This document shows, piece after piece, positions 1 through 64,000 of a stretch of DNA of 64,000 nucleotides (positions are counted from its first letter, which is position 1; the number at the start of each line of letters is the position of its first letter). Both the position numbers and the translations under genes were made by a program. This DNA is from Nitrosovibrio tenuis (GTDB taxonomy: Bacteria > Pseudomonadota > Gammaproteobacteria > Burkholderiales > Nitrosomonadaceae). The notes under the pieces were generated by a model, which saw only the letters and a program-made list of their open reading frames with translations, was not told the DNA's origin and did not search any database. Location of the stretch: positions 1 to 64,000 of the forward strand of contig NZ_FOBH01000004.1 of NCBI RefSeq assembly GCF_900109785.1, given 5' to 3'.

Positions 1-444
1 TATTGCAGCAATGTTTGAATTCTTAGAGATGCCCTAAAGAGCGAAGGCCCGGCAACTATACAGCTTTACAATTTTCCTGTCCATGCCGATTGTCTAGAAT
101 ATATGTATCTGATTGCGCTAAAAAACCATACTTATTTTATGGTTTTCGCGTACGCTCCGCCATCCGCTTTGCGAGGGAACAAACCCTGCTTCATGACGCC
201 GTTTATTCTCCCTCTTTATTTTCCCTCTGCGCTATGACTATCGGGAAAAGTGATGCTGTCAAATGAAAGGTCAAACCTGATTATGGAATTTGTAGGGCGG
301 CCTGATATTTAGTGGCCATGCGCTGCAGCAGCGTCTCAAAATCTGCCTGCATTGGCCAGATTCACCAGATCGGGCGCCTTGGCCTTGTGATCATCCCAAT
401 TTCGCCAGCAGCGCGCTCCAGCGCGGGACTTGTTCAGAGATTTC
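1..444. other. Non-coding leader region with a repeat end
   Basis: I see no convincing gene here. The short open frames overlap on both strands and have no ribosome site or family resemblance. The right part (about 392-445) matches 19583-19635 over some 54 bases with roughly four fifths identity. It ends in the inverted-repeat sequence described for the dispersed element family. A second weak match to the same end may lie at about 18-36. Confidence 0.5.
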
Positions 445-445
445 C
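426..445 (-). repeat. Terminal repeat of the dispersed MITE-like family
   Basis: The minus strand reads GGAAATCTCTGAACAAGTCC. The core ATCTCTGAACAAGTC is identical at 46458-46472 and 25530-25544. It touches the stop codon of the flavoprotein gene at 445, so the element sits directly at that gene's 3' end. Confidence 0.7.
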
Positions 446-2574
446 TACCCTCTTCGCCAGTCATGATATTTTTGCGCCCAGTCCAGCAGACGACGAGGCA
501 TATGCGCGCGCCTCCATTCCCCAGCGGCATATTTGTTGGCCTCCGGCCAAGTCGGATAAGTATGAATGGTGCCGAGTATCTTGCTGAGGCCAAGGCCCTG
601 CTTCATCGCCAGCACGAATTCCGCCAGCAGGTCGCTGGCATGCATGCCGACAATGGTGACGCCCAGAATACGATCTTTTCCTGGTACGCTGAGCACCTTG
701 ACAAACCCACGTGCCGCTTCATCGGTAATCGCACGGTCGAGGTCCTGAAAGCCGTAGCGTGACACTTCGTAAGCGATGCTCCGTTTTTTCGCTTCCTTCT
801 CCGATAATCCAGCACGGGCAACTTCCGGGTCAGTGAAGGTAGTCCACGGAATTACCGAATAGTCCACCTTGAAGCGCTTGAAAACACCGAACAATGCATT
901 TACCGATGCGTACCACCCCTGATGGGCCGCGACGTGGGTAAACTGGTATGGTCCGGCTACGTCACCACACGCATAAATGTTGGGGTAGAGGGTTTGCAGA
1001 TACTCATCCGTTTCAATGGTACGCATGGGCGAAACCGGGATCCCCAGTTCTTCCAGGCCAAACCCTTCGGTACGCGCAACTCTGCCGACCGCGCACAGCA
1101 TTGCATCGAATGGAAGGGCTTCCTCGGTTCCGTCCCTGTGGCATACGACCAGGTATTGGTCATCACCGTTGCGCTCACATCGAATGGCGCTGGTCTGCGT
1201 CAACACGCGTACGCCATCGTCGCGCAGCGCGGCTTCAACCAGTGCAACCGCGTCCGCATCCTCGCGCTCCATCAAGCCCGCTCGCTCCACTTGGGTAACC
1301 TGGCAGTCCAGGCGTGCAAACGCCTGCGCCAGCTCGCAACCAATGGGCCCGCCGCCCAGGACAAGCAGCCTCTCGGGGCGCGCGGTAAGCGACCAGATGG
1401 TGTCGGATGTATAGTAGCGCACCTCGTCCAGTCCGGGGATTGAGGGAATGATGGGGCGAGAGCCGGTCGCTATGACAATCGAGCAAGCCGTCATAGTTCG
1501 GCCATTGACCTCGACTGTCCAGGGTGTGGTAATACGCGCTTTGCCGTGAATAACCTCCACCCCGAGTTTAGTATAGCGTTCCACCGAATCATGCGGCTCA
1601 ATCGTATTGATGATGCGATGTACCCGAGCCATCACATCTCCAAAATCGTATTCGACGATGGCACGCGTAATGCCCAGTTCATCGGCATGCCGGGTCTGCC
1701 GCAAAAAGGCCGCCGAACGTATCAGCGCTTTGGAAGGTACACAACCAAAATTGAGGCAATCGCCGCCCATCTTGTGTGCTTCGATCAGTGTCACCTTGGC
1801 GCGGGTAGCGGCTGCGATATAGGATGTCACCAGTCCTGCCGCGCCGGCCCCTATCACTATCAGATTGCGATCGAATCGCTTGGGTTTAGGCCAGCGAGCA
1901 CGCGTACTGCTCACTTTGAAGTAGCCCAGCCCCCATCGCGAGAGCCACGGAAACGCCGCTAGTAACGCAAATGAACCGATTGTGACCGGCGATAAGATAT
2001 CGGATGGACTGGAAATTTCGCCCAATCGGGTCCCCGCATTGGCGTAAATGGTTGTCCCAGCCAGCATGCCCACAAGACTGACCCAAAAAAAGGTTGCGGT
2101 CCGCATTGCGGTGAGCCCCATCAGTACATTGATAATGAAAAACGGAAACACAGGTATCAGGCGCAAGGTGAAAAGATAAAACGCGCCATCGCGTTTAATG
2201 CCGGCATCGATCGCCGCCATGCGATTGCCGAAGCGGTGCTGAACCATATCGCGAAACACATAGCGGGCCATCCAGAAAGCAAGCGTAGCGCCGATGCTGG
2301 CGGAAATGACCGCGACAGGCGCGCCCACCCACAGGCCAAAAATGGCGCCCCCAGCCAATGTCATTACTGCTGCGCCCGGCAAAGAAAGCGCAGTAATGAG
2401 GATATACAGCGCGGTATATAAGCCGATTGTCTGCAATGGTCGCGCTTGGTAGGCCTGCTTCAACACATCGCGACTGTTCTTGAGCGTTTCGAAGCTGATG
2501 AAACGCCCGAGATCCAAGACATAGAACAACCCGGCCAATAATACCAACACCCCAAGCAGCCACCAGTGTTTCAT
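445..2574 (-). CDS. VTT-domain / FAD-dependent disulfide oxidoreductase fusion
   Basis: About 709 residues in two parts. Residues 1-215 carry several hydrophobic segments and resemble the TVP38/TMEM64 (VTT, SNARE-associated) membrane family. From about residue 237 a class I pyridine nucleotide-disulfide oxidoreductase begins, with an FAD motif GAGAAG at 242-247. The redox pair C273-x4-C278 lies in GGDCLNFGCVPSK, followed by an NAD motif LGGGPIG and a C-terminal HTYPTWPE box where relatives have H-x-x-P-T. It resembles mercuric reductase but lacks the N-terminal metal domain and the C-terminal cysteine pair, so the substrate is unknown. The ATG at 2574 opens the first membrane helix. An upstream start at 2631 would add 19 charged residues. 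It is the last gene of the arsenic-type cluster. Confidence 0.85.
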   Translation of the reverse strand: MKHWWLLGVLVLLAGLFYVLDLGRFISFETLKNSRDVLKQAYQARPLQTIGLYTALYILITALSLPGAAVMTLAGGAIFGLWVGAPVAVISASIGATLAFWMARYVFRDMVQHRFGNRMAAIDAGIKRDGAFYLFTLRLIPVFPFFIINVLMGLTAMRTATFFWVSLVGMLAGTTIYANAGTRLGEISSPSDILSPVTIGSFALLAAFPWLSRWGLGYFKVSSTRARWPKPKRFDRNLIVIGAGAAGLVTSYIAAATRAKVTLIEAHKMGGDCLNFGCVPSKALIRSAAFLRQTRHADELGITRAIVEYDFGDVMARVHRIINTIEPHDSVERYTKLGVEVIHGKARITTPWTVEVNGRTMTACSIVIATGSRPIIPSIPGLDEVRYYTSDTIWSLTARPERLLVLGGGPIGCELAQAFARLDCQVTQVERAGLMEREDADAVALVEAALRDDGVRVLTQTSAIRCERNGDDQYLVVCHRDGTEEALPFDAMLCAVGRVARTEGFGLEELGIPVSPMRTIETDEYLQTLYPNIYACGDVAGPYQFTHVAAHQGWYASVNALFGVFKRFKVDYSVIPWTTFTDPEVARAGLSEKEAKKRSIAYEVSRYGFQDLDRAITDEAARGFVKVLSVPGKDRILGVTIVGMHASDLLAEFVLAMKQGLGLSKILGTIHTYPTWPEANKYAAGEWRRAHMPRRLLDWAQKYHDWRRG

Positions 2575-2641
2575 CTCAGGAATTCCGGAACAAATCCTCC
2601 GCTTACGCCGTTGCGTAGGCAACCCATGCACTTATTACTCT

Positions 2642-3619
2642 TTACCGTCGTCGGACTACCTCAGGCGTCCGCTTCATTTCGCTGCACGATGCGCCGTATT
2701 TAAAGCAGCTATAGCAGCGGTGGTGTTTCATGCTCACGGGTGTTTGCAGGGCTTCCGTCAATGTTTCACCGACGACATAATCCGGATCGTCATCCACGAG
2801 AGTACAGGCGTAAACCTTCATGCAGTCCCCGCTTTTTGCCACCATTTTGCTGAATGCGCACATGAACGCGCGGCGGCTCTCTTCGGTTTGATAGCTCGTC
2901 ATGCAAGTTTCAGTGATTTGTGGGGTGGATACATGTATGCCTGGAGGATGAAATTCGGGAAATTCCACCCGAGCAAGATCCGCAGGTAACCCTGCTCTTT
3001 GGAAGATTTCGGCAAAGACCGCCGCAACAGCGGCCACATCGGCCGCCGTGCCCGGCGAGAGCTGGCTCGCGACCGAAACATGAAAGCCCATCTCATGCAA
3101 TTTTCGCAAGCCTGCCAGCGCACTGGCGAACATGCCCTCGCCACGCCCAGCGTCATGCCGTGCGGCCTCAGGATAATCAAGGCTAACGCGAAAACTCAGC
3201 GCGCATGCCCGGTTTTGCAACGGCTTCAATTGCTCGATACGCCTGATCAGCGGCTCAGTCGCATTGGTCAATACCAGGCAGGGTCTATGCTGCAACGCAT
3301 AATCGAGAATACGTATGATGTCCTTATTGATGAAAGGCTCGCCACCGGTAAAGGAAAATTGCTTGACCCCAAGAGCGAGTGCTTCATCGACGAAAGGAAT
3401 GGCATCTTGAAAACGCAGCAGTTGCAACCGATCGTCTCCCGGTTTCGAGCCTTCCAGGCAAAAAGGGCAAGCCAGGTTACAAGCGGTGCCAGTATGGAAC
3501 CATAGTTCATCCAACACATGCGGTTGAATAATGCCGCGCGGCTCCCCGCCCGGCAGCCGATACCAATCCTCGTGCCGATCAGGAAAAGGGCTGAAACGGC
3601 GGAGGGGTGCGCTGGTCAT
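2642..3619 (-). CDS. Radical SAM protein with SPASM-like C-terminal cysteines
   Basis: 325 residues. The radical SAM cluster motif is C47-x3-C51-x2-C54 (CNLACPFC), followed by a glycine-rich FTGGEPF motif that binds SAM in this superfamily. The last third has further cysteines, ending in CYSCFKYGASCSE at about residues 302-312. This fits an auxiliary Fe-S cluster of the SPASM or twitch kind. It lies 41 bp after the ArsM-like gene and 10 bp or more before the flavoprotein, all on one strand, so co-transcription is likely. It does not look like ArsS, the usual arsenosugar radical SAM enzyme, and it lacks the RCCLKC motif described for ArsL. The reaction is unknown. The ribosome site is weak. 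Confidence 0.8.
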   Translation of the reverse strand: MTSAPLRRFSPFPDRHEDWYRLPGGEPRGIIQPHVLDELWFHTGTACNLACPFCLEGSKPGDDRLQLLRFQDAIPFVDEALALGVKQFSFTGGEPFINKDIIRILDYALQHRPCLVLTNATEPLIRRIEQLKPLQNRACALSFRVSLDYPEAARHDAGRGEGMFASALAGLRKLHEMGFHVSVASQLSPGTAADVAAVAAVFAEIFQRAGLPADLARVEFPEFHPPGIHVSTPQITETCMTSYQTEESRRAFMCAFSKMVAKSGDCMKVYACTLVDDDPDYVVGETLTEALQTPVSMKHHRCYSCFKYGASCSEMKRTPEVVRRR

Positions 3620-3660
3620 GGGAATGAGCCTATGATACCCCTTCGCATCCCTTGCTCATG

Positions 3661-4713
3661 CTAGCAGCACCCGCCTGCACGTTTGTCGGCAATATCATGG
3701 GTAGAGTCATCATAAGGCAGCCCCATACCGCAGCCGGGGAAAATACCATAGTGCCGCTCGAAGTTGCCATAAAAATCGAAATGCGCGGCAAGTCGGGTAT
3801 CGTGCAGCATGCGCCAGGTGTTTCCGCACACAGGGAAATGTTTGCCGGCTTCCATGCGATGATGCTTGTCGAGCACAAACACGTGGGGATGATTCGGTAC
3901 CGTGCCGCGGTAAACCACGGCTTGACCATAGTCTTCACAAGCCGGCTCCAGATTACCCAGCTTGAACAGCCGGTAGGTGGCCGAATAAAAACGGATGTTT
4001 CCCGTCCGCGTGGCAAGTTCCGCGTCCACGTTAATTCTTCGGTCGTCAACCAAGCGTGGGTCGGCAAAACCGTGCTCGCGGGAAAGCTGGAGGAAATCGT
4101 TCCAATATAATGCACCACTCAGACATTCGCCGTACAGCACCGGATCGCGAGTCAATGGTTCAGGTACGCGGCGGTCAGTATACACATCGGAAAAATACAG
4201 TTCACCGCCCGGCCTGAGGACGCGCCACGCTTCATTCAGTACCGACGCCTTGTCGGGAGCGAGGTTGAGTACGCAATTGGACACAATAACATCCACGCTT
4301 GCATCGGCTAATTCGAGTTCCGAGAGGCGCTCAATATAGCCGTGCATGAAGCGCACGTTGCTTGCAGCGTAACCAAAGGCTTTACGGTGATAATCCTCGT
4401 GCCGGCGTGCGACAGCCAGCTGCTCTTCCGTCATGTCGACCCCAATTACCCGGCCTTGCTCCCCCACCAGTTTTGATAAAACAAAAATATCGCGTCCGGC
4501 TCCACAGCCAAGATCAAGCACAGTCAGGCCTTCCAGGGCTTCCGGCAGAACCAGGCCACAGCCGTAGTATCGAGCCAAAACCTCATTGTGTACCTGAGCC
4601 AATATGGGTTTGACATATGCGGGCAAACCGGCGTCAGTCTTGCAGGCGCTGGTCTGGAGATCGAGCGAGCTACCCAGGATTTCGCCATAGTACTTCTGAA
4701 CAGTGTCATGCAT
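3661..4713 (-). CDS. arsM: Arsenite S-adenosylmethyltransferase (ArsM family) with Cys-rich tail
   Basis: 350 residues. A SAM-dependent methyltransferase fold with motif I DLGCGAGRD at 67-75. Cysteines C24, C52 (YYGCGL), C147 (SNCVLNL) and C197 (YGECLSGALYW) have the same mutual spacing as the four conserved cysteines of algal ArsM (28, 95 and 50 residues apart). Three of those bind As(III) in the family. ArsM methylates arsenite stepwise and makes the precursor of arsenosugars and other organoarsenicals. Beyond about residue 258 comes a roughly 90-residue extension with C259, C296, C328 and a terminal GGCC, not needed for plain ArsM. The ATG has a good ribosome site (GAGGTAA). The gene follows the two transferase genes. 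Confidence 0.88.
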   Translation of the reverse strand: MHDTVQKYYGEILGSSLDLQTSACKTDAGLPAYVKPILAQVHNEVLARYYGCGLVLPEALEGLTVLDLGCGAGRDIFVLSKLVGEQGRVIGVDMTEEQLAVARRHEDYHRKAFGYAASNVRFMHGYIERLSELELADASVDVIVSNCVLNLAPDKASVLNEAWRVLRPGGELYFSDVYTDRRVPEPLTRDPVLYGECLSGALYWNDFLQLSREHGFADPRLVDDRRINVDAELATRTGNIRFYSATYRLFKLGNLEPACEDYGQAVVYRGTVPNHPHVFVLDKHHRMEAGKHFPVCGNTWRMLHDTRLAAHFDFYGNFERHYGIFPGCGMGLPYDDSTHDIADKRAGGCC

Positions 4714-4733
4714 GGAGTTACCTCATGATTGGT

Positions 4734-5435
4734 TTAAGTTGTCCTTTTGGAGCGGTAGCGTGCTGCCAGCCTGTCAGGTTCGACTCCACGCGCAAAAGCC
4801 AACGCGAGATTGCGATTCACCCACGTACGACGCCACCATCCGTCACGATGCCAGCGGCGGGGATCGATAAAAAGCGGTTCGCGTAAAGATTGAAAACGCC
4901 CCAGGCGGCGCAGGCCGCGTACCAGCGCTACTTCTTCAAACAATGGCCAGGGCGAATGGCCGCCTGCCTCGATGTAAGCCCGCCGGGTCATGAACAGCCC
5001 TTGGTCGCCATAAGGGACACCGATCCGGCAACGGAGGGCGATAGCAGGCTCCAGTAATAATGCGGGCCATGCGCGCGGTGCATCAAAACGGAAACGAAAG
5101 TAGCCGCCTACCATATCGCGTTCGAAAGCGCGCTCCATTGCCATTAAAGGATTTGGCGGCAGCCGGACGTCCGCATGCAGGAACCATAACGCATCACCTC
5201 GTGCCAGCGCCGCGCCAGCCCGTAATTGGCGCCCGCGGCAAGGTTCGCCGGGCACCCAGAGTGCACCGTATCGATGGCAAACTTGGCTGCATTTCTGGTC
5301 GCCAGCACCGTCTGCCACGATAATCTCCAGCGGCGCCCGGGAGGTGCTATGGGGCAGCTTTCGCAATTGATCGAGCAGGTTCGCCAATTTTCCCTCGTCT
5401 CGATAGCAGGGAATGATTATGCTAAAACTGGACAT
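4734..5435 (-). CDS. Family 2 glycosyltransferase, rSAM/selenodomain-associated transferase 2 type
   Basis: 233 residues. It begins SSFSIIIPCYRDE, the usual first strand of GT-A glycosyltransferases. LEIIVADGAGD follows, then FLHADVRLP, a DxD-like position, and GDQGLF later. This matches the group named rSAM/selenodomain-associated transferase 2 (TIGR04283), found beside radical SAM and arsenosugar genes. It probably moves an activated sugar or a related group onto a small acceptor, but the substrate is unknown. The ATG at 5435 has GGGGAA seven bases upstream. It overlaps the end of the preceding gene by 14 bp, which points to translational coupling. Confidence 0.85.
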   Translation of the reverse strand: MSSFSIIIPCYRDEGKLANLLDQLRKLPHSTSRAPLEIIVADGAGDQKCSQVCHRYGALWVPGEPCRGRQLRAGAALARGDALWFLHADVRLPPNPLMAMERAFERDMVGGYFRFRFDAPRAWPALLLEPAIALRCRIGVPYGDQGLFMTRRAYIEAGGHSPWPLFEEVALVRGLRRLGRFQSLREPLFIDPRRWHRDGWWRRTWVNRNLALAFARGVEPDRLAARYRSKRTT

Positions 5436-6177
5436 GATCCGTTTCCCCGAGCTGCACAATGTGGCTCGCCAATTCATGCAGCGCCCGTCGCGCCGGTCGC
5501 CGGTCGTGGCTCAGTGAAGTGATCAGCCGTACGAGATCGTCTGCCTCATCCACGTCAAACCCATGTGTCAGAGTCGACACCGATTGGCCGGCATCATGGC
5601 AGCAGTCCGCCAGCGCGATACCCAAATGGGGCGTGCTCCACGGCAAACCACCCAGCGGCGGCCAATGCTTGCGGCTCGCCATCAACACCACACCGCCATC
5701 CAATGACGGCATCAATACGGTATCGTGATATTCCATGGCCTCACTCGCTGCTGCGTAATCGGCTGCTTCGAGTGCGGGTGCATCGCTGCCGATATAGACC
5801 AGCTCTTCCAGTCCCGCGGCGCGCAATTTGCGATCCAATATGTTCAGCCGCTGTCCCAGATTCCCCGCTGACTGGGGCTCTACGCGCGTTTTGGGATGTA
5901 CTCCCGGCAACAGAGCCTCGGCCCAGGCATAATCCCCCGCATGCGCAGGAGCGATGACCACCGGACCGGACCAGACATGCGTGTCTTCCAAAGCACAGGC
6001 AAGCAGTGCTTCGGCAACACGGCTTGCCGCCATCCGGCCCAAACTTGCGGCCAGCCGTTGCTTGCCGATCCCTAATCCCGGTCGCTTGCAAACCAGCACC
6101 AGCGCCGCTTCAATCATGTCGGTTGTTATTGATTCCGCCGCCACAGACTGCATGAGCCGTTCATGAGGTTCTCTCAT
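5422..6177 (-). CDS. CofC-like nucleotidyltransferase, rSAM/selenodomain-associated transferase 1 type
   Basis: 251 residues. The order of motifs, ALVLVCKRPGLGIGKQRL near the N-terminus and then YIGSDAPAL and PSLDGGVVL, is that of the TIGR04282 group. This is a nucleotidyltransferase-like family related to CofC and MobA. The typical family start has K-x-P-x-x-G-x-x-K-T-R, and here it reads CKRPGLGIGKQRL, a slight drift. It is the first gene of the minus-strand cluster that runs to the VTT-flavoprotein. Its ATG follows AAAGGAAAC, a good ribosome site. By context it probably activates or transfers a group in building an organoarsenic or selenium-linked small molecule, an inference only. Confidence 0.82.
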   Translation of the reverse strand: MREPHERLMQSVAAESITTDMIEAALVLVCKRPGLGIGKQRLAASLGRMAASRVAEALLACALEDTHVWSGPVVIAPAHAGDYAWAEALLPGVHPKTRVEPQSAGNLGQRLNILDRKLRAAGLEELVYIGSDAPALEAADYAAASEAMEYHDTVLMPSLDGGVVLMASRKHWPPLGGLPWSTPHLGIALADCCHDAGQSVSTLTHGFDVDEADDLVRLITSLSHDRRPARRALHELASHIVQLGETDHVQF

Positions 6178-6530
6178 GAGTTTCCTTTATCGATCACCCG
6201 AACTCGTCTGAGAATTGTTATCGATTTATCCCCAGACGACACCGCCTACCTGATGAAGATAAGGTTGTTACATAATAGACAGCATTTTTCTATTGAGCAC
6301 GAAAATTTTGAAGAGAATCCGCAGTCGCCGATTTTGAAACAAGTTCTCACAGGATGAGATGGAAGATCGGGCTTTATTGCATGACGCGATCTGTGGCATC
6401 GCCAATGCCTTGCGCTTTAGAAGAGCATGGCAAACAGGCAAACAGTACAGGAAGCTTGTGATGGAATTTGTTTTATTGGATAAAAATGGCACAGCCCGCC
6501 GAAGAGAATACCGGGAATTTGTCAGAGCTC
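6178..6530. other. Intergenic space upstream of the arsenic-type cluster
   Basis: 353 bp with no credible gene. It lies between the end of the asparagine-synthetase-like gene and the start of the CofC-like gene, both on the minus strand. It must therefore hold the cluster promoter. The stretch near 6260-6310 is AT-rich on the minus strand and could carry a -10 element, but I could not fix a -35/-10 pair. No ArsR-type operator was recognised. Confidence 0.4.
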
Positions 6531-8381
6531 TTAAATGAGACCCTGCCTCTGCCTGTACCATTGTTCAAGCATCATCAGCACCCACACCATGGTGCCGTGA
6601 TAACCCGCATGCTCGCCCAGATGCTGTTCGAGCAGCTTATCGATAAATCGAGTATTGATGATGTGCCGCGACTTGAGATCATTTAAGCTGTCAAACGCCA
6701 GAGCCTGCAACGGTTTATGGTGTTGAAGCCATACGCCGAAGGGAAGACCGAAGCCATGTTTCTGTTTGCCGATGATTTCATCCGGCAAGAACCCTCGCAG
6801 CGCTTCCTTGAAGAAATAACGCAACTTTGTGCCTTTAAGTTTGAGTTGGGGTTCGAGTTGCAAGGAAAAATCTACGATTTCATCGCTTATCAGCGGATAC
6901 GCCACATCCATCCCAGCCAATTCGCACGCCTTGCTCACTTTCGGGAGGTCATTGTCGGCAAGGGTGAATTTTCGATCAAAAGCCAGCATGCGATTGATCA
7001 AGCTCTTGGCGCTGCTCTGATGATAAATATCGCTTAACAATTCGGCCGGATAGCCCGGATCGACCGTTTCAAGGAATTCCTGGGTAAAAACCGCCCTGGC
7101 GCCATAATGCTCCAGCAGATTATAAGTTTCCGTTCGCGCGGGCATCTCTATCGATGCCTGTTCCACATAACTGCGGGCCTTGCGCATCAATGGCAACGCA
7201 GCCCCACCGGGAATGCCTAAAACCACAGGCTCGATAACTGCCTTGCGCAGCAACGCAGGAATTTGTTCATACAAAGAGAAAAGATGCTGTTTGGCATAGC
7301 GTGTATTGCCCCCGAATAATTCATCTCCTCCATCGCCGCCCAGCATCCTGTTCAGGCCATCGGCTTTCGCCATGCGCGCACAATAGAAAGCCGGTATGGC
7401 GGAAGAATTACCGAAAGGTTGATCGAAGATCGCCGCCACCTGAGGGATGGCTGCCACAATATCATCGGGAGTGACATAATACTCCTGATGCCGCGTACCA
7501 AAATGTTTCGCTGCGATACGCGCGTATGCCATTTCGTCATAACCCGAGGCATCAAAACCGATGGAATACGTCCGTGCCGGCTGGCCCGTCACTTCGCCAA
7601 GTATTCCCGCGATCGTCGAGCTATCTGTGCCTCCGCTGAGAAAGGTTCCAACCTTCTGATCCCCGGCAGCCTCGCGCACGCTGGAGCGCAATACCCCTAG
7701 AAAACCCTCCTTGAGTTCCTGAAAGGGTCGTCTCTCACCTTCGAGGAAGCGCATTTCCCAATACCTGCGGGTCTCAACCCGTCCCTTCCGATAAATCAGA
7801 TATTCACCAGGGAGAAGACGGGCCTGTTCCCTATAAATGGTCCCGGGACCGGGCACCATATGAAAATAGATATAGTTGTAGAGGCTTTGCGGCGCGATTT
7901 CAGGTCTTATCAATGGGTGCATAAGGATAGCGTCCGCCGCTGAGCCGAAAACCAGTGCTCGCCCGGATAGCTGGAAGGCAACCGGGTACGTTCCCATGCG
8001 GTCGGTTGCCAGGACAGCCTCATCAGTGTCTTCGTTCAAGATACAAAATGAAAATGCTCCAGCCAGACTCGAAAAGGCTTTTTCGCCTCGGGTCCGCCAA
8101 TCGTCAGCGAGTGTTTTCGCGACGCCCTGGCTCAGTGCGAGCTGGGCTAGCTGCGACTCGAGAAAATTGGGCCGCCCGCATATGGCAACAATAAGGCCGT
8201 CCTTTTGATAGAGATGCCTGCTACCGTCTCCCGCCGCGATTGCGAGCGCGCTTTCCATCCCGGCCAATGGTTCCATGTGGCTGCCATCGAAACGGGAAAG
8301 CGGCCCGGCCATCTGCCGGACAAGCCGCAGGTTTTCGGAAGCAGAGATACTGTGGCCTATCCAGCCGCAAAACCCACTCAA
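6531..8381 (-). CDS. Asparagine-synthetase-like amide ligase with altered glutaminase domain
   Basis: 616 residues. The C-terminal synthetase domain is intact, with PP-loop LSGGTDSS at about 248-255 and LGGDGGDELFGG further on, as in AsnB-type ATP-pyrophosphatases. The N-terminal class II amidotransferase domain is abnormal. The start reads MSGFCGW, so the cysteine is residue 5 instead of residue 2, and the usual NGEIYN segment reads CGRPNF. It may use ammonia or another amine donor, as beta-lactam synthetase-type relatives do, or may need trimming to expose Cys5. The start is TTG, with GAGG seven bases upstream and no nearby ATG. It is the last gene of the exosortase-A-type run and presumably modifies the exopolysaccharide or its precursor. 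Confidence 0.85.
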   Translation of the reverse strand: MSGFCGWIGHSISASENLRLVRQMAGPLSRFDGSHMEPLAGMESALAIAAGDGSRHLYQKDGLIVAICGRPNFLESQLAQLALSQGVAKTLADDWRTRGEKAFSSLAGAFSFCILNEDTDEAVLATDRMGTYPVAFQLSGRALVFGSAADAILMHPLIRPEIAPQSLYNYIYFHMVPGPGTIYREQARLLPGEYLIYRKGRVETRRYWEMRFLEGERRPFQELKEGFLGVLRSSVREAAGDQKVGTFLSGGTDSSTIAGILGEVTGQPARTYSIGFDASGYDEMAYARIAAKHFGTRHQEYYVTPDDIVAAIPQVAAIFDQPFGNSSAIPAFYCARMAKADGLNRMLGGDGGDELFGGNTRYAKQHLFSLYEQIPALLRKAVIEPVVLGIPGGAALPLMRKARSYVEQASIEMPARTETYNLLEHYGARAVFTQEFLETVDPGYPAELLSDIYHQSSAKSLINRMLAFDRKFTLADNDLPKVSKACELAGMDVAYPLISDEIVDFSLQLEPQLKLKGTKLRYFFKEALRGFLPDEIIGKQKHGFGLPFGVWLQHHKPLQALAFDSLNDLKSRHIINTRFIDKLLEQHLGEHAGYHGTMVWVLMMLEQWYRQRQGLI

Positions 8382-8509
8382 AATAGTGCCTCGGTTTTTT
8401 TTAACATCAGCGTTCCATTGATAGCTTCGAAACAGTCGTGCTTGTGATCCAGATGGACCCGTCCCCGAACCTCGGGCAATACCAAGGCAGCAAGCAGTAT
8501 TATGCTCAA

Positions 8510-9745
8510 CTAGACCAATACTTCAACAGGAGGCGGGTGGCTGAGAAACGCCGTTGGGCTCGCAGTAAGACCATACGCGCCGGACTGAAAAACGACAATC
8601 AAATCTCCTGCTTCTGCCTGGCTCATTTCCATCTGATCCGCAAGAAGATCCAGGGGGGTGCACAGCGGCCCAACGACCGAAACAATTTCTCTTGCGTTGC
8701 CGCGAACTTTGGTGCCGACGACTACGGGGTAATTCTTGCGAATGACCTGGCCAAAATTCCCGGACGCAGCGAGGTGGTGATGCAGCCCCCCATCCGTTAC
8801 AAGAAATATCTTTTCCCTCGATTTCTTTCGCTCCAGTACGCGGCAAACATAAATGCCAGCCTCTGCAACGAGATAACGTCCGAGTTCAATGACCACGCGT
8901 GCTTGCGGTAGCTGCCGCTTTGCTTCCGGCAGCAAGCATCGCAAGTTTTCCCCGACGGCCCCCAGGTCCAATGGCTCATCGCCGGGGAAATAGGGTACGC
9001 CGAAACCACCGCCAATATTTAGCAAACGAACTGCGCCAGGCGCATGTTGCGCGAGCGCAATGCCAAGTTGAATGGTTTTCTCGTGGGATTCCTGAATAGC
9101 CGCCACCTTCAGGTTTTGCGAACCGCTGAAGATATGGAACCCTTCGAAGTCGAGTCCAAGTCTACCTATCCGCCCGAGCATGGAGGGAACCTGCTCCGCA
9201 TCAACACCAAACTGTTTTGCGCCGCCGCCCATCTTCATACCGGAGGATTTCAGCTCAAAATCCGGGTTGACGCGAACCGCGACTTTCGGGCGAATGCCGA
9301 GGCGATCGGCCAGACAGGCTATACGCTCCATCTCCTGTTCGGACTCCATGTTCACCACAATACCTGCGGCAATGGCGCAGGAAAGCTCATCATCACTCTT
9401 CCCCGGCCCGGCGAAACTGATGTGTTCCGGCGATATGGGCGTGTCGAGCGCAATTTTCATCTCTCCGCCGGACGCCACATCTACTCCATCCACCAAGCCG
9501 GCCATATGCTGCACTATGGCGGGCATAGGGTTCGCCTTCATTGCATAGTGGAGGTGAATCTCTTCGGGAAGATGCCGGCGCAGAAAAGCGACACGGTCAG
9601 TGATAAGCTGTCTGTCATAAGCGTAAAAGGGTGTTCTGCCTATTCGCTGCGCCAACCGCGGGAGCGCGAACCCTCCGACCTGCAGGCAGTCGTCGCGCAC
9701 CGGAAATTGAGTCACAGGGACATGCTTGGGACGAATATTACTCAT
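8510..9745 (-). CDS. PLP-dependent decarboxylase, exosortase A system-associated
   Basis: 411 residues from the ATG at 9745. It is a fold-type III (alanine-racemase-like) decarboxylase related to diaminopimelate and ornithine decarboxylases. The PLP lysine is expected at K70 in HYAMKANP. HIFSGSQN, NIGGGFGVPY and the C-terminal GAYG segment are present. The family paired with an acyl-CoA ligase in XrtA/PEP-CTERM loci is TIGR03099. The chosen start overlaps the stop of the acyl-CoA ligase by 8 bp, while a longer frame up to 9844 would overlap it by over 100 bp. Its true substrate in exopolysaccharide synthesis is not known. Confidence 0.9.
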   Translation of the reverse strand: MSNIRPKHVPVTQFPVRDDCLQVGGFALPRLAQRIGRTPFYAYDRQLITDRVAFLRRHLPEEIHLHYAMKANPMPAIVQHMAGLVDGVDVASGGEMKIALDTPISPEHISFAGPGKSDDELSCAIAAGIVVNMESEQEMERIACLADRLGIRPKVAVRVNPDFELKSSGMKMGGGAKQFGVDAEQVPSMLGRIGRLGLDFEGFHIFSGSQNLKVAAIQESHEKTIQLGIALAQHAPGAVRLLNIGGGFGVPYFPGDEPLDLGAVGENLRCLLPEAKRQLPQARVVIELGRYLVAEAGIYVCRVLERKKSREKIFLVTDGGLHHHLAASGNFGQVIRKNYPVVVGTKVRGNAREIVSVVGPLCTPLDLLADQMEMSQAEAGDLIVVFQSGAYGLTASPTAFLSHPPPVEVLV

Positions 9746-11327
9746 GCGCCGGTTCTCTGAAGGCATTTTGCAGTTCTTGGCCGAGAAGCTTCCGATCAAT
9801 CTTGCCATTGGGGTTGCGTGGCAGGTTTCCTTGCCTGAATTCAATGCGGCTGGGCAGCATGAAAGCAGGGAGGTGAAGCTTGCAGGCGGCGAGCAATACC
9901 TCCTGATCCAGACTCGTACCCGCCCGCGGTACCGCGATCACGATGATGGCTTGACCCAGCACGGGATGGGGAACTCCGATTGCAGCAGCCTCTGCCACAA
10001 GTTCCGTGGCGTAAATCACTTCCTCGACCTCCATCGGGCTCACTCGATAACCGGACGTCTTGATCATTTCATCGCGGCGGCCGATGAAATACAAGAAGCC
10101 CTCCTCATCCATACGTACGGTATCACCTGACCAAACGGCCAATTCCGGGATTGTGAGGCCTAGTTCGTGCGAAAGAACGGGCTTGAAACGCTCCGCCGTT
10201 TTTTCATGGTCATTCCAATACCCCATGGATACGAGAACCCCGCGATGCACGAGTTCTCCCGGTTCGCCGGCGGCGCAGGGTGAGCCATCCTCCCGTACCA
10301 CGAGAACTTCCGCATTGGGAATTGCCTTGCCTATGGAGTCGGGGCGAATTTCTACCTGCTCAGGAGGCAGAAAGGTCGAGCGAAACGCCTCGGTAAGACC
10401 ATACATCAGAAATACGGCAGTGTCGGGAAGATTGCTGCGCAACAGATCGAGTGTCGCGCGAGGCATCGCCCCCCCGGAATTTGTGATATACCGTAGTGGA
10501 ATGGCGCTTGGCCACTTCAATTGAGCCAGCTGAATCCATAACGGAGGCACCGCGGCCAAGCCTGTGATCTTCTCCTCCTCAAGCACATTCAGGATGTCCC
10601 GGGGCAGAAGATAGTTCATCAGGATGCCGGCAGCTCCGACACGAAATGCCGTAGTAAGCTGGTTAAGGCCATAGTCAAAACTCAGCGGAAGTACCGACAG
10701 AATCCGATCCTCAGGATTATTTTTTAAATATTGGGCCACGCTTGCCGCGCCCGCCGTGAGATTGCGATGAGAAAGGACTACGCCTTTTGGTTTGCCAGTG
10801 CTTCCGGAAGTGTAAAGGATGGCCGCCATGTCGCCGTCGATACGGCGATGCACTCCAAACTCTTCCGCTTGAGACAACGCGTCCTTCCATGATATGACGT
10901 TCAAATTCGCCACCACCGGCAGCGCCTCTGCTGGGCTTACCACTATAACCGTGCGCAAATCATGACATTGCGGCAAAACCGGGGCGAGCAGCCTTAACCG
11001 CTCGGCCGACGTCACCAGAATTCTAACGTTACAGTCCCGAAGAATATAGGCTACCTGTTCAGGTTTGAGGAGGGGATTGATTGGTACGAAGACACCTCCC
11101 GCAGCCGCAGCACCGAACAGGGCAATAACAGTTTCCGGGCGTTTTTCAAGGTAGACGCCTGCACGCTCACCCCGGTCAAGCCCTAAAGCGAGCATGGACT
11201 GCTCAATTGAACGGACCTCCTGAGCCAGCACGGAATAACTTATGCGGCTTCTCCCATACACCAACGCTTCCGCGTCTGGGAAACGATCAGCAGACTTAAG
11301 AATGAGCTCGTGGACAAGATCTGCCAT
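9738..11327 (-). CDS. Acyl-CoA ligase (AMP-forming), exosortase A system-associated
   Basis: 529 residues of the ANL adenylating superfamily. The phosphate loop YTSGSTGKPKG is at about 172-182, SGDTVRMDEEGFLYFIGRRD in the A7-A8 hinge, and the catalytic lysine near 509 in NPNGKIDRK. It matches the ligase that accompanies the PLP decarboxylase in XrtA loci (TIGR03098). There it is thought to activate an acyl or aminoacyl group for a carrier protein. That carrier gene is not next to it here. The gene sits 26 bp after prsR and overlaps the decarboxylase. The ribosome site is weak, so coupling to upstream genes is likely. Confidence 0.92.
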   Translation of the reverse strand: MADLVHELILKSADRFPDAEALVYGRSRISYSVLAQEVRSIEQSMLALGLDRGERAGVYLEKRPETVIALFGAAAAGGVFVPINPLLKPEQVAYILRDCNVRILVTSAERLRLLAPVLPQCHDLRTVIVVSPAEALPVVANLNVISWKDALSQAEEFGVHRRIDGDMAAILYTSGSTGKPKGVVLSHRNLTAGAASVAQYLKNNPEDRILSVLPLSFDYGLNQLTTAFRVGAAGILMNYLLPRDILNVLEEEKITGLAAVPPLWIQLAQLKWPSAIPLRYITNSGGAMPRATLDLLRSNLPDTAVFLMYGLTEAFRSTFLPPEQVEIRPDSIGKAIPNAEVLVVREDGSPCAAGEPGELVHRGVLVSMGYWNDHEKTAERFKPVLSHELGLTIPELAVWSGDTVRMDEEGFLYFIGRRDEMIKTSGYRVSPMEVEEVIYATELVAEAAAIGVPHPVLGQAIIVIAVPRAGTSLDQEVLLAACKLHLPAFMLPSRIEFRQGNLPRNPNGKIDRKLLGQELQNAFREPAHE

Positions 11328-11353
11328 TTAATAACGTAAACCTCAAAAATTAA

Positions 11354-12706
11354 CTATTTTATTCGGTGACGGTTCATCAAGTCGTAAATGGTGGGACGGC
11401 TGACGCCCAGCAATTCCGCCGCCTTCACAACGTTACCGTCGACTCTTGCCAGCGCTTTCATCAACGCATCATATTCAGCCTTGTCGCGTACCTGGCGCAG
11501 ATTAATTGGTTCTGCCTCAACGGTTGAACCCTGTAAACCGAGGTCTTCCGCGCTTATCAGGGGCCCATCAGCCATGATGACGGCCCGTTTGATGCAATTT
11601 TCCATTTCGCGCACATTACCTGGCCATGTATGGCTTTCAATGGCGGCAATCGCCTCCTTGCTGAAATTGAGTACCGAACGTTTTTCCTGGGTGCAAAATT
11701 TATTCTTGAAGTGATGCGCAAGCAATGCCGCATCACCGATTCGGTCTCGCAAGGGCGGTATCGTGATCACGATTTCGCTCAGGCGATAATAGAGGTCCTC
11801 CCGGAAGCGGCCTTCTTCGATCAGCTTCTTCAGATTCTGATGTGTTGCACATACGACACGCACATCAACCGGTATTTCCTTACGTCCCCCGATTCTTTCA
11901 ATCACTCTTTCCTGCAAGAAACGGAGGAGCTTTGCCTGCAATGCCATTGGTAAATCACCCACCTCATCAAGGAAAAAAGTCCCTTCATGGGCAAGTTCAA
12001 TTTTACCTGGAGTCTGCTTGACCGCTCCGGTATAGGCTCCTTTTTCATATCCAAACAGCTCACTTTCCAAAAGTGCTTCCGGAATAGCGGCACAGTTGAT
12101 CGCCAAAAAGCGTTTTTCTCTTCTGGCGCTGGATTGGTGCAGAGTTCTCGCAAGAATTTCCTTACCCGTACCGCTTTCGCCCAACACTATAACGCTAGCA
12201 TCGGATGGCGCAACTTTTTCTATATTGCGGCATACTTTGACCAGGGCGGGATCGCGGGTAATGATACCGCTTATGGACGAGTATGCCTGAGCTTGCACCA
12301 ATCTGCGGTTCTCCTGTTGCAATGAGTGCAAATAGAACGCTCTCTCTACTACCAAGCCCAGCATTTCTGGGTCACAAGGTTTTTGATGAAAATCGTACGC
12401 TCCCGCGCCGATAGCCTTCAATGCATGACCATGATCCTGATTACCGGTCAAAACAATTACCTTGGTATCGGGCGCGAGCTCAAGTAACTGCTCCAGCGTG
12501 GCCAACCCCTCCGAAGCACCATCCGGGTCGGGCGGGAGCCCTAAATCCATAGTGACAACCGCCGGCTCATGTCGCCTGGCCAAGGCAAGCGCGCCTTCAC
12601 GGTCGCTTGCCACCAATACTTCATAAGCGTCGAAGCTCCAGCGTAGCTGCCTCTGCAATCCGGGATCATCTTCGATGACTAACAGAACCCTTTTATCCTG
12701 ACTCAC
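11354..12706 (-). CDS. prsR: PEP-CTERM-box response regulator PrsR (sigma-54 activator)
   Basis: 450 residues from a GTG at 12706 that has AGAGGA just upstream. A TTG further up at 12733 has no such site. Three domains follow in order: a receiver with phosphoacceptor D54 in TMDLGLPP, an AAA+ sigma-54 interaction domain with Walker A GESGTGKE, and a Fis-type helix-turn-helix ending SRPTIYDLMNRHRIK. The sigma-54 contact loop reads GAYTGA where most members have GAFTGA. PrsR is known to activate sigma-54 promoters of PEP-CTERM protein genes upon signal from PrsK. It directly follows prsK (36 bp gap). Confidence 0.93.
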   Translation of the reverse strand: MSQDKRVLLVIEDDPGLQRQLRWSFDAYEVLVASDREGALALARRHEPAVVTMDLGLPPDPDGASEGLATLEQLLELAPDTKVIVLTGNQDHGHALKAIGAGAYDFHQKPCDPEMLGLVVERAFYLHSLQQENRRLVQAQAYSSISGIITRDPALVKVCRNIEKVAPSDASVIVLGESGTGKEILARTLHQSSARREKRFLAINCAAIPEALLESELFGYEKGAYTGAVKQTPGKIELAHEGTFFLDEVGDLPMALQAKLLRFLQERVIERIGGRKEIPVDVRVVCATHQNLKKLIEEGRFREDLYYRLSEIVITIPPLRDRIGDAALLAHHFKNKFCTQEKRSVLNFSKEAIAAIESHTWPGNVREMENCIKRAVIMADGPLISAEDLGLQGSTVEAEPINLRQVRDKAEYDALMKALARVDGNVVKAAELLGVSRPTIYDLMNRHRIK

Positions 12707-12742
12707 TTGATTCCTCTTACATTGCCTGCTCAAATTTATTCA

Positions 12743-14827
12743 TCAACCGGTCCTTTGCGCACCAGTCTGCCGGTTCGGATGAAGAGGCAGAACGATGCGA
12801 AAAACCGTGCCATCGTACTTACTGCTGGTTACTTCCATTTGTCCGCCCAGCTCGAATACATATTCCCTGCTTTCGAAAACGCCTATACCCATACCCGCCG
12901 ATTTAGTGGACTCGAACGGCTTGAAAAGTTTATCTCTGATAAACTCATCGCTCATCCCGTGCCCAGTATCCTTTATTTCAACGATGGCAAAATCATTCTT
13001 CCTTTTCAGCCGAACCCAGACTTGACCGTTACGGCTTGTGGCTTCGATTGCGTTCTGAATGAGATGCCCCATAACGCGTTCAAGACGTGATGAGTTCGCA
13101 TACACTTCGAGGTTTGAATCCTGTATTTCCAGAGTTGGCTTGGGCTCGACAATGGATTTGCTCTTTACTGCTTCCTGCAGCAGTCGCGCGAGTAAAAGAG
13201 GAGCCGGCCTTTCCGGCGAACTTGCCGTGCTTAATTTCTCCAGCAACCGTTTCATTTTTTGAACGGACAGATATACCGTCTCAACCATATCGCGCTGAAA
13301 TTCCGGATTTTTCTGGTGTTTTTCGGCATTGGAAAGCAGTAGCGATAACTGAGAAACGAGATTCTTCAAATCATGCACGACGAACGTCGACATACGGTTA
13401 AACGATTCAAACTGACGCGCCACCATTAGCGCATTGGCCGCCTCGTGCTGTGCCAAATAGCTGGCTGCCTGATTACCCGCAACTTTGAGAAGATCACTGA
13501 CTTCCCAGTTCAACTTTAGTTTGCTTCTGGGTTGTGCCAGCACCACAAATCCGAATAATGTTCGATGCTGAATCAGCGGTATCACCAGCCATGCTTTTGG
13601 TAGGGCCTGCAACCATTGAGGCAGAGTAACGCCCGGGTATTTTTCAGGGTTCGACGCATATTCCTCCAGATCGATCACCCACTCCTTGTGTTCCAAAAAT
13701 TGGCAGAACGAGCTGTTAACGGCCTCAAACCCGTCCACTGAAGGCATATTCCAATGTGATACAGGTTCACATTTGCCTGATTCACGGCTTATCCACAGTC
13801 CACCGCCAGGACTTTCCACGAGTTGGGCCAAAGCCTGGATAACCCGCTCCTCCAATCCATGTCCACCCTCTGAAAGAGTGCGTGTAAAGCGCAGCCATTC
13901 TTCGCGGTAGTCGTAGTTGTAGCTAAAAAAATGCTTGCTGATGAAAACCCTGAGCCAAGAGCGCAACGTGCCCGAAAACAGCACAGCCAATAACAGAATG
14001 ATGGCGCCGAACAGGAACGTCACCTGCATGACCGTGCCCCAGCTTCCGCCAAAAAAACGAAGGTAGTATCCTGCGCCGGCCATGGCCAGTAAATAGGCGG
14101 CGGCGCCAAACAATGCTGCGGAATAGAAGAGAATCCGACGCGATACAGTGAGGCCGATGGACCATTGAGGATTGCGCGCAGCCGACACTGCGACAAGCGG
14201 AACAACAAGCGCGTTAACGATTCCCCGCGCCGCCCATATCTCCGGGTTTATATGCCTGAGCAGTAAGGCGTCACTATATAAGTAAAAATCATAAGCGAAG
14301 ATACTGCCTATGCCGAGGCAGGCGAATTTTATTCCCCAACGGTGTTTGGCCGGCGTGTTCCGGTAAAGCTGCTCCACCAGAATCATGCCAGTGAGCGCCA
14401 TAGCCAGACTTCCTAAAATATTGTTAGAAAAATCAAGCGCATCATGGCGTAAAAAACCAAAGTTTCCATGGGAGTAGAAGGCCAGCAAGAAACATGCAAT
14501 GTAGAGGGCTGCGATCAGGATCACGACCGGACTGACCCTCGCGGCAAAAGACGGGCCTCCTTGTCGGTATAACCCCAGCAGTGTGATGAGAAAAACCGAC
14601 CAGCCTGCGTTTCTGAGAATTTCCAGAATATCAGTTAAAAGCGAAAGAGGAAGGACATCGGTGACGCGATAGGCGAGCACCGCCGCCCATAGCGCAGAAA
14701 AAAGGCAGGCAGCAGGCAATACCAATCCATGCGAACGACTGCGCCAACTGGTCAGCAACAGCGTCGCCAAAAAAAAATGTGCCACAGCCGCCATGGTATA
14801 GCTGACTGTCGCAATGCCCGTCAACAT
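12743..14827 (-). CDS. prsK: PEP-CTERM system sensor histidine kinase PrsK
   Basis: 694 residues. The first 290 or so carry eight or more hydrophobic segments. A GAF-like region follows, then a dimerisation helix with the phosphate-accepting histidine in FVVHDLKNLVSQ. The ATPase has N box HLIQNAIEATS, G1 DTGHGMS and G2 GMGIGVF. This domain order is that of TIGR02916. It should autophosphorylate in response to an unknown envelope or exopolysaccharide signal and pass the phosphate to PrsR. The ATG at 14827 follows a 190 bp gap after the sugar transferase gene. Confidence 0.93.
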   Translation of the reverse strand: MLTGIATVSYTMAAVAHFFLATLLLTSWRSRSHGLVLPAACLFSALWAAVLAYRVTDVLPLSLLTDILEILRNAGWSVFLITLLGLYRQGGPSFAARVSPVVILIAALYIACFLLAFYSHGNFGFLRHDALDFSNNILGSLAMALTGMILVEQLYRNTPAKHRWGIKFACLGIGSIFAYDFYLYSDALLLRHINPEIWAARGIVNALVVPLVAVSAARNPQWSIGLTVSRRILFYSAALFGAAAYLLAMAGAGYYLRFFGGSWGTVMQVTFLFGAIILLLAVLFSGTLRSWLRVFISKHFFSYNYDYREEWLRFTRTLSEGGHGLEERVIQALAQLVESPGGGLWISRESGKCEPVSHWNMPSVDGFEAVNSSFCQFLEHKEWVIDLEEYASNPEKYPGVTLPQWLQALPKAWLVIPLIQHRTLFGFVVLAQPRSKLKLNWEVSDLLKVAGNQAASYLAQHEAANALMVARQFESFNRMSTFVVHDLKNLVSQLSLLLSNAEKHQKNPEFQRDMVETVYLSVQKMKRLLEKLSTASSPERPAPLLLARLLQEAVKSKSIVEPKPTLEIQDSNLEVYANSSRLERVMGHLIQNAIEATSRNGQVWVRLKRKNDFAIVEIKDTGHGMSDEFIRDKLFKPFESTKSAGMGIGVFESREYVFELGGQMEVTSSKYDGTVFRIVLPLHPNRQTGAQRTG

Positions 14828-15018
14828 CGCAGGAGCTGTTTCGAGAATTTATGAGTAGGCGCTCCGCCGAACCCGCCGCTCCAAAAACCGGGGGATAAGT
14901 AAGCCGGGAAGAACCCGGTTGACGACCCCGGTAATAACCACGCTCCCAATTCAGTTAATAATTGAGCCTGAGCTGGCAAACTCGTCGACTTATTCAAGAG
15001 TTCCCCAATCGTTCTCAA
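14828..15018. other. Short intergenic gap with hairpin and repeat end
   Basis: 191 bp between the sugar transferase stop and prsK. It holds a CCGGG/CCCGG hairpin (14904-14918) and one inverted end of the dispersed repeat family, GTCGACTTATTCAAGAGTTC and three more bases (14984-15006). A 65-codon frame starting with TTG at 15018 crosses it but has no family resemblance and uses repeat sequence, so I do not call it a gene. Confidence 0.5.
14984..15006 (-). repeat. Terminal repeat of the dispersed MITE-like family
   Basis: The minus strand begins GGGGAACTCTTGAATAAGTC, close to the family consensus GGAACCTCTGAATAAGTCC. It lies just after the stop of the sugar transferase. A partner end near 14828 is possible but too diverged to call. 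Confidence 0.55.
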
Positions 15019-16416
15019 TCATCTACCGCCTTTTCCCAACACAACAACTTCGATTGTGTCGATCAGGATGATAATATCAAGGAACAAACTATGGTTTTTG
15101 ACATAGTATAGATCGTACTGCAGCTTCTCGATTGCATCCTGCACTGAAGCGCCATACTTATAGCGAACCTGGGCCCATCCGGTTATACCTGGCTTAACGC
15201 TGTGCCTGACGTTATAAAAGGGGACTTCGGTACAGAGCCGGTCTACGAAATAGGGCCTTTCCGGTCGAGGTCCCACGAAACTCATGTCTCCATTTAAAAC
15301 ATTGAATATCTGAGGAAGTTCATCTATTCGTAGTTTCCGGATAATTTTTCCTACTCGGGTTACCCGAGGATCGTCCGCTGTCGCCCATTGCGGGTTTCCA
15401 CCTTTTTCCGCATCCTTCCGCATACTGCGGAATTTCAGTACCATAAATGTTTTTCCGCCTTTGCCGACGCGCTCCTGTCGATAAAAGATCGGGGCGCCGT
15501 CCTCAAGAAGTATGCATAGAGCAGTAATGAGCATTATGGGCAGGGTAGCGGCCAGAAGGACTCCACTGGCCGCTATATCGAAAACCCCTTTAATTGCAGA
15601 CCTAAGCGGGCTCTGATCGAAGCCGCCCCCAAAAACCAGCCAGCTCGGGTAAAGAGAATTAACTCGAATCTGGCCTCTTTCTCGCTCGAAAAAAGCGGCC
15701 GAATCAGTAACCTTGATTCCGTTCAGCTTGCATTCCAGAAGATCCTGAATAGGGAAGCAGCCGCCTCGCCGCTCCTGAATTGCAATGACGATCTCGCCTG
15801 CGCCGTATTGATTAACCAGGGACATTAACGAAGTCATCTGCGGTAGAACGGCGGAGGATGGCACCTGAAGCTCTTCATCCGGTAACGGGACAAAACCGAT
15901 AATTTTAAGTCGTCTGTAGGCAGGATCGCTACCGGCTTGATCGACGAACTCCCTCGCCTTGCCACCGATTCCTAATACAATAGCCTGAGACTCAAGAAGA
16001 CCCAGACTGGACCATTTGAAGAAGCCTGCTCGTGTCAGAAGAATTCCTGGCAAGGCCACTAGCATCACGAGCCCCAGTATTCCACGTCCGAGATAGAGGT
16101 CTGGCAAAAGGTAGAAAGCCAGAGTCATAAGTCCGAATCCCAACGCCATAGAGGGCATTAGACGAAATAAAGTCTCTTTGATGTCTCGCCGCGAGTCCTG
16201 CTGGTACATTCCCATCGCCGCCATGGACAGAATCATGACAAAAGTAAAAGTGCCGGCTTCTGGAAATAAGGATGTGAAAGTGAAAGGAAGCGGTTCAACT
16301 TGATCAAAAAAGCGAACACCCGCACCGAAATAAACCGCGAACATCAGCATGAAAAATTCTGCGCTGATCAATAAGACAGTAGTTCTGGAAATATAATGAT
16401 TAGAAATACGAAGCAA
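15019..16416 (-). CDS. Polyprenyl-phosphate sugar transferase, XrtA/PEP-CTERM type (EpsB-like)
   Basis: 465 residues. N-terminal membrane helices (about 1-130) are followed by a nucleotide-binding-like middle region and a C-terminal bacterial sugar transferase domain. The latter starts at a further membrane helix (KGVFDIAASGVLLAATLP) and contains KFRSMRKDAE, RKLRIDELPQ and SFVGPRPERP. This is the TIGR03013 family. It moves the first sugar phosphate onto undecaprenyl phosphate to start exopolysaccharide synthesis. The start is TTG: the N-terminal LLRISNHYISRTT lines up with family starts, GAAGAG lies upstream, and there is no ATG nearby. It is the first gene of the prsKR transcription unit. 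Confidence 0.92.
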   Translation of the reverse strand: MLRISNHYISRTTVLLISAEFFMLMFAVYFGAGVRFFDQVEPLPFTFTSLFPEAGTFTFVMILSMAAMGMYQQDSRRDIKETLFRLMPSMALGFGLMTLAFYLLPDLYLGRGILGLVMLVALPGILLTRAGFFKWSSLGLLESQAIVLGIGGKAREFVDQAGSDPAYRRLKIIGFVPLPDEELQVPSSAVLPQMTSLMSLVNQYGAGEIVIAIQERRGGCFPIQDLLECKLNGIKVTDSAAFFERERGQIRVNSLYPSWLVFGGGFDQSPLRSAIKGVFDIAASGVLLAATLPIMLITALCILLEDGAPIFYRQERVGKGGKTFMVLKFRSMRKDAEKGGNPQWATADDPRVTRVGKIIRKLRIDELPQIFNVLNGDMSFVGPRPERPYFVDRLCTEVPFYNVRHSVKPGITGWAQVRYKYGASVQDAIEKLQYDLYYVKNHSLFLDIIILIDTIEVVVLGKGGR

Positions 16417-17291
16417 TTCTTCACTCTTCAGCAGTGCCGGTTAATACATATGGCGCTGCTGCCTCTCCTGTTTATTTGCCTAAAGCCAAAGATCGAGGTA
16501 TTTATGCCACCCCTCGGTATCAGCCCATGCACAGGATCTACATAGCGATCCTGCTCCAATCTTTCCTGAACTCATGCACTTTTTTCTGTCAAAAACCCAC
16601 CCCATGACCGTGGCCAGCTATATATCCCACCCCGAGGCATAAATGGTTGTCGTAATTATTAGCAGGTCGGATGACACCCTAGTGGACGGGGGGATTGACC
16701 CGCTAACTGTTCACGGCCTGGCCAACCCGCTCATCAAATTTATCGATAGCTATCATTTAAATTATGGGTAAGCCCCTCTTTGATAGGGACAATGCAGCGT
16801 GTCTTTATGCAACGTCAAGTCTGTTCAATATAGCTTTTTCCATCTGATGTCTGCATCATATCAACTTCGCCAGCGAGAACAATTGGACTTTGGTACGTGA
16901 GGACCGAGGGTCCTGTATGGGGCACTAAATTGCCGATGGCTGGTACAGTTGATAAGGTTAGAGATTAGATCACGTTGGAATGACCATTAATGGAGATCGG
17001 CGGCTATGGCGATAACGATGTCAAAGCGTGCCATAACATCCGCCTATGCCATAGGCTCTAATGCGCACGGGTTTGGGATAGAACTAAAATTACTGTCATC
17101 AGTATTCGCAAACCGCCGCATCCTGCCGAAAACCACAAATCAGGAGCTTCGGTCTTGGTATGGCGAACGCCGAACCCAGCTATGCTTTCACGTTCGCAAT
17201 ATCATCCGTTAGGGAGTTTACCATTCAACTGAACGCGTGGTTTCGGCTCAGATTGCTTCAGGTATTTGGGATGAAGGCCGAATTCTTCGGA
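16417..17291. other. Long intergenic region before the exopolysaccharide genes
   Basis: 875 bp with no conserved gene. It should hold the promoter of the leftward sugar transferase gene. Small features include a perfect AGGACC-GAG-GGTCCT hairpin (16900-16914), a 10-base palindrome GATAGCTATC near 16745, and two tiny rightward frames (16643-16771 and 17006-17212). A sigma-54-like GGCAC/TTGCC pair near 16921 has wrong spacing. Base composition is more AT-rich than the flanking genes. Confidence 0.4.
16643..16771 (+). CDS. Possible 42-residue small protein
   Basis: ATG at 16643 with GAGG five bases upstream, ending in TAA after 42 codons. The peptide starts MVVVIISRSDD and ends DSYHLNYG. It has no signal peptide, no membrane helix and no family I recognise. 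The ribosome site is better than chance, but the frame is short and may be accidental or a gene remnant. It stands alone in the long intergenic region. Confidence 0.2.
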   Translation: MVVVIISRSDDTLVDGGIDPLTVHGLANPLIKFIDSYHLNYG

Positions 17292-17984
17292 TTATGAATG
17301 TCCTGTTTGTGTCGCATCGTTTGTTGACACTGAGCCCTTTACGATCAACGCCAGCTTGAGCCGGTCTGCAACGTCCAGTTTCCGGAAGACTTCAGTCAAA
17401 TGGGCCTTGACCGTACGTTCTGTAATAGCTAGCCGGCGGGCAATTTGTTTATTGGATTCGCCATTTCCGACTAATGTAGCGATCTCGTATTCGCGTCGGG
17501 TCAGATTTGCAAGTAACTCGCCAACCGCTCGCTTGATCCGGTTCTTTTCCTGCGTCATTATGACGAGTTCGTTTAGGAGGCGCCAGCTAAGCGATCGTCG
17601 AATCCACAACTCCCCGTGCTGGACAGCTTCTACCACAGCCTTGAGTTGCTCGGGCTCGATAGTACTTCTACAGCAACCCCTCACACCCGTTCTGAACAAT
17701 GCCCATTCTATCTCATCGGAGATAGAGTGGCTCAAGACGATAAATTTCGTTTCCGGATTCAATTTCATGAGGCCCGCAATTCCATCCGGTCCATCCAATT
17801 TCGGCAAATCGTGATCAAGCAGAAGAATTTGCGGTTTTCCGCGGACCAACTCATCCCTGACGGAGTCGAGATTGGTCGAGCAAAATACCGTCGCGAGGCT
17901 GTGGACCCCACGCTCCCAACGGTACAGATCATCCTGCGATGAACTAGCCAGCAAGATCAAGAATATCTCTCCCCTGAAAACCAT
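17292..17984 (-). CDS. LuxR/NarL-type response regulator with degenerate receiver pocket
   Basis: 230 residues. An N-terminal receiver-like domain precedes a C-terminal LuxR helix-turn-helix (about 158-215: LTRREYEIATLVGNGESNKQIARRLAITERTVKAHL). D57 in LLLDHDLP is in the phosphoacceptor position. The acidic pair normally found at the end of the first strand is replaced (LLASSSQ), and the conserved lysine after strand 5 is missing (GVRGCCRST). Phosphorylation may thus be weak or absent. It starts 4 bp after the stop of the next upstream gene, another receiver-only protein, so the two are surely co-transcribed. Their position beside the XrtA locus suggests, but does not prove, a role in exopolysaccharide control. 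Confidence 0.85.
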   Translation of the reverse strand: MVFRGEIFLILLASSSQDDLYRWERGVHSLATVFCSTNLDSVRDELVRGKPQILLLDHDLPKLDGPDGIAGLMKLNPETKFIVLSHSISDEIEWALFRTGVRGCCRSTIEPEQLKAVVEAVQHGELWIRRSLSWRLLNELVIMTQEKNRIKRAVGELLANLTRREYEIATLVGNGESNKQIARRLAITERTVKAHLTEVFRKLDVADRLKLALIVKGSVSTNDATQTGHS

Positions 17985-17988
17985 GACA

Positions 17989-18474
17989 TCAGTGCAAAAC
18001 CCTGTCCATTATTTTGCCGAGCATTTTGCGGGTCGCCCAAATTTCCCCGCTATCAACAACGCGGACAGCCTTCAAAAAATAAAATGGATCCGCCTCATGG
18101 CTCAAGTAGCCACGCGCTCCATTAGCCAGAGCCTCGAGTATGTGCTCCTCCGGAATCGATTTATCAGTCAATAACACTACAAAGGTTTCAGGACATCGAT
18201 GGCGAAGAGCGTCAAGCAAAGTAAAGTTCGCATCGTCGGATGGATCAAGGTGGATAAAAAGAATGCGGGGTTTAAAACGGCTGATCCTGGCAATGATATC
18301 TTCGACCGCTGCAACGCTCGCGTGAAGCTCGGATTGGTGGCTCAACGTCATGTGATTTCCATTTACCATAACGTTTGTAAGCACCTCAATGCCTTGTCCG
18401 TTTCTCAGGCACTGTTCTAACTTGGTGCGCCGCCCAGGGTTCGTGTCGGCTATCGCCACCGTAACTGTTTGCAT
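17989..18474 (-). CDS. Stand-alone degenerate receiver domain protein
   Basis: 161 residues from the ATG at 18474, which has AGGAAAG upstream. A longer frame reaches 18561 but overlaps the protease gene. It has the receiver fold signature (VAIADTNP, then ILFIHLDPSDD, VVLLTDKS, ANGARGYLSHEADPFYFLKAV), yet the phosphoacceptor position holds no aspartate (IHLDP instead of DxxxP) and the lysine is replaced by histidine. It stops exactly where NarL-type regulators would enter their helix-turn-helix. It could be a pseudo-receiver acting by protein contact with its neighbour, or one half of a split duplicate regulator. Confidence 0.75.
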   Translation of the reverse strand: MQTVTVAIADTNPGRRTKLEQCLRNGQGIEVLTNVMVNGNHMTLSHQSELHASVAAVEDIIARISRFKPRILFIHLDPSDDANFTLLDALRHRCPETFVVLLTDKSIPEEHILEALANGARGYLSHEADPFYFLKAVRVVDSGEIWATRKMLGKIMDRVLH

Positions 18475-18511
18475 TCTTTCCTCCTTCCAGTAACTTATGT
18501 CAGCCAATTTT

Positions 18512-19303
18512 TCATTTCCTGCGCCCCAACAGATCCTGGATGTACGTTCCGGGAATAGCATAGGTTATGCCACTAGGATTGCTGAGCGCGGACTCTTTTG
18601 TGCCTTTTACAAAGACCATATTGATCACACCGTATACCAGCCCGGTTTCAGGATCATAAAGGGGGCTGCCGCTGTTGCCCGGGTAGGCAGTACCATCGAG
18701 CTGAAATACGGCATAGCGAGGCTTTTGCAATTGGCCGATCATTTTTGCATTAAGTTGCCTCGAGTTGCGCGCAGGCAAGATGATCGGGGTAATTGCGGAA
18801 ACCATGGCTCGATGCGTGACGGGATAAAATCCTAGAATCATGCCAATGGGAAAACCCGTAAAAATCAAAGCCTGTCCTTCGCGAACACTCCTTGCGTCCC
18901 CCAATTCCATCGCGGGCAATGCTGTACCGCTGATCTTCAGCAGCACCAGATCATGCTCTTTATCGATAGCAGCAATTGATGCGGCGCGAAGCTCCGGTTC
19001 GTTACCCTTTCCGGTGATAACGATGTAGGATTCTTTATTGGCAATATCCAATACCTCTGGAACAACATGAGCATTGGTAACGACATGAAACCCATCGTCC
19101 AGCACGAATCCCGTACCTAGAAAATTAACCTGCGGCGAACGGGTTCTCTGGACGGTTCCCACCCCTACTATCGACGGTTTAATCTGTTCGATTGTTTTGA
19201 CAAGCTCTTTTCCCCAAAGCGGGGAAGCAAACACGAGCGGGAGAATGGCTAAGCTTTTGGCATAGCCTGGCAGAACAATCGATAAGGTGCGCCAGATATT
19301 CAT
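18512..19303 (-). CDS. Exported trypsin-like serine protease
   Basis: 263 residues from the ATG at 19303. The first 30 contain a hydrophobic stretch (LAILPLVFASPLWG) fit for a signal peptide or anchor. The chymotrypsin-fold triad is visible: His in VVTNAHVVPEV, Asp in KEHDLVLLKI, Ser in GNSGSPLYD. There is no PDZ domain, unlike DegP/DegQ. It is likely periplasmic. The distance to the downstream receiver gene is 37 bp on the same strand, so it may be the first gene of a three-gene unit. The MITE-like element ends only 9 bp upstream of the start codon and so replaces whatever promoter or leader lay there. Confidence 0.87.
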   Translation of the reverse strand: MNIWRTLSIVLPGYAKSLAILPLVFASPLWGKELVKTIEQIKPSIVGVGTVQRTRSPQVNFLGTGFVLDDGFHVVTNAHVVPEVLDIANKESYIVITGKGNEPELRAASIAAIDKEHDLVLLKISGTALPAMELGDARSVREGQALIFTGFPIGMILGFYPVTHRAMVSAITPIILPARNSRQLNAKMIGQLQKPRYAVFQLDGTAYPGNSGSPLYDPETGLVYGVINMVFVKGTKESALSNPSGITYAIPGTYIQDLLGRRK

Positions 19304-19312
19304 CGTCTCAAA

Positions 19313-19635
19313 GGAACCTCGAATAAGCCCCACGCGGACGCGACAGCGACTCTGTGGACGAGACGAACGCGCGGGAGGGACAACTCGCGTACCATCCCGC
19401 AACGGGACGGGATCGCCCACACCTGCGGTCGCGGCACATTAAGCTGCCCGGTCCCCGCTTTGCGGGATCCTCTGGCAATGCTTTGGCGCCGCTTGTAGCT
19501 CTCCATGCATCGCATGCCTCGCATCATAGGCGGAGCTACGACCTTCGTCGCGCGCCTGGTGCCGCGTCGTGCACCTGGGGCTCATCCCGATTTTACCAGC
19601 AACGCGCTCCGCAGAGGACTTGTTAAGAGATCCCC
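19313..19635. repeat. Long MITE-like element with inverted ends (about 323 bp)
   Basis: Left end GGAACCTCGAATAAGCCCC (19313-19331) and right end GGACTTGTTAAGAGATCCCC (19616-19635) are imperfect inverted repeats of each other. The inside is GC-rich, without a conserved frame, and includes a GATCCCGC/GCGGGATC type palindrome area near 19400-19475. The right 54 bp recur at 392-445. The segment around GCAATGCTTTGGC resembles the interior of the 25860-26200 region. It is probably a non-autonomous mobile element. Confidence 0.65.
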
Positions 19636-19944
19636 AATGCCAATTGTCAGCTTCTGGGGCGTTTCCGAAAAGCTTCCACTCCAGAAACCTAAGCAAATCC
19701 TCGTGCGGAATGCCTCGTTGGGCTCAGCAGCAACCAGTCACAACCAGGGCTGTCGGTTCATGCTGCCGCTATCAGGAGCACCAGTCTCTGGTAGAAAGCA
19801 GTAAGTGCGCCCTCGTTAGGAAGATGCCAAAGAGCCTCCCGCGGAGATTGAGAAGGGGATCCGGGCGCTTTTGCGGCAATGGCTCACCTCTAACGGCACT
19901 CAGCGGTTTATCTTGAGCGAGCCGGCATCAGAAGCCGGGCAGGA
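19636..19944. other. Intergenic stretch without recognisable features
   Basis: 309 bp between the repeat element and the DUF2024 gene. Frames on both strands are short and unlike any family I know. Nothing regulatory is recognised. It would contain any terminator of the leftward DUF2024 transcript. Confidence 0.35.
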
Positions 19945-20202
19945 TTATCGGCAACCCTCCATCTTGTAAATATAATACCCATCCTTGTTAATCGCGTCGG
20001 CGACATTAGCCGGAGCGCCTTGACTGTGGCAAAAACTGCATTCTCTGCTGGTGACTGTTGCGTCCCCTTCGCCGATCGAGGTCAACCATTGCTTCGCATA
20101 TTCGACCGCTTTCTGGTTGTCTTTCACTGCGGTAAATACATCAAAGTGCATCGTGTGGCCATCTTTAGCTTTGACATAAGTGTCATACACGTGAATTTCC
20201 AT
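19945..20202 (-). CDS. DUF2024 family protein
   Basis: 85 residues, the usual length of the family. It begins MEIHVYDTYVKAKDGHTMHFDVFT, the diagnostic DUF2024 N-terminus, and has a CSFCHS pair in the middle. A strong ribosome site (AAGGAGA) stands before the ATG at 20202, so the longer frame to 20277 is not used. The function of the family is unknown. It is divergent to the porin gene and shares the 320 bp upstream space with it. Confidence 0.9.
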   Translation of the reverse strand: MEIHVYDTYVKAKDGHTMHFDVFTAVKDNQKAVEYAKQWLTSIGEGDATVTSRECSFCHSQGAPANVADAINKDGYYIYKMEGCR

Positions 20203-20521
20203 ATTGCTTCTCCTTACGTTTACAGGTGTTAGGGGAGCCGAGGCAATCGCCTTGTAGTAAGCCGACTCAAACGCCAACTCAAACCATAGACTATCACGGC
20301 CGCGGAAAAAGTGGAATGCGAGACGTATCCAGCAAATACTTCGTGCTCATCCACTCTTGTAGAGGATCGAACGAGCCTGTCCCCCTGCTATTTTACTCTT
20401 CTCGTAGTCCACCTTCACTATATCTGTCACAAAACTGTGACAAAACTGCAATAAAACGGCCACATCCCTGAACTATCCTCCCTTCGGTTTTAAACAAAAA
20501 ACCCAAGAGGGAGGGGAGTTA
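20203..20521. promoter_or_regulatory. Divergent promoter region between DUF2024 and porin genes
   Basis: 319 bp without a gene. The right part holds the Pho-box-like repeats (see 20424-20452), a possible -10 TATCCT (20474-20479) and the porin ribosome site GGGAGGGGAG (about 20509-20518). The left part presumably carries the DUF2024 promoter, which I could not define. Confidence 0.5.
20424..20452 (+). promoter_or_regulatory. Putative Pho box (PhoB binding site)
   Basis: Three 7-base half-sites in direct repeat with an 11-base period: CTGTCAC (20424-20430), CTGTGAC (20435-20441) and CTGCAAT (20446-20452). Each is followed by AAAA. The known PhoB half-site is CTGTCAT with an AT-rich 4-base spacer, so the match is close for the first two. 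It lies about 70 bp before the start codon of a phosphate-selective porin homologue. This fits activation at low phosphate, an inference. The -10 spacing is longer than in the E. coli examples. Confidence 0.7.
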
Positions 20522-22231
20522 ATGAAGTTATCCAAAGCATCTTTAGCGATCGGTGCCATGTTAGGCTCAAGCGTATCATGCGCGGCCTTTGCCATTGACC
20601 TTTATGTGGACACCAAAACTGAGCAGATTTATGCAAAACCGGGGCCTGGCCGCGTCCATATGGGTTCTTTCGTTCGAGAAGACACTCCGGCAAAAGCAGC
20701 CAAGGCGTCCTCCGGCAAGACGATTAATACTCCTGCAGATAGGGAGCCGGAGAATACGGCGGAAATGGCAGGGGCTAACGCCAGTGCGGCTGAGTTGGCC
20801 GCCATGCGCAAAGACCTTGAGCTTAAAGCTAAAATGAGGGAGGCTCGCCTTGTCAGCGAGATTGGGTCGCTCGAAGAACGTGTCAAGGAAGCTGAAAAAG
20901 TCCATGTCGAATTTCATGATGGCGGTCCACACTTTGCGAGCAAGGATGGCAATTTTACGTTTGCGATGAATGGACGAATGCAGGCCGGTTCGCAATACAA
21001 TTTTATAAACGAAGTCCAGCCTGCCACCGGCAGCAACTTGCCTAATGAATTGAACAGCGGCGCGACAATCCGCCGTGCTCGTCTTGGTTTTGAAGGTACT
21101 TTTTTTAAAATCTGGGACTACAAATATGAGCATGATTTCACGCGCGGTAATGGCTCACTCGCAGCTGGGGTTACCGACGCTTTTATACGGCTAAACGTAA
21201 CCAAGCCGTTCTCGGTAAAAGTCGGTTCATTCAAGGAACCCTTCAGTCTCGAGGAAGCCGCCAGCAACCGTTTCCTCACATTTATTGAACGGCACCTGGC
21301 GGTCAATTCATTCGTGGACAACCCCAATACCTACAAGACGGGCATAGGCGCCAACTACGCGGAGCCGCGGTTTCAATTTGGGGTCGCTTTTCAAACCGAA
21401 CCTGTAGGACCGTGGTCCGCGGCTTCCACTTCGGTCAATGCCGCCGGAAATAATCCCCGAAACAATGGCTCCGGCGATACGGGCTGGGAAGGCATCGGGC
21501 GGATATCGGGAAGACCGTGGATGGAGGATGAAACCAAATTCGTGCATATAGGCATCTCGGCCGGCCACACTGCCGTCAACACGCAATACGCTGCCAATGG
21601 CACGATTGCGACTACGCCCTCCGCACAAGGCGGAGGGGGAGGCGGAATGGCATTCTTTGCATTCCCCGGAACCAACGTAGATCGTACCAATGTGCTGAAT
21701 ACCGGCAACCTGAGTGTGGGAAACAAGGGGGCGCCGGGTTCACGGCAGATAACGAGCTACGACCGCTATGGCGCGGAGGGTTGGCTGGTTCACGGCCCGT
21801 TATCTCTTCAAGCGGAATATTTGCGCACGAACATAAATGGGATAGGTTATGACAACGAGCATTTCACGGGCTATTATGGTTTTGCCAGTTATTTCCTGAC
21901 CGGTGAATCCAAAACTTATCATGTCAGAAATGGCGCAGCGAACCGTATAAAACCCAAGCAGAGATTTCAATGGAACGGTCCAGGCTGGGGGGCATGGGAG
22001 GTTGCCGCGGGCTATGATTACCTCAACCTAAATAGCGGGGTCATCAGAGGGGGGCAGATGGATATGGTCAGGTTTGCCTTGAACTGGTATCCCCATCCGA
22101 ATGTAAAAATACAGAATAACATTATCCATGTTTTAAACGTGGATACGAGCGGATCTACCATTCCTCGTACTGCTGGCTTTAATGACGCCCGTTTAAGCTC
22201 TTTCCTGACACAGGTTCAGGTGGATTTTTAA
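20522..22231 (+). CDS. Phosphate-selective porin O/P family outer membrane protein
   Basis: 569 residues. A signal peptide ends near AAFA (residue 24). Residues 60-130 form an alanine- and charge-rich, probably coiled-coil stretch (EIGSLEERVKEAEKV), as in trimeric OprP-like porins with an N-terminal extension. The barrel follows with FTFAMNGRMQAGSQ, TIRRARLGFEG, DYKYEHDFTRG and a C-terminal aromatic residue (VQVDF). It should let phosphate or other anions cross the outer membrane. Pho-box-like repeats stand upstream. A glycine-rich loop (QGGGGGGMAFF) lies near residue 370. It ends at a short inverted-repeat element. Confidence 0.88.
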   Translation: MKLSKASLAIGAMLGSSVSCAAFAIDLYVDTKTEQIYAKPGPGRVHMGSFVREDTPAKAAKASSGKTINTPADREPENTAEMAGANASAAELAAMRKDLELKAKMREARLVSEIGSLEERVKEAEKVHVEFHDGGPHFASKDGNFTFAMNGRMQAGSQYNFINEVQPATGSNLPNELNSGATIRRARLGFEGTFFKIWDYKYEHDFTRGNGSLAAGVTDAFIRLNVTKPFSVKVGSFKEPFSLEEAASNRFLTFIERHLAVNSFVDNPNTYKTGIGANYAEPRFQFGVAFQTEPVGPWSAASTSVNAAGNNPRNNGSGDTGWEGIGRISGRPWMEDETKFVHIGISAGHTAVNTQYAANGTIATTPSAQGGGGGGMAFFAFPGTNVDRTNVLNTGNLSVGNKGAPGSRQITSYDRYGAEGWLVHGPLSLQAEYLRTNINGIGYDNEHFTGYYGFASYFLTGESKTYHVRNGAANRIKPKQRFQWNGPGWGAWEVAAGYDYLNLNSGVIRGGQMDMVRFALNWYPHPNVKIQNNIIHVLNVDTSGSTIPRTAGFNDARLSSFLTQVQVDF

Positions 22232-22248
22232 CAAGCATCTTTTCCAAA

Positions 22249-22299
22249 AACCTTTGAATAAGTCCGACGCGAGCGCAGCGAAGGGCTTGTTCAGGGTCC
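22249..22299. repeat. Short inverted-repeat element (51 bp), possible terminator
   Basis: AACCTTTGAATAAGTCC (22249-22265) and GGGCTTGTTCAGGGTCC (22283-22299) pair with several G-T wobbles around an 18-base GC-rich loop. The ends match the dispersed repeat family. It lies between the convergent porin and DUF748 genes, so the RNA hairpin may end transcription from either side. Confidence 0.6.
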
Positions 22300-22341
22300 T
22301 CCGTAATCCGAAAACCGATAAGTTGGAAGCCTAGAAGCGTT

Positions 22342-25300
22342 TCATCTAAGCGAAAACTCCACTCTGCTGGCTGACTTTTTGCTATCCGCTTCGGCTTGGA
22401 CCTTCGGCTCAAGCATGAAGATGCGATCGCCCGGAATACCACCTTTTTCGATCAGCCAATCACGCGCATTCTCAGCCCGGACTTCAGCAAGCTCGCGCAT
22501 TTCGCTATCGCCGGCATTGATATTGGCAAGCAGCAACTGTTCCATTTCCGGCGCCGGCAGGCTTTTTGTCAGCCCTATAACGTTTTTAGGCTTCGCGAAT
22601 TTTTCTTCCTTATAAGCAAGGGCCAGATATTTGGCGTGTTCCTCCGGCGTCAACTCGATATCATCCAGCAAGCCGCTCGTTTCTCCTTTCTTCACATTCT
22701 CCAATAGTTTCTGGGCTTTAACTTTGCGCTCGAGTATGGCGCGTTTCAACGCGTCCGGGTCGTGCATGGGATCCGCTTCGCCCATGATCTCGAGCTTGAG
22801 TGCAGGCCGGTCTGTGAGTGCCTTGGACAACGCCTGAAGCCGCTTTTCAGCTTCGGGCGTAACTTCTGCGTGTCCGGGAGAAAAGCTGATCTCCGATAAT
22901 TCCTCACCGCCCGCAAAAAGCGATCCCAGCAGCGAGAAAGGCGCGGTCACAGCTTTCGTGAGCAGGTTAACGATGACCTTGACAATGACCGCGCCGATGC
23001 TGAATTCCGGGTCATTGATCGAACCGCTTATTGGTAAATGAACATCGATTTCGCCACGCCTGTTTTTTAGCAGCGCTACTGCGAGCGTTACCGGAATCGC
23101 GAGTGCATCCGGGCTTTCGATTTTCTCGCCGAAGGTCAGTTGATCGAGAAATACATTATTTTCCGCCGTCAACTCACCTTTCTCAATGTGATAGTGAATA
23201 TCGACCGATAGCTTGCCTTTCTCAATAGCATAACCAACGTATTTACCCGAGTAAGGGCTGAAAGCCGGCATATCGATGCCTTTCGCGGTCGCCGTGAGGT
23301 CAAGGTAGAGTTCTTTCCCGAATGTGTTGACCTTCCCGGAAATTTTCAGCGGGGCGGTTTTATCAACAGTGCCATGAACATCGATTTCGCCTGGCTTTTC
23401 AGGATCCAGAGGGCCTATGCGTCCGCCAAGGCCTGTCAAATTGGCCCGATAGTTGGGTTTGATGAATTGATCGTGGAAATTGACGTTTCCGCCTTGCAGC
23501 AAAATCCGGCCGATCCGAACAGGAACAGGCTGGCGATCTGGCGGTGACGGAGTGCTTATGGCAGTCTGCCTGGGCCCGGAAGGAGCGCGTTCCACCGTTT
23601 TCACCGTTTCCTGCGGAGCAGAGGCCGGTTTTCCAGGCGAAGCCTTATCAGCCTCCTGGCGGATGATATGCTTAAGGTTGAGTTCTCCTTGGGGAGACAG
23701 AATCACGTAAGCAAAAAAATCCGCAATGGCCACCGAATTTATGTTCACCCTCAGCGGTTCATTCACAAACTCGATACCGCTCAGATCAAGGCTTCGCCAG
23801 CGCAGGAGATCCGTGGTCGCCAACTTGTCAAGCACGCTAAAGTTGGAGAATTTGCTGTCACCGTTCAAAACTATTTTTATGGGCGACCCCTCCGCCTTGA
23901 CTTTGCCTCGAAAGGAGGCGGCACCACGCGTAATCAGCGCGTTCATCCGGTCTCCAGCCCAACCCTGCAGGGAGACAAGGTCGATATCCTTGGCATCCAC
24001 ATCGAATGCGGCCGCCAACGGTGCCCAGGCGAGGGTACCGCTCGTTTCCAGACTCCCGTGTTGGTTTACCGCCGCGTTAAGCGTCAGCTTCAGTGGAGAC
24101 GCGCCGCTGAAATCGATATGGTCGACAGTCAGGTCCAGCGGCTGGATGACCATCGGCGCTACATTTGCCAGCGAAACATCTTCGAAGCGAAGCGCCGCAC
24201 CCGTCAGCTTGAAACTGCCAAGCCTTACTGCCCAGGGCTTAGTTGCTTGCGTTTTGGCAGGGGCGGTCTCAGGCGCCTGTTTTGGATTCGGTACTTGCGA
24301 AAACAATTTCACGAGATCAAGTCGACCATCGCTCTCCCGGCGCACCGACGCATTCATCCGATCCAGTATTACATCGCCGAGGACAACAGTCTTCCGCGTG
24401 AGGTCGATCGCGACCTGACTAACACTCAGCGACGGCAAGGAAAGTACAGGTTGTGTATCACCCTCGCGCGCAATCGCAGCTTCAGCCATGCCCAGCCTTA
24501 CATGGGATGGCTTCGAGCCATTCAGATTGACCTCAATCGAGCTGACATCCAGCTTATCGAGCTTCGCGGTGTAGGGCATTTCCACCGCATGATTCTCGAT
24601 CCGCAGCTTCCGCAACGCAGCAACGCCCGTTAAAACCATTTTTGGCGCTTCACCGTCAACTTGGGTAAATGTCAGCAACAAATTGCTATCCAAATAGCCT
24701 GAATGAAGGCTGATTCCAACCGGGATGGGGGAATACTCATCGACGCGGGTCAGGTCGACATCATTGAGCTTGAGCTCAAGTGTTGCTTCCCGATTCCTCG
24801 TGAAAGGGCGGAGCTTGCCTTCGAGAGTGAGCGGAGCCCCGTTTACCTTGGCGCTGAAATGCGGTTCAACCCAGCTTTGCTCATCACTTTCAAAGTTTGC
24901 GATAAAGGGCACCCCGAGGCGGATTCCGGAGATTTCCTGTTGGCTTTTCTTGACCCGATCTATAAATATGAAACGGCCGTCTTCGACGAGAATGTTGCTG
25001 ACAGCGAACATGGTCTTCCCTCCGGCGGGCCGCTTCATGAAATCTTCAACCAAATCGGTAATGTTGAAACGGTTCTCGCCCTCGCGTACCAACCGCACGG
25101 CGGGTCCTCTCACCGATACCGAGCTGATCACCGGCGCACGACGTGAAACAGAAGCAATACTCAAATTGGTATACAGTTCATCGATGGACAATAGTGCTTC
25201 ACCCGCATCCGTATCTGATGTTTTTTCGCCCACTCGAAAACCGCGCACAGTCAATTCCAATGTAAAAGGCTGAATTTCGACCGATTGCACCGTTACAGGC

Positions 25301-25470
25301 CGCTGCAGGGCTTCCGAAAGTGTACTTTCGAGCTTGGTCTTGGCGTAACCCGGCAGCCAGAAGTAACCCAGCAAGCCAAAAAGAGCGATCGCGGCGGCTA
25401 AAATTCCGAGGCCGATGCCTAAACGGCGTTTTTGCGCAGCGATTCGATGAAAAATTGATGCCGGAGACAT
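22342..25470 (-). CDS. DUF748 (AsmA-like) envelope protein with OmpA-like C-terminus
   Basis: 1042 residues. One membrane helix lies near the N-terminus (about 17-38). Long repeated beta-rich segments of the DUF748/AsmA-like kind follow (for example SIDELYTNLSIASVSRRAP and PFTLELTVRGFRV). The last 180 residues resemble an OmpA-like domain (ISFSPGHAEVTPEAEKRLQALSKAL), but the sequence is interrupted by charged insertions. AsmA-like proteins span the periplasm and are linked to phospholipid transport between membranes. The exact role of this member is unknown. It is alone on its strand. Its upstream region carries one end of a repeat element. Confidence 0.88.
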   Translation of the reverse strand: MSPASIFHRIAAQKRRLGIGLGILAAAIALFGLLGYFWLPGYAKTKLESTLSEALQRPVTVQSVEIQPFTLELTVRGFRVGEKTSDTDAGEALLSIDELYTNLSIASVSRRAPVISSVSVRGPAVRLVREGENRFNITDLVEDFMKRPAGGKTMFAVSNILVEDGRFIFIDRVKKSQQEISGIRLGVPFIANFESDEQSWVEPHFSAKVNGAPLTLEGKLRPFTRNREATLELKLNDVDLTRVDEYSPIPVGISLHSGYLDSNLLLTFTQVDGEAPKMVLTGVAALRKLRIENHAVEMPYTAKLDKLDVSSIEVNLNGSKPSHVRLGMAEAAIAREGDTQPVLSLPSLSVSQVAIDLTRKTVVLGDVILDRMNASVRRESDGRLDLVKLFSQVPNPKQAPETAPAKTQATKPWAVRLGSFKLTGAALRFEDVSLANVAPMVIQPLDLTVDHIDFSGASPLKLTLNAAVNQHGSLETSGTLAWAPLAAAFDVDAKDIDLVSLQGWAGDRMNALITRGAASFRGKVKAEGSPIKIVLNGDSKFSNFSVLDKLATTDLLRWRSLDLSGIEFVNEPLRVNINSVAIADFFAYVILSPQGELNLKHIIRQEADKASPGKPASAPQETVKTVERAPSGPRQTAISTPSPPDRQPVPVRIGRILLQGGNVNFHDQFIKPNYRANLTGLGGRIGPLDPEKPGEIDVHGTVDKTAPLKISGKVNTFGKELYLDLTATAKGIDMPAFSPYSGKYVGYAIEKGKLSVDIHYHIEKGELTAENNVFLDQLTFGEKIESPDALAIPVTLAVALLKNRRGEIDVHLPISGSINDPEFSIGAVIVKVIVNLLTKAVTAPFSLLGSLFAGGEELSEISFSPGHAEVTPEAEKRLQALSKALTDRPALKLEIMGEADPMHDPDALKRAILERKVKAQKLLENVKKGETSGLLDDIELTPEEHAKYLALAYKEEKFAKPKNVIGLTKSLPAPEMEQLLLANINAGDSEMRELAEVRAENARDWLIEKGGIPGDRIFMLEPKVQAEADSKKSASRVEFSLR

Positions 25471-25527
25471 AGTTGCTCGGTATTCCTGAAGAGGTTGTTG
25501 CCAATAGCAATCATGAATGGAGTGTAA

Positions 25528-25809
25528 GAATCTCTGAACAAGTCATCCGCAGGACGCGGCGCGGCAAAATCGTAACACTCACAATGCGCACGACGCAGGC
25601 GGCCCGTAGCCAGGTCTACTATGCCAAGGAGTGCAAGAAGGCAGTGAACGCCCGATTTTGCCCAACCATTTTCCAATCCGAATGAGGTGGGGCTTTGCCG
25701 ACGGCCTGCGTTGTCAGGCACCTGGCGAAGGGATCAATCATTCGCTTCGTCGCCTTTCCCCCTCCCATCCGAAGCTGTCGTCGCGCCTACAAAGGACCTG
25801 TTCCCTATC
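25528..25809. repeat. Probable long MITE-like element (about 282 bp)
   Basis: Left end GAATCTCTGAACAAGTC (25528-25544) contains the 15-base core shared with 426-445 and 46456-46473. The right end GGACCTGTTCCCTATC (25794-25809) is a diverged inverted copy. No coding capacity was recognised inside. Confidence 0.5.
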
Positions 25810-25859
25810 TTTTATGCCACAACTTTACGCTCAGGCGAGGGGATGGGTCAATCCTAATA

Positions 25860-25877
25860 AAACTTTGAATAAGTCCC
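25860..25877 (+). repeat. Terminal repeat of the dispersed family
   Basis: AAACTTTGAATAAGTCCC matches the left-end consensus. The inside of the element appears to run rightward to about 26200, but no clear right end was found. Confidence 0.5.
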
Positions 25878-26227
25878 ACCGTTCCACCTGGACGCTACGG
25901 GGCTTTGGGCGTCGGGAACATGCGAAAGATGCTCGCAAGCCCGTCTCAGGTTGTGGTACATCGGACGCGACCGCGCAGGGGGAGCAGTGCTTTCGGCAGG
26001 AAGAATCGATCCCGCAGCGGAATGCGAGCACCGGTCGTACGCGGTCAGGGCATCCGACGCGGCCCAATCGCCGCTTCGCAAAACTCTTGGGACAACGCCT
26101 CGGGCACCCTTCGGTCAGCCCTTGGCAGCGCAGGGCTTGGCTATAACCCTCGTCGCGCCTGAACCCATTCGATTTTACTTTCGGCAAACACTACGATTTA
26201 TTGCGATTTAGCCGAAGACTTCTGCGA

Positions 26228-26677
26228 TCAGCGACGAGACTTTCTATGTAATGGCGGAAGCAACACATACGTCAAAGCAACCAGGAGCGCAAACAGTACA
26301 TAGGCTGCAGTCAATGCCCATTCTGGAAAATCATAGTAGAGGATGCGATGTAACCAGCGCTGAACGAAACTATTGGAGGTTTCGGCTCCGCGCAGCGCAT
26401 CTTCCAGTGTTGTCAGCGGGCAGACCATGCCAATAAGGGATTCGCCAGCGACAAACAGGATGGCAACCAAATGTGCAAGCCGGAACCGGGGATTTCGAAC
26501 GAAACCGAAACCCATCCAGGTGCCGATCCAGATCACGGGAAGGCCGCCCACGACGAACAGCGCAAACAGGAAATGAACGACAAGTATGAAATCGGCCAGC
26601 GGCACGGCTAAGCGAACGACTTTGGAAAAAGCAAAAGAATAAACATATTCTATTAGGTTATTTCTGAATGGGTGCAC
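26228..26677 (-). CDS. DUF2784 family membrane protein
   Basis: 149 residues with four hydrophobic segments. ADFILVVHFLFALFVVGGLPVIWIG near the start, a central CPLTTLED motif and FVQRWLHRILYYDFPEW are typical of DUF2784. The longest frame begins with GTG at 26677 and overlaps the possible early start of the divergent permease gene. The family usually begins shortly before PLADFILVVH, so the true start may be some 20 residues later. Function unknown. It ends beside the repeat-rich region. Confidence 0.85.
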   Translation of the reverse strand: MHPFRNNLIEYVYSFAFSKVVRLAVPLADFILVVHFLFALFVVGGLPVIWIGTWMGFGFVRNPRFRLAHLVAILFVAGESLIGMVCPLTTLEDALRGAETSNSFVQRWLHRILYYDFPEWALTAAYVLFALLVALTYVLLPPLHRKSRR

Positions 26678-26721
26678 CTATCGGTATAGTGTCCCCAAAC
26701 AGAAGAGGTGGCAGCAAGCTT

Positions 26722-27699
26722 ATGAAGATTCGCAACCTGGATCTGACGCGCAATCCCATAAATGATGAGCATCAGCAATTGGGGCTTCCCCCGGTTGAAG
26801 AGCCGATTACGCATCCCGGGACCCATCCGCTTCTTCACGCAGCCATGTGGTTTATCGCTCTGGTGATGATTGCGCTGGTTTTGTTTTTGACGGGACGTTT
26901 TTTCGTTTCGAACAACTGGTTGGGCGGCTGGCAAATCATCGGCGAGACAGTCAGCGGAAGCGCTTTCTGGAGCGCTGTAATGGTCGGGTTTTTCGCTCAA
27001 GTGGTGGATGGGGCCCTAGGCATGGCTTATGGCGTCACTGCGACAACATTCCTGTTGGCAACGGGGGCCAGCCCAGGAGCAGCGAGCGCGAGCGTCCATA
27101 TTGCGGAGATTTTCACTACCGGGGTTTCGGGTATTTCCCACGCCAAATTCGGCAATGTCAACAAAGAATTGTTTGTACGCTTGCTGGTACCGGGCATTCT
27201 CGGCGGAATATTGGGTGCGATACTGGTGACGCGCATCGACGGCGCCATATTCAAACCCTATATATCCACTTACTTGTTACTGCTCGGGATTTATATCCTC
27301 AGCAAAGCGTTCCGTCCCCTGCGCCTGCGCAATAATGCCCCAAGGCATGTGGGAAAGCTCGCGTTATTTGGTGGGTTCGTCGACGCGGCAGGCGGCGGCG
27401 GCTGGGGACCTGTGGTGACGTCGACGCTGGTCAGTTCGGGTAACGATCCCCGTACTACTATCGGATCTGTCAATTTTGCAGAGTTCTTTCTCACATTAGC
27501 GGGCGCAACGGTTTTTACACTGCTGATGGAAACCAATACGTGGACCATAATCGTGGGTCTGGTGTTTGGAGGTCTGTTTGCCGCGCCGTTCGCCGCCGTG
27601 CTGTGCAAGAAGCTTCACGCCCGGACATTGCTGATACTGGTGGGTACACTGATCGTTATCATTAGCCTCTACAATCTGTACCGGTCACTTTCTTTCTGA
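26722..27699 (+). CDS. Sulfite exporter TauE/SafE (TSUP) family permease
   Basis: 325 residues from the ATG at 26722. A frame from 26668 would add 18 residues and overlap the divergent gene. About eight hydrophobic segments follow a 45-residue cytosolic lead. The two TSUP repeat halves are visible by GFFAQVVDGALGMAYG and GGFVDAAGGGGWGPVVTSTL, and HIAEIFTTGVSG carries the acidic residue typical of the family. Members export sulfite, sulfonates or related organosulfur anions. The substrate here is unknown. Confidence 0.9.
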   Translation: MKIRNLDLTRNPINDEHQQLGLPPVEEPITHPGTHPLLHAAMWFIALVMIALVLFLTGRFFVSNNWLGGWQIIGETVSGSAFWSAVMVGFFAQVVDGALGMAYGVTATTFLLATGASPGAASASVHIAEIFTTGVSGISHAKFGNVNKELFVRLLVPGILGGILGAILVTRIDGAIFKPYISTYLLLLGIYILSKAFRPLRLRNNAPRHVGKLALFGGFVDAAGGGGWGPVVTSTLVSSGNDPRTTIGSVNFAEFFLTLAGATVFTLLMETNTWTIIVGLVFGGLFAAPFAAVLCKKLHARTLLILVGTLIVIISLYNLYRSLSF

Positions 27700-28015
27700 A
27701 GCACTTCAGGCCGAGAGAAGCGCGTTCCATCCTGAGGTTTTCTATTGCAGCCTGCTTGAAAACAGATGCACAGCTTTACAAATTCCTTACATTTACATAA
27801 TAATTTCTTCACATGTGTTATGTTAATTTTTCCGCAACCAAAAAGCCCGTAATGAGAGTGATGTCAATTATCGCTAGCATGCAGGCTTTGTGGCTTTGAT
27901 GGTCATCTTAAACGAATTAATTGTACTACTTGAGTATGGCGTTTGACGGACAGGAACTGAATTCCTGTTCTCAAGTTTTAGTTTATTTCTGGATTTTCGA
28001 TATAGGGAGAAAAAA
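27700..28015. other. Intergenic region before the DUF2490 gene
   Basis: 316 bp with no gene. It is AT-rich between 27775 and 27840, a possible promoter. A small hairpin CAGGAA-CTGAA-TTCCTG lies at about 27951-27967. The GTG-started gene follows a clear GGGAGA ribosome site. Confidence 0.4.
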
Positions 28016-28747
28016 GTGCAAAAAACTATCAAAGCTATTTTTGCCGCCGCGGTGCTGTCCAGTCTGGCGCTTTCAGGTCCAGTTGCCGCTCAACAGGCCA
28101 ATGACGATCTATCGGATTTCCAGGTCTGGGGTAATATTACAGCTACGGGGAACTGGGGTTTTCTTAACCCGGATAACCCAAACTTGAAGAAATGGAAATG
28201 GTGGGCGGAAGGCCAGGGACGTTTTGGTGATAATGCATCGCATTTTTCCCAAGCCTTGCTACGTCCCGGTATAGGCTATCAGCTTACACCCACAACCAGC
28301 ATCTGGGCGGGTTATGCCTGGGCTCCCACCCAACAGCCTTTCGTCAGAGTACCATTCGACGAACAGCGGGTTTGGCAACAGGTATTGTGGAGAGACAAAT
28401 TCTCCTTTGGAACAGTCCAGGCTCGCAGCCGGCTGGAGGAACGCATGGCCCCTCAGCTCGGTAACGATGTCGGCATGCGTTATCGACAATTGATGAAATT
28501 ATCGATACCGCTCTCTTTCGCGCCAGGCTTCAGCTATGTGGTTCAGGATGAGGTTTTTGTCATTCTTAATACAGGCGATTGGATACCCCGCAGAGGGATT
28601 GATAACAACCGGTTCTTTACGGGAATTGGCTATGCGGTCACTAAAGAGATTACAGCTGAAATCGGCTATATGAACCATTATATTTGGCGGAGAGGTCCAA
28701 ACCTGATGGATCATATTTTATCGATCAATGTCCTGGCGAACTTTTAA
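28016..28747 (+). CDS. DUF2490 family outer membrane beta-barrel protein
   Basis: 243 residues starting with GTG, six bases after AGGGAGA. The signal peptide probably ends near VAAQQA. The remainder alternates as a small beta barrel (FQVWGNITATGNW, WWAEGQGRF, LLRPGIGYQL, RSRLEERMAP, FTGIGYAVTKEITAEIGYMNHY) and ends in F (NVLANF), as barrel proteins do. This is the DUF2490 pattern. The role is unknown. It is transcribed away from the TauE/SafE gene by its own promoter region. Confidence 0.88.
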   Translation: MQKTIKAIFAAAVLSSLALSGPVAAQQANDDLSDFQVWGNITATGNWGFLNPDNPNLKKWKWWAEGQGRFGDNASHFSQALLRPGIGYQLTPTTSIWAGYAWAPTQQPFVRVPFDEQRVWQQVLWRDKFSFGTVQARSRLEERMAPQLGNDVGMRYRQLMKLSIPLSFAPGFSYVVQDEVFVILNTGDWIPRRGIDNNRFFTGIGYAVTKEITAEIGYMNHYIWRRGPNLMDHILSINVLANF

Positions 28748-28757
28748 TTCTGATTTC

Positions 28758-28777
28758 CACCCCCAGCAATGGGGGTG
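28758..28777 (+). terminator. Hairpin after the DUF2490 gene
   Basis: CACCCCC (28758-28764) and GGGGGTG (28771-28777) form a perfect 7-bp stem with a 6-base loop, ten bases after the stop codon. No run of T follows, so termination may be only partial. Confidence 0.5.
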
Positions 28778-28851
28778 ATTCCCGGCTATTCCGGCATCCT
28801 TTATTTTCCTGAACCGCATGATATCGCCGCCGCTTCGCGGTGTAAACGGAC

Positions 28852-29361
28852 ATGAAAAGCGCAGCAATAACACTGTCCCTGGCTATGTCAGCTCCGCTAG
28901 TGTTCCTGATCCCGCTTGAGGCAAGCGCCAGGAACTTGTCTAATCCCCAAACCTACGAGCGATGCATTCGGGATTCGATGAAGGGAGTAACAAGCAATCG
29001 CGCTGCCGAGGAAGCCACGCGCGCCTGCCGTGAGCAATCCGCGGGGGACAGAGTAAATGACGCGGATCTGCCGCCCGATGCGCTGGATAAGCTCGAAATT
29101 CACGCCGGTTTTGGCTGGGGAATTTTCAGCGGAAGTTTGTATAACGGCAACAGTGGTTATGCCATTACGCAGGTTATAGTTCTTATTACTCCCATGACGA
29201 AAGGCAACGTTGCCGCTGCATCGGCGGACGGGACCGAGTATGGTATCGCCCTCGCTGTTCAGCCGCTTACCAAAGGCGCACTGTCGATGCCAATCCCGTC
29301 GGACAACACCTTGGAGTATTCATGGAAGATCGTGAAGGCACGTGGGTATAAAACGAGGTAG
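28852..29361 (+). CDS. Exported protein of unknown function
   Basis: 169 residues. The signal peptide is about residues 1-26, ending in EASARN. A Cys-Cys segment (YERCIRDSMKGVTSNRAAEEATRAC) resembles the short C-M-G-AA-AC motif seen in various small secreted proteins. The rest is a beta-rich domain without a known family. The ribosome site is weak. It stands alone between the DUF2490 gene and the convergent tlpA-like gene. Confidence 0.65.
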   Translation: MKSAAITLSLAMSAPLVFLIPLEASARNLSNPQTYERCIRDSMKGVTSNRAAEEATRACREQSAGDRVNDADLPPDALDKLEIHAGFGWGIFSGSLYNGNSGYAITQVIVLITPMTKGNVAAASADGTEYGIALAVQPLTKGALSMPIPSDNTLEYSWKIVKARGYKTR

Positions 29362-29391
29362 CGCCGGGTCGCTCGCTTCGCTGGCTCACCT

Positions 29392-29943
29392 CTACAAGAG
29401 AGGCTTTACCATGGACTCAAGCTTGCTCCGACTCAGGCTGCCCAATTTCGTGGCGGTGATTTTGCCGCTGCGGTCAATAATGACCGTAAAAGGCAGCGCG
29501 CCTTGGCGGTTTCCCGCTGCTTCCGCCAGCGCCATTGCTTTCATGTCACCGACCAGCACGGGATAATTGATACCAATCTCTTTACTGAAGGCTGCTGCTC
29601 TTTCCTTCTGATCGACGGCAATTCCAACAAAGACCAGTCCGCTATCGCCGAATTTTTTCTGAAGTTCGATGAACTCGGGAATTTCCTTTCTGCAGGGCTC
29701 GCACCAGCTTGCCCAGAAATTGACCACCATCACTTTGCCAAGCCATTGCGACAGGGATTGATTGTTGTCTTGCAGGTCCGGCAGGCTGGCTGCAAGAATT
29801 GTCTCGGCTCCTCTGTTTGACCCATCCGCCGGCGCTTCAGCATGCGAACCGCTGCTCATTAGCTGCCCGCGTAATAAAAAGCCTGCTGTTACCGCAAGTA
29901 ATGCAACACCCATATACAACAGCATCTGTTGTAATTTCGTCAT
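29392..29943 (-). CDS. TlpA-like thiol-disulfide oxidoreductase
   Basis: 183 residues from the ATG at 29943. The four residues upstream depend on TTG. An N-terminal membrane anchor (LLYMGVALLAVTAGFLL) is followed by a thioredoxin domain with ASWCEPCRKE. The family insert GIAVDQKERAAAF and the cis-proline segment GALPFTVIID are present. It probably reduces disulfides in the periplasm, for instance in cytochrome c maturation, using electrons from DsbD, whose gene lies upstream on the same strand. Confidence 0.92.
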   Translation of the reverse strand: MTKLQQMLLYMGVALLAVTAGFLLRGQLMSSGSHAEAPADGSNRGAETILAASLPDLQDNNQSLSQWLGKVMVVNFWASWCEPCRKEIPEFIELQKKFGDSGLVFVGIAVDQKERAAAFSKEIGINYPVLVGDMKAMALAEAAGNRQGALPFTVIIDRSGKITATKLGSLSRSKLESMVKPLL

Positions 29944-30182
29944 GCCATATCCCAAAGATTAATTTTCGAAACCGGTCCTCGACCCTTACAGATACAGATA
30001 CCGCGGGCTGCAGTTGCCTTAGAATACACATGCTGCGGAAAGCCGTCACTCGGCTGCAAGAGTCACCGAAATCCATCCAGCGGACCATCGCGCCACGCTC
30101 ATGTTGCCTGTGCGGGGTCGAGCTGGAACCGCGTGGTCCGGTTGAGCATGGACATCCAGCCCAACTCCATTTATATGCTCTG

Positions 30183-30203
30183 CCAGCGGCAACAACCCGC
30201 TGG
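30183..30203 (-). terminator. Perfect hairpin after dsbD
   Basis: CCAGCGG (30183-30189) and CCGCTGG (30197-30203) form a perfect 7-bp stem with a 7-base loop, 20 bp beyond the dsbD stop. No T run follows on the minus strand, so it may be a weak terminator or only an RNA-stabilising structure. Confidence 0.4.
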
Positions 30204-30222
30204 ATTGTTATATGAAAGGAAA

Positions 30223-32181
30223 TTAGATCAGCACCGCATTGAGTACTGCAAGAAAGCGTTCCGCATCCTGATATCCAATCAACCTCACTCCTGGAACTTC
30301 CCGTCCCTCCTTATCGAGGAACAGGATGCCAGGCGGACCAAACAGTTTGAAGCGCTTGAGCAATGCCGCGTCCTCGGGCGTCCCGGCGGTCACGTCGGCC
30401 TGCAGCAATACCACATCTTTCAACCGGGATTGGACCTTTCGGTCGGTAAAGGTGAAACGTTCCATCTCCTTGCAGGAAATACACCAGTCAGCGGAAAAAT
30501 CCACCATGATGTATTTGTCCTTCGACTGGAGGATATGCTGATCGAGTTCGGCAACGGATTTCACTTTTTGAAAAGGCAAATGCCCGGTTTGCTCGCCACT
30601 TATGTTTGTAGCGGCCGTGCTGCGGGCCGCAATATTGAGTTTGGATAGAGGTTGCAGAATATCGCGGCTACCCGACAATACCCCGATCAGCAGGGCAACA
30701 CCAGTTAATAGCGAGATCATGCCCAGCCCCTTCAGGAATTTCCTAAACCCCGAGGCATCGGGTCGCAGCGGATCGACGGCGTGCAAATAAATGGCTGAGA
30801 TGATCAATAACGCCGCCCATAGCAGCATATGCGCTACGGCTGGAATTACGGGCGATATCAGCCATATCGCCACACCGAGCAATAACACGCCGAAAAATTG
30901 TTTGATGGACTCCATCCAGGGGCCTGCTTTCGGAAGAAGCGCTCCCGCGGAGGCACCCAGCAGCAGCAGGGGGACGCCCATTCCCAGAGCCATGGCGAAT
31001 AGGGCTGAGCCACCCAGCACTATGTCGCGGGTCTGGCTGATGTAAAGCAATGCTCCAGCCAGAGGGGCGGCCACACAAGGTCCAACGATTAAAGCGGATA
31101 ATGCCCCCATGCCAAAAACGCTCGTCAAATGCCCACCCTTTAAATGGCCGGCCTCTTCGGACAGCTTGCTCTGAAGGAAACCGGGCAATTGCAACTCATA
31201 GAAGCCGAACATGGAGAAAGCCAGCGTTACAAAGACCAGCGCGAATCCGGTTAGCACCCATGCGTTTTGTAATACGGCTGACAGCATCGCACCGGAAAGC
31301 CCGGCCGCCACACCCGCGGCAGCATAAGTGATTGCCATCCCCATGACGTAAGCGAGCGACAGAGCGAATCCGCGGCTCTTGGTAATATGTTGACCCCGGT
31401 TGGCGATAATCCCTGAAAGAATGGGGAACATCGGAAAAACACACGGAGTAAATGAAAGAAGCAGACCGACCCCGAAAAAACCGGTCAGAATCAGCCAAAA
31501 ATTGCCGGTTTCGAACATTCGCTCGATCTTGAGCGATTCGGTCTCGATGGCAGGAGCTTTGGCTGGAGATTGAAACAATTCCGCGGTGGGGTCCGCCTTC
31601 GTGGTGGACTGCGCGACGGAGAAAGACGAGGCCGCTATTGCGTCGGCGCTAATCGCGCTGGCGATTGCTCCGGCGGCCGCTTTAGCTGCTGGGAGGGTTA
31701 ATTCGATGACTTTGTTAATAGGCGCATAACAGACCCCCATTGGCTCGTTGCATCCCTGATAGGTTGCAATAAGCGTCAATTTATCGTTCGATGACGCGTC
31801 GCGTTTCAGGGAGATGAGCGCTTCGAACGGTCGGTTAAAAACCTCGACCTGACCAAAAGTCAAATCGCCTTTTAGCTCACCCCGGGGCAATGAGATTCTT
31901 TCAATCGACGTTTCGGTAGCCTGTGGCTTGAACGCAACCTTATCTTTATATAGATAATAATTTTTCGCCGGTTCAAATTGCGCTACAAGCGTATTCCCGT
32001 CCTTTACGCTGACCGTCAGCTTGAAAGCCTGATCCGGAGGCAGCAATTCCTGCTCATTCTGATCAAGGCCTTTACCAATTTGCTGTAATCCCGAAAGAAA
32101 ACCGAAAGATGACTTCTCCTCCGCAGCAATATTGAGACTGAAGAAGCAAAGTAACAGCAATAAATAACGTCTCAGGCGCAT
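30223..32181 (-). CDS. dsbD: Protein-disulfide reductase DsbD
   Basis: 652 residues from the ATG at 32181, which opens a classic signal peptide (RLRRYLLLLLCFFSLNIAA). A start at 32208, overlapping cutA by 11 bp, is also possible. There are three redox parts: an N-terminal domain with a Cys pair in QGCNEPMGVCYAP, eight or so membrane helices with FTPCVFPMFP and GPCVAAPL, and a C-terminal thioredoxin domain with DWCISCKEM. DsbD carries electrons from cytosolic thioredoxin to periplasmic proteins such as the TlpA-like protein encoded next to it. The order cutA-dsbD-tlpA is common in proteobacteria. Confidence 0.95.
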   Translation of the reverse strand: MRLRRYLLLLLCFFSLNIAAEEKSSFGFLSGLQQIGKGLDQNEQELLPPDQAFKLTVSVKDGNTLVAQFEPAKNYYLYKDKVAFKPQATETSIERISLPRGELKGDLTFGQVEVFNRPFEALISLKRDASSNDKLTLIATYQGCNEPMGVCYAPINKVIELTLPAAKAAAGAIASAISADAIAASSFSVAQSTTKADPTAELFQSPAKAPAIETESLKIERMFETGNFWLILTGFFGVGLLLSFTPCVFPMFPILSGIIANRGQHITKSRGFALSLAYVMGMAITYAAAGVAAGLSGAMLSAVLQNAWVLTGFALVFVTLAFSMFGFYELQLPGFLQSKLSEEAGHLKGGHLTSVFGMGALSALIVGPCVAAPLAGALLYISQTRDIVLGGSALFAMALGMGVPLLLLGASAGALLPKAGPWMESIKQFFGVLLLGVAIWLISPVIPAVAHMLLWAALLIISAIYLHAVDPLRPDASGFRKFLKGLGMISLLTGVALLIGVLSGSRDILQPLSKLNIAARSTAATNISGEQTGHLPFQKVKSVAELDQHILQSKDKYIMVDFSADWCISCKEMERFTFTDRKVQSRLKDVVLLQADVTAGTPEDAALLKRFKLFGPPGILFLDKEGREVPGVRLIGYQDAERFLAVLNAVLI

Positions 32182-32197
32182 AGAAATACAACTTTGT

Positions 32198-32542
32198 TCA
32201 TTTGACATCCGGAGTCGGCGTGCCGAAATCCAGGGTTTCGTTTTCAATCCATTTCAAATAAGAAGGTAAGCCGTTGCTGATTGGGACAGCAATGATTTCA
32301 GGGAGTTCGTAGGGGTGCAGCGACTTTATCACCTGCTCTAACCGGGCATAATGTTGCTCAACCGTTTTAATGAGTACCGGTACTTCTGCGGTGGTTTCGC
32401 TTTTTCCGTCCCAGCGATAGACCGAAGTGCAATCAGCCAGCACATTGACACAAGCCGCCAGCCTTTCCTCGACCAGCGTTCGTGCAAGACTCATCGCCGC
32501 CGATCGATCGGGCATATTGGTAATAACGAGTATGGGCTCCAT
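32198..32542 (-). CDS. cutA: Divalent cation tolerance protein CutA
   Basis: 114 residues, the family size. It contains LVEERLAACVNVL, VYRWDGK, VPVLIKT and HPYELPEIIAVPI, the known CutA1 signature. CutA forms stable trimers of a PII-like fold and was linked to copper tolerance in E. coli, though its true job is unclear. It lies directly upstream of dsbD, overlapping one of its possible starts. The ribosome site is poor. Confidence 0.95.
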   Translation of the reverse strand: MEPILVITNMPDRSAAMSLARTLVEERLAACVNVLADCTSVYRWDGKSETTAEVPVLIKTVEQHYARLEQVIKSLHPYELPEIIAVPISNGLPSYLKWIENETLDFGTPTPDVK

Positions 32543-32820
32543 TGTGATCGGTCGATTGGTGTCTGCTTAAAAGGTAGAGCGAATTTTACCCATTTTCCAC
32601 GGCAATTGCTGTGCATGGCGCAGGAGATTACTGAAATGACCCGCTGGGCAAATGTCCCCCGGCGATCACCAGCAACTGGGCTTGCAAAAGATATGGTCAG
32701 GATAACTCATTTACGTTGAAAGCGATGCCGTGGCACCGGCGGGAATTGTCCAACCCAACCGGATATTTGTCCACCAGGCAGAGATCCGTTGGCTATCGGG
32801 AAAACCTGGCTCAGCGAGGC

Positions 32821-33705
32821 TTATTTTGAGTTTGCAAGACATTCGGCCACGGTTGGATATCGAAGGTTTACACGCAATTCATGCTTCATGCGGTCATTCG
32901 CCAACCTTCGCGACTCCCTCATAAACGAAAACATGCCGGGCGATATGCGCCCTTCGGCCTGTGCACGGGCGATACGCCGTGGCCGCGGCAGTCCAAACCG
33001 GTCTGCGACCAGGTCGAAATATTCACCCATTTTGAGGTTTGAGTTATCACAGGCGTGATAGATACGCCCCGGTCTGGCATAGCGCAATGCAGCAACAACG
33101 ATGCGGGCAAGATCGTCGGCGTGAATATGGCTGGTATAGCTGTCCTCTTCCGGAATCAGCGCCAAGCAATCTTCGCGCAGACGGGCAAGCGGTAAACGAT
33201 CCAATGCGTAAATACCGGGTACGCGAAGAATTGAAACGTTTATACCATTCCGCAAACCCCACGCTCGTACCCGTCTCTCAGCGTCGGCCCGGCGTAATGC
33301 GCGTCCGCTTTGGGGATTGATCAGGCGGGTTTCATCTATCAGCGCACTCTGGCAATCTCCATATACCCCACTGGTGCTGATGTAGACAAGCCGTTGTGGT
33401 AACATTGCTGCCTTTATCCTCGGCCGCTTGGCCAGCGCTGCCAGGAGGTTGACGGTGCGAGTGTCTAGCTGGCCATGATCAGGTGGCGGCGCCAGATGCA
33501 GCACTGAATGAGCCATGCCCGAAATTTGGCCAAGGCTGTCCGGTATATCGAGATCCCCATACACAGGCGTAATATTGTGTAGACGTAATATGGCGCGAGT
33601 TTGCGGCCTCCGGCACAGGCCCAGCAGCCTGTAATGCATTCGCAGCAAAGGCGCCGCGCGCAGCGCGATGTCGCCACAACCCACAATCAAGAGCGTCCGT
33701 TTCAT
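32821..33705 (-). CDS. NAD-dependent epimerase/dehydratase family protein (YeeZ-like)
   Basis: 294 residues of the extended SDR fold. The dinucleotide motif near the N-terminus reads VGCGDIA instead of GxxGxxG, as in YeeZ-like members. A family-typical STSGVYGD box with the catalytic Tyr follows, then an SRRADAERRV-like lysine region (here RALRRADAERRV, no clear YxxxK). The usual catalytic lysine is thus doubtful and activity may differ from a true epimerase. It is divergent from the flavin reductase gene, with only 46 bp between the starts. Confidence 0.82.
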   Translation of the reverse strand: MKRTLLIVGCGDIALRAAPLLRMHYRLLGLCRRPQTRAILRLHNITPVYGDLDIPDSLGQISGMAHSVLHLAPPPDHGQLDTRTVNLLAALAKRPRIKAAMLPQRLVYISTSGVYGDCQSALIDETRLINPQSGRALRRADAERRVRAWGLRNGINVSILRVPGIYALDRLPLARLREDCLALIPEEDSYTSHIHADDLARIVVAALRYARPGRIYHACDNSNLKMGEYFDLVADRFGLPRPRRIARAQAEGRISPGMFSFMRESRRLANDRMKHELRVNLRYPTVAECLANSK

Positions 33706-33751
33706 TTTATTGCTGGCCGTCTTATTTTATTTGTTGACTCGTTCATAACCG

Positions 33752-34804
33752 ATGTCGCATCAAGTCACTATCAAACCGAGCGGACATGTATTCCTTGCCC
33801 AGCCCGGAGAAACTGTACTACAAGCCGCGCTTCGTGAAGGTTTTCCGCTGCCCTATGGTTGCCGGAACGGCGCCTGTGGCACTTGCAAGGGCAAAATCAT
33901 ACAGGGAACCGTCGATTTCGGCAGCTATAACGCGGCTACATTAACGGAAATAGAGAAGCAAGCAGGCATGGCGCTTTTTTGCTGCGCCGTGCCGCTGTCC
34001 GAACTTGTGATCGAATGCCGCGAAATCGGGGCAATAAAAGATATTAAGGTCAAGACTCTGCCGTGCCGCGTCCACAAGATGGAGCGCGTTGCACTGGACG
34101 TAATGGTTATTTACCTGAAGCTCCCCACTAACGAGAGACTGCAATTCCTCCCCGGTCAATATATTGATATTCTGATGAAAGATGGCAAGCGCCGGAGCTT
34201 TTCGCTGGCTAACGCGCCCCATGACGACGAACTCCTGCAATTACACGTGCGCAATTATCGCGGCGGAACGTTTGCGGAGCATGTATTCACTCGTATGAAA
34301 GAAAGGGATATCCTGCGTTTTGAAGGTCCGCTCGGCACATTTTTTCTGCGCGAAGATTCCGATAAACCCATCATATTCGTCGCCAGCGGCACCGGCTTCG
34401 CGCCGGTCAAAAGCATCCTTGAGCATGTGTTTCATGTACGCAACATGCGCGGCAACACGCGCAGCAGTGAAAGGCGGATGGTGCTCTACTGGGGTAATCG
34501 CACCAAGGCCGACTTATATATGCCGGATGTTGCGGATCGCTGGCAACAGGAGCATGACAATTTTACTTTTATCCCGGTACTGTCGGAGGCATTGCCAGCC
34601 GATAACTGGAACGGACGAACTGGATTGGTGCATCAAGCCGTGTTGCAGGATTTCAACGACCTCTCCGGGTATCAGGTATACGCCTGCGGCGCGCCTGCAA
34701 TGGTTGAAGCCGCTCATAAAGACTTTACCGCATTGCGCCGGCTACCAGACGACGATTTTTTTTCCGATGCGTTTACCGCCTCACCAAGCGAGCCCAAGTC
34801 CTGA
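33752..34804 (+). CDS. Ferredoxin-NAD(P)H flavin reductase (CDP-6-deoxy-glucoseen reductase-like)
   Basis: 350 residues. An N-terminal plant-type [2Fe-2S] ferredoxin domain has YGCRNGACGTCKG and a fourth cysteine in LFCCAVP. A ferredoxin-NADP reductase domain follows, with RSFSLANAP (FAD), GTGFAPVKS (NAD(P) phosphate loop) and a terminal VYACGAPAMVE. In betaproteobacteria this protein is usually annotated CDP-6-deoxy-delta-3,4-glucoseen reductase, but deoxysugar genes are missing here, so the electron acceptor is unknown. No good ribosome site is seen. Confidence 0.88.
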   Translation: MSHQVTIKPSGHVFLAQPGETVLQAALREGFPLPYGCRNGACGTCKGKIIQGTVDFGSYNAATLTEIEKQAGMALFCCAVPLSELVIECREIGAIKDIKVKTLPCRVHKMERVALDVMVIYLKLPTNERLQFLPGQYIDILMKDGKRRSFSLANAPHDDELLQLHVRNYRGGTFAEHVFTRMKERDILRFEGPLGTFFLREDSDKPIIFVASGTGFAPVKSILEHVFHVRNMRGNTRSSERRMVLYWGNRTKADLYMPDVADRWQQEHDNFTFIPVLSEALPADNWNGRTGLVHQAVLQDFNDLSGYQVYACGAPAMVEAAHKDFTALRRLPDDDFFSDAFTASPSEPKS

Positions 34805-34846
34805 AATGTATCCCTGGGCATTCTGGCCCGGCTGATCAGATACATT
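34805..34846. terminator. Bidirectional inverted repeat between convergent genes
   Basis: AATGTATC (34805-34812) and GATACATT (34839-34846) form an 8-bp stem, with a smaller GGGC/GCCC stem possible inside. It begins at the stop of the flavin reductase gene and lies before the end of hemY, so it can serve both transcripts. Confidence 0.5.
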
Positions 34847-34896
34847 CTCATTTCCAATAACCGGCGCGCGCCCTCGGATTACCCGGATTATTCGGC

Positions 34897-36132
34897 TCAT
34901 CTGCCCTCAGCAAGGACATGCCTCTGCCCCAACGCTTCCAACCTCTTCAGGACAAGCTCCAGCCCCTCGTTATAGTGTTCTTTCGCCAGTTCGGGCCGCC
35001 CGATTTTCTCGTTTAATCGTGCCAGTGCAAGATGAGCTGGATAACCCGGCTCGACTGAGAGACTTGCGTCCAGGTAATTTTGTGCTTTGCCCCACAGCTC
35101 GCAGTGAATGCATAATTTACCGAGAGCGAGCAACAGGCTGGCATCGTTGGGATGAGATTTCAGCCATGCCTCGGCGCGTTCGATCTGGCTGATTGCGTCA
35201 TTTTCCGGGCACTCTGCATACAGCTCGGCCAATTCAGAATCCCACTGTCTGTCCAGGCTCTGCTCGATAATCTGACGGGCTGTCGCGCAGTCTCCTATAG
35301 CCGTGCAAGCATGGGCAACGGCAACCGCCAGTTTGTTGTCTTTTTTGTCCGCCGAAGATACCGTTTGCCAATATTCCCGCAATACGCGGGGATCCAACAT
35401 TTTGCTTTTAAGATTTTCCACATGAGCGTGGCGCCGTAATTGCTTCAATAATGTCTTATCGAGTGCGTCGCGCTGTTCCAGTTGCCCAAGCAGGTCCAGT
35501 ACCCTATCCCAGTTCTTCAGTTGCTGCTGTGCTTTCAGTTCCAGTCGCAGAGCAGCCGCGTGCTGCCGCGTTTCTGCGGCGCGAAGCGTTTGCAATATTT
35601 GCAGCGCTTCCTCTGAGCGATGCTCATCCAGCAACAGTTCGGCTTGAGTCATAAGCCTGAGTACCGTTTCCTTCGGCGCACTGGTTTCCGCCAAAGCGAT
35701 AAACTCATCCCTTTCGGCGTATCTTCTCAGCTCATGCGCTGAGCGCGCGGCAACCACGGCGTTAATCACGTCAATCGCGGGAGAGTCGTCTTTCAATTCC
35801 AGCGCGGCAGCGGAAGCTTTCTCTGCCTTGGCATAACGCCCTTCCAGAAACGCCCTCAGTCCATCCAGCATTGCTCTGCGCGCCTTCTCGCGGCGCCGGC
35901 GCAACCGGAATTCCTTGACTTCCATGGGCAGCCGCAAAGTGATGACCGCCAGCCGTATCAAAAAATAAGCGACAAAACAAGCTGCCAACAGCAGCACCAC
36001 CGATAAGTTGAGAGAGAGCTCAATTCGATAAGGTTGCGCGACCACCAGCACATAGCCATTGTTGTATTTGGCCGCCAGCGTCGCTGCCACGGCAATACCA
36101 AACAGCGCCAGCAGCCAGAGCGCCGCCTTCAT
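34897..36132 (-). CDS. hemY: HemY-like TPR membrane protein
   Basis: 411 residues. Two N-terminal membrane helices (about 1-25 and 40-65) are followed by the HemY_N region and a helical TPR body (PGYPAHLALARLNEKIGRPELAKEHYNEGLEL near the end). Proteobacterial HemY of this kind is linked by gene order to late heme synthesis, but its biochemical role is not settled. It is not protoporphyrinogen oxidase. It starts directly after the stop of hemX, the last of the hemC-D-X-Y unit. Confidence 0.92.
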   Translation of the reverse strand: MKAALWLLALFGIAVAATLAAKYNNGYVLVVAQPYRIELSLNLSVVLLLAACFVAYFLIRLAVITLRLPMEVKEFRLRRRREKARRAMLDGLRAFLEGRYAKAEKASAAALELKDDSPAIDVINAVVAARSAHELRRYAERDEFIALAETSAPKETVLRLMTQAELLLDEHRSEEALQILQTLRAAETRQHAAALRLELKAQQQLKNWDRVLDLLGQLEQRDALDKTLLKQLRRHAHVENLKSKMLDPRVLREYWQTVSSADKKDNKLAVAVAHACTAIGDCATARQIIEQSLDRQWDSELAELYAECPENDAISQIERAEAWLKSHPNDASLLLALGKLCIHCELWGKAQNYLDASLSVEPGYPAHLALARLNEKIGRPELAKEHYNEGLELVLKRLEALGQRHVLAEGR

Positions 36133-37230
36133 CTATTTGTTCCGGTCTCGCGCGAGACGGTAATTGCGCACCGCGTCGAGACTTTCGGAAATGCGCGGCA
36201 ATTCCACCCCCACTTCGCTGTCGCGCAGCGTGCGTAACCCCTCAAGCATGCTAACCACCGGCTCCGACTTATTGTCGTAATACCGACTGATCCAATCTAT
36301 GGAAGCGTCGAGATCAGCCTTGAAGCTGGGCCCGTCGCGCGCAAGTAGCGCATGCCGGGCCGATAACAGACGCAACTTTAAATTTTCCCGCAGAAAATAG
36401 GCTTGGGATGGTGACAGCAACGCAACATCCGGCTTATCCATAATCTGGATGCGTACGAGCTGCTTCAAGTCCTCCCATGTTTCGCGCAGGAATTTTAGCC
36501 ATAGGCTTTCGCCTGGCAGAGCTTGATGCCGGGGAGGGCTCACTTCCGGCGGGCGAAGTTCCATTGCCAGTGGCAATTTATCAACCGCTGCAGCAAGATT
36601 ATCGAGACGCAGGCTGATTCCCACTGTATCCACATAGGGGGCAGCTTTAAGGCGATCCATATCTTTGGAAAGAATCTTGCGCAGTGGCGTTAGCTGCGGA
36701 CGATCGATGCGCTGCAGTCGAGCATCGGCCTCTTGCATGGCAATCAGGGCAGCTTTCACGTTACCTGCCAGTTGCAGCTGCTGATTGGCAATAAGCAGTA
36801 ATTGTTCGACTTCCTCGAGCGTTGCCTCATCGCGGTTACGCGTGAGCTCCTGGTATAGTGCTTCCAGCGCCAATTGCTGGTTCTGCGATTCAGCCAGCTT
36901 TGCCTCCAGCAGGCTGAGCTTCATTTCCGCCCGGCGCCCTGTCTCGGCCGCTTCCCCCGCGATATTGCGCGATTCCTTCCCCGACGCGTCTGCTTCGGCC
37001 AATCGCTTTGCCAACTCGTGTTGCAGCCCCGCGATTTGATTACGCGTGTCATACCACTGCCAGGCTATAACGGGCGCAAGGATTAAGATAAGAATCAGAA
37101 GAGGGAGGTTAATGCGCTTATGTAGCCCCTTACGTATTTCTCCGGGTGATCCCCTGCCCGATTCCTCGCTTATCCTCTGCGATTCAGGCGCGTCGGTCGA
37201 GGTGATTTCAGAAGGTATCTCGGCACTCAC
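36133..37230 (-). CDS. hemX: HemX-like protein of the heme operon
   Basis: 365 residues starting with GTG in a GTGA overlap with the end of hemD. It has a cytosolic lead, one membrane helix (about 39-60: LPLLILILILAPVIAWQW), a coiled-coil stretch (about 65-125) and a helical domain. This is the HemX family, often mislabelled uroporphyrinogen-III C-methyltransferase; no SAM methylase motif is present. It probably helps organise heme enzymes at the membrane, an inference from gene order. Confidence 0.9.
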   Translation of the reverse strand: MSAEIPSEITSTDAPESQRISEESGRGSPGEIRKGLHKRINLPLLILILILAPVIAWQWYDTRNQIAGLQHELAKRLAEADASGKESRNIAGEAAETGRRAEMKLSLLEAKLAESQNQQLALEALYQELTRNRDEATLEEVEQLLLIANQQLQLAGNVKAALIAMQEADARLQRIDRPQLTPLRKILSKDMDRLKAAPYVDTVGISLRLDNLAAAVDKLPLAMELRPPEVSPPRHQALPGESLWLKFLRETWEDLKQLVRIQIMDKPDVALLSPSQAYFLRENLKLRLLSARHALLARDGPSFKADLDASIDWISRYYDNKSEPVVSMLEGLRTLRDSEVGVELPRISESLDAVRNYRLARDRNK

Positions 37231-38027
37231 GGTTTCATTGAAGCTGAATCACCGCCAGCTTTCGATCGGAAATAAATTGACAGGCCTTCAAGCAAACCAT
37301 AATCTCCGGCGGGTGTAAGAATTACATGGGCGCATCCAAGTGTTCTCGCGCTCTCGGCTATGCGTTCGTGGGACACAAACAAGGGCGTCTGCTTGAGCCA
37401 TGCCTGAGCCGCCTCACCAACCATATCAAATAAATTGCGTAGACCTTCACTACTGGTTATGGTTATCGCGCTGATCTCGCCGCGCGCCCCGGCTTTCAGT
37501 AGCGGAGCAACGTCAGCAGACGGTTTGGCGCGGCGATAACATTCAGCATACTCAAGTATGGCGCCCCGCTCCAGCAAAGTTTTACCCAGCAGTTCGCGAC
37601 CTCCATCCCCGCGAAAAATAACGACGTGCTTGCCCGCCAGGTGCTTCAATTCCGCCATATCGAGCAATGCCTCACTGTCGAAATGCGCAGTGGGAGCGAT
37701 AACCGCTTGGACATCGAAATTCCTCAGCGCCTTCGAGGTTCCCTGGCCAACCGCGGCGACTTTCAACCCGGGAGGTAACGAACGGCTGGCATGTATGAGG
37801 CTCATTGCCTTATTGACCGCGTTGGGACTGATAAAAACCGCCAGATCGAATTCATCGAGACGCCTGATCACCTCTAGCAGTGGGCGTGGATTTATTACAT
37901 CGAGAATTTCAAGCACCGGAAACAAAACCGGTTTCCCCCCCGCTGTACGTATTCTCTCAGCGAGCCCGCCTGCCTGGTGCGCCGGACGCGTGACCAGGAC
38001 GGTAATCCCAGTCAGCGGTTTGCTCAT
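37227..38027 (-). CDS. hemD: Uroporphyrinogen-III synthase
   Basis: 266 residues of the HemD fold: TVLVTRPAHQAGGLAERI at the start, VFISPNAVNKA, VAAVGQGTSKAL, VVIFRGDGGRELLGKTL and TSSEGLRNL in the expected order. It closes hydroxymethylbilane to uroporphyrinogen III with inversion of ring D. It follows hemC by about 41 bp, a gap filled mostly by an 11-bp tandem repeat. The ATG has GAGG upstream. Confidence 0.95.
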   Translation of the reverse strand: MSKPLTGITVLVTRPAHQAGGLAERIRTAGGKPVLFPVLEILDVINPRPLLEVIRRLDEFDLAVFISPNAVNKAMSLIHASRSLPPGLKVAAVGQGTSKALRNFDVQAVIAPTAHFDSEALLDMAELKHLAGKHVVIFRGDGGRELLGKTLLERGAILEYAECYRRAKPSADVAPLLKAGARGEISAITITSSEGLRNLFDMVGEAAQAWLKQTPLFVSHERIAESARTLGCAHVILTPAGDYGLLEGLSIYFRSKAGGDSASMKP

Positions 38028-38043
38028 GGATGCCTCACGAGTG

Positions 38044-38087
38044 GGCTTACGGGTGGCTTAGGGGTCGCTTATGGGTGACTTATGGGT
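38044..38087. repeat. Tandem 11-bp repeat (four units) across the hemC stop codon
   Basis: Units on the plus strand: GGCTTACGGGT, GGCTTAGGGGT, CGCTTATGGGT, GACTTATGGGT. The array runs through the last HemC codons (PISHP) and its stop codon at 38069. On the coding strand every unit contains TAA, so gain or loss of units changes the reading frame but ends the protein close by. Confidence 0.85.
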
Positions 38088-39034
38088 TCGGGCGCATGAA
38101 GCTCCAGCGCGGCCAGAATAGCTTCCGCTCCCTTTACCTTCAGGTTCCGTGCCAATCGTATACCAATATCGGTACCCTTCTCAGGTTTGCCACTCAATTC
38201 ATCGCTTATGATTTGCGTCCCATCCGGGCTGGCGACAAATCCGCGCAGTCGCAACGCGTCCCCGGTGATTTCCGCGAAACCGCCCAGGGGTACTTGGCAA
38301 CTTCCGCCCAGAGCCCGGCTCATCGCGCGTTCGGCCGCTACGCATTGAGCAGTTTGAAGATGATGCAGTGGTTGTAAAAGCTCAACCATATCTGCTCGCC
38401 CGGTGAGGCATTCGATGCCCAGCGCACCCTGGCCTACCGCCGGCAAACTCAGCTCAGGGCTCAGAAATGAAGTAATGCGATGAGCCAGCCCCAGCCGTTT
38501 CAATCCCGCGGCCGCAAGAATGATCGCCGCAAATTCACCTTCATCCAGTTTACGCAACCGGGTCTGCAAGTTGCCGCGCAGGGGCTGAACCTTGAGATGT
38601 GGGAAGCGTGCGCGCAACTGGCTTTCCCGCCGCAGGCTGGAAGTCCCCACGATGCTCCCTTCCGGAAGCGCGTCGAGGCTGGCATAGCGATCGGAAACGA
38701 AAGCATCGCGTGGATCTTCCCGTTCCGCGATAGCTGCCAGCATATATCCGTTTGGCATATCCATTGGCACATCCTTCAGTGAATGCACCGCGATATCCGC
38801 GCGCCCATCCTCCAGCGCCTGCTCCAGTTCCTTGATGAACAATCCTTTTCCACCAATTTTGGAGAGAGATTTATCAAGTATCTGATCTCCGCGCGTAGTC
38901 ATGCCGGATATGTTGAATTCGGTTTGCGGGTATAATTCCGCGAGCCGGTCACGTATGAAATTCGCCTGCCATAAGGCCAGAACACTTTCTCGAGTGGCGA
39001 TAACAATCTTTGCAGGTTTGGATGAATTAGGCAT
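38069..39034 (-). CDS. hemC: Hydroxymethylbilane synthase (porphobilinogen deaminase)
   Basis: 321 residues from the ATG at 39034. The family start [19 protein letters not shown] follows at once, so the frame up to 39076 is not needed. [33 protein letters not shown] and the cofactor cysteine in [13 protein letters not shown] are all present. It joins four porphobilinogens into hydroxymethylbilane. The last residues are written by a tandem repeat. It is divergent from ppc with 119 bp between starts. Confidence 0.95.
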
Positions 39035-39153
39035 TATTATTACATTGGAAAAATTGCGGAATTGATACCGATACACATTTTAGCATGCCAGACGCCAACC
39101 CGGACTCAAGTAGGTACAACGCCTGCGGTCCGCGTTGCGAAAGAGGTGTTGTC

Positions 39154-41967
39154 ATGAGATCGCTTGCTCCCAGAAGCGAAAATTTTGATAAAAATCAGTC
39201 GGACCATGCAGACAGTCCAGTCAAGGATGACCCCCTGAGGGAAGACATCCGCCTGCTCGGACGAATGTTGGGCGACACACTGCGGGAACAGGAAGGTGAG
39301 CCGACTTTTGAACTCGTGGAAACTATCCGCCAGACGGCAATTCGGTTTCGGCGCGAGCAGGACCCGAAGGCGGGACACGAACTGGATGTTATTCTGAACC
39401 AGCTCAGCAATAAAGCAACGGTAGCGGTGGTGCGCGCATTCAGCCAATTCTCGCAGCTTTCCAACATTGCTGAGGATATGCATCATAATCGCCGCCGCCG
39501 CACCCACCTTCGAGCCGGATCACCCCCTCAGGCAGGCAGCGTGGCACTGGCCCTGGATCGGGTTTTTTCCAGCGGAACGGATGGTGACGCGTTGGGCCGC
39601 TTTTTCGCCAAGGCACTGGTTTCTCCAGTCTTGACCGCGCACCCGACCGAAGTGCAGCGTAGAAGCATGCTCGATTGCCAGTTGACCATTGCACATCTGT
39701 TGAACGAGCGCGATCGTATGCAGCTTACCCCGGACGAGCTGCGCAATAACGAAGAGGGACTGCGCTGCGCCATCCAAATATTGTGGCAAACCCGCATGCT
39801 GCGTTCGGAACGTTTGTCGGTATATGATGAAATCAAAAACGGCCTGGCCTATTATCACTATACTTTTCTTACCGAAGTACCCCGCCTGTATGCCGAGATA
39901 GAAGATCTGCTTGAGCGAAGAATGGAGGCAAATGCGCCGCCTATCCCGCCATTTCTACGCATCGGAAGCTGGATAGGCAGTGATCGGGACGGGAATCCCT
40001 TTGTAACCGATGAGGTCATTTTGCACGCGGCCGAGCGTCAATCGGCGCTTGCGCTGGATTTTTACATGGGGGAAGTGCACCGGATTGGTCGCAGGCTGAG
40101 CCTGACCGAACGCCTGGTGGATGTGGACGATGAACTGGCGGCTCTGGCCGAGGCATCGCCCGATCGGGCGGCCAGCCGTGCTGACGAACCCTACCGGCGC
40201 GCGCTTATCGGTATTTACGCGCGCCTTGCGGCAACCAGCCAGGATCTTGGGCATGCGATCAGGCAAAGGCGTCCCGTCGGCCCGGCCACCCCCTACGCGG
40301 AAAGCACGGAATTCGTCCATGATCTGGATATCGTCATCCGCTCGCTCCAGCAGCATAAATCGAAGTTGCTGGCGAAAGGGGATCTGCGTCATCTGCGGCG
40401 GGCCGCAGAGGTATTCGGTTTCCACCTGGCTCCGCTGGACATGCGCCAGCACAGCGGTGTCCATGAACAGGTCGTGGCGGAATTACTCGATTACGATCTT
40501 CTATCCAAGGGTTATTGCGAGCTGACCGAGGCGGAACGTGTACAGCGACTCCTGACCGAGATCAGCAGTCTGCGCCCGCTGCGCTCACCCTATCTAGCCT
40601 ATTCGGAACTCACCCAAAGCGAACTACGCATTCAGGAAGCCGCGGCGGAAATTCAACGGCGGTTCGGCCGCGCTGCGCTGCCAAACTACGTGATTTCGAA
40701 AACAGACGGCGTGTCGGACGTGCTGGAAGTCGCGCTATTATTGAGAGAAGTCGGCTTGCTGCGGCCTGGGGAACTGCCGCATCTGCATCTGAACATAGTC
40801 CCACTATTTGAGACTATTGCGGATTTGCGCGCGTGCGGGAAGGTCATGGACGAGCTGTTCTCGCTGTCCTATTATCGTAAACTCCTGGATTCGCGCGGCA
40901 GTGTCCAGGAGGTGATGCTTGGCTATTCTGACAGCAATAAAGACGGCGGTTTTCTCGCCGCCAACTGGGAGCTGTATAAAGCCGAAACAGAACTTACGAA
41001 GGTGTTCGCCAAGCACAAGGTTGAATTGCGCCTGTTCCATGGACGCGGCGGTACCGTCGGGCGTGGTGGCGGCCCCAGCTATCAGGCCATATTGGCTCAG
41101 CCTCCAAATAGCGTGAACGGCCAGATACGCATCACCGAGCAGGGCGAAGTGATCGGCAGCAAATATTCCGACCCGGAAATCGGACGCCGCAATCTCGAAA
41201 CGCTCGTAGCCGCCACGATAGAGGCCACATTGTTGAGCCACGACACCTTGGGGGAACGCGCAGAGGATTATTATCGAACCATGGAAGTGCTGGCGCGCGA
41301 TGCGCTCGCCGCTTACCGCAATCTCGTTTATGAAACACCGGGTTTTAATCGCTACTTCCAGGAATCCACGCCCATAAGAGAAATCGCGGGCCTCAATATC
41401 GGCAGCCGCCCGCCATCGCGCAAACAATCCGACCTTATAGAAGACCTGCGCGCCATTCCCTGGGTGTTCAGCTGGAGTGTGAATCGTGCCATGATTCCAG
41501 GCTGGTATGGGTTTGGAACGGCTGTGGAAGCCTTTGTCCAAAGGGAAGGCCGGGGCGAGAAGGGGCTTGGACTGCTTCAGGAGATGTACCGTACATGGCC
41601 GTTCATGCAAACGCTGCTGTCCAACATGGATATGGTATTGGCTAAAACCGATATGGGAATCGCGTCACGTTATGCTGAACTCGTAACCGATACCGGACTG
41701 CGAGATAAAATTTTCGGTTGTATCCAGGCCGAATGGGATCGCAGCGTTGAATGGCTGTTCGCGGTGTCCGGCCGCACAGAGCTGTTGCAGGACAACCCGA
41801 CGCTTGCTCGCAGTATTCGTAACCGTACACCTTATATCGATCCGCTCAATCACCTGCAAGTAGAGCTGTTGCGGCGATATCGCTCGGGCGACGCAACAGA
41901 TGCGGTCAAACGGGCAATACAACTTACCATTAACGGCGTAGCCGCAGGTCTCAGAAATAGTGGGTAA
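39154..41967 (+). CDS. ppc: Phosphoenolpyruvate carboxylase
   Basis: 937 residues from the ATG at 39154, which has AGAGG upstream. A frame from 39085 has none. Catalytic segments are seen in order: LTAHPTEVQRRS (His), MLGYSDSNKDGG, and FHGRGGTVGRGGGPSYQAILAQP (His, Arg and glycine loop). The C-terminus NRTPYIDPLNHLQVELLRRYR...NG ends in SG and is typical. It carboxylates PEP to oxaloacetate and so feeds the TCA pathway, a key anaplerotic step in autotrophs. The N-terminal 40 residues are longer than in E. coli. A strong terminator follows. Confidence 0.96.
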   Translation: MRSLAPRSENFDKNQSDHADSPVKDDPLREDIRLLGRMLGDTLREQEGEPTFELVETIRQTAIRFRREQDPKAGHELDVILNQLSNKATVAVVRAFSQFSQLSNIAEDMHHNRRRRTHLRAGSPPQAGSVALALDRVFSSGTDGDALGRFFAKALVSPVLTAHPTEVQRRSMLDCQLTIAHLLNERDRMQLTPDELRNNEEGLRCAIQILWQTRMLRSERLSVYDEIKNGLAYYHYTFLTEVPRLYAEIEDLLERRMEANAPPIPPFLRIGSWIGSDRDGNPFVTDEVILHAAERQSALALDFYMGEVHRIGRRLSLTERLVDVDDELAALAEASPDRAASRADEPYRRALIGIYARLAATSQDLGHAIRQRRPVGPATPYAESTEFVHDLDIVIRSLQQHKSKLLAKGDLRHLRRAAEVFGFHLAPLDMRQHSGVHEQVVAELLDYDLLSKGYCELTEAERVQRLLTEISSLRPLRSPYLAYSELTQSELRIQEAAAEIQRRFGRAALPNYVISKTDGVSDVLEVALLLREVGLLRPGELPHLHLNIVPLFETIADLRACGKVMDELFSLSYYRKLLDSRGSVQEVMLGYSDSNKDGGFLAANWELYKAETELTKVFAKHKVELRLFHGRGGTVGRGGGPSYQAILAQPPNSVNGQIRITEQGEVIGSKYSDPEIGRRNLETLVAATIEATLLSHDTLGERAEDYYRTMEVLARDALAAYRNLVYETPGFNRYFQESTPIREIAGLNIGSRPPSRKQSDLIEDLRAIPWVFSWSVNRAMIPGWYGFGTAVEAFVQREGRGEKGLGLLQEMYRTWPFMQTLLSNMDMVLAKTDMGIASRYAELVTDTGLRDKIFGCIQAEWDRSVEWLFAVSGRTELLQDNPTLARSIRNRTPYIDPLNHLQVELLRRYRSGDATDAVKRAIQLTINGVAAGLRNSG

Positions 41968-41996
41968 AACCGATCAAAGGTTCCGATTTCCGACCC

Positions 41997-42020
41997 CCGG
42001 CTCGGCCGGTTTTTATTTTT
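41997..42020 (+). terminator. Rho-independent terminator of ppc
   Basis: CCGGC (41997-42001), loop TCG, GCCGG (42005-42009), then TTTTTATTTTT (42010-42020). It lies 30 bp after the ppc stop and 21 bp before the miaB start, so miaB needs readthrough or a promoter overlapping this site. Confidence 0.85.
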
Positions 42021-42040
42021 AGGATAAGTTTGAAATAGTC

Positions 42041-43393
42041 GTGGCCAAAAAACTTTATATCAAAACCTTTGGCTGTCAAATGAACGAGTATGACTCGGAG
42101 AAGATGGCCGATGTGCTTCACGCTGCCGAAGGCATGGAAAAGACGGATGATCCGGCTGAAGCCGATGTCATTCTGTTCAATACTTGCTCGGTGCGGGAAA
42201 AAGCACAGGAGAAGGTATTTCACGATCTTGGACGCGTCCGATACCTGAAAAAAAACAATCCCGATCTGCTCATCGGCGTAGGAGGTTGCGTGGCCAGCCA
42301 GGAAGGCGCGGAAATTGTAAAGCGCGCCCCGTATGTCGATCTTGTATTCGGTCCTCAAACGCTGCATCGGCTGCCCCAATTGATTTCCGCGCGCCAGGCT
42401 ACCGGCCGCCCTCAGGTTGATATCTCTTTTCCCGAAATTGAAAAATTCGATCACCTGCCCCCGGCGCGTGTCGAAGGGGTGACTGCTTTCGTTTCGATCA
42501 TGGAGGGATGCAGCAAATATTGCAGCTTTTGCGTGGTTCCCTATACACGAGGTGAGGAAATCTCCCGTCCATTCAGCGCTATTCTGGAAGAGATCGCAGG
42601 GCTGGCAAGTCAGGGAATTAAAGAGGTAACGCTGCTTGGGCAAAACGTCAACGCGTATCGTGGGATGATGAATTACGAGGAAGAGGCCGAGACGGCCGAT
42701 TTTGCGCTGCTGCTCGAGTATATTCACGAAATTCCCGGTATCGAGCGCATCCGGTATACCACCTCTCATCCAAGAGAATTCACCCGGCGCCTGATCGATG
42801 CTTACCAGGCATTACCTAAACTGGTAAGTCATGTGCATCTGCCGGTTCAGTCGGGATCGGACCGGATCCTGGCCGCAATGAAGCGCGGCTATACTGTTCT
42901 GGAATACAAATCGATCATACGGCGGCTGCGCGCTGCCCGGCCCGACATTTCGCTTACTTCAGATTTCATTATTGGTTTTCCGGGTGAAAGCGAAGCAGAC
43001 TTTGCCGCCACGATGAGGCTGATCGAAGAAACGAATTTTGACGGTTCCTTCAGCTTCATTTATAGTCCGCGTCCGGGCACGCCTGCCGCGGACCTGGCCG
43101 ATGATACCCCGTATGAGATAAAACTCTACCGCCTGCAACAGGTGCAGGAAAAAGTCGAGCAACAGGCACAGACCATCAGTCAGAGCATGATCGGTACCAC
43201 CCAACGTATTCTGGTGGAGAGCCCATCCAGGAAAAATCCCGATGAACTCTGCGGGCGTACAGACAATAACCGCATGGTGAATTTTTCCGGAAATCCGGAA
43301 AAAATGGGCCACTTCGTAAATGTGATCATTACTGACGCTTTATCACATTCGTTGCGAGGCAAGATCGACGAGAGCAATTGGAAGAAATTCTGA
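42041..43393 (+). CDS. miaB: tRNA-2-methylthio-N6-dimethylallyladenosine synthase
   Basis: 450 residues starting with GTG. The N-terminal UPF0004 domain has three cluster cysteines ([27 protein letters not shown]). The radical SAM motif is [20 protein letters not shown] domain is at the end ([26 protein letters not shown]). It adds the methylthio group to isopentenyl-adenosine 37 in tRNAs reading UNN codons. It heads the miaB-phoH-ybeY-corC gene order common in proteobacteria. AGGATAAG lies about 13 bases before the start. Confidence 0.96.
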
Positions 43394-43452
43394 ATAAGCG
43401 AGCGAAATCTTCATTTCTTGCAAACCACGCCCGTCACTGCCAGAATTAAGAT

Positions 43453-44469
43453 ATGCCCATCGCACAATCGCTTGCCAAGCCATTGAAATCCCAACCCGTC
43501 GAACTTTCCTTTTCCCCAGCCGATAACCAGCGCCTTGCCAATTTATGCGGCGTGCTGGACGAAAACCTCAGGCAGATCGAAACCGTACTTGACGTCACCA
43601 TTGCACGCCGGGGAGAGCATTTCGCCTTGCGCGGCAGCTCAGCCCGGACTTCGCTTGCCGCGGAAGCATTGCAAAGATTTTATGCTCAGGCACAGCACCA
43701 TCTGGGCATCGAGGAAATCCAGCTAGGTTTGATCGAAGTGATGAATCCGCATTCGAGAAAGCATGGCTTGATTGAAGGACGTGCAAAAGAGACTGGGGAG
43801 CTGGCTCTGCTTACCCGCCGCAGCGATTTACGCGGCAGAACGCCGCGTCAGGTCGAGTATCTTCATCAGATACAAACCCACGACATCACATTTTCCATAG
43901 GTCCGGCGGGTACCGGAAAGACTTACCTTGCCGTGGCAAGTGCAGTGGATGCGCTGGAGCGAGATATCGTTGCCCGGATAGTGCTGGTTCGGCCGGCGGT
44001 TGAAGCCGGCGAGCGTCTTGGTTTTTTACCAGGAGATATGGCACAGAAAGTGGATCCTTATTTACGTCCTCTTTACGATGCACTGTATGATCTGATGGGG
44101 TTTGACAAAACCAGCAAGCAGTTCGAGCGCAGCGCAATTGAAATTGCCCCGCTGGCTTTTATGCGCGGCCGCACGTTGAATCAGTCCTTTGTCATACTTG
44201 ATGAGGCCCAGAATACCACTCCCGAGCAAATGAAAATGTTCCTGACTCGTATCGGTTTCGGCTCAAAGGCCGTTATAACGGGTGATATTACTCAGATTGA
44301 TCTGGCGAAGCATCAAAAAAGCGGTCTGGTGGAGGGCAAACAAGTTCTGGAAAAAGTGCGCGGCATCGCTTTCACCTATTTTGGCGCAGAGGATGTGGTG
44401 CGCCATCCCCTGGTTCAAAGAATCGTGAATGCTTATGAAAAGTATGAAAGACAGGGGCAGCAAACCTGA
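43453..44469 (+). CDS. ybeZ: PhoH-like ATPase (YbeZ)
   Basis: 338 residues. An N-terminal KH-like region is followed by a P-loop domain: Walker A GPAGTGKTYLAVA, Walker B VILDEAQNTTPEQMKMFLTRIG, sensor VITGDITQIDL. YbeZ works with YbeY in ribosome and RNA maintenance, though its activity is poorly defined. It is not obviously phosphate-regulated despite the name: no Pho-box-like repeat was noticed before it. It overlaps the possible ybeY start. Confidence 0.93.
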   Translation: MPIAQSLAKPLKSQPVELSFSPADNQRLANLCGVLDENLRQIETVLDVTIARRGEHFALRGSSARTSLAAEALQRFYAQAQHHLGIEEIQLGLIEVMNPHSRKHGLIEGRAKETGELALLTRRSDLRGRTPRQVEYLHQIQTHDITFSIGPAGTGKTYLAVASAVDALERDIVARIVLVRPAVEAGERLGFLPGDMAQKVDPYLRPLYDALYDLMGFDKTSKQFERSAIEIAPLAFMRGRTLNQSFVILDEAQNTTPEQMKMFLTRIGFGSKAVITGDITQIDLAKHQKSGLVEGKQVLEKVRGIAFTYFGAEDVVRHPLVQRIVNAYEKYERQGQQT

Positions 44470-44938
44470 TTCTCCCGGGAAAAGCAGCAGCAGGAATATA
44501 AAGCTGAAATTGACCATGCAATACGCAACTCATGCAGCTGATGTGCCTGTGCGATCTGAATTTCGCAAATGGATTAAAGTAGCCCTGGTGCAGGATGCGG
44601 AAATTGTGATGCGCATTGTTGATGAAGTTGAGGGCCGCAGCCTCAACCGGGACTTTCGCGGAAAGGACTACGCGACCAACGTGCTGACTTTCGGTTATAG
44701 CAATACTCGGCCTCTGTCCGGAGATATTGTGCTGTGCACGCCGGTGATAGAAAATGAGGCGCGGCAACAGCATAAAAATCTCGACGCGCACTACGCTCAC
44801 CTTACCGTACATGGCATTCTGCATCTGCAGGGGTATGATCATGAAAGTGATGCTGGCGCAGCAATAATGGAACGGCTGGAGGCGGAAATTATGGAAAGCC
44901 TGGGATATCACAACCCTTATGATGAAATCGTTGACTGA
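44429..44938 (+). CDS. ybeY: Endoribonuclease YbeY (16S rRNA maturation)
   Basis: Up to 169 residues. The zinc motif H-x3-H-x5-H is seen in HLTVHGILHLQGYDH, and the conserved arginine segment in FRGKDYATNVLTFGY. It takes part in 3' end processing of 16S rRNA and ribosome quality control. The start is unsure: ATGs at 44429, 44438 and 44447 lie inside the end of ybeZ. By alignment to E. coli the protein must begin before LKLTMQYATHA, so a late start at 44516 seems too short. The gene ends at a small repeat element. Confidence 0.92.
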   Translation: MLMKSMKDRGSKPDSPGKSSSRNIKLKLTMQYATHAADVPVRSEFRKWIKVALVQDAEIVMRIVDEVEGRSLNRDFRGKDYATNVLTFGYSNTRPLSGDIVLCTPVIENEARQQHKNLDAHYAHLTVHGILHLQGYDHESDAGAAIMERLEAEIMESLGYHNPYDEIVD

Positions 44939-44940
44939 AG

Positions 44941-45017
44941 AACCTCTGCACAAGCGCTCGGCGGAGTGCGTAGTTGGCAACTGAGCTGGCGGAGCGGGGA
45001 CTCATTCGGGCGTGGCT
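44941..45017. repeat. Short degenerate element of the dispersed family (about 77 bp)
   Basis: AACCTCTGCACAAGCGC (44941-44957) and GGGGACTCATTCGGGCGTGGC (44997-45017, one base over twenty in full) resemble the inverted ends. It sits between ybeY and corC, directly after the ybeY stop. Confidence 0.45.
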
Positions 45018-45052
45018 TGACCTACTCATTACAAAAAAAAAGTCATAACGGC

Positions 45053-45895
45053 ATGGATGATCCTCTCAAACAACCCGGCTTGCTTGAGCGTGTCAGTGCG
45101 CTCTTTCTGCGTGAGCCGGGAGACCGCGAACAACTGTTAGCTTTGCTGCGGTCCGCATATGAGCGCAATCTGTTCGATTCAGATGCATTAAGCATGATCG
45201 AGGGCGTGATTCAGGTATCCGAGATGCAGGCACGGGAGATCATGATCCCGCGTTCACAAATGGATGTGATCGATATTGGCGAACCGGTGGACAAGTTTAT
45301 CCGCTTTGTTATCGAGAAGGCGCACTCGCGCTTTCCAGTTACCGAAAACGATAAAAACAATGTTATTGGCATACTACTGGCAAAGGATCTTTTGCGCTAT
45401 CACGCGGGAGATGAAGAGTTTAACGTACGCGACATGCTACGGCCCGTGGTATTCATTCCGGAATCCAAGCGGCTCAATGTATTACTCAAGGATTTCCGTA
45501 CTAACCGCAATCACATCGCTATAGTCGTGGATGAGTACGGCGGCGTTGCAGGACTGGTAACCATTGAAGACGTACTGGAGCAGATCGTGGGGGACATCGA
45601 GGATGAGCATGATTTCGATGAAGCCGAAGACAACATTGTAAAAGATCCTGACGGTCATTACCGCGTCAAGGCCATTACCGAAATCGTCGATTTCAATGAA
45701 CGGCTGGGTGCGGAATTCAGTGATGTGGAGTATGACACCGTCGGTGGCTTGGTATTGCACAAGTTCGGCCGGCTACCCAAACGAGGTGAATCAGTAACTG
45801 TTGATCACTTTAAATTTACGGTCCTGCGGGCCGATAGCCGCAGATTGTATACGCTGCTGGTGGAAAAAAATCCCGCACAAGCTGAGCAGCAGTAA
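45053..45895 (+). CDS. corC: CorC/HlyC family CBS-domain protein
   Basis: 280 residues from the ATG at 45053. The frame before it runs through repeat sequence. Two CBS domains follow (IMIPRSQMDVIDI to LLRYH; MLRPVVFIPESKRLNVLL to EDVLEQIVGDIEDEHD), then a transporter-associated C-terminal domain (FNERLGAEFSDVEYDTVGGLVLHKFGRLPKRGE). CorC is linked to magnesium and cobalt efflux. The apolipoprotein N-acyltransferase gene that often follows is missing here; a diphosphatase homologue comes next. Confidence 0.93.
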   Translation: MDDPLKQPGLLERVSALFLREPGDREQLLALLRSAYERNLFDSDALSMIEGVIQVSEMQAREIMIPRSQMDVIDIGEPVDKFIRFVIEKAHSRFPVTENDKNNVIGILLAKDLLRYHAGDEEFNVRDMLRPVVFIPESKRLNVLLKDFRTNRNHIAIVVDEYGGVAGLVTIEDVLEQIVGDIEDEHDFDEAEDNIVKDPDGHYRVKAITEIVDFNERLGAEFSDVEYDTVGGLVLHKFGRLPKRGESVTVDHFKFTVLRADSRRLYTLLVEKNPAQAEQQ

Positions 45896-45947
45896 TAGAA
45901 GGATCAGCCCTGGCCGGGCCTGACGTGGATCCTTTAATCATGAGATC

Positions 45948-46454
45948 GTGAATGAAGTGAATCCGCGTCTGGATGAAAAACTATTGTCTGAACCGCCAGA
46001 GGTAGAGGTAATCATCGAGGTTCCACGTGGATGTTTTCTTAAACGGGGATCAACCGGTAGCATCGACTTCATTTCTCCCCTGCCGTGTCCCTATAACTAC
46101 GGCTCTGTGCCCGATTATCTTGGCCTCGATGGTGACCTCCTGGATGCGCTGGTGCTCGGCCCGCGGTTGCCGTTGGGTACGATGATTCAGGCCAGAGCCT
46201 GGGGTGCTGTGACCTTGACGGACCGCGGCATGCAGGACGACAAGCTTATCTGCAGCGACTCCTCTCTTGATGCGCAGCAACGCCAAAGGGTACTGCAATT
46301 TTTTAGATTCTATGCGGAGTGTAAAAGCTTGCTGAACATATGGCGAGGCCGGCCGGGACGCAATGCATGTGAAGGTTGGTGCGAAGCGTCCCAGGCTCTC
46401 TCCCGCGCACGGCCGCGAGACCGTGCTTGGCGACAACCACATGTTGACTTTTAG
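45948..46454 (+). CDS. Divergent family I inorganic diphosphatase homologue
   Basis: 168 residues starting with GTG. The family I signature DGDLLDALV keeps the three metal aspartates, and TDRGMQDDKLI keeps the further Asp and Lys. Compared with E. coli Ppa, other active-site residues seem changed: Glu31 is Gly in LKRG, the loop with Arg43 is shortened, and Lys142 is Ala in FYAECK. It may be a weak or non-classical phosphatase. The last 30 residues (SQALSRARPRDRAWRQPHVDF) do not look like the family. A repeat end lies one base after the stop, so the tail may have been changed by the insertion. Confidence 0.75.
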   Translation: MNEVNPRLDEKLLSEPPEVEVIIEVPRGCFLKRGSTGSIDFISPLPCPYNYGSVPDYLGLDGDLLDALVLGPRLPLGTMIQARAWGAVTLTDRGMQDDKLICSDSSLDAQQRQRVLQFFRFYAECKSLLNIWRGRPGRNACEGWCEASQALSRARPRDRAWRQPHVDF

Positions 46455-46455
46455 C

Positions 46456-46473
46456 GGATCTCTGAACAAGTCC
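46456..46473 (+). repeat. Solo terminal repeat of the dispersed family
   Basis: GGATCTCTGAACAAGTCC shares 15 identical bases (ATCTCTGAACAAGTC) with copies at 426-445 (other strand) and 25528-25544. No partner end was found in the 150 bp before uup. Confidence 0.65.
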
Positions 46474-46619
46474 TGGAATCGAGAACCAATCCGGAACGCC
46501 TCTGTCTCTTTCCGACACTGCGGATTTCTTTTAAACCGGATGAAAAATATTTTGCCAAGCCCTGCCGACCATGGCAGAATTGCGCCCCCCGCCGGTTAAG
46601 CCGAAATCTTTCTTTCACT

Positions 46620-48563
46620 ATGCCTCTCCTCACTCTTGAAAAAGCCTGCCTCGCCTTTGGACATCATGCGTTACTGGATCAGGTGAATTTGCAGCTTGAC
46701 CCCGGCGAACGTGTCGGCCTGATCGGCAGGAATGGGGGCGGTAAATCCAGTTTGCTCCGTCTTCTGGCAGGCGAAATAGGGCCTGACGACGGACGAGTCT
46801 GGCATGGGCCCTCGTTGAGGCTGGCTTACCTGCCACAGGAGCCCGAACTGGATCCCGCCCTCACGGTTTTCCAGGAAGTATCGAAGGGGTTGGGGCCGAT
46901 CAGCCAAGTGCTGCTCGACTATCATGAAGCATCTCATCTCTTGAGCGAAAGCGGGCAGGATACTGAAGCGCTCCTTTTGCGCCTTCAGGATCTGCAAACC
47001 GAACTGGAAGCCCAGGATGGCTGGCGTATACAGGCTAGGGTGGAAACCGCCATTGGCAAGCTTGAACTGTCTGCCGACGTATTGACAGGAGAACTGTCCG
47101 GTGGTCAAAAAAAACGGGTGGCGCTGGCTCGCGCGTTAGTGGTATCCCCGGATGTGCTGTTATTGGATGAGCCGACCAACCATCTGGATTTTTCTTCGAT
47201 CGAGTGGCTCGAAGGGCTTCTTAAGAGTTTTCCGGGCACAGTACTGTTTATCACTCACGATCGCCGTTTTCTAAATAATGTGGCGACTCGGATTATTGAA
47301 CTTGACCGAGGCAAACTGACGAGCTTTCCTGGCGACTTTGCCGAGTATCAGCGTAAGAAAATGGAAATGCTTGAAACCGAAGCCGTCCATTATCAAAAGT
47401 TCGACAAGGTGCTGGCACAGGAGGAAGTCTGGATACGCAAGGGAATTCAAGCGCGCTGTACCCGCAATGAAGGCAGGGTGCGGCGGCTGGAAGCGCTGCG
47501 GCTCGAACGTGCCGCGCGCCGCGAACGGGCTGGAACGGTAAACCTTAATGTAGGAGACGGATCGAAATCGGGGCGCCTGGTGGCTGAGCTGGAGCACATA
47601 ACCAAGGCATATGGCGGCGGCAAACCTCTCATTAATGACTTTTCCTGCCGGATTATGCGCGGTGATAGAGTCGGATTGCTGGGGCCGAACGGCGCCGGAA
47701 AATCCACCTTGCTAAAGCTGATATTAGGAGAACTACAGCCCGATAGTGGCAGCGTCCGGCAGGGAACCAAACTCGCGGTGGCGTATTTTGACCAGATGCG
47801 CGAGCAGTTGAATGGCGAGGAAACCCTGATTAATACCATAAGTCAAGGCTCGGATTTTATCGACATCGGGGGAACGAGAAAGCACGTCATCAGTTATCTG
47901 GAAGATTTTCTGTTTGCACCGGAGCGAGCGCGGTCGCCGGTAAAAACGCTTTCCGGCGGCGAGCGCAATCGGCTGTTGCTTGCACGCCTGTTTACTCGCC
48001 CTGCCAATGTGCTGGTTCTGGATGAACCCACCAATGATCTGGACATCGAAACATTGGAACTGCTTGAGGTAATGCTGCAAAACTATTCCGGCACGCTGTT
48101 CCTCGTGAGCCACGACAGGGAATTTCTCGACAATGTGGTTACCCAGGTTATCGCTTTCGAGGGAGAGGGCATACTTCGGGAATATGTGGGAGGTTATGAA
48201 GACTGGATGCGTGTGAAGAGTGAGAGTCTTCAAAAACTACCGCTATCACCGCCTAAGCAGCACACGGCCAAACTCTCGCTTGAGGTTCTGCCTGACAAGA
48301 AGCATGAGCCGGCTACGCGCGTAAAGTTGGGGTATAAGGAAACACGTGAACTTGATGAGCTACCCGCAAAAATCGAGATTCTGGAGCGGGAACAGGCTGA
48401 CATAACCTGCCAGTTAAGTTCGTCTAATATTTACCGCGATAGCCCCCAACGTGCCAGAAACCTGCAAGAGCGCTTTGCGGCTCTCGAAGACGAACTCACG
48501 CATTACCTCGTCCGATGGGAAGAACTGGAAGCAAAACGCACGACAAGCGGACAGAAAGTGTAA
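46620..48563 (+). CDS. uup: ABC-F ATPase Uup
   Basis: 647 residues, soluble, with two ABC cassettes: Walker A GRNGGGKSS and GPNGAGKST, signatures LSGGQKKRVALARAL and LSGGERNRLLLARLF, Walker B LLLDEPTNHLD and LVLDEPTNDLD. A linker rich in charged residues lies between, and a C-terminal coiled coil (about 565-640) marks Uup against other ABC-F members. These proteins act on ribosomes or on branched DNA; Uup was linked to transposon excision and ribosome assembly in E. coli. It stands alone. Confidence 0.93.
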   Translation: MPLLTLEKACLAFGHHALLDQVNLQLDPGERVGLIGRNGGGKSSLLRLLAGEIGPDDGRVWHGPSLRLAYLPQEPELDPALTVFQEVSKGLGPISQVLLDYHEASHLLSESGQDTEALLLRLQDLQTELEAQDGWRIQARVETAIGKLELSADVLTGELSGGQKKRVALARALVVSPDVLLLDEPTNHLDFSSIEWLEGLLKSFPGTVLFITHDRRFLNNVATRIIELDRGKLTSFPGDFAEYQRKKMEMLETEAVHYQKFDKVLAQEEVWIRKGIQARCTRNEGRVRRLEALRLERAARRERAGTVNLNVGDGSKSGRLVAELEHITKAYGGGKPLINDFSCRIMRGDRVGLLGPNGAGKSTLLKLILGELQPDSGSVRQGTKLAVAYFDQMREQLNGEETLINTISQGSDFIDIGGTRKHVISYLEDFLFAPERARSPVKTLSGGERNRLLLARLFTRPANVLVLDEPTNDLDIETLELLEVMLQNYSGTLFLVSHDREFLDNVVTQVIAFEGEGILREYVGGYEDWMRVKSESLQKLPLSPPKQHTAKLSLEVLPDKKHEPATRVKLGYKETRELDELPAKIEILEREQADITCQLSSSNIYRDSPQRARNLQERFAALEDELTHYLVRWEELEAKRTTSGQKV

Positions 48564-48657
48564 TGATAAGTTCCCGTATGTGCTGTTACTTTTATTCGTT
48601 GACCGGAAATGGCACATCGTTTAGAGTCGCTCTTTTTGTAAAAAGAGGGCACTAATA

Positions 48658-48987
48658 ATGAAACGACCAGCGATAGTGAGTGTAGTTGCATGGGGTCTGC
48701 TCCTGGCATTGTCAGGTACCGCTCAGGCAGCCGGTGACCCAGCCGCGGGAAAAACGAAGAATGCCATGTGCATTGGTTGTCATGGAATAGAGGGATACCG
48801 GACATCATATCCCACAGTCTATCAGGTTCCCAGACTGGGCGGCCAGCACGCCGAGTACCTGGTCAAGGCGCTCGAGGCATATAAAACCGGCGCACGTAAT
48901 CATCCCAGCATGAAGGGTATAGCCGCCACACTTTCCACGAAGGATATGGAAGACTTGGCCGCCTATTACGCAAACAGCGGAAAATAA
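48658..48987 (+). CDS. Periplasmic class I cytochrome c
   Basis: 109 residues. The signal peptide is about 1-24 (ending AQAAG). The heme motif CIGCH follows near residue 38, and the axial methionine is likely in HPSMKG. It resembles c4/c553-type monoheme cytochromes, with GGQHAEYLVKALEAYKTGAR. It is followed 24 bp later by a second monoheme cytochrome, and together they look like the two halves of a diheme cytochrome c4 encoded separately. Probable electron carrier to a terminal oxidase. Confidence 0.9.
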   Translation: MKRPAIVSVVAWGLLLALSGTAQAAGDPAAGKTKNAMCIGCHGIEGYRTSYPTVYQVPRLGGQHAEYLVKALEAYKTGARNHPSMKGIAATLSTKDMEDLAAYYANSGK

Positions 48988-49011
48988 TCACTCATTACGC
49001 AAGGAAGCCTC

Positions 49012-49338
49012 ATGAAAAATTTCGTTATTGCCGCGGCAAGCGGTGCTTTGCTGCTGGTTTCCAGTCAAGGAATAGCAGCCAATATTGAAGCTGGCAAGAA
49101 AAAAGCGGCTGAGGTCTGTGCCGCCTGTCACGGCCCTGATGGCAATAGTCCCGCTCCGGCTTTTCCAAAACTTGCCGGTCAGTATGCCAGTTATATCGAA
49201 AAATCCCTGAACGAATATAAATCGGGTGTTCGCAAGGACCCCATCATGGCAGGTATGGCTGCGCCTTTGAGTAAGGAAGATATCGAGAATCTGGCAGCGT
49301 ATTTCGCTAGCCAAGCTGGCCTGAAAACAAAATATTGA
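49012..49338 (+). CDS. Periplasmic class I cytochrome c
   Basis: 108 residues with a signal peptide (about 1-22) and heme motif CAACH. The axial methionine is probably in DPIMAGMAAPLS. It is a paralogue of the preceding gene (shared KLAGQYASYIEKSLNEYKSGVRKDPIM pattern). It has a good ribosome site (AAGGAAG) and was probably co-transcribed with it. A short hairpin-forming repeat follows the stop by 2 bp. Confidence 0.9.
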   Translation: MKNFVIAAASGALLLVSSQGIAANIEAGKKKAAEVCAACHGPDGNSPAPAFPKLAGQYASYIEKSLNEYKSGVRKDPIMAGMAAPLSKEDIENLAAYFASQAGLKTKY

Positions 49339-49340
49339 TC

Positions 49341-49421
49341 GGGAAACCTCTGAAATAAGCCCGGCAGTTAGCCGGTAGTTAACTGTAGTGGTATCACTAT
49401 AGACTCGTTCAGAGGTCTTGG
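49341..49421. repeat. Short MITE-like element (81 bp) between convergent genes
   Basis: Left end begins GGGAAACCTCTGAAATAAGC (49341-49360, CC following). The right end GACTCGTTCAGAGGTCTTGG (49402-49421) is its inverted match over ACCTCTGAA. It lies three bases past the cytochrome stop. The RNA hairpin may act as terminator of the cytochrome pair. Confidence 0.7.
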
Positions 49422-49521
49422 TTATTAGCTCTGGTATAAATTACCTTACCCTCATCGAGAGGGCATAGGTGCTATTGTCCTCAACATGGACCAGGGACGC
49501 GAATTTCTCCGCGTCCGCGGG

Positions 49522-49950
49522 TTAATTTTCCCGCCGATCGAGACACTCAAAATACACCGATGCGTCCGGCGGTAATTGATTGCGCTGCGCTTGCCAGATC
49601 ATTTCCGCCAGACATTCCATCACTTGATGCATCGCAGTATGTTCGTCCCTCGTTTTTTTCAGTAAACGCTCGAATCGCTGCCGGATTCCGACAGGCTGGT
49701 CTATTGAAAGTTGCTCCATAATAGCGATGTGCATGCTCATGTGGAGAAATGGATTCGTATCGCCCATTTCCGCCAAATAGTCCTTGTCCCGATAGTACTC
49801 AGCATTTTCCAGCACGGCCTGATACTCCGGATGTAGCAGAATTACTTCAAGCGCCATGTCTTCCATGGCGGACAGCATTTCACGCTGCCGGTATTTATGC
49901 CAGGTGTCAAAAAGAAATTGGCGCGCCTGGTCTCTCGATGGATTAAACAT
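49522..49950 (-). CDS. DUF1841 family protein
   Basis: 142 residues, helical and soluble. It begins MFNPSRDQARQFLFDTWHKYR and has HPEYQAVLE and NPFLHMSMHIAIMEQLSIDQPVGIR, the DUF1841 hallmarks. The histidines of the HMSMH segment may bind metal, but no function is known. It lies 42 bp after nth on the same strand, a frequent neighbour in betaproteobacteria. Confidence 0.92.
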   Translation of the reverse strand: MFNPSRDQARQFLFDTWHKYRQREMLSAMEDMALEVILLHPEYQAVLENAEYYRDKDYLAEMGDTNPFLHMSMHIAIMEQLSIDQPVGIRQRFERLLKKTRDEHTAMHQVMECLAEMIWQAQRNQLPPDASVYFECLDRREN

Positions 49951-49992
49951 TGGGGCTTAAACATTCACGCGCGAAGCGGTGAAAAAGTTTTC

Positions 49993-50631
<639 letters not shown>

Positions 50632-50674
50632 GAGTTGGAAGATAAGAATTTGATAATCGATTGGAAAAACTCTA

Positions 50675-50759
50675 GGGAACCGCCAGAATTAGTCGTCCGC
50701 GGAGGGCGTCCCCCGAAAAGCCGTCGTCGCGCCCGCGTGGCACTTATTCAGAGGTTTCC
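50675..50759. repeat. Short MITE-like element (85 bp) between nth and rnfB-like gene
   Basis: Left end GGGAACCGCCAGAATTAGTC (50675-50694) and right end beginning GGCACTTATTCAGAGGTTTC (50739-50759) are imperfect inverted repeats of the family. The interior carries GTCGTCGCGCCCG, also found in long copies. It separates two genes that are otherwise likely to form an operon. Confidence 0.65.
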
Positions 50760-50793
50760 TTAATATACTGTACCTTCATTTTGTACCGTACTT

Positions 50794-51528
50794 TCATTTT
50801 GTACTGCACCCGTCATTTTTGTCATTCAGTCGAACTCGTGCGGCCATGGCGCGCTCCAATGCAGCCTGGATCATCGCTTTTTTAGTATTTCCGGTTGCGG
50901 AAGGACCGGCGGGAGAAACATTTATATCTTTTTCTGCTTCGGCTTTTTGGACGAGCTTTTCTTCCCGTTCCTGCTTCTCACGTTCAAGCCTCAGCAACCT
51001 GAAGCGGTGGCGCGCGCGCGCTCGATCCGCGGCTTTCTTTTCGTCCGCGTCGGTCCGGTAGCCGCGTGAGGTGAGATGGGGCTTGGAATCGTTGGAGTTT
51101 TCCCCCAGAGCTGGTATTCGTGGTGGAGCCATACTGATGCAGTCCATGGGACATGGCGCAATACATAACTCGCAGCCGGTGCACTCTTCAGTGATCACTG
51201 TATGAGCCTGCTTGGCTGCGCCCACGATGGCGTCTACAGGACAGGCCAGGATGCAAAGCGTACAGCCTATACAGGCTTGTTCATTAATGAGCGCAACGGC
51301 TCTGGGTTTTGTAAAACCATGGGCAGTATTGAGCGGCTTGGGGCTCACTCCCAGCAATCCAGCCAACTTGAGAATACCGCTCTTGCCACCGGGAGAGCAC
51401 TGATTAATATCAGCCAGACCTTCCGCAATCGCCGTTGCATAAGGCCGACAGCCAGCGAAACCGCATTGGCGGCATTGGGTTTGCGGCAAAATGCCATCTA
51501 TTTCCACTATGAGCTGATCTCTTGTCAT
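50794..51528 (-). CDS. rsxB: RnfB/RsxB-like ferredoxin protein
   Basis: 244 residues from the ATG at 51528, preceded by GAGG. It has a Fe-S domain with CRQCGFAGC and a further Cys (about 16-45), then two [4Fe-4S] motifs [14 protein letters not shown] and [14 protein letters not shown], then a charged, probably coiled-coil tail (about 160-240). The hydrophobic N-terminal anchor of true RnfB is missing. The rest of an Rnf complex is absent from this neighbourhood. Proteobacterial homologues next to nth are common, and the protein may pass electrons to Fe-S enzymes. Confidence 0.85.
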
Positions 51529-51536
51529 ACTGAACC

Positions 51537-52568
51537 TCAATGTGGAACCGACGAACCCGAGGCACATAGTGCCTGTCCGATCTCCCGCACCAGATGAGGG
51601 CCGCGGTAAATCAGGCCGCTGTAAATCTGCACCAGGCTTGCCCCAGCCGCGATTTTTTCCCGTGCATCGGCCGCGCACATAATACCGCCGACAGCGATGA
51701 TGGGGAGAGCTCCCTGGAGCGCGGCGTTTAATTGGCGGACGACCATTGTGGCTTTATGCTTGAGCGGTGCTCCACTCAATCCCCCGGCTTCATCCGCATG
51801 AGGCAGTGTTTCAATACCGGCCCGGGACAAGGTTGTATTGGTTGCGATAACCCCATCAATTCCGTGCGCCCGCAACAACGCTGCGATGGATTCGATCTGC
51901 GGCGGTTCCAGGTCGGGGGCGATTTTCACCGCCAGAGGCGTATATTTGCCATGTTCGTCAGCCAGTTTCCGCTGGTTCGATTTCAGCATGGCAAGCAAAC
52001 GATCCAATTCCCCGGCGTTTTGCAATTGCCTCAGCCCCGGGGTATTGGGTGAGGAAATATTGATAACAATATAATCGGCGTAACAATATACCTTATGCAG
52101 ACACGCCAGGTAATCATCCGCCGCTTTTTCGACAGGGGTATCGAAATTCTTGCCAATGTTGATGCCGAGTATGCAACTGCGATTCGAACGTCTGACATTC
52201 GCCAGCAACCTGTCGACCCCGTGATTATTAAATCCCATGCGGTTGATTATGGCGTTTGCGCGGGGCATACGAAACAGGCGTGGTTTAGGGTTGCCCGGCT
52301 GCGGACGGGGAGTGACTGTGCCGATTTCGACAAATCCGAAGCCAAGCGCCGCAAGGGCGTCGATGTGTTCGCCATTCTTGTCCAGCCCGGCGGCAAGTCC
52401 CACGGGATTGGGAAAATTCAAACCCATAACGTTGCGAGGCGTGCAAACTATGGCATCGCCAGTTAACAAACCAAACCGGCGAGCTTTCTCGATTGCGCTA
52501 AAGGTAAGCCGATGAGCCGTTTCGGGATCGAAACTGAACAATAACGGGCGAAGCAGGGAATAAAGCAT
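51537..52568 (-). CDS. pyrD: Dihydroorotate dehydrogenase (quinone), class 2
   Basis: 343 residues. The N-terminal helix pair for membrane binding ([26 protein letters not shown]) is typical of class 2. The segments [37 protein letters not shown], the catalytic Ser in [12 protein letters not shown] and ATNTTLSR are present. It oxidises dihydroorotate to orotate with ubiquinone in pyrimidine synthesis. It ends 8 bp before the start of the RnfB-like gene. Confidence 0.96.
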
Positions 52569-52663
52569 TTACTTTGTTAATCCGGCGCCTCAGGAAGATT
52601 TGGAGATTTTGAATCTCGCGGGCGATTTGTTTATCATCACGTTCATCATTGGTGGGATTCTGT

Positions 52664-53602
52664 ATGAAGCTGTCTATTTTTATTATTATCGCTCTCGCAA
52701 CAATATTGGGCGATCCCGCTCATGCCATGAGCCAATGGGACAAGCTCAATAATGAGGTGGAAACACTCTATCAACAGGGAGATTATAATCGCGCCATTTT
52801 GGTGGGAAAGAAGGCTTTGCAGGCAGCCCAGCAGTCACTGGATCCAAACCATCCTGCCATCGCAACAAGCCTGAACAGTCTTGCGTTACTATATAACGCC
52901 CAAGGTCAGTATACACAGGCCGAGCCGTTACTCAAACGCGCCCTCGGGATTTTCGAGAAGTCGATCGGCCCGGAAAGTCAGGAAGCCGCCGCAGCGCTGA
53001 ATAATCTCGCAATGGTTTACAGGAGCCAGGGGCAATACGCGCAGGCGCATCCGTTGTATCAGCGCGCACTGGCGATTGATGAGAAAGTGCTCGGGCCGGA
53101 GCATCCCGACGTGGCGGTAAGTTTGAATAATCTGGCACAGCTATACCAGGCGCAGGAACAGTATACGGAAGCCGAACCGCTTCTCAAACGCGCGCTTGCT
53201 ATTGTGGAAAAAGTGCTAGGCCCCAATCATCCTAATGTAGCGATGAGCCTTAACAATTTGGCCCTGCTGTACACTGCTCAAAAACAATATTCTCAGGCTG
53301 AGCCGCTTTTTAAAAGAGTATTCGCGATTTCAAAAAAAACGTTCGGCCCGGAGCATCCCAATGTGGCTTTGAGTTTGAATAATTTGGCCGGGTTGTATCG
53401 AGACCAGGGGAAGTATCCACAGGCAGAGCCGCTTTTCAAGCGGGCATTGGAAATTTCCGAAAAAACGCTAGGGCTGGATCATCCCAATGTCGCGACCGGT
53501 CTCGAAAACCTCGCGCAGCTCTATCGGGATATTGGCCATCCGGTCAGAGCCGAGCCGCTGGCTAAACGCGCAGCCGCAATACGCGCCGCTCAACATAATT
53601 AG
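52664..53602 (+). CDS. Exported tetratricopeptide (kinesin-light-chain type) repeat protein
   Basis: 312 residues from the ATG at 52664, with GGTGGGA upstream. A signal peptide (about 1-22, ending AHAM) is followed by one diverged and five or six near-identical 42-residue TPR units. Each has the pattern HP-x-VA-x-SLNNLA-x-LY, Q-x-QY-x-QAEPL-x-KRAL and EK-x-LGP-x-HP. Such repeats bind peptides or proteins. The location is probably periplasmic. The partner is unknown, and no neighbour suggests one. Confidence 0.87.
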   Translation: MKLSIFIIIALATILGDPAHAMSQWDKLNNEVETLYQQGDYNRAILVGKKALQAAQQSLDPNHPAIATSLNSLALLYNAQGQYTQAEPLLKRALGIFEKSIGPESQEAAAALNNLAMVYRSQGQYAQAHPLYQRALAIDEKVLGPEHPDVAVSLNNLAQLYQAQEQYTEAEPLLKRALAIVEKVLGPNHPNVAMSLNNLALLYTAQKQYSQAEPLFKRVFAISKKTFGPEHPNVALSLNNLAGLYRDQGKYPQAEPLFKRALEISEKTLGLDHPNVATGLENLAQLYRDIGHPVRAEPLAKRAAAIRAAQHN

Positions 53603-53673
53603 TCGATAACTATAACCTCCATCCGCGAGACCGATAAGTTTCGCGCGGTGCCAAAAACCAGACGCGCTAGACG

Positions 53674-54408
53674 CTACATATCGTTATCAGTCAGCAGTTC
53701 CCACTGCCCTCCAATCAATCCCTGCAATGGCTTGAATCCGGCTTTGTATGCCATTTTCCCGCTTTCCTTGATCCAGTACCCGAGATAGAGATAGGGCAAC
53801 TTCAGTTCGAGGCACAGTTGCACTTGCCATAAGATGTTATATGTGCCAAAGCTTGCGCCTGTCACATCGGGATCAAAAAACGTATAGACAGACGATATCC
53901 CGTCCGGCAGCTCATCAATGATACTGATCATGCGCAACCGCCCATTTTCATGAAACTCGACCAGTCTGGAATTGACATTACTTGGCAGCAGAAAGTGGCG
54001 ATATTGCTCGCGGCTATCGCGGTCCATACCACCACCACTATGGCGCCGTGCCTGATAGCGCAGGTAAAGCGCGTAGTGATCCGGGTGGTAATATAAGTCG
54101 TGTTGGGTCGCAACCAGGTTCTGATGCCTTTTCCAGGAGCGACGCTGGGAACGCTTGAGGATCAATTCGTCAACCACGATGCGCACCGGCACGCAGGCAC
54201 GGCAGTGGTCGCAGTAAGGCCGATAGGTAAAGGCGCCGCTACGGCGAAAACCCGCCTGGACCAATGTGCCGTATACGCTGGTATCGATCAGGTGGCTCGG
54301 CGTGGCCACCTGGGAACGTGCCAACTGGTCGGGCAGATAGCTGCAAGGGTACGAGGCGGTCGTGTAGAACTGCAGTACGCAAGAAGGAAGATCATTTAGC
54401 TGGCTCAT
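53674..54408 (-). CDS. bpt: Aspartate/glutamate leucyltransferase (N-degron)
   Basis: 244 residues from the ATG at 54408. [46 protein letters not shown] and the C-terminal [26 protein letters not shown] are the Bpt/Ate1 pattern. It adds Leu to proteins with N-terminal Asp or Glu, marking them for ClpS-ClpAP. It overlaps the end of aat by 17 bp, so both N-degron transferases are made together. Confidence 0.95.
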
Positions 54409-55090
54409 GACCAAAACACCATTTCTCGACTCGTCCAGGGTAGTTTATCAATTCTTTCAATTTTTGACTAAACTCATTGCGCGGGATTTCTCTCGCGCCT
54501 AAAGACGCCAGATGAGCTGTTTTCATCTGGCAATCGATCATACTGAAGCCCCAGCGTTCCAATTGCCACACCAAGTGGACCAATGCAATTTTGGATGCAT
54601 TGGAAACACGGGAAAACATCGATTCGCCGAAAAACATCCTCCCCTGAGCGACTCCGTACAGCCCTCCAACCAATTCGCCGCGCATCCAGACTTCGACGGA
54701 ATGGGCCAAACCCATTTCATGCAAGCTGGCATAAGCCGCGACCATGGCTTCATGAATCCACGTGCCGGCACACCCTTCACGCGATGCGGCGCAGGCGCTG
54801 ATAACCTCGAGGAAAGCGCTGTCAGTCCGTATTTCATAATCGATGTTCTTCAGCGTCTTCCTGAGTGATCGTGATATTTTAAGTTCACTCGGAAAAAGCA
54901 CCATGCGTGGATCAGGACTCCACCATAAAATGGGATCACCCTCGTTAAACCAGGGAAAAATGCCGAGGCGATAGGCCTCGAGGAGGCGCCGAGGCGAAAG
55001 GTCGCCGCCCGCTGCGAGCAGCCCGTTGGGCACTTCGAGCGCGGTGCTCAATGAAGGGAAAGGGGTTTCAGGGCTGAGCCAGGGAATCAT
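54392..55090 (-). CDS. aat: Leucyl/phenylalanyl-tRNA--protein transferase
   Basis: 232 residues. [47 protein letters not shown] and the later [27 protein letters not shown] are the hallmark blocks of Aat. It places Leu or Phe on proteins with N-terminal Lys or Arg. With the overlapping bpt it forms a compact N-degron operon. Confidence 0.97.
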
Positions 55091-55168
55091 GCGTCCCCGG
55101 AAGAACAGGGAGCTTGTGCCCCGTGTACTCTTTTAACTGATAATGGGATCAACGGATGGTAAGCGCTA

Positions 55169-55858
55169 TCAACAGGCAACAGGCGCGAATTGATAACGCG
55201 TCGGATCAGGCATGCCCGCTGCCTGAAACCCGGTCCGGCGTATTCGGCACGCATCGCACACGCCACAGGCCAGCCCCGATTCATCCGCCTGATAGCAGGA
55301 AACAGTCAGGCTGTAATCCACGCTCAGCAGAGCTCCCTGCTGGATGATCTCTGCCTTGGATAAGGCGATCAATGGTGCCCGTACGCTCAACCTGGCGCCT
55401 TCCACCGACCTTTTAGTGGCCAGATTCGCCATTCTTTCGAACGCCGCGATGTATTCAGGCCGGCAATCGGGGTAGCCGGAGTAATCGATAGCATTAACGC
55501 CAAGAAAAATATCGCTGCTTTCGAGAACCTCGGCCCAAGCCAGTGCCAGGGACAGCATGATGGTATTGCGGGCAGGAACATAAGTGACGGGTATGCCTGC
55601 CTTAATCCCGCCGACCGGTACCGCCCTGGATTTTTGGGTAAGGACGGACCCGCCGAACAAAGTCAGATCGACTTTAACGATCTTATGCTCGCGAGCTCCG
55701 ATGGACTGTGCCAGTTTTGCCGCGGCCACCAGTTCAGACCGGTGGCGCTGACCGTAATCGACACTTAGAGCATGACATTCGTATCCTCTGCTGTTTGCGA
55801 TGGCAAGCGTTGTAGCCGAGTCCAGCCCCCCCGATAGCAGCACTACAGCCTTAGTCAT
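55169..55858 (-). CDS. queC: 7-cyano-7-deazaguanine synthase
   Basis: 229 residues. PP-loop [13 protein letters not shown] near the start, [12 protein letters not shown], and the zinc cysteines in [21 protein letters not shown]. It makes preQ0 from 7-carboxy-7-deazaguanine in the queuosine pathway. queE lies 287 bp upstream on the same strand with no gene in the gap. Confidence 0.96.
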
Positions 55859-56145
55859 AATCCTGAATCCGGCAGGTGGATAGCGTGGAGTGAGCGGTTT
55901 TCCGGGCGCGGGGTAAGGCGCGATGACGCCATGTGGCGCAGAAATGGTTCAGTCCGCCCCATACCCTGTATAGCGAACTCACCAAAAAAGTGAAAATCAA
56001 GTGACGCATAAGCTCTTTGCGGACCATGGAGTCTTTCGGACCATGGCAAAAATAGGCGGTCAACTGCTGGATCCAGGATAATTATTAACGCGGTAATTCA
56101 CGGCGGGTCCAGCCGCTTGAGTATCCCTGTTCAGAGTTTCCGTTA
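55859..56145. other. Gap between queE and queC without a gene
   Basis: 287 bp. In many relatives queD lies with these genes. Here the short frames do not resemble QueD, so this is plain spacer, presumably with the queC promoter. Confidence 0.4.
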
Positions 56146-56847
56146 TCATCGCCCGGGTCCCTCACCCCACAACACCTTATGCAACTGGATCTGCATGCGC
56201 ACCGGCAGACGATCACGCAAAACCCACCCGGCGAGCGTGGCGGGGTCAAGCCTGCCATAAACCGGTGAAAATAAAATTGGACAGATTAGATCCAGTTGGC
56301 GTTCACGAAAGATTTCAATCGCCCACCGGTAATCCACTTCATCACACAGCACAAACTTCACTTCGTCATTCGCTGCGAGGTGATTGAGATTGGACCAGAG
56401 ATTCTTTTCCACTTCACCCGAACCGGGAGTCTTGATATCCATGATCTTCGACACCCGCGTGTCAATTTTTGAGATATCCAGTGCGCCGCTGGTTTCAAGC
56501 GATACTGAATAGCCGGCGTTGCACAATTCCTTGAGCAGAGTCAGACATTCTTTCTGCGCCAGCGGCTCCCCCCCTGTAACCGTGACATAGTGTGCGGCAA
56601 AACTGCAAACCTCCGCCAGAATGGCGGTAATGGATAAGCGCCGCCCGCCGTAAAATGCATACTCCGTATCGCAATAACCGCAACGCAGAGGGCAACCTGC
56701 AAGACGCACAAATACTGTCGGCAGCCCTACGCGGCTGGTTTCTCCCTGTAAAGAAAAGAAAATCTCACTGACGCGCAGACTTTCCTCATCGGAAGATCGC
56801 GTATTCCTCGGCGATACTGATGACGCTGGGGATAAGGTAGAGGCCAT
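56146..56847 (-). CDS. queE: 7-carboxy-7-deazaguanine synthase
   Basis: 233 residues from the ATG at 56847; the frame up to 56883 begins with GTG. SLQGETSRVGLPTVFVRLAGCPLRCGYCDTEYAF carries the radical SAM C-x3-C-x2-C motif, followed by VTGGEPLAQ and a C-terminal QIQLHKVLWG. It turns carboxytetrahydropterin into carboxydeazaguanine. It lies 50 bp after cpoB on the same strand, as in many proteobacteria. Confidence 0.95.
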   Translation of the reverse strand: MASTLSPASSVSPRNTRSSDEESLRVSEIFFSLQGETSRVGLPTVFVRLAGCPLRCGYCDTEYAFYGGRRLSITAILAEVCSFAAHYVTVTGGEPLAQKECLTLLKELCNAGYSVSLETSGALDISKIDTRVSKIMDIKTPGSGEVEKNLWSNLNHLAANDEVKFVLCDEVDYRWAIEIFRERQLDLICPILFSPVYGRLDPATLAGWVLRDRLPVRMQIQLHKVLWGEGPGR

Positions 56848-56897
56848 GTCTCGTACGCGGAAAGCATGGTGCGCCGGCACCACAAGAAGGGGGTGTA

Positions 56898-57797
56898 CTA
56901 TTTTAAATTGGCCAGCCGGCGCTTGGCTTTGTCGGCGGCATCACTGCCGGGGTATTTGCGGATGAGGTTTTCCAAAGTTTTTTTCGCTGCAGGTTTCTTA
57001 TTCATCTCCTGCTGACTGCTGGCGAGGTTGAGCATTGCATCGGGTGCCTTGGCACTGTCAGGAAAGGTATTGATCAGCTTCTCCTGGGTGCTGACTGCGT
57101 TCTTGAAGTCTCGCAATGCATAATAGGAATTACCGATCCAGTAGTGAGCGCTCGGCGCGAGACTAGAGCCAGGGTAGCTCTTCAGGAATTTATTGAATTG
57201 GGAAATGGCATCCTGATACCGGGCAGCTTTGAACAGGGTGTACGCAGACTCGTATGCGTAACTCTCGCCGTTCTCCACTGCCGGGGCACTGGTATTCGGG
57301 ACAACTGAAGGGGCGACTGAAGGGGCGACTGAAGGAGCGACTGGAGGCACGACCGCCGCCGCTGACGCCTCCGTATCGGTTTCTGCGCTGGCGCCTGGTC
57401 CGGATGCCATGGAAACGGCTGCAGATGTCGCGGATCCGCTTGGCTGCTCAAGCCTCCTCAGGCGGCTATCCAGATCGATGTAAAAATCCTTCTGCCGTTT
57501 CTGAGTCGACTCATTCTCATTGACAAGAACCTCGATCTGACCCTGTAACTTGTTCAGCTCAACCCTGAGCGTCTCGATCTGATTATGAAGGTCGAGCAGT
57601 GGCTGATTGTTGAGCAATTCTTCCAGCTTGATGATGCGCGCATCCAGAGCCTGGCTCTGCGTGCGCAAATTGCCGATCGTTGCCTGCTGCCCGGCAATCT
57701 GCCTGCGCGCCTCCTCATCGTCGAACAGCCCGGCGTAGCTGGATGTAGCGCCGATCAGTAACAACAACAGCCAGAAAGCGCGCAACGGCACGGTCAT
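56898..57797 (-). CDS. cpoB: Tol-Pal system protein CpoB (YbgF)
   Basis: 299 residues from the ATG at 57797 in an ATGA overlap with pal. A signal peptide (about 1-22, ending SSYAG) is followed by a coiled-coil (about 25-105), a proline/alanine linker made by a 12-bp tandem repeat (PSVA type units) and a C-terminal TPR domain (SYAYESAYTLFKAARYQDAISQFNKFLKSYPGSSLAPSAHYWIGNSYYAL). CpoB links Tol action with peptidoglycan synthesis. Confidence 0.94.
   Translation of the reverse strand: MTVPLRAFWLLLLLIGATSSYAGLFDDEEARRQIAGQQATIGNLRTQSQALDARIIKLEELLNNQPLLDLHNQIETLRVELNKLQGQIEVLVNENESTQKRQKDFYIDLDSRLRRLEQPSGSATSAAVSMASGPGASAETDTEASAAAVVPPVAPSVAPSVAPSVVPNTSAPAVENGESYAYESAYTLFKAARYQDAISQFNKFLKSYPGSSLAPSAHYWIGNSYYALRDFKNAVSTQEKLINTFPDSAKAPDAMLNLASSQQEMNKKPAAKKTLENLIRKYPGSDAADKAKRRLANLK
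57301..57348. repeat. Tandem 12-bp repeat within cpoB (four units)
   Basis: Units on the plus strand: ACAACTGAAGGG, GCGACTGAAGGG, GCGACTGAAGGA, GCGACTGGAGGC. They encode the repeating Pro-Ser-Val-Ala linker of CpoB in frame, so copy changes alter linker length only. Confidence 0.85.
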
Positions 57798-58309
57798 TCG
57801 CCCTGATAACGTATATCTACACGGCGGTTTTCCGCCCACGAAGCCTCATCGTGCCCGGTAGCCCGTGGTTTCTCTTCTCCCAGGCTGACCGATTCGATCT
57901 GGGCTTCCTTCGCTCCTGATAGCGTCATGGCATACTTGACAGCGTCCGCCCGGCGCTGGCCCAGCGCAAGGTTGTACTCGCGGCTGCCGCGCTCGTCGGT
58001 GTTTCCTTGCAAGAGCACCCGGGCAGCCGCATTGTTGCGTAGATAGTGCGCGTGAGCCACCACAAGAGGCTTGAATTCATCCTTTACCACATAACTGTCG
58101 AAATCGAAATAAATGCTGCGCTTGGACAGGATGCTCTTCGGATCCGTAAGGGGATTGAGCGTCGGGCCGCCTGCCTCTGTCGTAGCCCTGGAGGTTTCGC
58201 CCTGCGGTTGCGTGCCCATGGACTTCTCTTCCACTTCCGCGGAAGGCTGGGGAGTGCTGGCGCATGCCGACAACAAACCAATCAATATTACGCCAAAAAT
58301 TTTTTTCAT
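57794..58309 (-). CDS. pal: Peptidoglycan-associated lipoprotein Pal
   Basis: 171 residues. The lipobox LLSAC gives the lipidated Cys at 16, and the OmpA-like domain follows (IYFDFDSYVVKDEFKPLVVAHAHYL, GNTDERGSREYNLALGQRRADAVKYAM, GEEKPRATGHDEASWAENRRVDIRY). It anchors the outer membrane to peptidoglycan and binds TolB. A good ribosome site (AGGAAACG) is present. Overlaps cpoB by 4 bp. Confidence 0.97.
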   Translation of the reverse strand: MKKIFGVILIGLLSACASTPQPSAEVEEKSMGTQPQGETSRATTEAGGPTLNPLTDPKSILSKRSIYFDFDSYVVKDEFKPLVVAHAHYLRNNAAARVLLQGNTDERGSREYNLALGQRRADAVKYAMTLSGAKEAQIESVSLGEEKPRATGHDEASWAENRRVDIRYQGE

Positions 58310-58362
58310 TTTCGTTTCCTTTAAAGTTGACTAAAACAGCAGCGATAAAAATAGAATAAAAA

Positions 58363-59661
58363 TTATTGCAGGCCCGGTAGGGGTCCCCACGCCGGCTCTC
58401 TTATATCACCGGCCTGGGTGGAAAGCTGTTGCCTGGTTTTGCCGTCGCTCGACACAGCGGACAATATACCACGGCCCTTTACCTCGGTTGCATAAAGGAT
58501 GATCTTGCCGTTGGGGGCGAAGCTGGGGGATTCGTCGAATTTCGAATCAGTCAGCAACTGCACCTGACGCGTGGCAAGATCCTGTATCGCAACATTGAAT
58601 CTGTCGCCATTACGGTGAATAAAAGCGAAGCTTTTTCCGTCCGGGCTGTAATGCGGACTGACGTTATAACTTCCCTCGAAGGTGAGGCGTTCCGCTGTCG
58701 TAGACGCACTTCCTGTCACTGGCATACGATATATCTGGGGGCTGCCGCCACGGTCGGAGGTAAAGATGATATAACGGCCATCGGGCGAAAAACTTGGCTC
58801 CGTATCGATGCCGGTACTCTGAGTGATTCTTTGCAGCCCGCTTCCATCCGCATTAATCAAAAAGATTTGCGACCCCCCCATCAGCGATAGCACCACCGCG
58901 AGCTTTTTTCCATCCGGCGACCATGCCGGGGCACTGTTGCTTCCTCTGAAATTGGCCACCGCCTTGCGCCCGCGTGACGCAAGCGTTTGCACATAAACAA
59001 CCGGTTTCTTGTTCTCGAATGATACATAGGCCAGCCGCGTGCCGTCCGGCGACCACGCGGGCGATATGATCGGTTCGGTATATTCAATCACCGGCTGGGC
59101 ATTGAACCCATCGGCATCCGCCACCTGCAGTGAATATTTTTTTCCCTGCTTCACCACATAGGCGATGCGGGTACTGAACACACCGACATCTCCGGTCAGC
59201 TTTTCATAGATCATATCGGCGATTCGATGAGCGGCCGCACGTAATTGCTCCGCAGGAACGGTCTCCGTATAGGCAGCCAACTGCGTCTGCTTTGCCACAT
59301 CCAATAGCTTGACACGCAATGCCACCTGCCCGCCGGGCAGGATCGTGGTGCTGCCAATGACCAGGGCGCCGGCACCGCGATTCATCCAGTCGGGATAGAC
59401 GACTTCGACCGGCTCATGCGGCCTAAGACCCCCCGGCTCAACCAGCCTGAACAATCCGCTGCGCTGCAAATCGGCAGCCACCACCGGAGTGATGCCTTGC
59501 TGAAGCTTTTCTTCAGCGGCGAAAGGGACGATCGCAATGGGAATCTGCGTTGCGCCACCACCAAAAATTTCAATGTTGAGGGTGGCATGCAGAGGTGTAC
59601 TGATCAACCACAGGAGTAAGACACCCGCATATCCGGAAAGCCTGTGCAAGCGAATCGGCAT
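58363..59661 (-). CDS. tolB: Tol-Pal system beta-propeller protein TolB
   Basis: 432 residues from the ATG at 59661, which has AGGTG upstream and opens a signal peptide (ending LHAT). A start at 59709, in ATGA overlap with tolA, would add 16 residues before it. An N-terminal domain (LNIEIFGGGATQIPIAIVPF) precedes five or six WD40-like PD40 blades (SPAWSPDGTRLAYVSFE, APAWSPDGKKLAVV, EPSFSPDGRYIIFTSDRGG). It binds Pal and TolA in the periplasm. Confidence 0.96.
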   Translation of the reverse strand: MPIRLHRLSGYAGVLLLWLISTPLHATLNIEIFGGGATQIPIAIVPFAAEEKLQQGITPVVAADLQRSGLFRLVEPGGLRPHEPVEVVYPDWMNRGAGALVIGSTTILPGGQVALRVKLLDVAKQTQLAAYTETVPAEQLRAAAHRIADMIYEKLTGDVGVFSTRIAYVVKQGKKYSLQVADADGFNAQPVIEYTEPIISPAWSPDGTRLAYVSFENKKPVVYVQTLASRGRKAVANFRGSNSAPAWSPDGKKLAVVLSLMGGSQIFLINADGSGLQRITQSTGIDTEPSFSPDGRYIIFTSDRGGSPQIYRMPVTGSASTTAERLTFEGSYNVSPHYSPDGKSFAFIHRNGDRFNVAIQDLATRQVQLLTDSKFDESPSFAPNGKIILYATEVKGRGILSAVSSDGKTRQQLSTQAGDIREPAWGPLPGLQ

Positions 59662-59705
59662 GGAACACCTTCGAAAATCTGCAGAAATGCTATAAATTAT
59701 ACCAG

Positions 59706-60506
59706 TCATTCGTGGTAATGCACCTTGACACTCAAATTACGGAATTGCGGAAACATCGCGGGATCGGGCGGCAATGGAAGCGGTTTCGATAGATAGATTC
59801 CACGCTCAACGGCGCTGTCGAAAGCCGCGAAACCACTACTCCTGCTCAGTTTCACATCGAGGATGTCGCCGCCGGGAAGGAGGGTGACATTGAATTCCAC
59901 GACCGGATTCCCCGGCAGGTCGGGGGGCATGACGATATTTCTTCTTATTTTGGCGAGAATCCGCGCCTTATATTCGGCTATTTCATTCATCAAGCGGGAC
60001 TGGGCGGCCGCCTGAGCCTGAAGCCTGTCATTTGCTTCCTGCTGTCGCTGAATCTGCTCTATTTCGTCGGCCACCCTTGTCTTCTGCTCCTTCAGCTGGT
60101 CCTTCTGTTCTTTATGCTCCTTTTCGGCCGGCTTCTGCTTCTCCGGCGGTTTTTTTTCCACCGGTTTAGGTTTTTCTTTCTCGACCGGCTTGGGTTTCTC
60201 GATTTTTTCCTTCAGAGCAATGTCCGGCTTGGCGGGAGGTGGCGTCTCGGCCTTGGGTACCGGCTTGGGCTCAGGCGGCGGCGGAGCCGGCTTGGGTGCT
60301 TCCTTGATAGTTGGCTGGACAGGTACCTCTGGCTGGGGCAGGCTGCTCCATAAATCCACCACCATCCCTTCCGGGGGGTAGGTTTTCCAATTCAGGCCGA
60401 AAATCATAAGAGCAAAAAAAATGATGTGGACCAGCACGGCTAATACGCCCGCCGGTACCCTTCCCGGTTCGGGAGGCACGGAATTTCGCAGTACCGCCTC
60501 GGTCAT
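59706..60506 (-). CDS. tolA: Cell envelope integrity protein TolA
   Basis: 266 residues. One membrane helix (about 20-42), then a Pro-Lys-Glu-rich part (about 60-135), a helical stretch of Gln and Ala, and a TonB-like C-terminal domain (VVEFNVTLLPGGDILDVKLSRSSGFAAFDSAVERGI). It connects the TolQR motor in the inner membrane with TolB and Pal. It is shorter than E. coli TolA (421 residues), mostly in the helical domain, as in other betaproteobacteria. Confidence 0.93.
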   Translation of the reverse strand: MTEAVLRNSVPPEPGRVPAGVLAVLVHIIFFALMIFGLNWKTYPPEGMVVDLWSSLPQPEVPVQPTIKEAPKPAPPPPEPKPVPKAETPPPAKPDIALKEKIEKPKPVEKEKPKPVEKKPPEKQKPAEKEHKEQKDQLKEQKTRVADEIEQIQRQQEANDRLQAQAAAQSRLMNEIAEYKARILAKIRRNIVMPPDLPGNPVVEFNVTLLPGGDILDVKLSRSSGFAAFDSAVERGIYLSKPLPLPPDPAMFPQFRNLSVKVHYHE

Positions 60507-60601
60507 CGCGTACTCATACGGGGTGCATCTAAAAATGCGGAGTTCTAGGCAAGCTCATTTGCCAACTGCGGACGCGAATAGAAGATGTTGGAGGCCATTG
60601 C

Positions 60602-61018
60602 TCACTTCGGTCTGGCCAGCAACCCCACCTTTTTTACCTGCTGCTGCTGCAAGATATCCATTACGTTCATTACTTCCTCATAGCGGACGCTTTTATCGCC
60701 AGCGATCACCACGGGCTGCTCAGTATTTTGTGCCTGTTTCCGTTTGATCGCATCGACCAGTTCCGAGCGGCTTATTTTCTGCTCGCCACCCGGTTTCGCA
60801 CGATCATGCAACCGAAGACTGCCGTCCGCCTTGATGATCACTTCCAGTGGCGCAACCGGGGGTGTAAGCGATTTGCCGATCTGTGGCAATTCGATCTGGC
60901 CCGGGTTGATGAGCGGCGCGGTAATCATGAAAATGATGAGCAGCACCAGCATGACGTCGATATACGGCACGACGTTTATCTCATTCATCAGGCGGCGTCT
61001 GCCACGGCGCTCAGCCAT
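60602..61018 (-). CDS. tolR: Biopolymer transporter TolR (ExbD family)
   Basis: 138 residues. One membrane helix with the proton-path aspartate in NVVPYIDVMLVLLIIFMITAP, then a periplasmic domain (KADGSLRLHD, VIAGDKSVRYEEVMNVMDILQQQQVKKVGLLA). It forms the proton-driven motor with TolQ. 60 bp lie between tolQ and tolR. Confidence 0.96.
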   Translation of the reverse strand: MAERRGRRRLMNEINVVPYIDVMLVLLIIFMITAPLINPGQIELPQIGKSLTPPVAPLEVIIKADGSLRLHDRAKPGGEQKISRSELVDAIKRKQAQNTEQPVVIAGDKSVRYEEVMNVMDILQQQQVKKVGLLARPK

Positions 61019-61078
61019 GGGACCTTCTCTCCCTCATCCCCCTTATCCCCTTTCTCCCTCTTCCCATTTGCCTCGTCT

Positions 61079-61765
61079 TCATCCGCTCGCCTGCCGTTGC
61101 AAAACGTTCGACAATTCTTCCATGAAGCTTTCGAACCGCGTCGACAACCTGTCGATATTGCTGGCGTAACGGTTGTAAGCGATGACCGCGGGAATGGCGG
61201 CAAACAAACCCATTGCGGTCGCGATGAGTGCCTCCGCGATACCGGGCGCGACGTGGGCTATGGTGGCCTGGGTGACGTTGGACAGGCCACGAAATGAATT
61301 CATGATTCCCCATACCGTGCCGAACAACCCGACGTAAGGACTGACGGAGCCGACCGTCGCCAGAAATGACAAATGTGATTCCAAGTTGTCCATTTCGCGC
61401 TGGTAGGTAGCCCGCATTGCGCGGCGTGTGCTATCCATTACCGTACTGATATCCATTCCGGGCTGGCGTTTGTGTTTGATGAATTCACGAAACCCTGCCT
61501 CGAATATCCGTTCCATGCTGCCGGCCGTATGGCGTGAGCTGGCCGCACTCTGAAAAAGCGCGTTGAGATCGGTTCCTTTCCAGAAAACATTCTCGAACTC
61601 ATCACTCCGCCTCACGGCCTGCCGGATGACGAACAGTTTGCGGAAGATGAACCACCATGACATGAAGGAAGTCACCAGCAACAGCGCCATGACCAGTTGC
61701 ACCGGCAGGCTGGCACTGCCGATGAGATGGAGAAAGGATAAATCCTGAGTAACCGCGGGACTCAT
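61079..61765 (-). CDS. tolQ: Tol-Pal motor protein TolQ (ExbB family)
   Basis: 228 residues from the ATG at 61765 in ATGA overlap with ybgC. Three membrane helices (about 18-38, 130-155, 165-190). The motor segment YVGLFGTVWGIMNSFRGLS and the last helix with the conserved Thr region (GLFAAIPAVIAYNRYA) are as expected. Confidence 0.96.
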   Translation of the reverse strand: MSPAVTQDLSFLHLIGSASLPVQLVMALLLVTSFMSWWFIFRKLFVIRQAVRRSDEFENVFWKGTDLNALFQSAASSRHTAGSMERIFEAGFREFIKHKRQPGMDISTVMDSTRRAMRATYQREMDNLESHLSFLATVGSVSPYVGLFGTVWGIMNSFRGLSNVTQATIAHVAPGIAEALIATAMGLFAAIPAVIAYNRYASNIDRLSTRFESFMEELSNVLQRQASG

Positions 61766-62223
61766 GAAGCGATCCCCAGCTTGGGGCGCAGCGACGCGGG
61801 CACGCTCACAGGCTTGAGGGTATCTGCGCCTACACATACTGCCTGGACAGTTGCGCGGGTAAGGATATCCGTACCGCGCATAACCTGCTGCGAGATCGTT
61901 ATGCGGCTCCGGCCGAGCTCTACCGCCTGCGCGCTGACGTGCAGCAGGTCGTCCAGCAGCGCCGGCTTGAAGTATTCGATGCTAAGTGAGCGAATCATGA
62001 AAACCACCTTTTGAACCTGAACCAGTGAATGAATATCGAATCCTAATTCCCGCAGCCACTCATAGCGGGCGCGCTCCATAAAATCGAGGTAGGTCGAATG
62101 GTAAACCACCCCGCCCGCATCGGTATCCTGATAGTAGACGCGGACAGGCAGGGAAAAAGCTTCGCCTGAATGAGTGGAAAATTTATCAGCTTCTACCGTT
62201 TTATCAGTTCCTATCGTTTTCAT
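61762..62223 (-). CDS. ybgC: Tol-Pal-associated acyl-CoA thioesterase YbgC
   Basis: 153 residues with hot-dog fold. The catalytic motif VRVYYQDTDAGGVVYHSTYLDFMERARYEWLR has the Asp of the 4-hydroxybenzoyl-CoA thioesterase class. It opens the tol-pal operon (ybgC-tolQ-R-A-B-pal-cpoB). The ATG at 62223 gives an N-terminus some 20 residues longer than usual, so a later start is possible, but no other clear start is seen. Confidence 0.94.
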   Translation of the reverse strand: MKTIGTDKTVEADKFSTHSGEAFSLPVRVYYQDTDAGGVVYHSTYLDFMERARYEWLRELGFDIHSLVQVQKVVFMIRSLSIEYFKPALLDDLLHVSAQAVELGRSRITISQQVMRGTDILTRATVQAVCVGADTLKPVSVPASLRPKLGIAS

Positions 62224-62302
62224 ACATTAAAACCGGGACATGAAAGACAGCTAAACCGGAATCAAGTAAGACGATCAGGCGCGGCACGTTATTACGAGGT
62301 AC

Positions 62303-63361
62303 TTAGAGCGTTTGGCCATCTTCCCACAGCTCCCCGTTTAGCGCGTTCAACCCGATCTTCGGCAGCGCCAGGCCGAAGTGCTGGTAGGCGATAGCCGTGG
62401 CCATGCGGCCGCGAGGGGTGCGCTTCATATAGCCCTGCTGGATCAAATAGGGTTCCAGCACATCTTCGATCGTGCCGCGCTCTTCACTGATGGCGGCAGC
62501 CAGATTGTCCACTCCCACCGGTCCCCCGCCGAATTTCTCCATGACGGTCAGGAGCAGCTTTCTATCCATGACGTCGAGGCCGATCGCATCGACATCCAGC
62601 ATGATAAGCGCTGCATCCGCCACCTGCCGGGTAATATGGCCGCTGGCCTTGACTTCGGCGAAATCCCGCACGCGCCGCAGCAACCGGTTGACGATACGCG
62701 GTGTACCGCGCGAACGGCGCGCAATCTCCGTCGCGCCTTCGGGCGAGATTTCCGCATTCAGCAAGCTCGCGGATCGCGTCACGATTTTGGTCAGCTCTTC
62801 CACCGAGTAAAATTCCAGACGCGAAATGATGCCGAAGCGGTCCCGCAAGGGGTTGGTCAGCATACCGGCCCGAGTGGTGGCCCCAACCAGGGTGAACGGC
62901 GGCAAGTCGAGCTTGACCGATCGCGCGGCAGGACCCTCGCCGATCATGATATCAAGCTGATAATCTTCCAGTGCGGGGTAAAGAATTTCCTCTACAACCG
63001 GTGAGAGGCGGTGTATTTCGTCAATAAAAAGGACATCGTTGGGTTCAAGGTTGGTCAGCAGCGCCGCCAGATCGCCCGGACGCTCCAGCACGGGACCGGA
63101 TGTCTGGCGCAGACTCACTCCCATCTCTCTCGCGATGATGTGGGCCAGCGTGGTCTTGCCCAGGCCGGGCGGACCAAACAGCAATACGTGGTCGAGTGCT
63201 TCCCGCCGCCGGCGGGCCGCCTCGATGAATATCTGCAACTGTCCGCGGATCTTTTCCTGACCGACGTATTCATCCAGGTGCTTGGGCCGCAGTGCCCGCT
63301 CCAGCTCCTCTTCCTTGAAGGAAACGGGCGTGGAGGTGATTATTCGATCAGTCTCAATCAT
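62303..63361 (-). CDS. ruvB: Holliday junction branch migration ATPase RuvB
   Basis: 352 residues. Walker [13 protein letters not shown], Walker [16 protein letters not shown], sensor [19 protein letters not shown], arginine finger region [18 protein letters not shown], and a winged-helix end ([20 protein letters not shown]). RuvB hexamers pull DNA through the RuvA-bound junction. It follows ruvA by 26 bp. Confidence 0.97.
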
Positions 63362-63387
63362 TCAACCTAAGTCCGGCAGTTATAGAG

Positions 63388-63981
63388 CTACTTTTCTTTT
63401 GATAGAAGCTTTAATGCCTGCCGTATACCGTCGGATACGGTGGTGTCTGGGGATAATTGCCTGATCGCCCAATTGGCTTCCCGGTCATTATACCCCAGAG
63501 ACAATAGGGCATTGAGCACGTCACTTTCGTTCGAGGACAAACGCGTCGCCGCCGGCGTACCCGCCGCACCGGTCAGGCCGGGTTCCAGCTTGTCGCGCAG
63601 CTCAAGCAATAACCGTTCGGCGGTTTTCTTGCCGATACCGGGGATCTTGATCAGCCGCCCGCTATCCTGGGCAGCGACCGCTTGACGCAAATCGGCAACG
63701 CTCAAGCCGGACAGCAAGGCCAGGGCAGTCCTTGCGCCGACGCCGGAAATTTTCACGAGCTGACGAAAAGCCTGCCGCTCCGCTTCAGTGGCGAAGCCAA
63801 AAAGCAAGTGCGCGTCTTCGCGCACGACGAGATGGGTATGAAGCGTTATAAGGTTTCCTGTCGGCGGCAGGTTATAGAAAGTGCTCATCGGCACGTCGAT
63901 TTCGTAACCGACGCCCTGGACGTCAACCAGCACCAGCGGCGGGAGTTTTTCCAGCAGCAGGCCGGTTATCCTGCCGATCAT
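63388..63981 (-). CDS. ruvA: Holliday junction DNA helicase subunit RuvA
   Basis: 197 residues. The OB-fold [31 protein letters not shown], two HhH motifs ([16 protein letters not shown] and [20 protein letters not shown]) and a C-terminal RuvB-binding domain ([20 protein letters not shown]). ruvC is expected upstream, beyond the window edge. Confidence 0.97.
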
Positions 63982-64000
63982 ACCAGTCTCCCGCGTTTCA

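Follow-up and report, generated by a model that had tools for sequence, protein, structure and literature searches.

An arsenosugar-type gene cluster of Nitrosovibrio tenuis in which an unnamed radical SAM family seems to take the place of ArsS

Gene content of the cluster

Five genes lie close together on the minus strand of the window, the whole 64,000-nucleotide stretch of Nitrosovibrio tenuis DNA analysed here. They encode a TIGR04282-like protein of 251 aa (positions 5422..6177), which is CofC/DUF2064-type nucleotidyl- or glycosyltransferase-like and matches PF09837; a TIGR04283 family 2 glycosyltransferase of 247 aa (4734..5477); an ArsM-like arsenic methyltransferase of 350 aa (3661..4713); a radical SAM protein of 325 aa (2642..3619) from an unnamed family, the proposed stand-in for ArsS; and a protein of 728 aa (445..2631) in which a VTT-domain membrane part (PF09335) is fused to an FAD-dependent pyridine nucleotide-disulfide oxidoreductase (PF07992 and PF02852). 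The initial annotation described the first four as tightly packed, and the ORF coordinates agree with this: the TIGR04282-like and TIGR04283 ORFs overlap by 56 bases, counted from the first ATG of each, and the gaps on either side of the ArsM-like gene measure 20 bases (from the TIGR04283 gene) and 41 bases (to the radical SAM gene). The fifth ORF, lying beyond those four, begins 10 bases after the radical SAM gene ends and is counted here as a member of the cluster. Of 20 loci fetched for the window's taxonomic family, 19 share the order TIGR04282-TIGR04283-ArsM-radical SAM (L199 does not), which is therefore not due to chance; a reductase match was found in 16 of the 20.

Both transferases had been annotated as rSAM/selenodomain-type. 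For the TIGR04283 protein this stands, with 186.8 bits against a cut-off of 182, and the protein is the sole TIGR04283 match in the source genome at E up to 1e-25. The TIGR04282-like protein matches the whole profile (1-189 of 189) with 107 bits but does not reach the cut-off of 134. The ArsM-like protein scores below the curated cut-offs of NF008823 (181.6 against 263 bits, the best match), NF040538 (147.5 against 500) and NF038099 (87 against 400), the last of which was exceeded in none of 75 genomes tested. Its assignment rests on profiles, the tree and its cysteines, including a C-terminal Cys-Cys; C24, C52, C147 and C197, which we take to be the four conserved cysteines of the ArsM family, are invariant in all 65 aligned relatives, as expected from the annotation of this protein as a four-cysteine ArsM. 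In the ArsM tree, the starred clade of 10 proteins mixes seven that are linked to ArsS and three that are linked to the radical SAM family.

The radical SAM family and its partner genes

The radical SAM protein matches PF04055 with 59.4 bits (cut-off 29.5) and contains the C47-x3-C51-x2-C54 motif noted previously. Against the ArsS model TIGR04167, it scores 41.1 bits over the core only, compared with a cut-off of 300 (39.4 when the ArsS profile was run on the genome), and no DUF3641 (PF12345) domain was detected at E up to 0.1. Judged by the curated model, the protein is not ArsS, in keeping with the initial annotation, and it also appears to lie outside known families, passing no NCBIfam cut-off among the 25 best of 54 matches; its score with the Rv1681 family (NF049973), for example, is 105.4 bits, where the cut-off is 380. 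A literature search found no paper on this family. Of 41 aligned proteins, 39 share a full set of nine cysteines (47, 51, 54, 239, 254, 272, 302, 305 and 312). The other two, L104 and L105, lack five of the nine, and L104, which was scored, exceeds the Rv1681-family cut-off; for these reasons, the corresponding genome matches (G407 and G392, two of 39 in the phylum sample) were excluded as another family. Genome searches flagged in-frame stops in some matches, and a selenoprotein reading was dropped after two such cases, L002 (TAG) and L003 (TGA), were opened and proved to be terminal stops; no sign of selenium was seen in them.

The window's cluster has the ArsS-type neighbourhood defined by ArsM, TIGR04282 and TIGR04283, and the partner order conserved in the window's taxonomic family upholds the view that the radical SAM family is repeatedly tied to arsenosugar-type genes. 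A constant link to arsM, on which the initial annotation also relied, holds in part: ArsM was found in 18 of 37 genomes with the radical SAM family, compared with 29 of 38 with ArsS (P 0.017), and was not detected in the other 19. The 37 negative genomes were spaced evenly through the 220 that have neither enzyme nor the ArsM clade, so their ArsM count (1/37) is biased; for ArsM, the table of 398 phylum genomes was used in its place. TIGR04283 follows the family more closely, with matches at E up to 1e-25 in 36 of the 37 carrier genomes vs 3 of 37 without it, and above its own cut-off in 28 vs 2. In the window's taxonomic family, TIGR04283 exceeds its cut-off in all five tested genomes with either enzyme and in none of the 14 with neither, although the looser threshold catches paralogues of 83-103 bits in 11 of those 14.

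At the level of loci, 22 of 37 from the phylum had no partner within the sequence retrieved, which mostly reached some 9 kb to each side (36 of the 37 genomes supplied these loci, two coming from G548 and none from G409). In a further set of 80 named loci, no more than 600 bases separate the radical SAM gene from the reductase in 32 and from an MTA phosphorylase in eight, from eight genera or groups; these loci are the best 80 of a longer list and thus favour close relatives, with some genomes also present in other sets. In the window's genome, an MTA/MTI-type phosphorylase is encoded elsewhere, outside the cluster. Some relatives of the radical SAM gene adjoin pgi/pgl/zwf or ectoine genes, for which a functional role was considered and dropped; they are taken as lineage-specific neighbours.

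Probable replacement of ArsS and the proposed pathway

Among the same partner genes, the radical SAM family seems, from gene content, to occupy the seat of ArsS. Six of the eight ArsS loci in the window's taxonomic family carry the VTT-reductase, TIGR04283, TIGR04282 and ArsM; of the other two, one lacks the reductase half only and one is on a 4.6-kb contig. Across the phylum, 13 of 20 loci fetched from the 116 ArsS genomes carry ArsM, TIGR04282, TIGR04283 or an MTA phosphorylase in the stretch, the last adjoining ArsS in two (L168 and L169) and lying within the fetched stretch in three. These 20 loci, like the 20 from the window's taxonomic family, were chosen from longer lists and are not random draws.

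The two enzymes are rarely found together. In the 398 phylum genomes, the radical SAM family occurs in 37 and ArsS in 116 (114 above cut-off), with no genome holding both, and the 38 genomes with the window's ArsM clade divide into 16 with the radical SAM family, 18 with ArsS, none with both and four with neither. Among 125 genomes of the window's taxonomic family, 68 have the radical SAM family, eight have ArsS and one has both, where 4.4 would be expected by a calculation blind to kinship (P 0.017). Relatedness confounds the exclusion, since the two enzymes share no taxonomic family in the phylum sample (the ArsS family list covers 96 of 116 rows, and the other 20 all belong to one further taxonomic family, f79). 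In the genome with both, the ArsS locus is complete, and in the radical SAM locus TIGR04282 is missing and only the last 87 residues of TIGR04283 remain. For the radical SAM gene and the ArsM gene of this genome, matches still cover almost the full length, which would allow a separate role for the radical SAM enzyme.

The genes, their order and conservation, a partner set as in ArsS clusters and the near absence of double carriers are established; the arsenic substrate, every chemical step and the product are what we infer. The five genes probably form an arsenosugar-type biosynthesis operon in which ArsS has been replaced by another radical SAM family. The likeliest reading of our analysis is that this enzyme would transfer a 5'-deoxyadenosyl group onto methylated arsenic as a step towards an arsenosugar. 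The ArsM-like enzyme would methylate arsenite to dimethylarsenite, and the radical SAM enzyme would cleave SAM with its CxxxCxxC [4Fe-4S] cluster and join the 5'-deoxyadenosyl group to arsenic, like ArsS. An MTA/MTI-type phosphorylase could then take off adenine, the TIGR04282 and TIGR04283 proteins may activate and attach the aglycone or sugar, and the VTT-reductase fusion may supply reductant or serve a membrane step. It is plausible, although we put it forward more tentatively than the operon itself, that a second, unnamed radical SAM family forming the arsenic-adenosyl bond arose apart from ArsS on an Rv1681-like core. A different organoarsenic product, another sugar-donor route or a Se/As pathway had been suggested initially. 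This suggestion was not sustained, since ArsS clusters carry the same partners; as the two enzymes are also rarely in one genome and an MTA phosphorylase occurs beside both, a different product is not needed, and an unchanged pathway using a different radical SAM enzyme is the simplest reading.

It is unlikely, yet deserves weight, that the module acts on a non-arsenic substrate, with the radical SAM enzyme and TIGR04282/TIGR04283 as a core for some other 5'-deoxyadenosyl- or sugar-derived product to which ArsM was added in some lineages. The far better tracking of the family by TIGR04283 than by ArsM fits such a core, as do 17 TIGR04283 regions fetched from genomes with the radical SAM family and without ArsM, of which nine include TIGR04282 and none an ArsM, the many genomes of another class, probably Alphaproteobacteria, whose radical SAM gene has no nearby partners, and a Roseomonas relative whose neighbours are a phosphonate-type ABC transporter and a further radical SAM gene. 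However, an ArsM with all four cysteines is found in the clusters of Nitrosomonadaceae, Methylophilaceae, several Gammaproteobacteria and some genomes of another class, the same partners surround ArsS, whose arsenic role is published, and 9 of 38 ArsS genomes likewise have no detectable ArsM.

Two further readings seem improbable. The MTA phosphorylase adjoining the radical SAM gene in some loci could salvage MTA released by an ArsL-like 3-amino-3-carboxypropyl transfer, yielding a different organoarsenical; MTA would be the expected release of ArsL-type cleavage, going by the chemistry described in PMC8552651. Yet this phosphorylase adjoins ArsS too, the TIGR04282/TIGR04283 partners are those of ArsS clusters, and the 25 best of the 54 NCBIfam matches include no ArsL model. 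It is just as doubtful that the look of a substitute is due to separate lineages and that the enzyme performs an earlier or later step, such as sugar or aglycone modification. The absence of any phylum-sample taxonomic family with both enzymes would suit this, and so would the one genome of the window's taxonomic family that retains both genes; but that family has both cluster types, with the same partners and a single overlap, and an enzyme doing another step would leave these clusters in need of ArsS, which none of the 37 phylum genomes has.

NCBI's annotation library names ArsS as its arsenosugar radical SAM gene. If the radical SAM family performs the ArsS step, a survey by ArsS only would overlook 37 of the 153 carriers among the 398 phylum genomes, and arsenosugar capacity would reach many Gamma- and Alphaproteobacteria of marine origin that such a survey does not detect. 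Ammonia oxidisers of Nitrosomonadaceae might then make arsenosugars, and the family would represent a further radical SAM solution for carbon-arsenic bond formation.

Comparison with known radical SAM systems

In the arsinothricin cluster, the radical SAM gene arsL lies beside arsM, as here, although the available part of PMC8552651 does not name TIGR04282/TIGR04283 partners, which the window's cluster has. ArsL is described there with conserved cysteines 194, 198 and 201, probably forming one cluster, a layout that differs from the nine conserved cysteines of the radical SAM family in the window and may speak against an ArsL-like route.

Among the families compared, the Rv1681 family has the nearest radical SAM core by sequence. 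True members score 535.7 and 498.4 bits, and two proteins above the cut-off lack the C-terminal cluster cysteines that the window's protein has. These cysteines resemble the auxiliary-cluster type of Twitch/SPASM enzymes. The SPASM pattern has seven cysteines, and the six conserved C-terminal cysteines here do not fit it.

ArsS is described in PMC12159101 as adenosylating arsenic. The profile alignment of the radical SAM family with ArsS spans 270 columns (98.0%), but the core resembles the Rv1681 family more than ArsS and is no closer to ArsS than to MoaA; compared on their own, the C-terminal parts match weakly (21.5 vs at most 18.2 in 30 shuffles). Full homology with ArsS was dropped given the equal MoaA control on the core and this weak match. 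ArsS carries DUF3641 (184 bits in one ArsS scanned), which the window's protein lacks, and an invariant Cys132 in a Ser-Leu-Pro-Cys motif (16 of 16 aligned), with which Tyr149 of the window's protein aligns; the radical SAM family in the window has an extra invariant cysteine, Cys239. The SPASM-like C-terminal cysteines that were initially set against ArsS are present, all six, but the contrast is weak because ArsS has five alike in the same order and at nearly the same spacing: C-x17-C-x29-C-x2-C-x6-C in the window's protein vs C-x14-C-x36-C-x2-C-x7-C in ArsS. Both enzymes combine these cysteines with a CxxxCxxC radical SAM core, and their clusters have the partner genes in common.

The gene cluster in the window

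The cluster lies entirely on the minus strand. In transcription order, its first gene, for a TIGR04282-like protein (6177-5422), is followed by those for a TIGR04283 glycosyltransferase (5477-4734), an ArsM-like methyltransferase (4713-3661) and a radical SAM protein (3619-2642). Last, and beyond the region covered by the initial annotation, comes the gene for a fusion of a VTT-domain membrane part with an FAD-dependent disulfide oxidoreductase (VTT-reductase, 2631-445). The tight same-strand packing that had been described for the first four genes is borne out by the ORF coordinates: the TIGR04282-like and TIGR04283 genes overlap by 56 bases, and the subsequent gaps are 20, 41 and 10 bases. 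Because a promoter and terminator scan gave hits no more numerous than in shuffled sequence, it is their spacing alone that suggests the five genes form one transcript. Upstream, positions 6531-14827 resemble an exosortase/PEP-CTERM polysaccharide locus, including an asparagine-synthase-type amidotransferase (TIGR03108, 284.7 bits against a cut-off of 816.9), followed by ORFs that by reading alone resemble a PLP decarboxylase, an acyl-CoA ligase, a response regulator and a histidine kinase.

Identity of the radical SAM protein

The radical SAM protein passes the Pfam radical SAM model (59.4 bits, cut-off 29.5) and exceeds no cut-off among the best 25 of its 54 NCBIfam matches, scoring 105.4 bits against the Rv1681 family model (cut-off 380) and 41.1 bits against ArsS, the usual radical SAM enzyme of arsenosugar clusters (cut-off 300). 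Unlike ArsS, it lacks DUF3641 and the invariant Cys132. By these tests the protein is not an ArsS, in agreement with the initial annotation, and a profile search of the window's genome detected no ArsS above cut-off. Its core most resembles that of the Rv1681 family and is no closer to ArsS than to MoaA; matches to solved structures fall mainly in this core.

The CxxxCxxC motif occupies residues 47, 51 and 54, and six further cysteines lie at 239, 254, 272, 302, 305 and 312. Of 41 aligned proteins, 39 keep all nine; the exceptions (L104 and L105) are Rv1681-type proteins from two genomes set aside as another family. Two further alignments show the full set in every row (15/15 and 45/45). The C-terminal cluster cysteines are missing from the two Rv1681-family proteins examined, whereas ArsS has five C-terminal cysteines in the same order and with near spacing. 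Compared alone, the C-terminal parts of ArsS and the radical SAM family match weakly, with a score of 21.5 where the highest of 30 column shuffles reached 18.2. On present evidence, the family would function like ArsS without belonging to it.

Kin of the family may serve other pathways. On a Roseomonas plasmid (L068, 8562-13964), a PhnD-type phosphonate transporter adjoins two radical SAM genes, and on a Mycolicibacterium plasmid (L322, 946-2762), a PhnD-type protein adjoins a radical SAM gene of the Rv1681 family and a further radical SAM gene is nearby. The Rv1681-type genes at L104 and L105 have weak TIGR04282/TIGR04283-like matches (49-72 bits) at a distance of about 3-6 kb.

Distribution and partners of the family

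The family was found in 68 of 125 Nitrosomonadaceae genomes, in 4 of 200 genomes of the order (the window's own among them, and another with just 34% identity) and, once the two Rv1681-type genomes are left out, in 37 of 398 genomes of the phylum. Among the named relatives are Nitrosovibrio, Nitrosomonas, Methylotenera, Marinobacterium, Amphritea, Marinobacter, Halomonas, Alcanivorax and Colwellia. On the Marinobacter adhaerens plasmid pHP-187 (L067, ~9845-10988), a copy of the gene is broken across two frames with no listed gene, and is probably a pseudogene.

Among 20 fetched Nitrosomonadaceae loci, ArsM was present in all 20, TIGR04282 and TIGR04283 in 19 each (the locus without full TIGR04283 keeps a 72-bit remnant) and a reductase match in 16. 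For the 80 named loci that were the best of the matches listed, 56 had ArsM, TIGR04282, TIGR04283 or MTA phosphorylase in the fetched stretch, none had ArsS there, and 69 had at least one of these four partners or VTT-reductase within 600 bases; MTA phosphorylase lay that close in eight, from eight genera or groups. Across the wider phylum set, a partner occurred in the fetched stretch at 15 of 37 loci (10 if VTT-reductase is not counted) and none at the other 22, which is a real limit on a constant link.

At genome level, TIGR04283 exceeded its cut-off in 28 of 37 genomes carrying the family and in 2 of 37 lacking it; at E up to 1e-25, a loose threshold that also takes in paralogues, the counts were 36/37 and 3/37. 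Within Nitrosomonadaceae, it exceeded the cut-off in 5/5 tested genomes with either enzyme and 0/14 with neither, 11 of the latter carrying paralogues of 83-103 bits. ArsM is a less constant partner (18/37 genomes with the family, 29/38 with ArsS), which only half bears out the constant link to arsM-type genes that was set initially as a check. In 17 TIGR04283 regions from family genomes without ArsM, TIGR04282 was in the stretch in nine and ArsM in none.

Two locus types are recorded here as side observations. A short-chain dehydrogenase/thioester-reductase-like gene, a possible further pathway enzyme, adjoins TIGR04283 in four loci of another class (L081, L084, L089, L093). In three loci from one genus of the window's class (L069, L073, L074), a sodium:solute symporter gene and ectoine-type genes come after those for the VTT-reductase and the radical SAM protein, and the stretch fetched contains no ArsM.

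Comparison with ArsS clusters

In the phylum sample, 37 genomes carried the family, 116 carried ArsS (114 over cut-off) and none carried both; no taxonomic family held both. Of 38 genomes with the same ArsM clade, 16 had the family, 18 had ArsS and four, all drafts 81-93% complete, had neither; Fisher's test within ArsM genomes gave 2e-7, ignoring kinship. Among the 125 Nitrosomonadaceae genomes (68 with the family, eight with ArsS), one overlap was seen against 4.4 expected (P 0.017, kinship ignored). The sole overlap genome, G589, has a complete ArsS locus, while at its radical SAM locus TIGR04282 is missing and only the last 87 residues of TIGR04283 remain; the radical SAM and ArsM genes there are matched over nearly full length. 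That this radical SAM locus has no VTT-reductase means little, since three other Nitrosomonadaceae loci (L201, L203, L204) also lack one.

ArsS loci were fetched from 20 of the 116 phylum genomes and from all eight in Nitrosomonadaceae. Six of these eight have VTT-reductase, TIGR04283, TIGR04282 and ArsM alongside, the seventh lacks only the reductase half, and the eighth sits on a 4.6-kb contig. Of the 20 phylum loci, 13 have ArsM, TIGR04282, TIGR04283 or MTA phosphorylase and seven lack them by these markers. The partner set is therefore common to both cluster types, and the radical SAM gene is what differs. In an ArsM tree built by a quick method with SH-aLRT support only, one starred clade of ten mixes seven ArsS-linked and three radical-SAM-linked proteins. 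The reductase and TIGR04283 trees (FastTree), requiring five and three label changes, are weak because of long branches.

ArsS is reported to adenosylate arsenic (PMC12159101), and the reaction reported for ArsL is aminocarboxypropyl transfer (PMC8552651). All chemistry of the present cluster is what we infer: the radical SAM enzyme would form an adenosyl-arsenical, from which adenine would then be removed. This product is favoured because the partners are shared with ArsS and MTA phosphorylase lies beside both enzymes in some loci; in the window's genome, a phosphorylase of the thioinosine/thioadenosine type is encoded at C22:400351 (392.2 bits, cut-off 223). A literature search, with most subscription journals outside its coverage, found no publication on the family. 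We read the cluster as probably the arsenosugar pathway, with a radical SAM enzyme of a second type in the place that ArsS usually takes.
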